A DNA stretch of 40,619 nt. Source: Clostridia bacterium. GTDB taxonomy: Bacteria > Bacillota > Clostridia > RGIG6154. Location: positions 1 through 40,619 of the forward strand of contig JAGAJK010000016.1 of the NCBI GenBank assembly GCA_017626145.1. Reading direction: 5' to 3'. Shown piece after piece: positions 1 to 40,619 of this stretch. Below the pieces are notes generated by a model. It saw nothing but the letters and a program-made list of their open reading frames with translations. It did not search any database and had not been told where the DNA came from. Position 1 is the stretch's first letter. Each line of letters begins with the position of its first letter. The position numbers were made by a program, and so were the translations under genes.

Positions 1-1127
1 GCAATCATAAGCACGAAAAACAAATTTTTAACTTCATCAAATCTACTACCTTGCAATTTTCTCATTTTGATAAAATTGGATACATATCCGTAATAATAAA
101 TAACAAAACCTACAAGACCAAAATTAATAAGCATTTCAATATAATTATTGTGCGCGTATGTACCAAACATACTAAGTGAATAACATATACCTCCACCGAA
201 CAGTATATTGTTTTTAAAATAATTAAATCCTTCCGTAATATACCTTATTCGGTTTAAGTCACTACCTGATTCGTCTGTTATATTCCCACCCAAAGTCTGG
301 AAAAACACCTCGAAACGTTCCTTAAAACCGGCAAACATAGGAACATTCATAATAAGATACAATATTAACAAAACGGCAACGAGTCCCTTTAAAATAACAC
401 CTATTCTGCCTCTTGTGCTTCCTGAATCGGCATTTTTAAAAAACATTACAATAATCGTGGCAACTATTACAAGCAATGCACGTTTTGAACCGGTAAACAT
501 AATTACAGAAAAACAAACAACAGTATTAACTATAGCAAGATATTTCATTTTTTTCGTACAGTTTTTATTAAAAAAGCCATAATAGATGCTTATAATAAAA
601 GCAAACATACATCTTTGGGCAACTTCGTTAACGTTTCCGTATTCCTGTCCCATTCTTTCTGCCGCCTCTACCTTTTGTGCCAGAGTCATTATTTCTGAAC
701 CATATGTAATATAAAAATTCAGACTTAAAAATGCACCTGCCAGGCAAAAGCCAAATAATATCTTTTTAACATCACGCTGAGAATATACTATATTTCCTAC
801 GATAAATGCTATTACCACGCTGGTAAAAAAACGCCAGCAATAAGAATTTGCCCTGCTTCTTATTTCTTCCGGAATCCATATCAGCGATACAACTGCAAAA
901 ATACACAAAATCGCTCTTACGGTAAACTGTGTATTTCCGATTCCTGTAATGTTGGATTTTAAACATATGTAAAACAAGCCTACAACAAGAAACGCATATA
1001 TTCCTACAGATGAAATAAAGCTGAGCCCTGCCTGACGTTCAAAAACTGTAGATACAAGGTAAATTATCAACAGATTAATTGTTAATTTTCTTAAATTGTC
1101 ATACTTAACATTCATTAAATTATGCAT
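1..1127 (-). CDS. O-antigen ligase / Wzy polymerase-like membrane protein (3' end off window)
   Basis: The reading frame stays open from the ATG at 1127 to the left edge (375 codons seen), so the C-terminus is missing. The protein is strongly hydrophobic with about ten predicted membrane segments and a large extracytoplasmic loop near residues 260-310. The late motif AHNNYIEMLINFGLVGF matches the conserved Wzy_C / O-antigen-ligase region, where the His is functionally important in the family. The inferred role is polymerising or ligating lipid-linked repeat units outside the membrane, fitting a neighbourhood of glycosyltransferases and acetyltransferases. The start at 1127 has AGGAG 5 nt upstream; an ATG four codons later is the alternative but is too far from that site. 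It is last in view of a leftward operon. The exact subtype (polymerase or ligase) cannot be decided. Confidence 0.85.
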   Translation of the reverse strand, partial: MHNLMNVKYDNLRKLTINLLIIYLVSTVFERQAGLSFISSVGIYAFLVVGLFYICLKSNITGIGNTQFTVRAILCIFAVVSLIWIPEEIRSRANSYCWRFFTSVVIAFIVGNIVYSQRDVKKILFGFCLAGAFLSLNFYITYGSEIMTLAQKVEAAERMGQEYGNVNEVAQRCMFAFIISIYYGFFNKNCTKKMKYLAIVNTVVCFSVIMFTGSKRALLVIVATIIVMFFKNADSGSTRGRIGVILKGLVAVLLILYLIMNVPMFAGFKERFEVFFQTLGGNITDESGSDLNRIRYITEGFNYFKNNILFGGGICYSLSMFGTYAHNNYIEMLINFGLVGFVIYYYGYVSNFIKMRKLQGSRFDEVKNLFFVLMI

Positions 1128-1135
1128 AAATGCTC

Positions 1136-1333
1136 CTACTTAACGGAAAATCTCTTTGCCGCCTTTCCCCACATATCAATTATTTTTGATATTTCCAATT
1201 TCGTTTATTCTGTTTGCGCTGTCACCTGTTTTTCTCAACCTACCATCTTCATACAAGCATTTAAATGTTTTTTAACGCTCTCATCACAACTTCTCATGTA
1301 TATAACAACACTCACCAACAGCTTATTTTCCAT
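1136..1333 (-). pseudogene. Chimeric glycosyltransferase remnant (GT2 N-terminus joined to GT4 C-terminus)
   Basis: The ATG at 1333 overlaps the stop of the upstream acetyltransferase and opens with MENKLLVSVVIYMRSC, which resembles the first strand of a GT2 enzyme. After about 25 codons the sequence changes to another frame encoding FKCLYEDGRLRK. It then shifts frame again near 1205 to read LEISKIIDMWGKAAKRFS before a stop at 1136-1138. The last part closely matches the C-terminus of the intact GT4 gene at 1978-3048 (LEISKIIDLWEKAAKRFS). I read it as a deletion scar that fused the ends of two former glycosyltransferase genes, possibly at a short CATTTAAA homology. It cannot encode a functional enzyme. 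Confidence 0.7.
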
Positions 1334-1907
1334 AGATAATTCGCTCATGTTCTTTTATCTCATCTTCCGTAAAACGTTTCGCTTCATAAGGAGCATGTAC
1401 GCCTACATGAATAGTATATGGTGGAACATCTTTTGTAACTACGCTACCTGCACCTACAACACTTCCTCTACCTATTCTTACGCCTTTTAGTATAGTAACA
1501 TTACATCCAATCCATACATCATCTTCGATATATACATCTTTGTCATTTTCAGGTAATTTCTCTTTGTCCGTCACAGAAAACATAGTTCTGCCTATCATAT
1601 CCATACGATGGTCTCCTCCCCTGATGGTAACATGAGGACCAAACATAACGTTATTACCAATGTGTATATTCGCAATGGTCGCAACAAAGCTCGCATATGC
1701 ACCTATACACACATTATTTCCTATCTCAATATTTCTGTAACGAAGAAATGCACAATGTCTGCCGATCGTAACATTTTTTCCGCACTTTTTGAACATTCCT
1801 TTCTGATAAACACAAACAGTCATTTTTCTTATCAATTTGCGTGTCCCTGTATAAATAAAAGCTATCCCTTTAAGTGCATTAAAATATATTTTCATCAATA
1901 TATTCAT
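1323..1907 (-). CDS. Hexapeptide-repeat acetyltransferase (WcaF/maltose acetyltransferase-like)
   Basis: This 194-aa protein has left-handed beta-helix hexapeptide repeats across about residues 50-165 (IGNNVCIGAYASF, IGNNVMFG, VWIGCNVTILKGVRIG, VVGAGSVVTKDV). The GGDHR motif supplies the expected catalytic His. The family transfers acetyl from acetyl-CoA to a sugar hydroxyl; here it most likely decorates an exopolysaccharide repeat unit or precursor in the cytoplasm. The length is normal for the family. The chosen ATG has GGGAGG 12 nt upstream, which is long; Met5 is an alternative. It follows the GT4 gene by 70 bp in the same leftward operon, and its stop overlaps the start of the chimeric GT remnant. 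Confidence 0.88.
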   Translation of the reverse strand: MNILMKIYFNALKGIAFIYTGTRKLIRKMTVCVYQKGMFKKCGKNVTIGRHCAFLRYRNIEIGNNVCIGAYASFVATIANIHIGNNVMFGPHVTIRGGDHRMDMIGRTMFSVTDKEKLPENDKDVYIEDDVWIGCNVTILKGVRIGRGSVVGAGSVVTKDVPPYTIHVGVHAPYEAKRFTEDEIKEHERIIYGK

Positions 1908-1977
1908 TTGTTAACAATGCCTCCCAATTCGTTTATTATTTTCTGCAAAGTGTATATGAAATTATATATAAATGCTC
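1908..1977 (-). other. Intergenic scar with a residual short open frame
   Basis: The leftward strand carries AGGAGCATTTATATATAAT, which matches the RBS and start of the wzy-like gene (AGGAGCATTTATGCATAAT) except that the ATG is ATA. About 20 sense codons follow (ending LQKIINELGGIVNK) and the frame stops in an ATGA-type overlap with the acetyltransferase start at 1907. This may be what is left of a deleted operon gene. It is inference only. Confidence 0.3.
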
Positions 1978-3048
1978 CTAATTACCGGAAAATCTTTTTG
2001 CCGCTTTTTCCCATAAATCAATTATCTTTGATATTTCCAATGTTTCGTTTACTTTATATGCATTGTGTCCTAATTTTTTTCTCAGCACACCATCTGCACA
2101 TAAACGTTTAAATGCTTCATAAAGCGCATCTTCATCAAAATTATCTATCAAAATACCATTTACATCGTTTTCAATCAATGCCGCACTTCCGCCGCCACCA
2201 CAATCGGTTGCAATGCACGGAAGTCCCATTCCCATTGCTTCAATTAAAGCATTTGGCATACCCTCGAAAACAGAAGGCAATACAAAAATTTCTGCATTTT
2301 TTAAACGATTCTGCACATCTTCAACCCGTCCGCACAAAATTATACGTTTTTCCATACCAAGCTCTTTTATCAAGCTTTCGTACTTGGCTTTATCAGGTCC
2401 GCTTCCGTAAAACTCAAGATTATATTCATCATTTTCCTTTGCAAATCTTGAAAATGCACGGATAAGCATGCTTTGATTTTTTTGTCTATCGTCAAGACGG
2501 GCACATGTAACGATAACTTTTCTTCTTTCGTTATCTGTTACGCATTCATAAGGCTCTTCTATGAAATTGGGAATAATTTCACTTCTTTTACCGATGCCTT
2601 TACTGAAGTAATTCTTTATTCTTTCAGTCTGAAAAATATATCCCGTTGCAAAAGGATATGAAATTTTTTTCCTTAATTTTTTCAGTTTTGTTCTCGGATC
2701 ATAATTAGGGTCATTTCTTTCACAAAGTACTAAAGGTGTCTTTAAAAATGCCATAGCAGGAACCATATCAAGGTTATACACACTGTTAAAAGATAACACT
2801 ACGTCAAATTTATTGTTTTTTACAACCCTTCTTACTTTTTTCAGTCTGTTGTAAATATTTTTTATGCTTCTTCCACCGCTGTTAACAGGATACTGATCTA
2901 TTCCGTCAAAACCTTCGGCAGGTTCCTTCAAAGAAAACTCAATTACCGAAATCTTATGCCCTCTTTGCTGCAACTGTCGCATAAGATTTGTTATAATCTT
3001 TTCCGCTCCGCTGTATTTTAAAGCTCCTGTTACAAAACAAATATTCAT
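1978..3048 (-). CDS. GT4-family glycosyltransferase
   Basis: This 356-aa GT-B enzyme begins MNICFVTGALKYSGAEKIITNLMRQL, the usual N-terminal Rossmann strand and Gly-rich acceptor loop. The C-terminal half has the GT4 nucleotide-sugar site: VFVLPSVFEGMPNALIEAMGMGLP followed by a Gly-rich loop, with the conserved E-x7-E pair. The role is transfer of a sugar from an NDP-sugar to a lipid-linked saccharide at the inner membrane face. I start at 3048, where GGGGAG precedes the ATG. The frame is open back to 3135, but that extension would overlap the upstream gene by 74 bp. The gene follows its upstream neighbour by 13 bp, so they are co-transcribed. Its C-terminal coding sequence is partly duplicated in the remnant at 1136-1333. 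Confidence 0.92.
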   Translation of the reverse strand: MNICFVTGALKYSGAEKIITNLMRQLQQRGHKISVIEFSLKEPAEGFDGIDQYPVNSGGRSIKNIYNRLKKVRRVVKNNKFDVVLSFNSVYNLDMVPAMAFLKTPLVLCERNDPNYDPRTKLKKLRKKISYPFATGYIFQTERIKNYFSKGIGKRSEIIPNFIEEPYECVTDNERRKVIVTCARLDDRQKNQSMLIRAFSRFAKENDEYNLEFYGSGPDKAKYESLIKELGMEKRIILCGRVEDVQNRLKNAEIFVLPSVFEGMPNALIEAMGMGLPCIATDCGGGGSAALIENDVNGILIDNFDEDALYEAFKRLCADGVLRKKLGHNAYKVNETLEISKIIDLWEKAAKRFSGN

Positions 3049-3061
3049 ATATTCTCCCCAT

Positions 3062-4225
3062 TTAACCGAATATTTCACCCATTTTTTCTGCCCAATTTCT
3101 ACAATCAAATTTTTCTTCTGCCGTTTTTCTTGCATTGATGCTCATTTTCCTTATTTCTCCATCACTTAAATTCATTGCTTTCTTTAATGCATCTTTACAA
3201 ATTTCCACAGAAGTCGGATTTTTCAACACGAAGCTGTCTTTTCCGTCTGTGAGATATTTTACAACATCACCAACCTCTGTTATCATCGGAATTATACCTG
3301 TTATCATAAGTTCGGGAACTTTACTTGGAAAATTAGCACGAGTTACTATATTATCAGGTCTTACAAGTAACAAAAACTGTGCTTTTTTATAAAGGTTAAT
3401 CAATTCATCATACTCAAGCCAGGAATGAACGAAAACACAATCCTTAACCTTGTTTTTTAAATCATCATAATCCTCACCAAGAATTTTTTTCATTATTCTT
3501 TCGTTAGTAGCGGTTATATGGAATTCTACTTTATGCTTTTCTTCATCACTAAGTGCTGCAAATGCAGAAATCATTGCTTTCATATCATCTTTTACATAAG
3601 CATTTCCCGGATAAATAAAAACAGTTTTCTCCATTTTAGTCTTTACCACAGCTTCATAATCATTTTTATCTGTAAATACCGGTAAAACAGGTGCAATACA
3701 TCCTTTATCCTCAAAATATTTTTTTAGATGTTCGCTGATTGCAATAACTCTGCCGGTCTTATGACATATATCAAAAGCATTTTTATAGTTAATCCAAGTA
3801 AAAAAAGATTCATACTGGTCCCTTTGATGATGTTCAACTACATCTATATATGTATCAATCTTCTTTTTATTTAGGAACTTAATTAAATACTTTAAGTAAA
3901 AATATCCCGAAGAATAGATTACGACGCAATCGTCCGTAGTCATATTAAGCTTTTTTAAAATTTTTACAGTATCTCTTACACTGCTCCATAAACGATTATA
4001 AATTTTACCTATTTTCCCGCTAAATTTTCGGTAATAGGTATACTTTATTCCGCAATATTCTTGCATCTCACCGACAACATCATCTGAATCAAATGTACCC
4101 GGTGAAATCACAATAACATCGAAGCCATGCTCACGCATAGCCTTTGCCATATAAAGAACTCTGTTGGCTCCTGCATCGCCTCGCGGAAATTTCACTTGCG
4201 CACAAAAAATTATTCTCTTTCCCAT
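3062..4225 (-). CDS. GT-B glycosyltransferase (GT4-like)
   Basis: The 387-aa protein has an N-terminal Rossmann half with a Gly-rich loop (FPRGDAGANRVLYMAKAMREHGF). Its C-terminal half has the features of GT4-type donor domains: VFIYPGNAYVKDD, VKDCVFVHSWLEYDELINLYKKAQFLLLVRP, and PSKVPELMITGIIP. The usual E-x7-E motif is less clear than in its neighbour, so assignment to GT4 is by overall pattern. It probably adds one sugar of an exopolysaccharide repeat unit. It sits 5 bp downstream of the acyltransferase gene and 13 bp upstream of the second glycosyltransferase, so all three form one leftward operon. Confidence 0.85.
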   Translation of the reverse strand: MGKRIIFCAQVKFPRGDAGANRVLYMAKAMREHGFDVIVISPGTFDSDDVVGEMQEYCGIKYTYYRKFSGKIGKIYNRLWSSVRDTVKILKKLNMTTDDCVVIYSSGYFYLKYLIKFLNKKKIDTYIDVVEHHQRDQYESFFTWINYKNAFDICHKTGRVIAISEHLKKYFEDKGCIAPVLPVFTDKNDYEAVVKTKMEKTVFIYPGNAYVKDDMKAMISAFAALSDEEKHKVEFHITATNERIMKKILGEDYDDLKNKVKDCVFVHSWLEYDELINLYKKAQFLLLVRPDNIVTRANFPSKVPELMITGIIPMITEVGDVVKYLTDGKDSFVLKNPTSVEICKDALKKAMNLSDGEIRKMSINARKTAEEKFDCRNWAEKMGEIFG

Positions 4226-4230
4226 TATAT

Positions 4231-4761
4231 CTATTCCCCTTTAGATTTCAAAATGGTTTCTCTTTTCTGATACATAACTGTGTTGCCCGGTACATCTTTT
4301 GTAACTACACTGCCTGCAGCAATTGTAGCATTTTCACCAATTGTAACACCTTTTAATATAATACAACCGGCACCTATCCATACATTGTCCTTAATAATAA
4401 TCGGAGCTGTTACAAAAGCATCTTCGGGTTTTTGACCATGGTCATGATCGAACATACAAGTATTCGGGCCAACAGTTACCCTGTTTCCGATATTAATTCT
4501 ATCTTTACCGGTAATAATAACGCCTCTGTTCAGGTATACATTTTTACCGATATTAATCTCTCCGCCGGAAGCTTTTACAGCAACACCGCTTTCAAAATGA
4601 CTCATCAATCCAACCGTAACTCTTCCGTTATCTCCGGCACAAACTTTACTTTTAGCAGATGATATACTCTTAACATTAACTCTTATTTTTCCGGAACTTA
4701 TAATTCTTTTTGCTGTAAATCTTATTAAATTGTAAATTCTGCTACCTATATATCTTTTCAT
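4231..4761 (-). CDS. Hexapeptide-repeat acyltransferase (WbbJ-like)
   Basis: This 176-aa protein has hexapeptide repeats from about residue 45 to 165 (INIGKNVYLNRGVIITG, INIGNRVTVGPNT, VWIGAGCIILKGVTIGENATIAAGSVVTKDVPG). It carries the MFDHDHG segment with the His typical of O-acetyltransferases of this superfamily. The likely reaction is acetyl-CoA-dependent O-acetylation of a sugar in the cell-surface polysaccharide pathway. GAGGGG lies 7 nt before the ATG. It is the first gene of the leftward operon, about 70 nt downstream of a consensus promoter. The sugar acceptor cannot be read from sequence. Confidence 0.88.
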   Translation of the reverse strand: MKRYIGSRIYNLIRFTAKRIISSGKIRVNVKSISSAKSKVCAGDNGRVTVGLMSHFESGVAVKASGGEINIGKNVYLNRGVIITGKDRINIGNRVTVGPNTCMFDHDHGQKPEDAFVTAPIIIKDNVWIGAGCIILKGVTIGENATIAAGSVVTKDVPGNTVMYQKRETILKSKGE

Positions 4762-4835
4762 AGTATCCCCTCAAAGTTCATTCAGCTGTATGAGTATTTC
4801 ATCGCACAAGCAAATGAACACAAATATACATATTA

Positions 4836-4864
4836 ATTATAACATACTATCAAATGGTTGTCAA
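4836..4864 (-). promoter_or_regulatory. Sigma-A promoter of the exopolysaccharide operon
   Basis: On the minus strand there is TTGACA (4864-4859), a 17-nt spacer and TATAAT (4841-4836), all twelve positions at consensus. Transcription would start near 4829 and give a 5' leader of about 68 nt before the acyltransferase ATG at 4761. Confidence 0.85.
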
Positions 4865-4885
4865 ACAACTTATTTTAACAAAAGC

Positions 4886-4912
4886 ATCCTGCCAAACCGG
4901 CAGGATACTTTT
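4886..4912 (-). terminator. Intrinsic terminator downstream of the 230-aa membrane protein gene
   Basis: An 8-bp GC-rich stem, ATCCTGCC/GGCAGGAT, has a 5-nt loop at 4886-4906. On the minus strand it is followed by GCTTTTGTT. It separates the membrane-protein gene from the polysaccharide promoter; the plus-strand side is also T-rich, so it may work in both directions. Confidence 0.7.
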
Positions 4913-4921
4913 AAATATTTA

Positions 4922-5614
4922 TTATTTGTTGTATCTTGACATATAATAATTCATTTTTTCATTCTTTACATTTTGATACTCTGTTCTTATTTGTGAAATA
5001 ACTCCTATATCACCGTCATTTTCCTTAAGCGTTGCTTCCAATTCGGAAAGAACAGACTCTACTGCATCGTCACATTTTTTTTGAAATCTAAGCATTGTTT
5101 CGGTGTAATTATCTGCTACACTAAGTTTTGCTTTTGATTTAGTCATACCCTCCTGACGCATAAGTGAATTGTAATAGCTTATAATCTCGCCTTCTATTGC
5201 ACTCAATTCCACCAGGTATTCACTTTTCAAAACGTAAATTTCGTTTATGGCATTCTCCACCGCAATACGGCAATTTTCTTCTTTTGTAAGCTTTTCTTTT
5301 TCTTTCCTTTTTAATTCTCTGTCAGCTTTGATTTTTTCTGCTCTTTGCCTGACTTCCTCAACAGTCATATCTCCATTCTTGAGAGCTTCTTCTTCCTCGG
5401 GATTTAAAATATTCTCCAGACTGTCAATTCCATAATCTCTTCTCAAGGTTTCCATAAGCTCCGCTCTTGATTTTTCACTTTTCTTATGAAGCTCATCGGC
5501 AGACATAAAAAAGCCGGTATATATAAGCTCAATCTTATCACGATTTAAAAAAACAACAACGCCTGTAACCAAAACCGCTATAACCAAAATTAATAATATT
5601 ACCTTTTTTATCAT
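4922..5614 (-). CDS. Single-pass membrane protein with long helical extracytoplasmic domain (unknown function)
   Basis: I do not recognise a family. The 230-aa protein begins MIKKVILLILVIAVLVTGVVVFL, a short basic N-terminus followed by one membrane segment or uncleaved signal. The rest is charged and helical (EEEEALKNGDMTVEEVRQRAEKIKADRELKRKEKEKL), likely coiled coil at about residues 60-110. The ATG at 5614 has GGAGG 8 nt upstream. The frame is open to 5662, but a promoter -35 box lies at exactly that position, so the shorter start is favoured. It is monocistronic, bounded by its own promoter and terminator. A role at the envelope beside the polysaccharide locus is possible but unproven. 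Confidence 0.75.
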   Translation of the reverse strand: MIKKVILLILVIAVLVTGVVVFLNRDKIELIYTGFFMSADELHKKSEKSRAELMETLRRDYGIDSLENILNPEEEEALKNGDMTVEEVRQRAEKIKADRELKRKEKEKLTKEENCRIAVENAINEIYVLKSEYLVELSAIEGEIISYYNSLMRQEGMTKSKAKLSVADNYTETMLRFQKKCDDAVESVLSELEATLKENDGDIGVISQIRTEYQNVKNEKMNYYMSRYNK

Positions 5615-5633
5615 AAAAATATCCTCCGTATTA

Positions 5634-5662
5634 AGTATATCAAATTTAACGATTAACGTCAA
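5634..5662 (-). promoter_or_regulatory. Promoter of the 230-aa membrane protein gene
   Basis: Minus-strand TTGACG (5662-5657), a 17-nt spacer and TATACT (5639-5634). The expected start near 5627 leaves a very short leader that begins at the GGAGG ribosome site. Confidence 0.7.
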
Positions 5663-5740
5663 CTTAAATCATATTGTAATTATTACATACCAAAAAATGT
5701 TTATTAAAATAATTATATGTAAAAAAGGTGAAAATATTTC

Positions 5741-5769
5741 TTGACAAAGAAACAACTTTAGTGTATAAT
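5741..5769 (+). promoter_or_regulatory. Consensus promoter of the tRNA-Trp region
   Basis: TTGACA (5741-5746), 17-nt spacer, TATAAT (5764-5769). It is 23 bp upstream of the truncated tRNA copy and should drive that copy together with the intact tRNA-Trp. Confidence 0.85.
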
Positions 5770-5791
5770 ACAAATGTTGTAAATCTTATAT

Positions 5792-5833
5792 AGGGGTATA
5801 GCTCAGCTGGTAGAGCAGCGGTCTCCAAAGCCG
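5792..5833 (+). pseudogene. Truncated tRNA-Trp copy
   Basis: AGGGGTATAGCTCAGCTGG and the following D-arm and CTCCAAA anticodon loop match the intact tRNA-Trp 91 bp downstream. After the anticodon arm the sequence diverges: no T-arm and no 3' acceptor strand complementary to AGGGGTA can be found. It lies between the promoter and the intact tRNA, so it would be co-transcribed as a 5' leader. It is probably the stump of an older duplication or integration event. Confidence 0.7.
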
Positions 5834-5882
5834 TGTCCCTATGTTCGTATGGTAACTCAATAAAACTTAATATTTGCTGTTT

Positions 5883-5958
5883 AGGGGTATAGCTCAGTTG
5901 GTAGAGCATCGGTCTCCAAAACCGAGTGCCGTGGGTTCAAGTCCTACTGCCCCTGCCA
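5883..5958 (+). tRNA. trnW: tRNA-Trp (anticodon CCA), also attL of the mobile element
   Basis: A complete 76-nt cloverleaf. The acceptor AGGGGTA pairs with TGCCCCT, the D-stem is GCTC/GAGC, and the anticodon stem TCGGT/ACCGA has loop CTCCAAA with CCA at 5916-5918. The variable loop is GTGCC, the T-stem GTGGG/CCTAC, the discriminator G, and CCA is encoded. Positions 5912-5958 recur with a few changes at 16041-16087, marking the integration site of the adjacent element; its integrase gene lies just inside. Confidence 0.95.
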
Positions 5959-5962
5959 TACA

Positions 5963-6003
5963 AAGTGGCTCAAACACTGCGTTTGAGCCACTTCTTATTT
6001 TTT
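5963..6003 (+). terminator. Intrinsic terminator after tRNA-Trp
   Basis: A 13-bp stem, AAGTGGCTCAAAC/GTTTGAGCCACTT, with a 5-nt loop is followed by CTTATTTTTT. It starts 5 bp after the tRNA CCA end. Confidence 0.9.
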
Positions 6004-6300
6004 AATCATTAAAAAATTTTGTGTTTCAAAATCAAATTTCAGAGCATCAATTTTGATTTTTAGTATTTTTAAATTATATTTTTGATGACGGCGCATGGTC
6101 TTGTGATTCAAATGATTTCGCCCGAAATGAGCATCAATTTCGCATACGGTTGCATCTGTTTCGGAGCGTTCCGTCTGCTACATCATCATTTTAGCATCAC
6201 TTGATTTCGCCAATTCTATCAATTTCGCCTGTAGAGAACAATTCTGCAAGAATATTTTTTAATTCTCGCAGAATATTTTTTGCCTCAAAATAAAAATCTC

Positions 6301-6330
6301 TTTTCTTTGTTTATGCGTATCAAATTTTGA
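6301..6330 (+). repeat. Sub-terminal direct repeat, left copy
   Basis: Thirty bases, beginning TTTTCTTTGTTTATGCGTAT, recur at 15685-15714 in the same orientation with one mismatch. Both copies lie a few hundred bases inside the two ends of the element. Confidence 0.8.
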
Positions 6331-6368
6331 TACCCCTGAGAGTGATTTAATTTCATTCTCAGGGGTAT
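6330..6368 (-). terminator. Hairpin downstream of the integrase gene
   Basis: A perfect 12-bp stem, ATACCCCTGAGA/TCTCAGGGGTAT, with a 15-nt loop begins 18 bp after the integrase stop. There is no clear T-tract on either side, so termination efficiency is uncertain. Confidence 0.55.
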
Positions 6369-6385
6369 TCTGTTCTGCGATTCTA

Positions 6386-7600
6386 TCATATCTCGAATCC
6401 GTCTGTGATTCCGGTCAGCCTTGAGTTATCCTTCTTTACATAGTACCTTTCGGTTATCTCGGTAGTGGTATGTCCGAGGATGTCGGCCACCGCTTTTATG
6501 TTTAGTGTTTTTATGCTTCCGTCAGCACACTTTGTTCCGTTGATTAGCTTGGTGGCGAAGGTGTGTCTGAATGCATGGAGTCCTTTTGTTTCTATTCCTG
6601 CAGCATTTTCTATTCTATATAGTCGTTTTCGTAGGTTAGTTGGGTTTGCATAGTCACCGTTGGCATCGCACACCAGTGGAGTGTCTTCTCCGAAGTAGAA
6701 TTCTTTCCGTAGATCGTGTATCATTTCTATTGCCGTGCTGTTTAGCGGTACGACTCGTTTGCTTGTGGTGGTTTTGGTTTTGCCTACTTTTTTAACCTTA
6801 CCGCCTATGAGCTTTGTTCCGTCTCTTTGGTCGACTAGTTTTACCGCTTGTCTTATTGTCATTGTTTTATTCTCAAGGTCTATATCACTGTTTAGTAACC
6901 CCAGAAGTTCGCCTATTCGCAGTCCTGTGTTGAGCATCAGGATGTAGGCTCCTGCCTGCTGATATACCCTATTGCCTGTGGAGTGTGTTCGAAAGGCTTC
7001 AGCTTTGAATTTTTCAAGTTCCTCATCTGTGAAGACTTCGATGGTTTCGCATTCCGGCAGGTCTTCCTTTCCTTGTGCTGACAGGAAGTTTGCTTTTTTC
7101 ATCATCTCCACATTGTCCATGGGATTCTTATGTATCCGTTCTTCTACATATAGGTTTCTATAGTATTCGTTTAGGAGTACATATGCTTTCTTTACCAGTG
7201 AGTATGATCTTCCGAGGTACATCCAGTGATTGAGCATCGCCTTGACATCGGCTGGGGTTATGTCACCGACCACCTTATCGCCGAGCAGTGGGTAGATTTG
7301 GCATCTTGCAGTTCCTTCGAGTCTGTCGTAGCTTGTTTGCTCGACCGATGGGAACTTTACTATTTCCAGCCAATTTTGCAGGCTATCTCTTAGCAGTTTC
7401 TTGCTCTCATCTGTGTCCTCGATAGCTTTTTCGAATTCTGCTATGTAGGCGGTTATCTTCTTGTTAGCTTCTTGCTTGGTAGTTCCTGAGAAGGATTTTC
7501 TTTTGCGTTCGCCTTGCTCGTCCATGTACCACACGACACCGCCCCAACGACCGTCTGTTCTTTTGAACACATTTCCGTTTGTAAGTAGCTTCTTACGCAT
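6386..7600 (-). CDS. int: Tyrosine integrase of the mobile element
   Basis: This 404-aa protein has an N-terminal arm-binding domain of the Tn916-Int type (KRTDGRWGGVVWYMDEQGERKRKSF), a core-binding helical domain around residues 70-165, and a C-terminal catalytic domain. Catalytic residues are visible: Arg228 in TGLRIGELLGL, His343 and Arg345 in HAFRHTF, His377 in LGHTTTE and the nucleophile Tyr386. It should integrate and excise the element at the tRNA-Trp 3' half. I start at MRKKLL (7600) with GGAAG upstream; the frame extends to 7762 but that stretch contains the promoter. It is transcribed toward attL, and the divergent region 7601-7760 carries promoters in both directions. Confidence 0.93.
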   Translation of the reverse strand: MRKKLLTNGNVFKRTDGRWGGVVWYMDEQGERKRKSFSGTTKQEANKKITAYIAEFEKAIEDTDESKKLLRDSLQNWLEIVKFPSVEQTSYDRLEGTARCQIYPLLGDKVVGDITPADVKAMLNHWMYLGRSYSLVKKAYVLLNEYYRNLYVEERIHKNPMDNVEMMKKANFLSAQGKEDLPECETIEVFTDEELEKFKAEAFRTHSTGNRVYQQAGAYILMLNTGLRIGELLGLLNSDIDLENKTMTIRQAVKLVDQRDGTKLIGGKVKKVGKTKTTTSKRVVPLNSTAIEMIHDLRKEFYFGEDTPLVCDANGDYANPTNLRKRLYRIENAAGIETKGLHAFRHTFATKLINGTKCADGSIKTLNIKAVADILGHTTTEITERYYVKKDNSRLTGITDGFEI

Positions 7601-7643
7601 TATCTCACTTCCTTTATTACGTATTACCTTTTTGGCAACACAA

Positions 7644-7672
7644 ACAATACCGTAAAGCTCGGCACAAGTCAA
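7644..7672 (-). promoter_or_regulatory. Promoter of the integrase gene (promoter A)
   Basis: Minus-strand TTGACT (7672-7667), 17 nt, TATTGT (7649-7644), then TTGTGTTGCC. The same -10 and downstream sequence recurs at two other promoters in the element (8437-8465, 10256-10284). A GCATCAA motif lies just upstream at 7692. Confidence 0.7.
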
Positions 7673-7728
7673 GCGTTTTTGCGAAGAAAAAGCATCAATT
7701 TTCCAAAAGACAAATAACAGTAATTTTA

Positions 7729-7757
7729 TTGACATATTACCGTGTTTAGTGTATAAT
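7729..7757 (+). promoter_or_regulatory. Orphan consensus promoter facing away from the integrase
   Basis: TTGACA (7729-7734), 17-nt spacer, TATAAT (7752-7757), a full consensus match. It points right, where only a hairpin and then the 3' end of a convergent gene lie, so no coding target is evident. The 13 bases around the -10 box match the tRNA-Trp promoter. Confidence 0.7.
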
Positions 7758-7786
7758 TCCATTAAAGTTAATCATTGAATTCAAGA

Positions 7787-7817
7787 GAGGTTACGCATAC
7801 ATTTTATGCGTAACCTC
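7787..7817. terminator. 12-bp hairpin between the orphan promoter and the InlB-repeat gene
   Basis: GAGGTTACGCAT/ATGCGTAACCTC with a 7-nt loop. It follows the stop of the leftward 184-aa gene by about 20 bp and the rightward orphan promoter by about 30 bp. The T-tract is weak on both strands. It could be a terminator, an RNA structure or a protein site. Confidence 0.5.
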
Positions 7818-7836
7818 AATTCGTTTATATAGGGGT

Positions 7837-8391
7837 TTATTCCATTATGCCGACCATTTTATTTATATCGCCGTCCGAGTCTACTATGATAGTTTTTGTT
7901 TGGCTTGGTGCTACATATCCAAATCCGTCTATGTAGGCTTTATTTTCCTCTTCAATGATTTCGTTTCGTATTTTTGTTTCCTCATCCGTGAGGTAGCAGG
8001 TGTCTTTTGTCATAATTTCATCATTTGGATTTATAGGTTCTTCCGGATTCTTTTCCCATTTCGCATACAAAACATCAGGCTTTGTGAATTTGTATATTGT
8101 TACCTGATTCTGCTTTGTTCTTGGATCAGTGAACCATCCTTTGAATGTGTAACCGTATTTTGTTGGTACATAACTTTCAAGACTGATGCTCTCGCCGTAT
8201 CTTTTTGTTATTGGCCTGATAAAGCTACCGCCGTCTGATGCGAAGGTTAAGGTTACATTTCCCACGATTCCAAGCTCGTTGTCGAAGGTTACTCGGTATT
8301 TACTGAGCCACCAAGGTTTTGCAGTTGCCGATGCCGTTGTAGTTAGTAGCACAGTCACTGCTAATGCCGTACATAATACTTTTTTCTTCAT
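7837..8391 (-). CDS. Secreted protein with one InlB B-type repeat
   Basis: This 184-aa protein starts with a signal peptide (MKKKVLCTALAVTVLLTTTASATA). Residues about 40-112 match the InlB B / Listeria-Bacteroides repeat, with the hallmark PTKYGYTFKGWFTDPRTKQNQVTIYKF...LYAKW. The rest is acidic with no recognised domain, no LPXTG and no membrane tail. Such repeats occur in surface proteins that contact other molecules, but the partner here is unknown. GAGAGG precedes the ATG. It follows the SLOG gene in the same direction and has its own promoter, so it may be transcribed both independently and by read-through from the SLOG gene. It is cargo of the element. Confidence 0.8.
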   Translation of the reverse strand: MKKKVLCTALAVTVLLTTTASATAKPWWLSKYRVTFDNELGIVGNVTLTFASDGGSFIRPITKRYGESISLESYVPTKYGYTFKGWFTDPRTKQNQVTIYKFTKPDVLYAKWEKNPEEPINPNDEIMTKDTCYLTDEETKIRNEIIEEENKAYIDGFGYVAPSQTKTIIVDSDGDINKMVGIME

Positions 8392-8436
8392 AAAATTCTT
8401 CCTCTCTGATTTTTGTATTTACCTTTCGGCAACACA

Positions 8437-8465
8437 AACATACCACAGAAGATGGCATAAGTCTA
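8437..8465 (-). promoter_or_regulatory. Promoter of the InlB-repeat gene (promoter B)
   Basis: Minus-strand TAGACT (8465-8460), 17 nt, TATGTT (8442-8437), then TGTGTTGCCGAAAGGTAAA. It is nearly identical downstream to promoter A, pointing to a shared regulator or a recent common origin. Confidence 0.6.
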
Positions 8466-8473
8466 CGAAGGAA

Positions 8474-8962
8474 TTATTCTAATACATTAATCACATTTAC
8501 CCCTTTTCTTTTTGCGTAATCAATTGTGTTCTTTGTGCCACTCTTCTGCCCATTAAAAACGGCGATTACGAGGTTAGCTCTGTCAACCATCCATTCATTT
8601 CTTACTTGATAGCATCCTGTAAAGTAATGGTCGCTGATTTTCTTGACAATGTCTGCCTTTTTAATTATTTTATTGAATCTCATCTTTTCTGTTATGCTCC
8701 GCCTGCTCTCGAAATTTGGATGAGGCAATGCACATATCAGGTGTAAGTCCTTGCTTGATTTCTTTTTCTCTAATACAATTTCTGCAGCCCATATATCCAC
8801 GCCCATTGCCATGCCGGTTATAAAAGTTATATACCCATCTGCAATAGCATCATTTATTGCCTTTTCGAGTAGTGGTTTAATCTCTCCTTCTCCAAGTTCC
8901 ATTTTATCAGGACGATGTCCTGTGAAACAACATCTGTGTAATCTTAATTCTTCTTGATTCAT
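8474..8962 (-). CDS. SLOG-family (DUF1273/YpsA-like) nucleotide-binding protein
   Basis: The 162-aa protein has the N-terminal CCFTGHRPDK, the central ITGMAMGVDIWAAE and the C-terminal VIAVFNGQKSGTKNTIDYAKRKG motifs of the SLOG Rossmann-like superfamily, closest to DUF1273/YpsA. SLOG proteins are thought to bind or process nucleotide-derived ligands; no reaction can be assigned here. The ATG at 8962 has GGAGA upstream. Only 18 bp separate it from the left palindrome of the proposed invertible segment, too little for a promoter. In the sequenced orientation no good leftward promoter lies in the segment, and a leftward terminator does. Expression is therefore predicted to depend on inversion. 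Confidence 0.85.
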   Translation of the reverse strand: MNQEELRLHRCCFTGHRPDKMELGEGEIKPLLEKAINDAIADGYITFITGMAMGVDIWAAEIVLEKKKSSKDLHLICALPHPNFESRRSITEKMRFNKIIKKADIVKKISDHYFTGCYQVRNEWMVDRANLVIAVFNGQKSGTKNTIDYAKRKGVNVINVLE

Positions 8963-8980
8963 AGTTTTTCTCCATTAGCA

Positions 8981-9000
8981 CACATAATCAGCATTATGTG
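8981..9000 (+). repeat. Left inverted palindrome of the switch region (IRL)
   Basis: CACATAATCAGCATTATGTG: two 8-bp arms around CAGC. The reverse complement occurs exactly at 9210-9229. The arms around a short core look like a tyrosine-recombinase core site. Confidence 0.85.
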
Positions 9001-9019
9001 TGTAACTAAGACAGCTGAA

Positions 9020-9046
9020 ACAAAAAAATCACCCTTGTAGGTGATT
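9020..9046 (-). terminator. Leftward intrinsic terminator inside the switch segment
   Basis: On the minus strand AATCACC/GGTGATT with a 6-nt loop runs into an unbroken T-run (complement of 9022-9028). It would stop transcripts coming from the recombinase gene before they reach the SLOG gene in the present orientation. Confidence 0.8.
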
Positions 9047-9154
9047 GCAGTTACCACAAATTCAAAAGAGCCTCAGACCAATGAGTTCGATTTTTTCATT
9101 GGTCTATTTGCTATGTGCAAATTTTATGAATTCGTTCTATTTATCTCTGAAACA

Positions 9155-9183
9155 TTGACCTTTATGTATTTTCGTGGTATAAT
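9155..9183 (+). promoter_or_regulatory. Rightward promoter inside the switch segment
   Basis: TTGACC (9155-9160), 17-nt spacer, TATAAT (9178-9183): eleven of twelve consensus bases. In the present orientation it fires toward the 3' end of the recombinase gene and meets a hairpin plus T-tract within about 45 nt. Confidence 0.75.
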
Positions 9184-9208
9184 TTATTTTGAATTTTTAA
9201 TTGTTTTG

Positions 9209-9237
9209 CCACATAATGCTGATTATGTGGTCTTTTT
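9209..9237 (+). terminator. Right palindrome acting as terminator for the switch promoter (IRR)
   Basis: The 20-bp palindrome 9210-9229 (reverse complement of IRL) can fold as CCACATAAT/ATTATGTGG and is followed by TCTTTTTAATTTT. It is thus both a putative recombination site and an intrinsic terminator for the adjacent rightward promoter. Confidence 0.7.
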
Positions 9238-10081
9238 AATTTTGCATCCGCACAAGTCCCATTCTTTGCATTTGTCTGCGATGGGGTGAGCCATTTTCTA
9301 TGGTATAGATTCTGGTAGTGTTTACGCTTGAGTGTCCGAGTATATCTGCCAGGCGAACGATATCCTTTTGCAGTGAATAATATGTCCGTGCAAACAGATG
9401 GCGGAGGTTATGTGGGAATACTTTTTCTTTTGATACCCCTGCGGTTTCACACAATTGTTTCATCGATTTCCATATCGAGTGCCGATCCACAGGCTGACCT
9501 TTTCTTGTTACAAATACACTGCCCGAAGTGATATGCTTTTCCTTTATATATTTTTTAAGGAGAGTACACAATTCTCTCGGCAGAATTATCATTCGTATTT
9601 TACCTTTCAACCTAACCTGAGCCTGTCCTGTCATCACAGAATTTACATCCACATATTTTAATTCACTTACACGAATCCCTGTGGCACATATCGTCTGCAT
9701 AATGAGGTAGAGCCTTTCGTTCTTTTTGCTCTTTGCCGCTTTTAAAAGTCTTTCATACTCAGCCTTAGTCAGTTCCTTTTCGCTCTGGCAGAAGATTTGT
9801 CTTTGCACTTTTAAGTTCTTAACTTTCAGGTCATATCTTTCAATGTAATTGAAGTATCCATTGAGGGAAGACAGAACTGAGTTCACACTTGCCGGGGCAT
9901 ACTGCTGTGTTAACATGTTTTTATACTCCAGCACAAGCGTTTTTGTAAGTTCATTACCCTCTGTCCAATTTACAAATGCAGTGATGTCACGGATATATTT
10001 TTCTATGGTGACAGAGCATTTTTCTTCCTCGATTAAATAATTTTTGTAGTCTTTAATAGTGCGTTTAGTAATTTCATTCAT
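9236..10081 (-). CDS. Tyrosine recombinase (XerC/D-size), candidate invertase
   Basis: This 281-aa protein has an N-terminal core-binding domain (about residues 5-90) and a catalytic domain with a full set of residues: Arg137 in TGIRVSELK, Lys161, His224 and Arg227 in HNLRHLF, His250 in LGHSSVNTT and Tyr259. It lacks the arm-binding domain of the element integrase and is much shorter, like Xer and simple inversion recombinases. It ends with a basic tail (HRRQMQRMGLVRMQN). The ATG at 10081 has AAAGGAG upstream; the longer frame to 10141 has no good site. Its stop is 6 bp from the right inverted palindrome, which makes it the natural candidate to invert 8981-9229. A leader peptide and hairpin precede it. 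Confidence 0.9.
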   Translation of the reverse strand: MNEITKRTIKDYKNYLIEEEKCSVTIEKYIRDITAFVNWTEGNELTKTLVLEYKNMLTQQYAPASVNSVLSSLNGYFNYIERYDLKVKNLKVQRQIFCQSEKELTKAEYERLLKAAKSKKNERLYLIMQTICATGIRVSELKYVDVNSVMTGQAQVRLKGKIRMIILPRELCTLLKKYIKEKHITSGSVFVTRKGQPVDRHSIWKSMKQLCETAGVSKEKVFPHNLRHLFARTYYSLQKDIVRLADILGHSSVNTTRIYTIENGSPHRRQMQRMGLVRMQN

Positions 10082-10168
10082 TTTCAACAACTCCTTTGAT
10101 TTTATTTTACCACCAATGATAAAATATATAAGGGTTGTCAATGTTTCAGCTTATATGAATATTAAAGG

Positions 10169-10207
10169 GCGACTGCTAATTCTAAAACCGAATTAACAAT
10201 CGCCTTA
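10169..10207 (-). terminator. Attenuator-like hairpin upstream of the recombinase gene
   Basis: On the minus strand GGCGATTGTTAATTC pairs with GAATTAGCAGTCGCC (two G-U pairs) around a 7-nt loop, followed by CTTTAAT. It overlaps the end of a 15-codon ORF, an arrangement like a leader attenuator, but the T-tract is short. Confidence 0.5.
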
Positions 10208-10229
10208 AGTCATTCGTATGCTTTGCCAT
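10182..10229 (-). CDS. 15-aa leader peptide candidate
   Basis: The ATG at 10229 has a near-perfect AGGAGGTGA site upstream and encodes MAKHTNDLRRLLIRF. It lies 27 nt downstream of promoter C, and its 3' half forms one arm of the hairpin 10169-10207. It encodes consecutive Arg and Leu codons. It may couple translation to transcription of the downstream recombinase gene. It could also be a chance short ORF after a strong ribosome site. Confidence 0.4.
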   Translation of the reverse strand: MAKHTNDLRRLLIRF

Positions 10230-10255
10230 AATTATTTCACCTCCTGCTGACACAA

Positions 10256-10284
10256 AGCATACCACAAAAGAGAGAGAAAATCCA
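10256..10284 (-). promoter_or_regulatory. Promoter of the leader peptide / recombinase unit (promoter C)
   Basis: Minus-strand TGGATT (10284-10279), 17 nt, TATGCT (10261-10256), then TTGTGTCAGC. The GTGGTATGYTTTGTGT segment is shared with promoter B. The -35 box is weak. Confidence 0.5.
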
Positions 10285-10293
10285 CGAAGGATT

Positions 10294-10659
10294 TTACAAT
10301 TTCCCATGTCTTTTCTTGACATTTTCAATTGCCATCTCTTCAATGTCTTCCATGTAGTACTGAGTATAGGCACCACTCATGATCATCGTTTGCTTTTCAA
10401 TGCTGACAGCAAATTTGAAAAGCATATCGGCGACTCTGTCTGTATGACCTGCGATTGTACAATCTACCGCCTGAACCAACAACTTATTCATGTATGTACC
10501 TATGCTATCATATTGAAGCTTTGAGAGATATTCTTCGATAGCTTCGTAGCAAAACGCACTCTCACTTTTGTAGCCAAGGTCCTCAACATAATTTTTAATT
10601 TGTCTTTGGACCTTGACAGGAACATTGAAAGTCATCTTTACTTTTCTGTCCTTCTTCAT
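10294..10659 (-). CDS. Ribbon-helix-helix-type mobilization accessory protein (putative)
   Basis: The 121-aa protein opens MKKDRKVKMTFNVPVKVQRQIKNYVEDLGYKSESAFCYEAIEEYLSKL, the strand-helix-helix pattern of CopG/MobC-like DNA-binding proteins (about residues 5-50). The rest is helical. It follows the relaxase gene by 18 bp in the same direction and has GGAGGTGAAAATACT before the ATG. Position and fold suggest an oriT-binding accessory factor or autoregulator of the mobilization operon; the assignment is by pattern only. Confidence 0.6.
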   Translation of the reverse strand: MKKDRKVKMTFNVPVKVQRQIKNYVEDLGYKSESAFCYEAIEEYLSKLQYDSIGTYMNKLLVQAVDCTIAGHTDRVADMLFKFAVSIEKQTMIMSGAYTQYYMEDIEEMAIENVKKRHGKL

Positions 10660-10677
10660 AGTATTTTCACCTCCTAA

Positions 10678-11808
10678 CTACATTCCATGATGGATACCCA
10701 TCGCAGAATCTTTTCTGTATTCTTTTGTTCTCTCTTTTGAATCCATAATTGATTTTGTGAACCCCTCCTTGATGTCATAGTCAATCGACTGCTCAAACAT
10801 TTTACAGAGATTGAATACAATGTCAGCATAGACCGGCGTAGCTTTGACTGTATTTGTATATAAATTGTTCTGCTTATTGTCGTAGAGAGTCGCTTTTAAA
10901 ACAGCATTTGCCAAGCGTTTTTGGAGATTAAGATTGTTCTCCAGACTATCGAAACATTTTTCAGGATCCTTGCGATAATATTTCAAGAGAGCCAGCTGAA
11001 CCTGACACCATTCTTGATACAATTCTTGTAGGTTTTTATCCTTACTTACAACTTTTACAACCGCATCGACTTTGTCCTTTTGTTCACGGGAAAGGAACTG
11101 ATAATTTTTCTTGCCGGTGTATCCTGCAAGAGACAATTTCAATTCATAAAACGCATCGACAAACTCATCGGGAGCTTGACCGACATCAGCACTAAACTCA
11201 CTGACCTTTTCTTTCACGGACTCAACAAGTTTATCTCGAAGAGATTGTCTTTCATCATAGAGTTGTTTCATCTCATCTTTGAATATAGTTTTGGTCAGCG
11301 ACTCCTTGTAGCGTTCATAGTCTCTCGGACAAATAAATTCGCCACCGGGTTCTTTATTATACACAAGAAAATGTACATGATAGTGGCCAGGCTCTTTGTG
11401 AAACGCAGCGTACCATTTCATATTCTCGGCAGGAATTCTATGGAAGGATGCAATCTCAAACTGCTTTGACCTGAGAAGATTTCTCCATGCATCAGGTGTA
11501 TCATATCCGAGTCTTTCTGCATCAGTTTGTCTGAGAGATATAATTTCTTCCCAGACAATTCCTTTGTGATGATATATTTCCTGCGATGCCTTATGGAGAT
11601 TTACATAGTCCTCTTGACCAAACAAACCATGTTCGCCCATCTTTACAACCCCAGGTCTCTCGGCAGCATATTGAGTGAACACATCCGACCTGTACCTTGT
11701 ATTAATTGTTTTATCAACTCCATCTCTTTTTGAAATATATTCCGTGAATCCGCCACCGACAGGTTTGCCTGTCTTGCAGTAGCGTGTAGATATAAAAACT
11801 TTACTCAT
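10678..11808 (-). CDS. MobP-type relaxase
   Basis: This 376-aa protein carries the relaxase metal-binding motif in PGHYHVHFLVYN (His142, His144, His146), preceded by KGIVWEEIISLRQTDAERLGYDTPDAWRNLLR, typical of the MobP2/MobP3 families of Firmicutes mobilizable elements. The candidate nucleophile Tyr lies near the N-terminus (STRYCKTGK or FTEYISKRDG), but I cannot say which. The C-terminal half is helical, without a primase or helicase domain. The ATG at 11808 has GGAGG upstream; the frame runs to 12015, but that part overlaps oriT-like repeats. It should nick oriT and lead the strand into a helper conjugation channel. Confidence 0.85.
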   Translation of the reverse strand: MSKVFISTRYCKTGKPVGGGFTEYISKRDGVDKTINTRYRSDVFTQYAAERPGVVKMGEHGLFGQEDYVNLHKASQEIYHHKGIVWEEIISLRQTDAERLGYDTPDAWRNLLRSKQFEIASFHRIPAENMKWYAAFHKEPGHYHVHFLVYNKEPGGEFICPRDYERYKESLTKTIFKDEMKQLYDERQSLRDKLVESVKEKVSEFSADVGQAPDEFVDAFYELKLSLAGYTGKKNYQFLSREQKDKVDAVVKVVSKDKNLQELYQEWCQVQLALLKYYRKDPEKCFDSLENNLNLQKRLANAVLKATLYDNKQNNLYTNTVKATPVYADIVFNLCKMFEQSIDYDIKEGFTKSIMDSKERTKEYRKDSAMGIHHGM

Positions 11809-11880
11809 ATTTTTTCCTCCAATCTCAAAAATTCTTGTAATTTTGAAGATACCTGTTTTGACACCTGCTGAAACGCCCAC

Positions 11881-12010
11881 ACGGTGCGGTCTGACGGGAA
11901 TACCGCACACCCAAACCGCACCGTAAGATGCATTTTCCAATCTCTCCGCCGGGCTTTGCACGGCGATGTGAGCCTGCTTGGGGCGGAAAGCGCACCAAGC
12001 TTTATCCTGC
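11881..12010 (+). other. Candidate origin of transfer (oriT) with MOBP nic motif
   Basis: Upstream of the relaxase is a GC-rich, repeat-rich stretch. A perfect 10-bp inverted repeat ACGGTGCGGT/ACCGCACCGT lies at 11881-11890/11915-11924. A shorter one, GCTTGG/CCAAGC, lies at 11976-11981/11995-12000. Directly after it comes TATCCTGC (12003-12010), matching the YATCCTGY nic consensus of MOBP relaxases. The order (inverted repeat, then nic, relaxase divergent) is as expected. Confidence 0.6.
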
Positions 12011-12323
12011 TTCAATTTATTCCGCCGATTTTCCTGTCAAATTAAGTCTATTTTCATGCGGCAATTTTATCATTTTCACAGTATTTATTTTGTATGCGTA
12101 ACTTTACTTTCCTCTATGATGTATTATCCTATACCTTGCATTTCTTTTTCCAATATCTATGACAGTTATGTTACAATTAGTTACGGAATCGATTCTTCGA
12201 CCTTATCACGCGGTATATTTGGCGGGTACAAGCGATTAACTTTTCATGGTAGTGTAACTACCTTACCACAAGATTTTTACTTTAAAACCTGCTGTTACGG
12301 TTGCGTTCAAACCGATAAATAAT
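12011..12323. other. Non-coding stretch between oriT and the HTH gene
   Basis: I see no gene. It holds an AT-rich stretch and a small hairpin, GGTAGT/ACTACC (12248-12262). A TATGCGTAAC motif at 12093-12102 is shared with the hairpin at 7787-7817. The relaxase promoter probably lies here, but no clear -35/-10 pair stands out. Confidence 0.4.
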
Positions 12324-12764
12324 TTATGCGGATGCTTTCGGATTCCTTGTGTTGTATTCATCAATACTCCTTTGGGCTTTTTTCAGCGCTGTCTCTTGTT
12401 CGGCTCTTTTCATCTGCTTTTGATGATAATATTCAACTGCATCCTGTATTGGACGGATTGTATATTTCAGATTACCATTTCGCTTTGTGCCATCTTTTAA
12501 AATAATTTCAGTGGGTTCGGTATAAATTAAGCATTTATCTTCAAGTTCTTTTACATATTTACTAACAGTATTTACACTTTTAATATTAAGAGCTTTGCCG
12601 ATAGTTTTATAACTTGGATAGCACTGATAAGTTTTCCTGTCCTCGATATATATGAGATAAAAATATATTGCCAGTGCCGTTGTACTCAAATCCAATTGCA
12701 TAATACAGTTTGGTAATATAAACTTATTACTTAATTTGTTTTGTTGCTTATATAAATAATTCAT
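12324..12764 (-). CDS. Winged-helix HTH protein, replication-initiator-like
   Basis: The 146-aa protein has an HTH_36-type winged helix at about residues 25-100 (LSTTALAIYFYLIYIEDRKTYQCYPSYKTIGKALNIKSVNTVSKYVKELEDKCLI) and a charged helical tail. Such proteins in Firmicutes mobile elements are replication initiators or regulators. It overlaps the 124-aa gene by 4 bp (ATGA), so the two are translationally coupled. It has no separate catalytic domain, so autonomous replication cannot be claimed. Confidence 0.65.
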   Translation of the reverse strand: MNYLYKQQNKLSNKFILPNCIMQLDLSTTALAIYFYLIYIEDRKTYQCYPSYKTIGKALNIKSVNTVSKYVKELEDKCLIYTEPTEIILKDGTKRNGNLKYTIRPIQDAVEYYHQKQMKRAEQETALKKAQRSIDEYNTRNPKASA

Positions 12765-13135
12765 GCTGCTCCTCCTTTTGAATTTTTATTTGGATATTTC
12801 AAATCATACTCTGCAAGCAATTTCATCAACCCATCCTCATTTATGACACAAAGAATAATTAAATACATCAAAATCTCCAATCCAAATTTTCGATTCAATC
12901 TTACAAATATTTTAATTGCACTGTCCAAATGTTCAGGCATCATTCTCTCTGAAAGCATGTATCTTATTTCATCATTGCTATAGGTTTTATCTCCAACCTT
13001 GAATTCTTGCATATCCCACAACCGACTTATTACATGTCGAGAAAATGCTTTTAGTCTACCATTGGGAAATTCAATATTTGTTGATGGATGATAGAAAGTT
13101 CTCTTCAAATAATCTTTAAATTCATATGTTTTCAT
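12761..13135 (-). CDS. Hypothetical protein of the xis-rep operon
   Basis: I do not recognise this 124-aa protein. It has a basic N-terminal half (FPNGRLKAFSRHVISRLWDMQEFKVGDKTYSNDEIRYMLSERM) and a hydrophobic helix near residues 80-97 (KFGLEILMYLIILCVINEDG). It lies 16 bp after the excisionase-like gene and overlaps the HTH gene by 4 bp. Conserved position in a control operon suggests a DNA-handling or regulatory role, which is inference. Confidence 0.6.
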   Translation of the reverse strand: MKTYEFKDYLKRTFYHPSTNIEFPNGRLKAFSRHVISRLWDMQEFKVGDKTYSNDEIRYMLSERMMPEHLDSAIKIFVRLNRKFGLEILMYLIILCVINEDGLMKLLAEYDLKYPNKNSKGGAA

Positions 13136-13151
13136 AGTGTAAATTCACCTC

Positions 13152-13358
13152 TTACATAACATTAATTTTTGTCTCAACCCATTGTTTGAAATTCTCTTTG
13201 GGAACAATCAATCTGTTCCCAACTTTCAGCGACGGAAAATCTTTTTCATGCATTAATTCGTATGCACTCGAAATGGATATTCCCAACACTTTTGCAACTG
13301 TATCTGCATTTAGAAACAGAGGCAGTTCATCATAGGTTTTATAGATTGATTCTTTCAT
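13152..13358 (-). CDS. Excisionase-like helix-turn-helix protein
   Basis: This 68-aa protein matches the HTH_17 / excisionase family: PLFLNADTVAKVLGISISSAYELMHEKDFPSLKVGNRLIVPKENFKQWVE. The helix-turn-helix is at about residues 16-38, followed by a wing. Such proteins direct integrase toward excision or regulate element genes. GGAGGAGTGA precedes the ATG. It is the first gene of a three-gene leftward operon and diverges from the DUF6076-like gene. The shared 160-bp intergenic region has three direct repeats that may be its binding sites. Confidence 0.8.
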   Translation of the reverse strand: MKESIYKTYDELPLFLNADTVAKVLGISISSAYELMHEKDFPSLKVGNRLIVPKENFKQWVETKINVM

Positions 13359-13400
13359 TTGTAATCACTCCTCCGAGATAGATGTTACACTCATTTTGTT

Positions 13401-13501
13401 TATTCTCTATTTTTATTTTAACAAAATACTTGCATTTTGTAAATAGATGTTCTATAATTAAAATATATTCTCTATTTTTGAATATGTATTATCTATTTTT
13501 A
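13401..13501 (+). repeat. Three direct repeats TATTCTCTATTTTT in the divergent control region
   Basis: Copies lie at 13401-13415, 13466-13480 and 13487-13501 (consensus TATTMTCTATTTTTR, one mismatch at most between copies). A related inverted half-site, AAATAGA, is at 13441-13447. They flank a rightward promoter and lie next to a helix-turn-helix gene, so an operator role is likely. Confidence 0.55.
13430..13458 (+). promoter_or_regulatory. Promoter of the DUF6076-like gene
   Basis: TTGCAT (13430-13435), 17-nt spacer, TATAAT (13453-13458). Transcription would begin near 13465, at the second of the three direct repeats, so binding there should repress. Confidence 0.65.
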
Positions 13502-13520
13502 GAATTTTTTGGAGGACAAT

Positions 13521-14696
13521 ATGTTTTCATTCAGAGCATACTTTTTTAATCACGATGTGTATATAAATGAGAAATATAAATACGCTGCCGGCGAGATACT
13601 GACAGCGTATTTGAACACAGATTTTTACGATGATATTGTAGAGTTTGATGCAATAAGAGTTTTGCGCAGGCTGAAAGAAAATTTAAAAATTGATGAGTTT
13701 TTGGACTACGAACTCCAATCCAAATACAACTCAAATGTCTATGAGGCAATATCAATTTTTGAACATATACACGCTAAATTAAAAAAGCTGCCGCCGTATA
13801 ACAAAATAATAAAACCCGACTATATGAAATTGGATGATTTGATAAATAAGTATGACGAATTTTTTGAAGATGGATTAAGAGATTATGACGAAGAAATCAC
13901 TTGGGAAACTTCTACAAAATACGGAACCGGAGAAATTACTGACAGCGGACACGGAAGATTAAGACTGCATACTTTCTTTCCTGATGATGCAGAGGAAATT
14001 AAAAAGTATGACAAGGACATGGTTGAATTATTAGTTAAATTCAATTCTGCTATAGAATATTTCTTTGAAAGTTATATATCTTTACTTGAATCATATAAAA
14101 ATATATTTGAGATTTTTATGCCGTTCATCGATGAATTTTTGCATCACAAGGAAACATATCTTACGCCGACAGAGCTTGCAAAGGCGTTTGATGAATATAA
14201 CAAAAAGCACGGAATTAATTTCACAAAAATTCAATGCTGTATGAATTCATTCCGATATAAGTCCTTAATAGATTCATCGGGCAATTCCATTCTGTGCGAG
14301 GAAATCAATTTCGAGGATTTACAGTCATTCTTATATTTTGATTTCTTTAACGGAATAAGAAATAACTATATCCCGAATAAATGCAAGAATTGCGGAAAAT
14401 ACTTTCTAATTCAAGGCGGAAAGTATTTCAGTTATTGCGACAGAAAATTAAAAGACGACCCAACCAAAACCTGCCGTGATGTCGGTTCCAGACGAAGATA
14501 TGATGATAAGTGCAAAAATGATCCTATCTGGCAAACTTATAACAGAGCATACAAAGCTCATTATGCCCGATATATGAAAAAGAAAATGACCATCTCCGAA
14601 TTCGAAGAATGGTCACGATTTGCATCTGAAATAAGGGATAAAGCTATCGCCGGGGAAATTTCATACGACGACTATTATACCCAAATTCGGAAATAG
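13521..14696 (+). CDS. DUF6076-like protein with Cys-rich zinc-finger-type motif
   Basis: The 391-aa protein is acidic and helical for its first 270 residues. It then carries NKCKNCGKYFLIQGGKYFSYCDRK and TCRDVGSRRRYDDKC near residues 290-320, a probable zinc-binding Cys cluster, followed by a basic helical tail (YNRAYKAHYARYMKKKMT). This layout is what I associate with DUF6076 proteins of clostridial mobile elements; the function is unknown. The ATG at 13521 is used because GGAGG ends 5 nt before it; a TTG at 13509 is in frame. It is the only large rightward gene before the Fic pair. A DNA- or RNA-binding role is inference. Confidence 0.65.
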   Translation: MFSFRAYFFNHDVYINEKYKYAAGEILTAYLNTDFYDDIVEFDAIRVLRRLKENLKIDEFLDYELQSKYNSNVYEAISIFEHIHAKLKKLPPYNKIIKPDYMKLDDLINKYDEFFEDGLRDYDEEITWETSTKYGTGEITDSGHGRLRLHTFFPDDAEEIKKYDKDMVELLVKFNSAIEYFFESYISLLESYKNIFEIFMPFIDEFLHHKETYLTPTELAKAFDEYNKKHGINFTKIQCCMNSFRYKSLIDSSGNSILCEEINFEDLQSFLYFDFFNGIRNNYIPNKCKNCGKYFLIQGGKYFSYCDRKLKDDPTKTCRDVGSRRRYDDKCKNDPIWQTYNRAYKAHYARYMKKKMTISEFEEWSRFASEIRDKAIAGEISYDDYYTQIRK

Positions 14697-14768
14697 CCTA
14701 TTTCTTTGTTTACAGTGGGTCAGTTTTTGATATAGGGTTTTTATAATATTACATTTTTGCAATTCGTA

Positions 14769-14797
14769 TTGTAATTTTTGCGGTTTTATGTTATACT
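14769..14797 (+). promoter_or_regulatory. Promoter of the Fic antitoxin-toxin operon
   Basis: TTGTAA (14769-14774), 17-nt spacer, TATACT (14792-14797). The start near 14804 gives a leader of about 24 nt before the antitoxin ATG at 14828. Confidence 0.65.
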
Positions 14798-14827
14798 ATG
14801 GTCATAAAGTATGAGAGGATGAAAGAT

Positions 14828-14995
14828 ATGTCAATTGACAAAGCTATTGAAAATGCAGTTGCATCTGTGAAAATGGAAGGCTTTCAGGTTGATAGCGAAT
14901 GTGTTCAGTGGTGCAAAAAACTTTTAGAAAAAGAAATTAGCATGGAACAATATATCACTCTTGTGAAACAAAAATCAGGAGTTGTTGCACAATGA
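14828..14995 (+). CDS. VbhA-like antitoxin of a Fic toxin
   Basis: The 55-aa protein carries SVKMEG (residues 13-18), the S/T-xxx-E-G/N inhibitory helix motif of class I Fic antitoxins. There the Glu blocks ATP binding in the Fic active site. The C-terminal part matches the antitoxin VbhA pattern (VQWCKKLLEKEISMEQYI). The ATG at 14828 follows GAGAGGATG; an in-frame ATG at 14798 sits inside the promoter start region and is disfavoured. Its stop overlaps the fic start by 4 bp, the normal antitoxin-toxin order and coupling. Confidence 0.85.
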   Translation: MSIDKAIENAVASVKMEGFQVDSECVQWCKKLLEKEISMEQYITLVKQKSGVVAQ

Positions 14996-15615
14996 GTTAC
15001 AGCATAGATGCAATTACTGATAATTGTTATAAAGGTACCACTTGTCTTATAAACAAACTTGATATTCGAGATGAAAAGCAGTTGGATGTTGTAGAATCGC
15101 AGATAACTGTCGCTAAAATTTCAATTCTCCAACATAATCCTATTGATGGAAATTTTGATTTTGAACACTATAAAGCAATTCATAAATTTATATTTGAAGA
15201 TTTATATGATTGGGCAGGCATTCCAAGAACGGTAGATATTTCAAAGAAAGGGACATTGTTTGTAGCAGCCAAGAACATAGCTGAAATTGCTACAGCATGT
15301 TTTGAACGCCTTAAAAATCAGGATTATTTCAAAAATCTTGATTTAGATAATTTCGTTGAAAAAATAACCGATTTCTATTGTGTTACCAATAACCTGCACC
15401 CTTTTAGAGAAGGCAACGGGAGAACACAACGAGTATTCCTATCACAATTAGCACTCAATGCTGGATACGAAATGGATTTTGCAAATATGGATACCGATGA
15501 ATTAATGGTTGCAACAATTCAGGCAGCAAACGGTGTTGATGCATACTTGAAAAATTTATTAAGAGAAATTATAAATCCTATTGAACCTGATTTTGATATG
15601 TCAATGCAATTATAA
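14992..15615 (+). CDS. fic: Fic-domain AMP-transferase toxin
   Basis: The 207-aa protein contains the complete Fic motif HPFREGNGRTQR (residues 136-147): catalytic His, acidic metal ligand, and Gly/Arg for nucleotide binding. YDWAGIPRTVDISKKGTLF (near 72-91) supplies the beta-flap region. Fic toxins transfer AMP from ATP to a hydroxyl of a target protein; in related bacterial toxins the targets are topoisomerases, but here the target is unknown. Lacking an internal inhibitory helix at its N-terminus, it depends on the upstream antitoxin (class I). Its place next to attR is typical of an element-maintenance module. Confidence 0.92.
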   Translation: MSYSIDAITDNCYKGTTCLINKLDIRDEKQLDVVESQITVAKISILQHNPIDGNFDFEHYKAIHKFIFEDLYDWAGIPRTVDISKKGTLFVAAKNIAEIATACFERLKNQDYFKNLDLDNFVEKITDFYCVTNNLHPFREGNGRTQRVFLSQLALNAGYEMDFANMDTDELMVATIQAANGVDAYLKNLLREIINPIEPDFDMSMQL

Positions 15616-16040
15616 ATTTTATTGGTTGAATTAAAATTAAAGGTGGAAATGTTATTGTACTTCATGCAATTTTCATTTTCGCCTTTTTCTTTGTTTAAGC
15701 GTATCAAATTTTGACGCAAATTTTCTTATTTTATATAGTCTGCATATTCACCTCAAAAACGCCTTGTATTGTGTTTAAAATAATTTTCGATTCATTCTGC
15801 CTTAATTCATTCTATCTTCTTACACGGGCAATTCCGTTTGGTTCTATTTGCAATTTCACAGAATGTATGTTATACTGAAATAAAATTAAGTGTGTCGATT
15901 TTTGGGCAGTTGGGCATCAAATTTGCAGAGAATTTTTAATAGCATCAATAAAGCATCAAAAGGCATAAGGTTTAGAAGACCGAGTGCTACAAACGGCTCA
16001 ACGGTGGGAACAATTGGGACAGTCCTTTTTATATGACATT
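15616..16040. other. Non-coding right end of the mobile element
   Basis: No gene is visible. It holds the right copy of the 30-bp sub-terminal repeat (15685-15714) and three GCATCAA motifs (15914, 15942, 15953), mirroring the left end of the element. These are candidate integrase arm-binding sites. Confidence 0.5.
15685..15714 (+). repeat. Sub-terminal direct repeat, right copy
   Basis: It matches 6301-6330 at 29 of 30 bases in the same orientation and lies about 330 bp inside attR. Confidence 0.8.
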
Positions 16041-16087
16041 GTCTCCAAAACCGCGTGCCGTGAGTTCGATTCTTACTGCCCCTGCCA
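16041..16087 (+). repeat. attR: displaced 3' half of tRNA-Trp
   Basis: GTCTCCAAAACCG, a variable loop, T-arm and TACTGCCCCTGCCA copy positions 5912-5958 of the intact tRNA with a few substitutions (GAGTTCGATTCTT for GGGTTCAAGTCCT). There is no 5' half, so it is not a functional tRNA. Confidence 0.9.
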
Positions 16088-16090
16088 TCG

Positions 16091-16121
16091 TCGGAACAAG
16101 TTATGCTTGTTCCGATTTTTT
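16091..16121 (+). terminator. Intrinsic terminator after attR
   Basis: A 10-bp stem, TCGGAACAAG/CTTGTTCCGA, with a 5-nt loop is followed by TTTTTT. It sits 4 bp after the tRNA tail, like the terminators after the other two tail copies. Confidence 0.9.
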
Positions 16122-16553
16122 ATGCAAAAAAATCAGTCACTCGCTCCACTGTTCCTCCTCTTCCCAAAAAATCTTACGATTTTTCGGGAGCCCCTGTTTT
16201 TTTTTGAGTACCTTTTGGTACTCTTTATTTTTGTTTAGTGAGAATCGGACGAACGGCACGCGGAGCGTGAACGTGTGAGGAGGCGACCGCCGCCGGTGGC
16301 GGATGAAGGGAGCATAACGAAGCGCCGTGCTCGGTTTGTGACAAGGCACTTCGTTGCCAAAATCAGAAGCCGCTAAGCACAAGGGGGCGTAGCCTTTCGA
16401 TTCGCCATATACCACAAGAATCGAACTCATGGAAATGCTTTGAGCGTTAAAAAAAATATGCCCGTGGCATATTTTTTAGCGAAAAGGTGTGAGTCGGGTA
16501 CTGCAAGCTATGCTTGCGGTCGGCGAGCAGGGCAGATTGCAGAGCAATATGCT
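16122..16553. other. Relic segment with GC-rich structured block and inverted tRNA T-arm fragment
   Basis: I see no credible gene. From about 16235 to 16400 the sequence is clearly richer in GC than its surroundings and full of short inverted repeats. At 16416-16429 the minus strand carries TGAGTTCGATTCTT, the T-arm sequence of attR in inverted orientation. A 12-bp hairpin, AAAAAATATGCC/GGCATATTTTTT, lies at 16451-16477. It is bounded by tRNA-tail copies on both sides, so it may be what remains of an earlier insertion. Confidence 0.45.
16451..16477. terminator. Bidirectional intrinsic terminator in the relic segment
   Basis: AAAAAATATGCC/GGCATATTTTTT with a 3-nt loop has A- and T-tracts on both sides, so it can work in either direction. 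Confidence 0.65.
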
Positions 16554-16573
16554 GATTCTTACTGCCCCTGCCA
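16554..16573 (+). repeat. Third copy of the tRNA-Trp 3' tail
   Basis: GATTCTTACTGCCCCTGCCA is identical to the last 20 bases of attR. It most likely marks the end of a previous integration at the same tRNA. Confidence 0.8.
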
Positions 16574-16574
16574 T

Positions 16575-16608
16575 GAAAAAAGCATCTGCGTGAGCAGGTG
16601 CTTTTTTC
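16575..16608 (+). terminator. Intrinsic terminator after the third tRNA tail
   Basis: GAAAAAAGCATCTGC pairs with GCAGGTGCTTTTTTC (one G-U) around GTGA. It begins 2 bp after the CCA, as expected for the original tRNA-Trp terminator displaced by integrations. Confidence 0.85.
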
Positions 16609-16610
16609 AA

Positions 16611-16727
16611 CTAAATCCGTTTTACGGCGGGATAAATCCACTACCGTGGATGAAATCTGCTTCGCAGATGAAATCGCCGCGATGTGAGAATGAAATCACT
16701 TCATGATGAAATCCGACTTTGTCGGGA
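16611..16727. repeat. Tandem array of ~20-nt mini-hairpins with ATC...GAT boundaries
   Basis: Units begin AAATC and end GAT(G), and most are self-complementary with differing stems: ATCCAC-tacc-GTGGAT, ATCTGC-ttc-GCAGAT, ATCGC-c-GCGAT, ATCA-cttca-TGAT, ATCCGAC-ttt-GTCGGGAT. The stems differ while pairing is kept, so the structure rather than the sequence appears conserved. There is no coding potential. Confidence 0.65.
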
Positions 16728-16731
16728 TAAG

Positions 16732-16771
16732 AAAACAACTCCGTCCCTGCTTTGAGGGATGGAGTTGTTTT
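16732..16771 (-). terminator. Terminator of the surface-protein operon
   Basis: A 17-bp stem, AAAACAACTCCGTCCCT against its complement with one G-U pair, has a 6-nt loop and lies 13 bp past the stop at 16784. A/T runs on both ends make it suitable for either direction. Confidence 0.85.
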
Positions 16772-16783
16772 ATATTAAAACTA

Positions 16784-19471
16784 TTAAAGGTTTTTGATAA
16801 CAAATGATGCTACACCGTAAATTGCATTGATATAAACCTTGTCACCGGGATAAAAATCTGCTATGGAAATTAACTGAATTTTTTTATTTGTATAGTCAAT
16901 CGCAGTTTTAACACGCATAAGAATAGCCTGTTCTGTTCCGTCTACCTCAAGAAGAATTATATTTGAAGTCGTATCAACCGCTTTAACAACTCCCACACCG
17001 GTACATTTCCATGTACCGCTGGCTTTAATCAAATCGAAATCATCAGGATCTTCTGTTTCAGATGCAAGAGGCGGTACCATACCATATTTCATCGCCATAC
17101 TCCATGAAGTTACTTTCTCACCTGCATTATTAACCATAATAACGTCTCCTGTTTCAATCTTAAGATTGTTATCATAGCCTTCTTCGCCCGGCTTAACATC
17201 ATTTATATCCATCATATCTTCAGTAAGTATATAATATGCATTTTCAAGATGTCCGCCGTTAGCCTCAATGGCCGATGAAACAAATGTTTTACCTGTAATC
17301 TTATAGCCATATTCCTGATCAGCGGCATTCAAAACTACAGACTTTATGCTTTCTACATAAAACGCAGCACCGCTGTTTGAAGAACTGCTGTATGTGCTTA
17401 AGTCTTTGGTATACACAGCCGCACCTACGATGTTATACTGATTAGGTGTATATAGCTTCATAGGATGATATGTATCGGGCTGACCTGTTTCAGGTAACAC
17501 CGATACTTTGGCAACTTTGACTTTTTCTTTATTATCCTCTTCACCTACAGGAACAATGAACAGTACTGTGCTTGAAGAAAGTCTGTATGGGCAGTCATAT
17601 CCGAGCCATTCTTTGGTCCAGAACATAGGAACCTTTCCTTCATAACACTTTTCGATATCATCGCCGTTATCTTGTTCGTAAGGCGTTATTTCAATTGTAT
17701 CAAGAGAAACAATTTCATCAACCTTACCAGTTTTGTATCTTATAATATTATGCATAATAGAAGGATTACTGTTTATTTTTTCAACAAATTCCTCTTTTGT
17801 GGTTCCTGTTTTACCATCAAGTTCAAACTTATCGGAAATTCTGAGTTCAATCCACTCGTTGTCTTCACTTAAAACCCCTAAAGTAATATCAGGATCAATA
17901 GCAGTTCTTGATTTAGCCACACCTCTTAAATATCCCCATTTATAAACCTGACTGTTTGTGTAGCCTACCAGAACATCATCAAACACATAAAATGTCGTTG
18001 AAAGTCCAAGTTCAATTCCTTTAACCCTTTCAATATCTGCAATTGATTGATCGTTTTTACCGCGTTCAACTATGTTAAGAAAATCTTTTGAAAGTCTGTA
18101 ATTTTGTTCTGCTATAGTTACAAAATCATCAATTAATCCTACAACCTCGCCTTTAACCTTTCGGCTCTGCGCTATAATTTCAGAATAACCTGTAGCATTG
18201 CATTTGAAGTATCTTATAGTTGTGCCTATGGTAAGACGTGAATAATCGGATTCTGCTCCGTCAATTATAATTCTGTTTGAAACTTTATCGTCAAGCTGAA
18301 TAAATTCATTACCGTCATATTCCTGATTGAACTGCAGACCTATTTTAAAATTGTTGGTGTCTACATATCCTACAACAAAATAATTGTATTTGTAAATTAT
18401 AGCTGTATCAATATCACCGTGCTTTTGCGATGCAGTAAATATAATTTTACCTTCATTTGATGTATAATAACTCATATTCGAAGGAACTGCATTTAATTTA
18501 TCTCCGTTTTCTGTAACATAATAAAAATTATCAATTATTATGTCATTTTCTTCACCATTTTCATTCATATAGCTTATATACTGTGAATTTACATCTGTTA
18601 TATCGGCAAAATCAACTTCAATTACTTTATAGTCATCTTCGTAATCAATATAAATAATTGTATATTCATCAAGCATTTCGTTATATTCGGCATACGCCGT
18701 AACACGTGAACCTAAAAATTCCGAAAGGTCTGAATTGGTTTTTACATTCTTTCTGTCAATTTGAATGTAGCCATCTCTTACATCAGAATTACCATAAACA
18801 GCAAGATCCGGAATTGCGTTTACAAAGCCACCAACCTCATAAATATCGTGAATGGTATTTAAAAGGGTTTTTCCTTCTGCTACAGAATAGCTATAGCCTC
18901 CATCATTATACTCAACAGAACATATTTCAATCTTAATAGCTTTGTTTATAAGCTTAGCCAGTTCGCCTCTTGTTATATAGGAGTTAACATTTTCAGGCTT
19001 ATCGGCAATTAATCCGATATCTGAAGCAACAATTAAAAGAGCTTCGTCGGTATTACCGAATTGGGCACATCTGTAGTAATACCCCAACGCTTCAAGAAGA
19101 TGTTCGTAAGCATCTTTATAGGTTGCTTTCTCTTCATTCACATTTTCTTTCTGTGCATAAACACCTTTAAGAGCATTCTGTGGACCAAGTCTTAAATTAC
19201 TCATAATAATTGAAAATTCAGTCTTTGTAAGAAGTGAATTTACCGGCTTATTTACATCGTCCCATATTCCGAGTGTGGAAAGAAGCTGTATCGCATTTAA
19301 ATCAGATTCATCTGCTTCAATACTTCCATCAACTTCGGCAGTAAAATCTCCAATATCAAATCTGAAAACATCTTCCATAAACTTATATGGGTTAAGATAT
19401 TCTCTTGCAAAAGTAATGGATGAAGACATTAAAATAACTGTTACTAAAAGTAGACATATTATTTTTTTCAT
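16784..19471 (-). CDS. Exported 895-aa protein with degenerate SLH-like N-terminus
   Basis: A signal peptide (MKKIICLLLVTVILMSSSITFA) is followed at about residues 55-190 by two or three SLH-like segments (AIQLLSTLGIWDDVNKPVNSLLTKTEFSIIMSNL; ASDIGLIADKPENVNSYITRGELAKLINKAI). The remaining 700 residues are beta-rich with no enzyme motif I recognise. It may sit in or on the S-layer. Its ATG is one base after the stop of the 1351-aa gene (TAATATG), and its ribosome site AGGAGG is the Glu codons at that gene's end, so translation is tightly coupled. It is last in the leftward operon and followed by a strong terminator. Confidence 0.8.
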   Translation of the reverse strand: MKKIICLLLVTVILMSSSITFAREYLNPYKFMEDVFRFDIGDFTAEVDGSIEADESDLNAIQLLSTLGIWDDVNKPVNSLLTKTEFSIIMSNLRLGPQNALKGVYAQKENVNEEKATYKDAYEHLLEALGYYYRCAQFGNTDEALLIVASDIGLIADKPENVNSYITRGELAKLINKAIKIEICSVEYNDGGYSYSVAEGKTLLNTIHDIYEVGGFVNAIPDLAVYGNSDVRDGYIQIDRKNVKTNSDLSEFLGSRVTAYAEYNEMLDEYTIIYIDYEDDYKVIEVDFADITDVNSQYISYMNENGEENDIIIDNFYYVTENGDKLNAVPSNMSYYTSNEGKIIFTASQKHGDIDTAIIYKYNYFVVGYVDTNNFKIGLQFNQEYDGNEFIQLDDKVSNRIIIDGAESDYSRLTIGTTIRYFKCNATGYSEIIAQSRKVKGEVVGLIDDFVTIAEQNYRLSKDFLNIVERGKNDQSIADIERVKGIELGLSTTFYVFDDVLVGYTNSQVYKWGYLRGVAKSRTAIDPDITLGVLSEDNEWIELRISDKFELDGKTGTTKEEFVEKINSNPSIMHNIIRYKTGKVDEIVSLDTIEITPYEQDNGDDIEKCYEGKVPMFWTKEWLGYDCPYRLSSSTVLFIVPVGEEDNKEKVKVAKVSVLPETGQPDTYHPMKLYTPNQYNIVGAAVYTKDLSTYSSSSNSGAAFYVESIKSVVLNAADQEYGYKITGKTFVSSAIEANGGHLENAYYILTEDMMDINDVKPGEEGYDNNLKIETGDVIMVNNAGEKVTSWSMAMKYGMVPPLASETEDPDDFDLIKASGTWKCTGVGVVKAVDTTSNIILLEVDGTEQAILMRVKTAIDYTNKKIQLISIADFYPGDKVYINAIYGVASFVIKNL

Positions 19472-19472
19472 A

Positions 19473-22400
19473 TTATTCTTCCTCCTTTTCCATTACATCT
19501 AAAATTCTGACGAGCATTGTTGCAACCTGTGCACGTGTTATGTTTTCCTTTGGTGCAAAGGTTGTATCGCTTGTTCCAATCATAATTTTATTTGCAAAAA
19601 TTGTATTAACGTAGTCAACTGCCCAATCGGAAATTAAATCTTTATCGCTGAATGCATCAAGAACATTTGTTTCTGCTTTTTTAAGCTTACCTGCGTTCTC
19701 TAATGAAACATAGAGAATTTTACACATTTCTTCACGTGAAATTGTGTCGTTCGGTCTGAATTCGTGGTAGTTTGCAATTGTACCGTTATTAATTAATGTC
19801 TGTAATTTACCTGCATAATCATCCAATGCACTAACATCGGAAAATTCTGAAATATATTCTGTTTCTTCAAGCTTTAATGCATCGAAAAGGAAAGTAATCA
19901 TTTCACTTCTGGAAACTAATTTATCAGGGTCAAAATTGCCGGCTTCGTCGGCTTTCATAACACCACGGGTTTCCATCTCTTTAATATAATCCTTACCCCA
20001 GTGATTATCAATATCTGATTTCGAGGTGATAACTTCGGCTTCTTTTTCACCAAGCTGCATATCATTTACGCTGGTAACGCCTGATGTAAATCCGCCCCCA
20101 CCGGAACCACCACCAAAACCTCCGCCGGAACCGCCGGTATTCCCTCCGGAGACATCATTTCTGCCTGTAACCACAACCGATACAGAAACCGGTACACCTT
20201 TAGAAGGATTTGAATCTGAAACAGGAGTTACTGTAAATGTTACCATCTTTGTGCCGGCAAAATTAATCAAATAGTCAATTTTTTCTGACACGGTTACTCC
20301 GTCAACTGTCCACTTATAAGTCGTATTGGTTTCTCTTGCATTATGCACATGAGAAAAATTGTAGCTACCCACAAGTCTTGTTTCATCCTGATAAATCGTA
20401 ACATCATTTGCAACAGGAACCGAAGGTGTTGCATAAGGGTTCGACAGCACTTCCGCTCCGCTCTTAGGAGCATTAACCGATACCGGTGTTACGCCGAATT
20501 TAATATACTTATTTATCATTTCGTCTGTAAACACAAGTGTTTTATCTGTTGCTCCGTTGATTGGCATATACTGTCCGTAAAGAGAATCCGCTATATACCA
20601 TTTATAAGTTGAAACACCTTCCGAATCTTTATTCGGATCATAGAATTCGTATTCACCGGTTACCGAATTACCAACATTGAAATTACCTTTCACAGAAATA
20701 TTTCGTGCAACAGGAACTCTTGCTTTGGTTAAAGCATCTGAACGAGCTTCTGTGCCAACAATGCCATCTTCGGTCTTGGGAACAACAACAAATTTGATAT
20801 ATTTATCTGCATATGCACCGTCAACTACATATTCGCAAGAAGTTGCTCCGGGAATATTATAATAAATACCATCTTCACTGTCGGAAAACATCCATCTGAT
20901 TTCAGACGCATCTGCTTTGCCGTTTACCTGATGGAATGTATAACTGCCTGTTAAGGTTGAACCTGTCAAAACTGTACCTGTTACATCAATTGAAGTAACT
21001 TTAGGAGCAAGATTGTTATGAGGCACAATATTAATTTCAATAAATTTTTGGAAAATACTTTGCTTTGCACCTGCATATTGAGGCAGGCAATAAACTTCAG
21101 CATTAATTTTTGATGCAATCGCTTCCTCGGTTACAACAATTTTATTTCCGTCAACATAAACCCCCTTAGTTTCGGGAATTCTTATTTTTGCAGTTTCATT
21201 CCATAAGCCGTGCTGTGTACCAAGCTGATTTAAAACCTTACCGCTTGTAATTGTTATTTCTTTTTTACCGCTTTCAGGTATAACAATATCTTCTTTCAAA
21301 ACCTCTTTCTCGTAAGTTTCAATATCACCTACAACCAATTCACCTAAATAAAAATTGTCAAGATATGCATTTTCAAGACCATTTTGTCTTGCAACGAACG
21401 ATACAAGACCGACACGTACTGTCATATCAATTTGAGGTATGAATGAACCAACCATTAACTGCCAATCATTTTTCAATGTATAAGTATACTGTGCTGCGGT
21501 ATCACCTCTGTCGACATTACTTGAAAAGGTATATACTGTAAAGTCTGTAACATCTTCAACCTTCTTATTTGGTTTTGTCGCCCAAACACCGAAAAGATAT
21601 GTAACTCCGCCTTTAACTTCAACACTCTGACCGTAGCTGTCGTGTACAGTTTGTCTGTTTGGAAGCTCTATGGCATAATCGCCTTCATAAGTTTCTTTTG
21701 TCTGAATTTTAATACCCGGCCACTGCCCTGCTGAATTTGCATTGTATGTCCAGTCACCAAGCACACCATCTTCAAAGCCCGGATTTGTATACATATTTGT
21801 TGACTTAAGTATATCCGAAACAGGACCAACTGCTTCACTTGATACATTTACACCTACAGTTTCCTTCTGTGACACTGAAACAGGTGTTACAGAGCACATA
21901 ATATATTTGTTTTCATATGCTTCAATAACATTAAATATTTTACCTGTATACACTTCACTCCATTCCCCTGCTATTGAATCGGAGATGTACCATTTTACGA
22001 TACTATCGCCTTCTTCATCGCCGTTTTCATCGGAAAAATCATAAAATGCAGAAAGATAAGAGCCGACAAAAACAGCATCAGAACTTATCTCAAGATTTGA
22101 AATAACAGGCTTCTTCTCAGGCACTATAGTATTTGAAAACGCTTCAAAACCGTAATATGCATTCTCGCCTGCTTCGTTAAGTCCCCATGGCACTATTTTT
22201 AATCTTAAGTATTTACCGTATTCATTGTCTGTTACAACAAACGACTTATTTGTTGCGCCTGTAATATCAGTAAAACTATCTTCTTGACCTGTTTCCGAAA
22301 CCTGCCACCGGTACTCATGGATGCCTTCAGGCTTTGTTGAAATATAGTTGTAATCTGCAACTACAGTTGTACCCGGAATAACTCTTCCTGTTGCAACAAT

Positions 22401-23528
22401 ATCTTTTACCGCTACATCAGATACGCTGAAGGGATACTCTGTTTCACCCTCAAAGCTGATACCTGCAACTTCAGAAAGTATCTCCGCATTTACCTTTACA
22501 ATATGATTTGCACCCGGTGCAAGTTCTTCTTTCGGCTGAAGAGAAACAGTTCGTGTATCCTTATCGTAAGTAACATCTGCCTCTACTCCTTCGATATAAA
22601 CAGCACCTTCAGGTAATGTTGCAAAATCACATTGAGTATTTAATGTAAGATACAAAGCATCAGTTACTCTTATATAATCATTCTGCAAAGCTGCGGAAGA
22701 AATAATCATATAATCTCTTTCTTCATATATTTCAAAATAATCAACATAAAGTGTGTTAGGGTTCTGCCTTATGTAAAGAGTTAAACTATCGAGAGAGTCA
22801 TACTCTGTGACAGAACCATCAAAACACTGAAGTTCCCATATATTTGACACAATGTTATCGCTGGTTGTTCCTGTTACATTACCTGTTTTTGTTACGACAT
22901 TATATTCTTTTGTGCCTTCATCTATTGTAACTTCAACTTCTGTCCAGTTATTCACTGTATCAGCTTCAACAAATGTTCCTGCATCAGACTGAATGTTTCC
23001 TGCATTAAATCTGAGCATTGTCCATAAATTCATTGCATCTTCCATAAAAGCGGCTGCAGGTGCCGATACGGTTGTTCCGTTTGCATCAACGTATGAATTT
23101 TTAATATTGAGTGAATTAGGTCTGTTATATTTAAGATAAGATGATGCCGAACTTCCTCCCGTTTGCTTAAATTTCATCCTGATAACAATTCTGTTACCGG
23201 GAGTAAATTCAATATCTTCAAAATCAAGATATGCATTCGGTGCTGTCAAAAACGCTCCCGAACCATCGACTCTTGTTGCTTTTAAAGCTAAAGCTGAAAC
23301 ACCGTCAACATCGACTCTTTCAAGAGTTGCTTCACTTCTTGTTGTCAGAAATTCACCTAAAACCCAATCGCCTGTATCGGTATCAAAATCCTCTTTTACT
23401 ATGTAGTATTTAAATTTGTCATTCAACGCAATCGACGTTGAAGCACCTTCTACACATACAGGAAGCACGATAATTGACGCCAATATTGCTACAACAGAAA
23501 TCATCGAGATAATCTTTTTAAAGCTCAT
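19473..23528 (-). CDS. SLH-anchored multidomain surface protein, 1351 aa
   Basis: A signal peptide (about 1-28) is followed by a LamG/CBM-like module at about 36-270 (YLKYNRPNS, NLWTMLRFN, YDSLDSLTLYIRQNPNTLYVDYFEIYE) that closely matches the fourth module of the 2516-aa protein. Next come Ig-like domains and a CBM4/9-type domain near 579-732 (TNPGFEDGVLGDW...YLDNFYLGELVVGD). More Ig-like repeats end in a Gly-rich linker (1126-1150), then three SLH domains (about 1166-1345). SLH domains bind secondary cell-wall polymer, so this is a wall-anchored glycan-binding protein or scaffold. I see no catalytic domain. It follows the 2516-aa gene by 84 bp and is probably co-transcribed. Confidence 0.88.
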   Translation of the reverse strand: MSFKKIISMISVVAILASIIVLPVCVEGASTSIALNDKFKYYIVKEDFDTDTGDWVLGEFLTTRSEATLERVDVDGVSALALKATRVDGSGAFLTAPNAYLDFEDIEFTPGNRIVIRMKFKQTGGSSASSYLKYNRPNSLNIKNSYVDANGTTVSAPAAAFMEDAMNLWTMLRFNAGNIQSDAGTFVEADTVNNWTEVEVTIDEGTKEYNVVTKTGNVTGTTSDNIVSNIWELQCFDGSVTEYDSLDSLTLYIRQNPNTLYVDYFEIYEERDYMIISSAALQNDYIRVTDALYLTLNTQCDFATLPEGAVYIEGVEADVTYDKDTRTVSLQPKEELAPGANHIVKVNAEILSEVAGISFEGETEYPFSVSDVAVKDIVATGRVIPGTTVVADYNYISTKPEGIHEYRWQVSETGQEDSFTDITGATNKSFVVTDNEYGKYLRLKIVPWGLNEAGENAYYGFEAFSNTIVPEKKPVISNLEISSDAVFVGSYLSAFYDFSDENGDEEGDSIVKWYISDSIAGEWSEVYTGKIFNVIEAYENKYIMCSVTPVSVSQKETVGVNVSSEAVGPVSDILKSTNMYTNPGFEDGVLGDWTYNANSAGQWPGIKIQTKETYEGDYAIELPNRQTVHDSYGQSVEVKGGVTYLFGVWATKPNKKVEDVTDFTVYTFSSNVDRGDTAAQYTYTLKNDWQLMVGSFIPQIDMTVRVGLVSFVARQNGLENAYLDNFYLGELVVGDIETYEKEVLKEDIVIPESGKKEITITSGKVLNQLGTQHGLWNETAKIRIPETKGVYVDGNKIVVTEEAIASKINAEVYCLPQYAGAKQSIFQKFIEINIVPHNNLAPKVTSIDVTGTVLTGSTLTGSYTFHQVNGKADASEIRWMFSDSEDGIYYNIPGATSCEYVVDGAYADKYIKFVVVPKTEDGIVGTEARSDALTKARVPVARNISVKGNFNVGNSVTGEYEFYDPNKDSEGVSTYKWYIADSLYGQYMPINGATDKTLVFTDEMINKYIKFGVTPVSVNAPKSGAEVLSNPYATPSVPVANDVTIYQDETRLVGSYNFSHVHNARETNTTYKWTVDGVTVSEKIDYLINFAGTKMVTFTVTPVSDSNPSKGVPVSVSVVVTGRNDVSGGNTGGSGGGFGGGSGGGGFTSGVTSVNDMQLGEKEAEVITSKSDIDNHWGKDYIKEMETRGVMKADEAGNFDPDKLVSRSEMITFLFDALKLEETEYISEFSDVSALDDYAGKLQTLINNGTIANYHEFRPNDTISREEMCKILYVSLENAGKLKKAETNVLDAFSDKDLISDWAVDYVNTIFANKIMIGTSDTTFAPKENITRAQVATMLVRILDVMEKEEE

Positions 23529-23612
23529 ATAAAGTCTCCTTTGTTGTTTTTACCATAATTGTTTCGTTCCTATTTTATCAAAGAACCAAAACTAAATCAA
23601 CCTCTACAAAAA

Positions 23613-26600
23613 TTACTTTCTCATACTTGTAAAATCAATAGGAATAAAACCTGTTATTCCCGCCTTAAAAGCAAGCTCTGTGGTTGCAAGTGCAGGATTT
23701 TGTGCAGCTGCGGCAAAATCGCTATCGTCGCTTGTTACAGATTTTGTCATATAAGCATTATTTCCTAAAACAGCTTTTATGGTATTTGCTTCGCTTGCGT
23801 TATTTTCAATTACGCCGTCAAGGTCAAGTGTTTTAATATTTCCGTCTGCATCTGTGTATTCAACCGATGGGTAATCGAAATCTGCCGAGAATGCAGAAAC
23901 TTTAATACCCATATTGTTATTATTTTTGCCGCAATCGATAGTTAAGTTCTTTGTAACTATATTTAATGCCTGTGTTCCGAAATCGTATTCAGGCTCAGTT
24001 GATAAAGCATATACACAAAGTGCCGGGAATGTATTTTTCCATGCTTCGTTATCAAGGTAGCCTTTCATTGTTTCAAAGGTTGTACCATGTGAAGAGGCAT
24101 AATTATTTGCGTATGTATATCCGTCGTTATGGTCAGGTCCCGTTATTAAAATACCACCGAGAGAGCATTCAACAAAGAGGTTGTTTGTAATTGTATTTTC
24201 TCTTCCTCTGTTTAAACGAACACCATGACCGTTTATGTTTTTAAATACATTACCTTCAATATATCCGCCTGCATAGTGGTCGTCAAGGAAAATACCTGCA
24301 ACAGGTGAATCCCCTGCCGTTACATCTGTATTACTTACTGCAAGGTCATGAATATAGTTTGAATAAATCTTATTGCCTCTGTCTGCCCAGGTTCTGCCCA
24401 TATAGATAGCACCTGCGTCATCACATTCTCTTAAGACGTCTGTAATTTCGTTATTGTAGAATTCGTTATTGTAGCCTGTAATTCTTGCTGCAAGGTGTTC
24501 TGCCTGATGAATTTTATTACCGTAAACCTTGTTTGCAACACCGCTTACATTAATTCCGTCAATGTAAACCTTATCAAGTCTTGAGAAGTTCTTGATTTCG
24601 TTGTTGGCGATTATATTGTTTGATTCTGTAAGATTTGCAGCGTAAGAACCGGGATGTCCTACATTGATACCGCCATTTGTATCGTGAATATAGTTATTCT
24701 TAACAATACAGTTTGTTGCATAAACACTTATTGCATTTGAGCCTAAGTTTCTTAATTCACAGTTCTGAACCACTGTATTTTCAGATTCTGAAAGGCTGAT
24801 ACCTGTACCTCTTGAATTTTCAAAGGTAAGTCCGTCAACAGTGATTTTTGCGTTCGACGAAATTTTAAGCATTGGTGTACTGTCAGATAAAAGTGAAAGT
24901 GTTATTTTGCTGTCTGAATCGGGTGCTTGTTCTTTGTAGAAATATAAAACATCGTTATCCTTGCTTGTTCTGTCAATATAATATTCTCCGTCACAATCAA
25001 GCTCTTCTAAAAGGTTAAACACATAAAATCTTGCATCCTTTTTAGCACCGTAATAGCTTGCATATTTTGAAGTTACTGCATTGTTTACTGTATCAACAGT
25101 GCCAAGCGGCATTGTCTGTGTTGCCCAGTCGTGGAACCAGTAACCAAACATTAGAGCATCGGTTGCATTTTCCCAATCTGATACATTTTTTGAGCTGTCA
25201 ACTCCAAAAGTAATACCTGTTTTGGCTTTTGCAATAAGTTCGTCTGATTTTAAAGCCTGTATCTGAGCTTGAGTTTTACCTGAAAAATCCACTCTTGCAT
25301 TATAAATATTATTATAAGCAGAAGAATTAGTGCTTGTAATCCAACTATTTGCTACAGGGTCATATACTTTAGTTAATTTTGAATATCCTTCGTTTGGCCA
25401 TCTTGCAATTGTCATAAGCTGACCGTCGAAGGATGCTTCTGCTGTAACAGCTGAAAGTGTTTCATAGCTTTCAAGTCCTAAGCCTCTTACTGCTTTATCA
25501 ATACTGTAGGCAGGCTGACCGGGATAGCTTACCCCGGGAACATTAACTCCAAGCTCAACCTTATAAATATTTCCTCTTGCACTTTCGGGAACTCTTGCGA
25601 GATTCGGATCATTTGAGTCTACCTTTACCATTTGGTCTGCTGTATATGTGTTACCACCAACAAATACGGGAGTTTCCCCCGGAATATTTTCTATTTTAAG
25701 CCCTTTTTCGGGAATTGTAGCCGATTTTGGAATTGTTATTGTTTCGGCAATTTTGTAATTGCCGCCGCCTACTGCGATACTTGCTTCCTTGATTTCTTCA
25801 TTTTCTGTTGCGTTATAAACTATTTCTAAAGCTTTTTCAAGTGTAGCTACAGGGGCGTTAGCCGCCCCCGTAGCACTGTCATTACCATTTGGTCTTACAT
25901 AAACAGTAAGTGTTTGTGCTTCCGCTGTTGCAGGTTCACAAAGCGGAGCATAGTTCACATTCCATACGAATGCTTTGATTTCAACGCCTGTAACATCGTT
26001 ACCTAATACATAACCTTCGTGTGTAAAGTTTCCTCCTGTTGTTGTAACAGGTGTAAATATGCATTTATCAAGTTTTCCGTTGATATATATTGCACTTATT
26101 GTATAATAAGTTGTTTCTATTCCGTCTTCAGGCTGAAGCTCGAAGGTTGGAACAACTGTTGCCCCTGCTGTAAGAGTTGAAGTTTCTACTCCGCCAACTG
26201 TAAGCTTTGCAGAAATGCTTTCTTCTACATCTCCTGTGGTGTATACATTTACATAGTCAACATAAATATCACAATCATTTGTTGATGTAAATGTAAGTCT
26301 TTCAAGTGCCTGGTAATATCTGTCGATAACATCGTAAGCACCCTTACCATGGATTGCATCAATATCCCATCTTGCAGCAAGCATTATACCCTGAGAATCA
26401 TCATCAACAAGTGTAATTTCGTTGCCATTGTCATCTGTATAAGTTACTGTTGTATAAATCTTCTTTTCAGCATAGTTAAGAACTAATCTGTATGTAACCC
26501 ATTTATTTTCAAACTCAAAGTCCGCAGTATCATTAAGTGTAGCAGATTTTGGACACCAATAGGTATCTTCATCACTCTTTTCAGCCCATACACCCTTACT

Positions 26601-29600
26601 TATATTAACACCATTTGCAGAGCTGTCAAACAGATTATATAATGTCGGCCACGGAACGTCGTTTTTGAACTGCTCTGTTGAATCAGGTCTGTTAAGTCTT
26701 AAAGCAAACTGACCGTCTTTGGATGTTGTTTTAACTCTTGTTTCAATAACAACATTTTTGCCATCGGCAAACTCTATACCATTACCAAATACCTTTGTAA
26801 CATTACCGTACTGAGCCTTAGCAGATGTTCCTCTTGCAGGGAAGTCAATCTTAAGAGCTTTACCGTCTTTAGCGCTCTCATCTGAAACAACTTCCATTTT
26901 AGCTTCGTAACCATCCTGAGAAGCACCAACATACCAGTCATCGCTGTCTTCTGCAAAGTTATCTTTGTAAGAAGAAGTTTCTCTTGGACCTCTGCCTGTT
27001 ACACTGTAAGCTTTTGTGCCTGTTGCATCTATAGCTATAAGTGCAAGTGCTGATTCATTAATTGTTACATTGTATGTTGTTCCGTCTACAAATTCACCTG
27101 ATGCAGGCTTAACTGAAAGTGTGTTTGTTTCAGCATCGTAAGAAACATATGTTGCATCTACACCGTCAATCTTAACTGCACCTGCAGGAATTTCATTAAT
27201 TGCTTTTTTGCTTACAAATTTAATATCAAGAGACTTTCCTGATTCAACACTATTACCTTTTGGAAGGATTGTATAAGCTGAATACTCTTCAATTTCATAT
27301 ACTTTAAAGTAGTCAACATAAAGTGTGTTAGGTTTTTGTCTTATATAGAAGGTTAAGCTGTCAAGTGAGTCGTATTCTGTAATTGTTCCGTCAAAGCACT
27401 GTAACTCCCAGATGCTTGCAGTAATATTATCATTTTCAACAGTTCCTGTTACATCTCCTGTCTTTGTCAGAACACTATATTTCTTTGTTGCTCCATCAAT
27501 TACAATTTTAACATCAGTCCAGTTGTTAACTGTATCTGCATCAGCAAATTTTCCTGCAACAGAGCTGATTGATGCGGGGTCGAATCTAAGCATTGTCCAC
27601 ATATTAGATGCATCTTCTGCGAAAGCTGCCGCAGGAGCACTTTGTGTAACACCATTTGCATCTACATATGAATTTTTCATATCAGCTGAATTAGGTCTGT
27701 TATACTTAATGTATGAAATACCATCTGTTGCTGTCTGCTTTATTCTTGTTTCGATAACTATTTTTTTGCCTTCTGTAAATTCAATATCTTCGAAATCAAG
27801 AAATACCGAAGGTGCCATAAGGAACTGTCCGGAACCTTCTACTTTAGATGCTTTAAATTCCATAGCAGATGCACCATCTATATTTACTTTATCTAATGTA
27901 AATTCCGTAGCATTTCCTTTAAATTTACCCTTAACCCAGGAACCAAGGTCATTATCAAATGTATCGTAAACTATGTATTCACCTGTATAGCCAAATGTAA
28001 GCTCTTCTGCACCTTGATACAGAATACCTGATTCCTCTAACTTTGCCGCATCAAGCTTAACTTTGTAGGTATTACCTAATGTAAATTCTGTTGTTGGTGC
28101 AAGAGTAAGAATACCTGTTTCTTTATCAAAGCTCTGTGTTGCCTCAAAACCAACAGGTGTAACTGCACCTGCAGGTATTTCACTGATTGCTTTATCACAT
28201 TCAAACTTAACGCCGATTTCTTCGCCCTGTTTGTAGGATTTCTTTGTCATAGAAATATCTGTATATGCAATTTCATATACCTTGAAATAATCAACGTAAA
28301 CGTTATTTGTATAACCTCTGATGAAAAATGTCAAGCTGTCAAGAGAATCGTAATCAGTTTTACTTCCATCAAAGCACTGCATTTCCCAAATGCCGCCTGT
28401 GAACTTCTCATTTTCAGCAAAACCTTCTATATCTCCTGTCTTTGTTTCAACACTGTAGGTTTTAGTGCCTTCATCAATAACAATTTTAACATCTGTCCAG
28501 TTATTTATTGTATCTGCTTCAACCATTGTTCCCGAATCAGAAGCTATTTTATTATTGTATATTCTAAGCATTTGCCACCAGTTTGCCGCATTTTCACCAT
28601 ATGCGGCAGGACTAAAGGTCTGTGTATTACCGTTTGCGTCTACATAAGAAGTTTTGATATCTTTTGAGTTAGGTCTGTTATATTTTAAGTAAATATCAGC
28701 ATTGCCATCAGAATTACCTGTCTGCTTAACTCTTGTTTCAATAACAATCTTATTTCCTTCTTTAAATTCAATATCTTCGAAATCAAGATATGCTGTTGGC
28801 TGCTGATTGTGATAATGTCCTGCATCCACCTTAAATGCATTAATAGCCATAGCCGATACGCCATCAACTGTGGTTGTAGCAAGATCCATATCACTACTTG
28901 TTCCTACAAATTCACCCTTAACCCAGGAACCAAGATCAACATCAAATGTATCGTAAACAATATATGTACCTATATAGATAAACTTAAGCGTATCTGTACC
29001 TTCATATAAAATACCGGCTTCTCCCAATTTTGCCGCATCAAGCTTAACTGTATACGTTGTACCTGTTATTAATTCTGTATTTGGTGTAAGAGTAAGTATA
29101 CCTGCTTCTTTATCAAAACTCTGTGTCGCTTCAAAACCAACAGGTGTAACTGCACCTTGTGGTATTTCATCAATTTCTGAAGCACATTCAAACTTAACAC
29201 CAATTTCTTCGCCCTGTTTATAGGAGCTCTTTGTCATAGAAATGTCTGCATATACATCTTCTCCGTAAACCTGAATATAGTCTATTAATAAAGTGCTCTT
29301 TGTTGAAGCATTGTCAAACAAAGCAAAACTCAATGTGTCAAGTGCATCAAATGCTGTTTTTGTTGTACCTGCACCGTATTCTCTTTCAAGTGATGTAGGC
29401 GTTATACCATAGGTTGAGTTTGTGCTTGTTACATCAAGACCGATTTCTTCACAAACTGCGTTAATTGTTGTTTTGTTATTTACTCCATCAACAGTTATAG
29501 TATAATCTATCCAGTTATTTAAAATATTTGCATTTGTACCGCTTATTGTAGACTGGTCAAAATACCATCCATATCCACCCGGATGAGCGTAACCATTTCC

Positions 29601-31163
29601 TGTAGCATGCCCTACACCTGATGAACCAAGCATCATTAATGTATATGAAGGCCATCCTATTGCATGCTGGTCAACATTCTCGCTGTAATCAGGAGCATTC
29701 ATTCTTAAATGGAATTTGGTTGAAGCAGAGCCGGTAGCTCCTTCATTAAGCTCGGATTTAACAAGCATTCTTGCTTTTACAATAATATTTTTTCCTTCTT
29801 CAAATTCAATACCATTTCCGACTTTTCTTACAATGCTTGAAACTGCATTTACACCATTTGATGCGTTTAATGGATTTTCCATTGTAACAGCAAGTGCTTT
29901 ATTTCCTTCTTCAATATCAACAAAAGAAGTTACTGCCTTGTAGCCGTCATTTGCGTTTCCTATCACCCACTGTGATGTTTCATCATCAAATGTATCATTT
30001 ACAACAAAGCCTGTCGAACGGGCACCTCTTGATGTTACTGTGAATGTTTTTGTACCGTTACAAATTATGCTGTTTTCTGCAAGGGCTGTTTCATTAAGAG
30101 CAATCGTATATGTTTCGCCCTCTGCAAAATCACCTACAGGCATAACGGAAATTACCTGATTTTCAGCATCAAACGACTGCACAACGTTTAATACTTCACC
30201 ATTTGAATCGGTAATTGTAACAGCGTTTTCAGGAATTGCTGTGATTTTCATGCCAGATGCTTCTTCACTTACTAACTTAATATCAGCTGTTTTCCCTGCT
30301 TCAACTGTCGAGCCACCGATAATCTGTGCCTTTGTGTTAATAGATACAATTTCATATACCTTGAAATAGTCAACATAAATGGTGTTTGTATAACCTCTTA
30401 CGAAGAGTGTTAAGCTGTCCAGTGAGTCATAATCTTTTTTAGATCCATCAAAGCACTGCATTTCCCAAATGCCGCCTGTGAACTTCTCATTTTCAGCAAA
30501 ACCTTCTATATCTCCTGTCTTTGTTGCAACGCTGTAAGTTTTAGTACCTTCGTCAATAACAATTTTAACATCTGTCCAGTTATTTACTGTATCTGCCTCA
30601 ACCATTGTTCCTGAATCAGAATTAATTTTATTATTGTACATTCTCAGCATTTGCCACCAATTCGCAGCATTTTCTCCAAAAGCAGCAGGGTTGAATGTCT
30701 GTGTAACACCGTTTGCATCTACAGATGAAGTTTTAATGTCCTGTGAATTAGGTCTGTTGTACTTAAGGTACGAATCAGCTGTACCTGATTCATTACCTGT
30801 CTGCTTGAACTTCATTTCAATAACAACCTTGTTACCTTCTTTGAATTCAACATCTTCAAAATCAAGATATGCCGTTGGCTGCTGATTGTGCAGGTGAGAT
30901 GCTTCTACTTTAGTTGCGTTAAATGAAAGAGCAGAAACTCCGTCAATGTCTACTCTGTCAAGGGTAGCTTCACTCTTATCTCCCACAAATTCGCCAACAA
31001 CCCAATCACCAATATCGTCATCAAAATCATAGTCCACTATGGTTCTGATATTCCATGGTGTTTGTGTCTGGATTTCTGTACTGTCAGTTGCAAACACAGG
31101 GAGCATTTGCAATAACATACAAACTGCCAAAATTATGCCAAGTATCTTTTTGCCATTTTTCAT
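23613..31163 (-). CDS. Giant secreted right-handed beta-helix protein with five carbohydrate-binding-like modules, 2516 aa
   Basis: A signal peptide (1-26) precedes five LamG/CBM-like modules starting near residues 40, 386, 733, 1063 and 1396, separated by Big_5/SbsA-like domains (EIGVKFECDKAISEIPAGAVTPVGF). The C-terminal third (about 1749-2510) is a right-handed parallel beta-helix opening TVYVRPNGNDSATGAANAP, with long runs of N-x-I turns and DDAGAIYMGR. This resembles the GH141/GH120-type beta-helix glycosidases and the neighbouring 890-aa protein. It is likely an extracellular polysaccharide hydrolase or lyase; the substrate is unknown. No SLH or LPXTG is present, so anchoring may depend on the co-encoded SLH protein. 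Modules 1 and 3 share an 82-nt identical stretch (recent duplication or conversion). Confidence 0.85.
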   Translation of the reverse strand: MKNGKKILGIILAVCMLLQMLPVFATDSTEIQTQTPWNIRTIVDYDFDDDIGDWVVGEFVGDKSEATLDRVDIDGVSALSFNATKVEASHLHNQQPTAYLDFEDVEFKEGNKVVIEMKFKQTGNESGTADSYLKYNRPNSQDIKTSSVDANGVTQTFNPAAFGENAANWWQMLRMYNNKINSDSGTMVEADTVNNWTDVKIVIDEGTKTYSVATKTGDIEGFAENEKFTGGIWEMQCFDGSKKDYDSLDSLTLFVRGYTNTIYVDYFKVYEIVSINTKAQIIGGSTVEAGKTADIKLVSEEASGMKITAIPENAVTITDSNGEVLNVVQSFDAENQVISVMPVGDFAEGETYTIALNETALAENSIICNGTKTFTVTSRGARSTGFVVNDTFDDETSQWVIGNANDGYKAVTSFVDIEEGNKALAVTMENPLNASNGVNAVSSIVRKVGNGIEFEEGKNIIVKARMLVKSELNEGATGSASTKFHLRMNAPDYSENVDQHAIGWPSYTLMMLGSSGVGHATGNGYAHPGGYGWYFDQSTISGTNANILNNWIDYTITVDGVNNKTTINAVCEEIGLDVTSTNSTYGITPTSLEREYGAGTTKTAFDALDTLSFALFDNASTKSTLLIDYIQVYGEDVYADISMTKSSYKQGEEIGVKFECASEIDEIPQGAVTPVGFEATQSFDKEAGILTLTPNTELITGTTYTVKLDAAKLGEAGILYEGTDTLKFIYIGTYIVYDTFDVDLGSWVKGEFVGTSSDMDLATTTVDGVSAMAINAFKVDAGHYHNQQPTAYLDFEDIEFKEGNKIVIETRVKQTGNSDGNADIYLKYNRPNSKDIKTSYVDANGNTQTFSPAAYGENAANWWQMLRIYNNKIASDSGTMVEADTINNWTDVKIVIDEGTKTYSVETKTGDIEGFAENEKFTGGIWEMQCFDGSKTDYDSLDSLTFFIRGYTNNVYVDYFKVYEIAYTDISMTKKSYKQGEEIGVKFECDKAISEIPAGAVTPVGFEATQSFDKETGILTLAPTTEFTLGNTYKVKLDAAKLEESGILYQGAEELTFGYTGEYIVYDTFDNDLGSWVKGKFKGNATEFTLDKVNIDGASAMEFKASKVEGSGQFLMAPSVFLDFEDIEFTEGKKIVIETRIKQTATDGISYIKYNRPNSADMKNSYVDANGVTQSAPAAAFAEDASNMWTMLRFDPASISSVAGKFADADTVNNWTDVKIVIDGATKKYSVLTKTGDVTGTVENDNITASIWELQCFDGTITEYDSLDSLTFYIRQKPNTLYVDYFKVYEIEEYSAYTILPKGNSVESGKSLDIKFVSKKAINEIPAGAVKIDGVDATYVSYDAETNTLSVKPASGEFVDGTTYNVTINESALALIAIDATGTKAYSVTGRGPRETSSYKDNFAEDSDDWYVGASQDGYEAKMEVVSDESAKDGKALKIDFPARGTSAKAQYGNVTKVFGNGIEFADGKNVVIETRVKTTSKDGQFALRLNRPDSTEQFKNDVPWPTLYNLFDSSANGVNISKGVWAEKSDEDTYWCPKSATLNDTADFEFENKWVTYRLVLNYAEKKIYTTVTYTDDNGNEITLVDDDSQGIMLAARWDIDAIHGKGAYDVIDRYYQALERLTFTSTNDCDIYVDYVNVYTTGDVEESISAKLTVGGVETSTLTAGATVVPTFELQPEDGIETTYYTISAIYINGKLDKCIFTPVTTTGGNFTHEGYVLGNDVTGVEIKAFVWNVNYAPLCEPATAEAQTLTVYVRPNGNDSATGAANAPVATLEKALEIVYNATENEEIKEASIAVGGGNYKIAETITIPKSATIPEKGLKIENIPGETPVFVGGNTYTADQMVKVDSNDPNLARVPESARGNIYKVELGVNVPGVSYPGQPAYSIDKAVRGLGLESYETLSAVTAEASFDGQLMTIARWPNEGYSKLTKVYDPVANSWITSTNSSAYNNIYNARVDFSGKTQAQIQALKSDELIAKAKTGITFGVDSSKNVSDWENATDALMFGYWFHDWATQTMPLGTVDTVNNAVTSKYASYYGAKKDARFYVFNLLEELDCDGEYYIDRTSKDNDVLYFYKEQAPDSDSKITLSLLSDSTPMLKISSNAKITVDGLTFENSRGTGISLSESENTVVQNCELRNLGSNAISVYATNCIVKNNYIHDTNGGINVGHPGSYAANLTESNNIIANNEIKNFSRLDKVYIDGINVSGVANKVYGNKIHQAEHLAARITGYNNEFYNNEITDVLRECDDAGAIYMGRTWADRGNKIYSNYIHDLAVSNTDVTAGDSPVAGIFLDDHYAGGYIEGNVFKNINGHGVRLNRGRENTITNNLFVECSLGGILITGPDHNDGYTYANNYASSHGTTFETMKGYLDNEAWKNTFPALCVYALSTEPEYDFGTQALNIVTKNLTIDCGKNNNNMGIKVSAFSADFDYPSVEYTDADGNIKTLDLDGVIENNASEANTIKAVLGNNAYMTKSVTSDDSDFAAAAQNPALATTELAFKAGITGFIPIDFTSMRK

Positions 31164-31374
31164 GATTTTACCATTCCTTTCTTTTTTAAGTTTTCGCTTT
31201 GATATATAAATTAACTTTTACCCCCTTGCCGTAAAAGTAATTTTAAAAAGGGGTGCCTCGTTTAGTAAAAAGATATATAATTTGGAAAGAGATGTTATAT
31301 AAAACTTTTGAAAAAACTAAACAAGGCATTTATGAGTAAACTGTGTATATTAAATATACACGGATACAAGCTTT
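31164..31374. promoter_or_regulatory. Structured leader region upstream of the 2516-aa gene
   Basis: There is no gene in these 211 bp. The minus strand has an 11-of-12 inverted repeat (GCCTCGTTTAGT near 31255, ACTAAACAAGGC near 31316) enclosing an AT-rich stretch. A CACCCC/GGGGG pair lies closer to the start codon, and GTGTATAT/ATATACAC lies just after the 890-aa gene. A TTGTTT-17-TATATA pair is a weak candidate promoter. Confidence 0.4.
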
Positions 31375-34047
31375 TTAGTATACACTAAGCTGTGCTTCTA
31401 AATATCTTAAGAGTCCGTCATCAGCTTCGTCTGTAAATAAAGCTTCAAATCTGCTTACAACTGAAATGGAGCCGCTCTGAACAAGATGCATTTCAAAAAG
31501 ATTAACCAAATCAGAAAGTGCAATATAGTTTGTGTAGTTCTTATTCACGAGAGGTTTTTCGAGAGTATAATCCACACCGTTCAATTGAACCGTATTAAGC
31601 TCTCCACCGCTTGTGAAAGCAAGTGTTTTATTTTCTGTAGCAACAGTTACTTCATTGGTTTCTTCACTAAAGTCAACAGTTGCACCAATTGCCTCAGCAC
31701 CACTTCGAAGCGGAACATAAACTGCTCCATTTTCAACAATTGCAGGATTTTTTTCTTCCTTTACTATTTCTCCGTTCTTCATTACATACGGACTTTCCAG
31801 GCAATAAACATAAGCCTTTTTTACTCTTGCAAATGCTCTGTCGGTATACTGTCCCATTCTTGTGAAAGGAACAGGGATAAAATCAGGGATATTCTTGTAA
31901 ACAAGTGAATCCTGCTTTAAAAGATAGTTTTCACCTTCAAGGTCATAAAAACCGGGATCATTATCTGTTACAATATTTCCTTCAACTGTTGCAGTTTCTG
32001 CAATCTGCGGACTTGTTGCCGCTTCAGGTGTTTTATACATTACATTGTTTGTTGCAACAATGTAATTGTTCATATCCGGCTCGCCCTTATCATTAATGAC
32101 ATTTGCCATTTCAGGGTATTTTGAAAGCCAGAGCTCATTTTTAACATAAGGTGCGTCTGTTACGCCCTGAACATAAACAGTGAAGTTATCAGGATTACCA
32201 TAATTAAACGAACGGGTAAGACGAAGCGATTCGCCACAGTTTATAAATATATTGTTGCTGAACACATTGTGGCTTCCTGCAGCCATACAACCTGCACCTG
32301 TGATATCTGCAAAAATATTACCTACAACATCTGCCGAGCTCCACCAGTCATCAAAGAATATACCATGCACACCTTGCTCGCCTCGATCCGAACCACCGAT
32401 ATCATGGAAATAGTTAAAACGAACCACATTACCTTTATGGGTAAGATTTCGTCCTGTGTACAGAGCACCCATATCATCGGTATTTGTGCATGCATTTGCA
32501 AATTCATTAAATTCGTAAAGATGCTCCTGACCGGTCATTCTTGCAAGAAGATGCTCGGCTTCCGCCATATAATTATGTCTTGCAACATTACCTACTCCGT
32601 ATAATAAAACAGCATCCATATATGTTTTGGTAAGTCTGTCACAACGTTCAAACTTTGAATTTTCAACAAGATTATCTGCATGCGTAAGTGTTGCCGCATC
32701 TCCACCGTCAAGTGACACGCCACCCTCAACATCGTGGAACCAGCAGTCTAAAATCTTATTATTTTTGCCGTTCATCGAAGACATATAGCCTGTATATGTA
32801 ATCTCACAATTTTCAAGAGTATTGTTACTTGACGCACTGTTAAAGGAAAACGCTTTATATCTCATATACTTTAGTCCGATACCTTTAACGGTTATATAAC
32901 TTGTACCTTTAAAAGCGAGCATTGTGCTGTTAAGCTCGGTATATATAATTTCCTGAGGTGTTTCTTCTGTAGGATAAAGATAAAGAATGCCTGTTTTTCT
33001 GTCAAGGAAATATTCACCCGGCATATCAATTTCTTCTATAAGATTGTAGATATGGAAAAGCTGTCCTGCTGTTGCCTGGTGGTTTGTTGGGTATTTTGCG
33101 GTAATTTCATTTAAACCTGCATTAATACTGCCAAGCTGTGTTGATGCCTGCGCCCATGAATACGCCCATGTGCCCGTAAGAATTGCATCATCAGCCTTTG
33201 TCCAGTTTTTAACTCTGTCGTCTTTTACTGCAATAGTAAAAGGAGTGAACGGCTCTTTATTTGTTCCCGGTTCGATAACGTCATCAATTGTCATAAATCC
33301 ATCATTGGGATATCTTGCAACTGTCATTGCATTGCCGTTAATAATCAATTCGGGTGCTATTCCCTGTGGCTCATAAATTCCATGTTCCTTAAGGTATGGT
33401 CCGATTGTATCTGCCCAGTATGAATAAGGTCCCGGCCATTTCGGCATAGGGAAATCGGTAAAGCCTAATTTTTTCAAATCAATAGATACAATGTGTTCTC
33501 TTGCACTTTTATCAACAATTCTGTCAAGCACATTATTATCTGTAACCTTTTCAAAAGCACTCCAAGGAAGCTCCTTACCGCCTAAAAATTCAACCTTTTC
33601 ATCAGGATAGTTTCTGTAAATCACAGGTGCATCTTCCGTTCCTGAATCTTCTTCGGTAAATTCAACACCTTCGTTCAATGTATATTTACCTCCACGAAGG
33701 TAAACAACTGCACCGCCACTGCCAAGTGAACCGTCTTTTTTCATTAAGCGTATAACATCTCTTGCCTTTGTAATTGTTGCAAAAGGTGCATCAATTGATC
33801 CTATGTTTGAATCATTTCCATCGGTTGCCACATACAAAATTGTTCTGTCGTTGTTTTCCTCCTCGAAAGAGCCAATAATTCTCGGTATTTCCTTCTGCTC
33901 TTCCACAACAACCTCTTCTGTTACTGTTTGATTTTTTTCTTCGGAAATTACTGTTTCAACTGCTTCTTCTGCATAAGCTCCAATGCAGGAAAAAAGCATT
34001 ATAACAGTTAAAATTCCCGATATTAGTTGTCGTAATATTTTTTTCAT
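31375..34047 (-). CDS. Secreted right-handed beta-helix glycan-degrading protein with C-terminal Cu-amine-oxidase-N-like domain, 890 aa
   Basis: A signal peptide ends near residue 26 (CIGAYA). Residues about 68-745 form a parallel beta-helix with the GH141/GH120-like opening LYVATDGNDSNIGSIDAPFATI and VVYLRGGKYTLNEGVEFTEEDSG. ARYPNDGF and LTGTWAYSWAQ follow, then DDMGALYTGR, whose Asp pair is a plausible catalytic site by analogy. Residues about 752-885 match the Cu_amine_oxidN1 fold (VYVPLRSGAEAIGATVDF), common in clostridial surface proteins as a wall- or ligand-binding module and not an oxidase. It shares architecture and motifs with the C-terminus of the 2516-aa protein, so the two are paralogues. 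The substrate is not assigned. Confidence 0.85.
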   Translation of the reverse strand: MKKILRQLISGILTVIMLFSCIGAYAEEAVETVISEEKNQTVTEEVVVEEQKEIPRIIGSFEEENNDRTILYVATDGNDSNIGSIDAPFATITKARDVIRLMKKDGSLGSGGAVVYLRGGKYTLNEGVEFTEEDSGTEDAPVIYRNYPDEKVEFLGGKELPWSAFEKVTDNNVLDRIVDKSAREHIVSIDLKKLGFTDFPMPKWPGPYSYWADTIGPYLKEHGIYEPQGIAPELIINGNAMTVARYPNDGFMTIDDVIEPGTNKEPFTPFTIAVKDDRVKNWTKADDAILTGTWAYSWAQASTQLGSINAGLNEITAKYPTNHQATAGQLFHIYNLIEEIDMPGEYFLDRKTGILYLYPTEETPQEIIYTELNSTMLAFKGTSYITVKGIGLKYMRYKAFSFNSASSNNTLENCEITYTGYMSSMNGKNNKILDCWFHDVEGGVSLDGGDAATLTHADNLVENSKFERCDRLTKTYMDAVLLYGVGNVARHNYMAEAEHLLARMTGQEHLYEFNEFANACTNTDDMGALYTGRNLTHKGNVVRFNYFHDIGGSDRGEQGVHGIFFDDWWSSADVVGNIFADITGAGCMAAGSHNVFSNNIFINCGESLRLTRSFNYGNPDNFTVYVQGVTDAPYVKNELWLSKYPEMANVINDKGEPDMNNYIVATNNVMYKTPEAATSPQIAETATVEGNIVTDNDPGFYDLEGENYLLKQDSLVYKNIPDFIPVPFTRMGQYTDRAFARVKKAYVYCLESPYVMKNGEIVKEEKNPAIVENGAVYVPLRSGAEAIGATVDFSEETNEVTVATENKTLAFTSGGELNTVQLNGVDYTLEKPLVNKNYTNYIALSDLVNLFEMHLVQSGSISVVSRFEALFTDEADDGLLRYLEAQLSVY

Positions 34048-34090
34048 ATGCTCTCTCCTTTTTTCATTATTTTATATTAGTTAAAGTCTA

Positions 34091-34124
34091 TTTGTTCATA
34101 TACGAACAAAAGGGTACCCTTTTG
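34091..34124 (-). terminator. Nested palindromes between the cytoplasmic and secreted genes
   Basis: A perfect 18-bp palindrome CAAAAGGGTACCCTTTTG (34107-34124) overlaps TTTGTTC/GAACAAA (34091-34110). It lies 15 bp past the stop of the TIM-barrel gene. It could be a partial terminator or processing site that sets different mRNA levels for the two halves of the operon, or a regulator site. Confidence 0.45.
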
Positions 34125-34139
34125 GGGAAAGCCTACTGT

Positions 34140-36041
34140 TTATTCAAATTCAACCTCTGCTATAGAAACGCCCATAAGGGGAACTAAAATTTTGAAAGTA
34201 TCATCTGTTATACTTGCTTTATAACCCATAACCTTTGTTATATCGGTAACAGTCTTAATTTTTCTTCCTGTATGAATTCTTGGGCGTGTATAGTAATATT
34301 CGTCATTCGTTATTATAAAACGAGAGGTTTTTTCACCCGTTACAATTTCCTGAACACGACATTCTTCTTTAGCGTCGGAAATATAACATAAACCGTCGTT
34401 TATTGTATTTACGCAGTTAATTAAAGTCTCTTCTGTTGCATCTGTGTAATACAATGGATAAGGGAACCCAACACCTTTTGGATTTTGCTCCGATGAATAA
34501 TCATTTTCATCTTTTTGGGCAGATAAATAAATAACTCTGCCGTTTTTATAATTTTTTATCTTGCTGAGTTCATCTTCAGGTAAAAGATTTGGATTTGTAA
34601 CAAGTATATCTCCGCTTACATACTCAAGCTTATCAATATGGGCGGTTTTAAACACCATTGCACCTCTTCTTAAAATAAGAGATAAAAGTCTGTGAGTAGA
34701 GGGTGTTCTGTGAGAAATAAGTTCTTCCACTTCTCTTTGGCTTCTTGCATCCGACCAAATAACAGTTGCACCCGGAACACTTTTAACATCTTTTACATAC
34801 GCATTATCAGCACAAAGTCGTAAATATCTCCAGTTATCGGTGCTTAGTCCGTCACCAAGACAGAATGTATTACCTGAAATTACAGGTTCTAACCCATTCT
34901 TTCCCCATGTAAAGGTTGAAAAAATTGCCGCACTGTGCTTTGGAAGAGATGTAGGCAGATGATGTATAACATCGTACTGTTCTGCTGTATCTCTTACAGG
35001 GTATAGCGGAACAAGCTTTGCATTTTCCATACAAACGCCCGTAAGCATTAATGATGCACGAAATGCATGGTGAAGAGTCTTTCTTTCTTCATAGCTTTGT
35101 TCATAACCCGAGTTTGCCTGTGTATCTATTATACAAAGTGTTGGTGCGCCGTTTTCGGCAACACATAAATGTATAGGTAATTCTGAAAGCATTTTATAAT
35201 CAACACCGAAACGATATTTTGCTTCCATTGGGTCTTTTGTCCAGGAACTGTTTACAACAACCTTAAAACCTGCATTATGTATTCCGCATATAACCTTTTC
35301 CAAATACTGCCCCCAACGCTTGGTACAGAATTCAACCCACTCAAGTCTTTTATGTTCAGCAATATATATATCACGGTCTTCGCCATCAGGAATAGTTATA
35401 CCTGCCTGCTCGAGCATATCGTCCGACATATCTGCCCACTGAATTGGAAGACGAGGACGACACAAACCATCAGCCAGATGTATTCCGTCAAAACCGTAGT
35501 CACTTAAAAATTTAACCGATGCCTTCAAAAAGAAGTCTTCGTAAAACGTTCCGTCAGCCATACGCTTTGTCATAAAAACGCCTCGCTGCGGACGAGCCTT
35601 TCCTTCATACCACATAGTTGCATAAATTTCGGTATGGTCAAATTCAACCTTAGGGCTCATATAGTCAAACATACTTACGTAGCTTTCAACACCGTGGTTA
35701 TGTAGTGAATCCACAAGTCTTTTTAAATCAAGATTGGTCCATTTCTGCCTTTGCCGTTCATCGTTATACGGGTGACCTACATAAGAGCAAAAATAATCGT
35801 CAAGCTCATATTCACTTTCTAAATCTTTATGAGTATTTATAATATCAATACTGGTAACAAGCAAGAATACGCCCTTTGGAATAAAGCCTGTTTTATCTAA
35901 AAATTCCTTTACTCCGCAGTCGGGCTTTTCATTGTCAAAGCCTATTAATTCAATCCATATGTAATTTTCAAAGCCTTGGGGCATATTGTTCCAAAAAGCC
36001 CCCTCTTTACCATACATTCCGCCAAGATTGTTTATATTCAT
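34140..36041 (-). CDS. Putative TIM-barrel glycoside-hydrolase-like protein, cytoplasmic, 633 aa
   Basis: I cannot place this in a named family. The order of predicted strands and motifs fits a (beta/alpha)8 barrel in the first 400 residues: GVESYVSMFDYMSP, LSDYGFDGIHLADG, NAGFKVVVNSSWTKDP, LPIHLCVAENG. A C-terminal beta domain follows (about 520-633). Acidic residues at strand ends (FDY, DG, EN) are candidate catalytic residues. There is no signal peptide. The ATG at 36041 has GAGG 8 nt upstream; ATGs at 36047 and 36065 are less well placed, and the latter would overlap the GH3 stop. It lies 16 bp after GH3, suggesting the two act on the same imported oligosaccharide. Confidence 0.65.
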   Translation of the reverse strand: MNINNLGGMYGKEGAFWNNMPQGFENYIWIELIGFDNEKPDCGVKEFLDKTGFIPKGVFLLVTSIDIINTHKDLESEYELDDYFCSYVGHPYNDERQRQKWTNLDLKRLVDSLHNHGVESYVSMFDYMSPKVEFDHTEIYATMWYEGKARPQRGVFMTKRMADGTFYEDFFLKASVKFLSDYGFDGIHLADGLCRPRLPIQWADMSDDMLEQAGITIPDGEDRDIYIAEHKRLEWVEFCTKRWGQYLEKVICGIHNAGFKVVVNSSWTKDPMEAKYRFGVDYKMLSELPIHLCVAENGAPTLCIIDTQANSGYEQSYEERKTLHHAFRASLMLTGVCMENAKLVPLYPVRDTAEQYDVIHHLPTSLPKHSAAIFSTFTWGKNGLEPVISGNTFCLGDGLSTDNWRYLRLCADNAYVKDVKSVPGATVIWSDARSQREVEELISHRTPSTHRLLSLILRRGAMVFKTAHIDKLEYVSGDILVTNPNLLPEDELSKIKNYKNGRVIYLSAQKDENDYSSEQNPKGVGFPYPLYYTDATEETLINCVNTINDGLCYISDAKEECRVQEIVTGEKTSRFIITNDEYYYTRPRIHTGRKIKTVTDITKVMGYKASITDDTFKILVPLMGVSIAEVEFE

Positions 36042-36057
36042 ATGCATTACCTCGTAA

Positions 36058-37695
36058 TTAATCAAAAATCATTTTGGGCATTTTCATATTAACAGGTGTT
36101 TTTCCCGTGAATGGGATTTCACCAAAAATTCCTTCAACAAACGCTTCCATAAGGAATGGTGATCTTCCGTAAAGATTAACAAATGCATCCGCTCCGCTCA
36201 TAATGCCATCCGCAAGATACGGAATACCCAAAGAAACACCGATTGATTTTTCAGCACCGTACTTAAAAGCATACCAGAATGTATCACACTCTTCACCAAC
36301 TAAGGTATTAGCACCTTTTGGCATATGCATTGCAACAAATGCAGCATATATAATTAAATCATTCTTATCAGAAATTTCTTTTATTTCTGCCTCGCTTGAC
36401 AACCTTCTTTGCACAGTAGTTTCTACACCTCTGTCCTCAAGAAATTTTTTCATATCAAGAATTTCACTTTTGGCAAACCAACCATTGTGAGTTGATACAA
36501 TAATTGCTGCTTTTTTAATCTTACTTTTATCAAGAGGTAAAATATTTCGTCTGTCGCGTATTAAATCAACAGCTTTTCTTGCCGCCATTCTTGCAACTGA
36601 CTCTGTTTTTGCCTTTACCTCATCGGCTTTGTATTTTACGTTTACATATCCCTCTTCGAACATGCCAAGTTTTTCTTTTAAGTCTAAAACTCTTTGACAG
36701 GCATCATCAATTCTTGATTCGTCAATTTTACCATCGTGAACAGCTTTTTCAATTATATCCCCTGCATCGGGTTTAACATTCAAAAGAACATCATTTCCTG
36801 CATTTACACATTCTATAATCATATCTTCATAAGGAAATACTGCCGCAATACCGCCCATTGCAAGGTCATCGGAAATAACAACGCCTGAAAAACCCATTTC
36901 ATTTTTTAAAAGGTCGGTTATAACTTTTTTTGAAGCGGTTGACGGTCTTAATTTTCCGTTTACAGTTGAATTATCTATTGCAGGAAAAGAGGAGTGACCT
37001 ATCATAATGGAATATACCCCACCGTCAATTACGTTCTGGAAAATTTGTCCTTGCTTTTCAAACCACTCTTCTTTTGAAAGTGACATTGAGCTAAGTGAAA
37101 AATGAGAGTCTCTAAAATCTGATGGGTCATTGCCCGGAAAATGCTTTGCTGTTGCAGCAACACCTTCACTTTGCATACCTTTAATCATTGCATTTGCAAG
37201 TCTTGAATGTTTTTCAACATCGGTGTCTGTAAAAGTTCTCAGGCAGCAACCACTGAAACGATTTGATATATCCACAACAGGGGACCATCTCCAGTTAATA
37301 CCTGTACATCGAAGTTCACGGGCAATTGCGGCACCCATTTCAAAAACAATTTTTTCATCATCTGTAGCACCCAAAGCAAGAGGACCGGGAACCTGTGTCA
37401 TATCTGTATTAGACTGACCAGCTCCTTTATATTCACTGTCGCCGCCAACCAAAGGAGGAATTTTCAAAAACGAAGCTTCACGATTTATAATGTCTGCAAA
37501 CTCGTAGCTTTTCATAACCACAGAGTATTGACCGTAAATAGAGCCGAATTGTTCTTTTTCAGCCATTTCTTTTATTGCATCATCAGACCATCTTACAGCA
37601 GTTCCGTCAATTTCAAATCTTTCAAACTGAGAAAGCATAAGCATCTGTCCGATTTTCTCGCGAAGTGTCATTTCTTTAATCAGCGGTTTTTTCAT
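36058..37695 (-). CDS. GH3 glycosidase, NagZ/beta-N-acetylhexosaminidase-like
   Basis: The 545-aa protein has the GH3 barrel with KHFPGNDPSDFRDSHFS (residues 184-200). This is the NagZ-type loop in which the His of DSH serves as part of the acid/base pair. GVVISDDLAM (271-280) contains the nucleophile Asp. A second alpha/beta domain follows (about 380-520). The protein lacks a signal peptide and acts in the cytoplasm, releasing terminal beta-linked sugars from imported fragments. The NagZ-type loop favours N-acetylhexosamine or uronic-type substrates over plain glucose, but the specificity is open. GGGAGGAG precedes the ATG, and it lies 32 bp downstream of the ASRT-like gene. Confidence 0.9.
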   Translation of the reverse strand: MKKPLIKEMTLREKIGQMLMLSQFERFEIDGTAVRWSDDAIKEMAEKEQFGSIYGQYSVVMKSYEFADIINREASFLKIPPLVGGDSEYKGAGQSNTDMTQVPGPLALGATDDEKIVFEMGAAIARELRCTGINWRWSPVVDISNRFSGCCLRTFTDTDVEKHSRLANAMIKGMQSEGVAATAKHFPGNDPSDFRDSHFSLSSMSLSKEEWFEKQGQIFQNVIDGGVYSIMIGHSSFPAIDNSTVNGKLRPSTASKKVITDLLKNEMGFSGVVISDDLAMGGIAAVFPYEDMIIECVNAGNDVLLNVKPDAGDIIEKAVHDGKIDESRIDDACQRVLDLKEKLGMFEEGYVNVKYKADEVKAKTESVARMAARKAVDLIRDRRNILPLDKSKIKKAAIIVSTHNGWFAKSEILDMKKFLEDRGVETTVQRRLSSEAEIKEISDKNDLIIYAAFVAMHMPKGANTLVGEECDTFWYAFKYGAEKSIGVSLGIPYLADGIMSGADAFVNLYGRSPFLMEAFVEGIFGEIPFTGKTPVNMKMPKMIFD

Positions 37696-37727
37696 AATAA
37701 ACTCCTCCCACTTGTGTCATTTAATAA

Positions 37728-38096
37728 TTAAAATGTGCAGCCTTCTACACTATAGTAAGCCATATTTGTCTGTCTTACGTCAAGTCTTCCGAAGCAGGCA
37801 CATACGGGAATGTCGCTTTTTACCCATACTGTGTACTGAACTGATTCGCCGAGCATAAGTTTTTGTTCACCCAAAGGCTTATCAAGTCTTATGCAGGTTG
37901 TTCTCATACCGTCGAGGGTTACAAAGATTCCTTTTTCAGGGTCTTTATCTTCAAAAACAAATACCAACTCAATAGTTGCCTTTTCATCGTTTAAATTTGT
38001 TATCATCAATGCTTCGTGTCCCTCAAATTCAGGATTATCTCCTTTTGGTGGAAGATATCCATCACAAAACACCCAGTTTTTCTTTCCCTTTTCCAT
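37728..38096 (-). CDS. ASRT-family (sensory rhodopsin transducer-like, PF07100) small protein
   Basis: The 122-aa protein has the family pattern: N-terminal NWVFCDGYLPPKG, then GHEALMITNLNDEKATIELVFVFEDKDP, and the end SDIPVCACFGRLDVRQTNMAYYS. It is an all-beta, single-domain cytoplasmic protein. The founding member binds a microbial rhodopsin, but most bacterial homologues have no rhodopsin neighbour and lie in carbohydrate loci, where a sugar-binding role is supposed. No rhodopsin gene is seen here. It lies 12 bp after the M24 gene and 32 bp before GH3. A small-molecule or sugar sensor or carrier in the pathway is my inference. Confidence 0.8.
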   Translation of the reverse strand: MEKGKKNWVFCDGYLPPKGDNPEFEGHEALMITNLNDEKATIELVFVFEDKDPEKGIFVTLDGMRTTCIRLDKPLGEQKLMLGESVQYTVWVKSDIPVCACFGRLDVRQTNMAYYSVEGCTF

Positions 38097-38108
38097 TGAA
38101 ATCTCTCC

Positions 38109-39305
38109 TTATTTAAACAACTTCGGAATTGCGTTATCGTTATAAGTTGTCATACGTTTTGCACCATTTGATGTAATTAAATAACAATCTTCAACACGGA
38201 ATGAACCCCATTCCATACCTTTAAAGTAAGCATCGATACAAATTGCCATATTTTCTTCAATTACACGCTTATTATCTACTGTAAAGGTTGGTGCTTCACA
38301 TTCAAGCATACCTGTACTGTGCAAGCTTCCATATGGACAATAATCAATGTAGCCGTATTTTGTTAAATAATCTGTGTATGCATTAAGCACAACATCGCAA
38401 GGTGTACCAGGCTCCATTTTTGCTGATGCATAGTTAAGCGCTTCGTACGCACACATAACAGCATCTTTAATCTTCTGGGGTACTTCACCAAGAACAAGTG
38501 GTGAACAGATAATACCGTTATAACCTTCGTAGCATACGCCTGCACCGATGTTTATAATTTCGCTTTCGTTAATTGTTCTTAAAGTGTTTCTGCTCATACT
38601 GATGTGTGAGTTAGATGGGCCTGTTGCAACCATTGGCGCAAAGGACTGAACATAGCTTTCAGCACCTAATTTCATCATTTCTGCTTCGAACATACCTTCT
38701 ATGTAGCGTTCTGTCATACCAACTTCAATTTTAGGCATAACTGCTTCAAACATATCCGAAACCATATTCCAGTTAGTTTTAAGAATTTCGATTTCTGCAG
38801 GACTTTTTCTTATTCTCTGCTCGTAGTGAACATCGTCAAAGTCAACTATTTCCGCATCATTAAATACGCGTCTTAACTTATCCATAATAATTGACGGAAA
38901 AATAAGTCTGCCGATAAAACCGATTCTTTTAGCATTTGGGTTTTCAGCCTTTATCTGTTTGAAAAGTTCAGCAAAGTCAAGCTGTCCTTCTGTGTTGTAT
39001 TCAAAACCGCTTACTTCACCGATTTCAGGCAAGATTGCAATACGGCTTTCGGGTAATTTGTTCTGTGTTAAGCAATAGTCGTAGGATGCCTGACCGCTGC
39101 AAACTGTAACCTCACCGCTGGATGGAATAATAATTGCAGAGCTTTCGTTTACGGGTGCGAAACCGCAATAGTAACGGACAATTGCAATTTCAAGAAGATT
39201 TGAAAAGCCGACAACAATATCAACTCCTCTTTTTGCCATTTCATTACGAAGAGTATTTACTCTTTCTAAGTATTCCTTGCCTTCAATAGTTGGGAATTTA
39301 TTCAT
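38109..39305 (-). CDS. M24 (creatinase/Xaa-Pro peptidase fold) protein lacking canonical metal ligands
   Basis: The 398-aa protein has the N-terminal creatinase domain (1-165) and a C-terminal pita-bread domain. The metal-binding Asp pair of aminopeptidases is missing: the first is INIGAG (251-256, Asn for Asp) and the second is NGIICSPL where SDxTR is expected. His329 (SLHSTG) and Glu372 (FRVEDCYLIT) remain, and Asp358 replaces the usual Glu. Creatinase uses this fold without metal, with a catalytic His, so this is more likely a C-N hydrolase or a binding protein than a dipeptidase. It is co-transcribed with a phosphotriesterase-family gene 15 bp upstream. The substrate is not known. Confidence 0.85.
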   Translation of the reverse strand: MNKFPTIEGKEYLERVNTLRNEMAKRGVDIVVGFSNLLEIAIVRYYCGFAPVNESSAIIIPSSGEVTVCSGQASYDYCLTQNKLPESRIAILPEIGEVSGFEYNTEGQLDFAELFKQIKAENPNAKRIGFIGRLIFPSIIMDKLRRVFNDAEIVDFDDVHYEQRIRKSPAEIEILKTNWNMVSDMFEAVMPKIEVGMTERYIEGMFEAEMMKLGAESYVQSFAPMVATGPSNSHISMSRNTLRTINESEIINIGAGVCYEGYNGIICSPLVLGEVPQKIKDAVMCAYEALNYASAKMEPGTPCDVVLNAYTDYLTKYGYIDYCPYGSLHSTGMLECEAPTFTVDNKRVIEENMAICIDAYFKGMEWGSFRVEDCYLITSNGAKRMTTYNDNAIPKLFK

Positions 39306-39320
39306 GATAATTATCTCCTT

Positions 39321-40328
39321 TTATTTCATAAAGTTTTTAACATTTTCTGTAATAAGCGACATATAGGTTTTTTCGTCTATGCCGTTTTCTGTTGCCATAT
39401 ATTTTACTGCTCTTAAAATATGAGAGTAACCTGCACCGCCATATTTTTTCCACATGGTTTTAAGGCATATATCGTTACAGACAAGAATTTTTTCGCCGTA
39501 GCCCTCATCAATAAGAGTTTTCAACAGATGAATTCGTTCTAAATCATAAGCAAAACGGTTTGTTTTTGATACATAAAATTCTTTTCCGAAATTATCGAAT
39601 TCAACATATACTCCTTTTTGTAAAAGTGCACGGACATAATCAGGCCTTAAAAGAACATCAATATGGTCAATACATATCTTTTCAGGTTTCATTCCGTTTT
39701 TTGTCAGAATATCAATAATTTCAAAACCGTTTTCGGTATATAAATCGGTATGTACGTGAACTGCTTTTCCTGTTTCAGCTCCTACAATTCCCGCCGCATT
39801 CAAAACCTTTTTTTCATCGTCGGTAATTGTGGCGCTTGTTCCTATTTCACCGATTATTCCTGCTTTTATATCTGTGTCACCAATACCCACTAAAATATCC
39901 TTTCGCATTTCATCGGCTAATTGTGAAACACTTGCTGTTTTAACATAATCAAAATGAGCTTTATGATAGTAATGACCGCAACCTAAAATGATATTTACTC
40001 CCGTCTGCTCCGAAAGTTTTTTCATTGCAAGAGGGTCTCTTCCTATTTCGTCAGGGGTACAGTCAATTATTGTCTGTCCGCCGTGTTTTTTAAAATACAT
40101 CAGTTCTTCTTTTGCATCGTCAAAGTTATCAAGAAGAGCATTGTCAAGTATTGCGTAAGGGTCAACTAAAACCTCAATACGGTTTGCTGCTGTTACTTTA
40201 TCATAGAAAAATTCGGGTGGGTCAATTGGCTCATCTACACAGTTACGCATATCGATAAATATATGCTCGTGAGACGAGGTAACGCCCAAATCCTTTTCAT
40301 CAATTTCACCAAGTACTGTTGTTATCAT
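39321..40328 (-). CDS. Phosphotriesterase-family amidohydrolase
   Basis: The 335-aa protein carries the full binuclear metal site: His20-x-His22 (SSHEHIF), Glu161 in GIIGEIGTSA as bridging ligand (as in the PHP subgroup, rather than carboxylated Lys), His191/His193 in VHVHTD, His222 in ICIDHID and Asp286 in ILVCND. The family includes lactonases and esterases as well as true phosphotriesterases; in a sugar operon a sugar-lactone or phosphoester hydrolase is more likely than organophosphate cleavage (inference). GGGGTG precedes the ATG. It overlaps the regulator gene by 4 bp and is the first enzyme gene in view of the leftward operon. Confidence 0.9.
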   Translation of the reverse strand: MITTVLGEIDEKDLGVTSSHEHIFIDMRNCVDEPIDPPEFFYDKVTAANRIEVLVDPYAILDNALLDNFDDAKEELMYFKKHGGQTIIDCTPDEIGRDPLAMKKLSEQTGVNIILGCGHYYHKAHFDYVKTASVSQLADEMRKDILVGIGDTDIKAGIIGEIGTSATITDDEKKVLNAAGIVGAETGKAVHVHTDLYTENGFEIIDILTKNGMKPEKICIDHIDVLLRPDYVRALLQKGVYVEFDNFGKEFYVSKTNRFAYDLERIHLLKTLIDEGYGEKILVCNDICLKTMWKKYGGAGYSHILRAVKYMATENGIDEKTYMSLITENVKNFMK

Positions 40329-40619
40329 ATGTTTTTCACCCCTTTACGGTATGATGCAGGCGAAACACCTGTATACTTTTTAAAGGTATAATCGAAATAT
40401 TTAACCTCCTGAAACCCTAAAGAATATGCAATTGCAGTTATATTCTGATCGGTTTCATTCAGAAGTTTTTTAGCTTCCTCAATTTTAAGTTTGTTAAAAT
40501 ATGCAATTATTGTGTCCCCTGTCTGCAATTTAAAGGTTTTGCATAAAAATGATTTTGAATAGCTGAATCTTCCGCAGATTTCGTCTAACGAAAGCTTCTC
40601 ACTAACCTTACGTTTAAGA
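40325..40619 (-). CDS. AraC-family transcriptional regulator, C-terminal part (5' end off window)
   Basis: The frame is open to the right edge (about 97 codons), so the ligand-binding N-terminus is missing. What is seen is the double helix-turn-helix of AraC/XylS proteins: SLDEICGRFSYSKSFLCKTFKLQTG for the first, and NITAIAYSLGFQEVKYFDYTFKKYTGVSPASYRK for the second, with the family GF-x-YF-K-Y-x-G-x-SP signature. Its stop overlaps the phosphotriesterase start (4 bp), so regulator and catabolic genes share a transcript. It is the likely substrate-responsive activator of the locus. Confidence 0.92.
   Translation of the reverse strand, partial: LKRKVSEKLSLDEICGRFSYSKSFLCKTFKLQTGDTIIAYFNKLKIEEAKKLLNETDQNITAIAYSLGFQEVKYFDYTFKKYTGVSPASYRKGVKNI

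Follow-up and report, generated by a model that had tools for sequence, protein, structure and literature searches.

The window, by which the whole analysed stretch of 40,619 nucleotides is meant, holds an integrase gene, a relaxase gene and direct repeats at the 3' end of tRNA-Trp, as found in integrative and mobilizable elements. Judged by these features, the carrier of the genes described below is a mobilizable element of roughly 10 kb lying in tRNA-Trp. The element also encodes a helix-turn-helix protein and, at 13509-15615, DUF6076 and Fic proteins, the Fic protein with a strong PADLOC candidate-defence match (PDC-S04). A third partial tRNA-Trp 3' end was found at 16554-16574, ∼0.5 kb past the right end of the element. 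It is identical over 21 bp to part of the right repeat and is possibly the scar of an older insertion.

Two genes of the element flank a segment of 249 bp (8981-9229). On one side is an SLOG-family gene, whose product has weak similarity to DprA and to the defence protein ShosA; the SLOG family is thought to sense nucleotide-like ligands. On the other side is a gene for a tyrosine recombinase and, given that the element has its own integrase, this is the second tyrosine recombinase on the element. The positions of all features are collected in Table 1.

Table 1. Features of the element, of the 249-bp segment and of the genes on either side of it.
Feature	Position	Strand	Evidence and remarks
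tRNA-Trp	5883-5958		tRNA call
Element left end, 48-bp direct repeat over tRNA-Trp 3' end	5912-5959	.	Repeat search
Element integrase, tyrosine type, distinct from switch recombinase	6386-7762	-	PF00589 2e-20, PF14659 1.7e-7; ORF may begin too early
SLOG-family gene (YpsA/YspA type), predicted switch target	8474-8962	-	PF06908 1.6e-19
Distal (cargo-side) putative recombination site, CACATAATCAGCATTATGTG	8981-9000	.	Core TCAGCA on + strand
Leftward intrinsic terminator (predicted)	9046-9027	-	Fold z -1.7; would insulate SLOG gene in present orientation
Central hairpin of segment	9075-9105	.	-17 to -19 kcal/mol
Predicted invertible sigma-70-type promoter, TTGACC-17-TATAAT	9155-9183	+	11/12 consensus bases, extended -10 TG; points at recombinase 3' end
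Rightward terminator (predicted), proximal palindrome + CTTTTT	9208-9237 (scored part 9208-9231)	+	-12.5 kcal/mol, z -3.6
Proximal (recombinase-side) putative recombination site	9210-9229	.	Site search; exact reverse complement of distal site
Switch recombinase, Xer-like tyrosine recombinase	9236-10081	-	PF00589 (Phage_integrase) 5.3e-29
MobP3/MobL relaxase	10678-12015	-	NCBIfam NF041499 221 bits (cut-off 150); PF18555 8.2e-21
Element right end, direct repeat of tRNA-Trp 3' end	16041-16088	.	90% identical to 5912-5959

The reading frame of the switch recombinase is intact. It carries the R..K..H-x-x-R..H..Y residues of tyrosine recombinases, and R138, K162, H225, R228, H251 and Y260 (numbering of window:9239-10084) are invariant in the family alignment. 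The nearest solved structures are those of XerC-like 4a8e, XerA 5hxy and XerD 1a0p. However, the protein reached the cut-off of none of the NCBIfam Xer and invertase models, scoring 132 against 329.6 for the XerD equivalog and 137 against 220 for XerA, and falling far under the cut-off of the 'tyrosine-type DNA invertase' models. On these scores it is classed as Xer-like and not as Xer proper. Two paralogues, 60–64% identical, are present on contigs C1 and C81 of the same genome. A search of viral contigs gave no relatives and phage records gave distant recombinases only. Six more distant paralogues (42%) are found together in one other genome (G315 contigs C1, C2, C8, C12, C25 and C42), a possible multi-switch genome.

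The segment and its predicted promoter

The segment is bounded by two 20-bp sites, each an imperfect palindrome with 8-bp arms around a 4-nt core (CAGC/GCTG). Allowing up to three mismatches, CACATAATCAGCATTATGTG matches the window at just these two places, compared with a mean of 0.03 matches in the shuffled window, where none of the shuffles gave two. The sites are also the sole exact inverted 18-mer pair lying 100 to 600 bp apart in the whole window. The segment thus has the inverted repeats with an asymmetric core, around a short stretch of DNA, that are looked for in an inverton. The stop of the recombinase gene (9236) lies 6 nt from the right site and the left site lies 18 nt from the ATG of the SLOG gene (8962), both gaps being as given in the preliminary description of this DNA. 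That description had also reported the exact reverse-complementary palindromes, a rightward promoter with a 17-nt spacer matching 11 of 12 consensus bases, a leftward hairpin with a T-run and the lack of a good leftward promoter, and every part of it that was checked was recovered. The central hairpin is absent from it; hairpins like this one were seen in related segments too.

The promoter and terminator calls in the window are consensus matches. In the present orientation the best promoter-like site facing the SLOG gene matches 8 of 12 bases at most. When the segment is inverted on paper, both sites remain as before and the 11/12 promoter comes, as had been proposed, to face the SLOG gene. 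The -10 element is then 64 nt from the ATG. By consensus match, an internal promoter is aimed at the gene in one orientation only, which is a further mark of an inverton. The position of the switch promoter and its extended -10 are common to the family of related loci described below.

The suggestion that the right palindrome doubles as a terminator is supported by its folding energy, and the T-run bias recurs across the family: at least five T in the first 8 nt past the palindrome were counted on the recombinase side at 52 of 86 loci, whereas the cargo side shows this at 9. The distal palindrome of the window is without a T-run beyond it.

A 13-mer covering the -35 of the switch promoter, CTGAAACATTGAC at 9147-9159, recurs on the opposite strand at 10137-10149, upstream of the recombinase gene. 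Loci L069 and L172 have similar ...CATTGACA motifs. The recurrence may reflect joint control of the switch and recombinase promoters. Across the family, the stretch shared between the switch promoter and the recombinase upstream region shows a small excess (9.7 vs 8.7 nt).

Pairing of cores at related loci

Relatives were drawn from the same class (Clostridia), their recombinases being mostly 45–75% identical, with one at 95%. In most of them a first ACATAA-N6-TTATGT site is usually found ∼40 bp or less past the recombinase stop and a second about 150–430 bp beyond the first. All distinct loci with two perfect-arm sites 3' of the recombinase were then compared, no match between cores being presupposed. 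The two cores were reverse-complementary in every one of the 81 distinct loci; none were in direct orientation and none were mismatched. The arms are constant across loci while the cores vary, 51 distinct 6-bp cores being present. Pairing within a locus combined with constant arms is expected if a single recombinase family exchanges strands in a homology-dependent way, and the pairing is unexplained by any rival considered here.

One such rival is that the palindromes form a static structure, either two terminator hairpins or two copies of an operator, and not recombination sites. Both palindromes do fold as hairpins, the proximal one with a T-run, and palindromic arms would suit a dimeric repressor as well. 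However, a terminator or an operator needs no cores that match within a locus, differ between loci and are always inverted (81/81), nor would it yield the homologous segments in both orientations described in the next section, and we regard a static structure as very improbable indeed.

In the genome that holds the window (2.78 Mb), ACATAA-N6-TTATGT occurs at five places, all beside three members of the family, compared with one match to a reversed control pattern. The three switches of this genome all differ in their cores, which are CAGC, TCTT and CTAT. This bears on a second alternative, namely that flipping occurs mainly in trans by another recombinase, for example the paralogues on C1 or C81 or a host Xer protein, with the adjacent gene dispensable. 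Arms common to all family sites and the similarity of the paralogues fit action in trans, as does the precedent of Clostridioides difficile RecV, which acts on several switches (PMC5903667). Locus L173 (G358:C15) is a further point for it: a 62%-identical recombinase lies before the remnant of a window-like recombinase 3' end, followed by an intact SLOG switch, an arrangement that from its sequence is a replacement of the recombinase at a kept switch. Against this, at almost all readable loci a recombinase belonging to the locus lies ∼100 bp or less from its site, and the private cores of the three switches in this genome likewise speak against sharing. Flipping mainly in trans is considered quite unlikely.

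Some loci of the family have one site or diverged arms. Where there was room but no perfect pair, a looser search gave inverted repeats at many loci, their arms having diverged, and nothing at some. None of the 51 cores is palindromic, a result that chance alone would give ∼6% of the time, and avoidance of palindromic cores is not claimed. An exact copy of the site in viral contigs (L129) was rejected as a chance match, as it sits alone inside a phage gene.

Several loci depart from the simple arrangement. Two tandem copies of the site lie on one side of the segment in L004, L006, L012, L033, L078, L172 and L176; where the copies were read, their cores agree. The segments of L052 (16–434 past the recombinase) and L081, of 361 and 401 bp respectively, have strong promoters at both ends and either orientation might drive something; on the recombinase side of L052 its two sites form a tandem pair. 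At L041 (G027:C86, 2392-3047) a segment between two convergent recombinase genes, the second of which is cut by the contig end, is bounded by an inverted repeat of 29 bp whose arms are different.

Orientation of homologous segments

The promoter faces the recombinase (scored as OFF) at 56 of 86 loci and the downstream gene (ON) at 25, with five unclear. Homologous loci in both orientations, a further property of invertons, were found on aligning segments. L031 and L032 score 18 forward and 135 reverse, L118 and L120, which share a core, 16 and 103, and the window and L166 score 11 and 60. In these flipped pairs the orientation of the recombinase is fixed and the flanks are in place. The preliminary description had proposed a search of related genomes for the segment flipped beside this recombinase, and these pairs are homologues of that sort with a recombinase of the same kind. 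The recombinase of L166 is 71% identical to that of the window and its promoter faces another SLOG-family gene, whose Pfam score of 24.0 bits falls just short of the curated 27.7. A minimum of 17 changes of orientation is needed on the recombinase tree, compared with 21.6 for shuffled labels, two of 200 shuffles being as low.

The same SLOG gene as in the window lies behind the switch in L049, L165 and L173. These are the closest readable relatives with that gene and all are OFF; L165 and L173 align in the window orientation with scores of 93 and 99. Close relatives were also searched for a locus that differs just in having the SLOG switch flipped, and all that turned up were contigs that break off at the site. 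In two of these with the same core, G224:C4 (95% identical to the window) and G396:C6 (96%, over the recombinase end and site), the contig stops at the site itself or just past it, by a few nt. The same holds for the contigs of G361:C23, L060 and L113, and at G361:C63 and G047:C6 a distal site marks the end or the start of the contig. In the set of genome contigs, a contig end lies less than 300 bp from the recombinase 3' end in 8 of 80 contigs (one of them inside the gene) and from the 5' end in 1 of 80, a comparison made after the ends had been seen. Where both orientations are present, an assembler would end the contig at the site. The contig ends are therefore suggestive of inversion in the relatives, and other causes can apply.

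It could be argued that the switch once worked but has since become locked OFF in this lineage, its recombinase being silent or its sites seldom used. Such a loss fits the OFF state that the window shares with L049, L165 and L173, and also the excess of OFF over ON in the family. However, the recombinase has an intact frame and a full set of catalytic residues, and the two sites match each other over all 20 bp. The contigs of the two close relatives (95–96%) end at the site, and L166, the 71% relative whose cargo is of the SLOG family, is ON. A locked switch is considered unlikely.

The 249-bp segment of this gut Clostridia bacterium is very probably a phase-variation promoter switch for the SLOG gene, flipped by a recombinase and read here as OFF. 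The core pairing and the homologous segments in both orientations support this reading, which was that of the preliminary description. The recombinase would bind the conserved arms ACATAAT/ATTATGT of both palindromic sites and exchange strands across the shared 6-bp core. Since the cores are inverted, such an exchange would flip the segment. In the OFF state, as read in the window, the promoter would fire toward the 3' end of the recombinase gene and be halted by the proximal palindrome and its T-run, while the leftward terminator would block read-through from the recombinase gene into the SLOG gene. In the flipped state the promoter would drive the SLOG gene across the distal palindrome and, as no T-run follows that palindrome, the SLOG gene would be ON. 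We infer from these features that the switch is active in this strain, that the adjacent gene supplies the acting recombinase and that transcription differs between the states in this way. The benefit would presumably be heterogeneous expression of an SLOG protein borne by a mobilizable element. If this reading is true, an SLOG-family gene of a mobilizable element has been put under reversible on/off control.

Cargo genes and known systems

The relatives have about 85 related switches in front of other cargo genes, part of them in one orientation and part in the other. The downstream gene was chosen automatically and individual picks can be wrong; among 80 predicted downstream proteins there were 13 matches to TetR_N, five to YpsA SLOG and four to SPFH, with single matches to Hsp70, a TIR domain of CAP12/Pycsar type, GGDEF, EAL and others. 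Many of the remaining proteins start like secreted or surface proteins. Recombinases that are 88–91% identical have unrelated cargo. Taken with the 51 cores, the cargo tally and the three cores of this genome, this raises the prospect that recombinase and invertible promoter form a portable, cargo-blind cassette of Clostridia, any gene placed behind it becoming phase variable, a proposal for and against which we find the balance about even. The cores would drift in each copy while the arms stayed constant, so that several copies in one cell would be kept independent by their own 6-bp cores. If the proposal is true, regulators and SLOG, SPFH, Hsp70, TIR-domain and surface proteins are made phase variable through this cassette. 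On the cargo tally, one recombinase family has set very different genes, among them those for transcription regulators and phage-defence-related proteins, under the same kind of putative switch in gut Clostridia that are mostly uncultured. The covarying cores offer a simple rule for spotting such switches in assemblies without reads, and the family offers dozens of natural site variants that are apparently mutually independent. A description of the ACATAAT sites or of the private cores was not found in the open-access literature.

Switches in which an invertible promoter adjoins the gene of its recombinase are already known. In fimS of E. coli a promoter on a short invertible element is flipped by the tyrosine recombinases FimB and FimE; the window recombinase differs from these in being longer and Xer-like. 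RecV of C. difficile resembles the window recombinase in being a tyrosine recombinase of Clostridia that inverts short segments upstream of genes. However, RecV is one master recombinase serving several switches in trans (PMC5903667), whereas in the window family every switch comes with a recombinase of its own and, in most cases, with a private core. Bacteroidales have invertible promoters of the IP-ARG classes, borne on ICEs and with variable cargo (PMC8748976). As in the window family, the promoter lies directly downstream of the invertase with variable genes behind it, and there the elements are conjugative. Those promoters are of the type -33 TTTG / -7 TANNTTTGY, with other invertases and with resistance or glycan cargo (PMC8748976), whereas in the window the promoter is sigma-70-type, the host belongs to Clostridia and the element is mobilizable with MobP3.

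A close likeness is to a group in a 2025 survey in Microbiome (PMC11892184). Inverton group 139, with 33 invertons in Clostridia, was tied there to tyrosine-recombinase group 35, and shifts in its orientation in culture were seen by reads. As in the window family, the hosts are Clostridia and one tyrosine-recombinase group adjoins nearly all members. The two examples with printed coordinates have an overall length of ∼255 bp, resembling the 249-bp segment. The window has these same properties, namely a Clostridia host, an adjacent tyrosine recombinase and a segment of about that length. In the main text of the survey, cargo, private cores and a terminator role were not found for group 139. The window family may be group 139, the two being likened here by host, adjacency and length and not by repeat motif or recombinase sequence. 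The switch of the window thus joins a known kind, and the rule that holds at the level of the family is the more interesting part.
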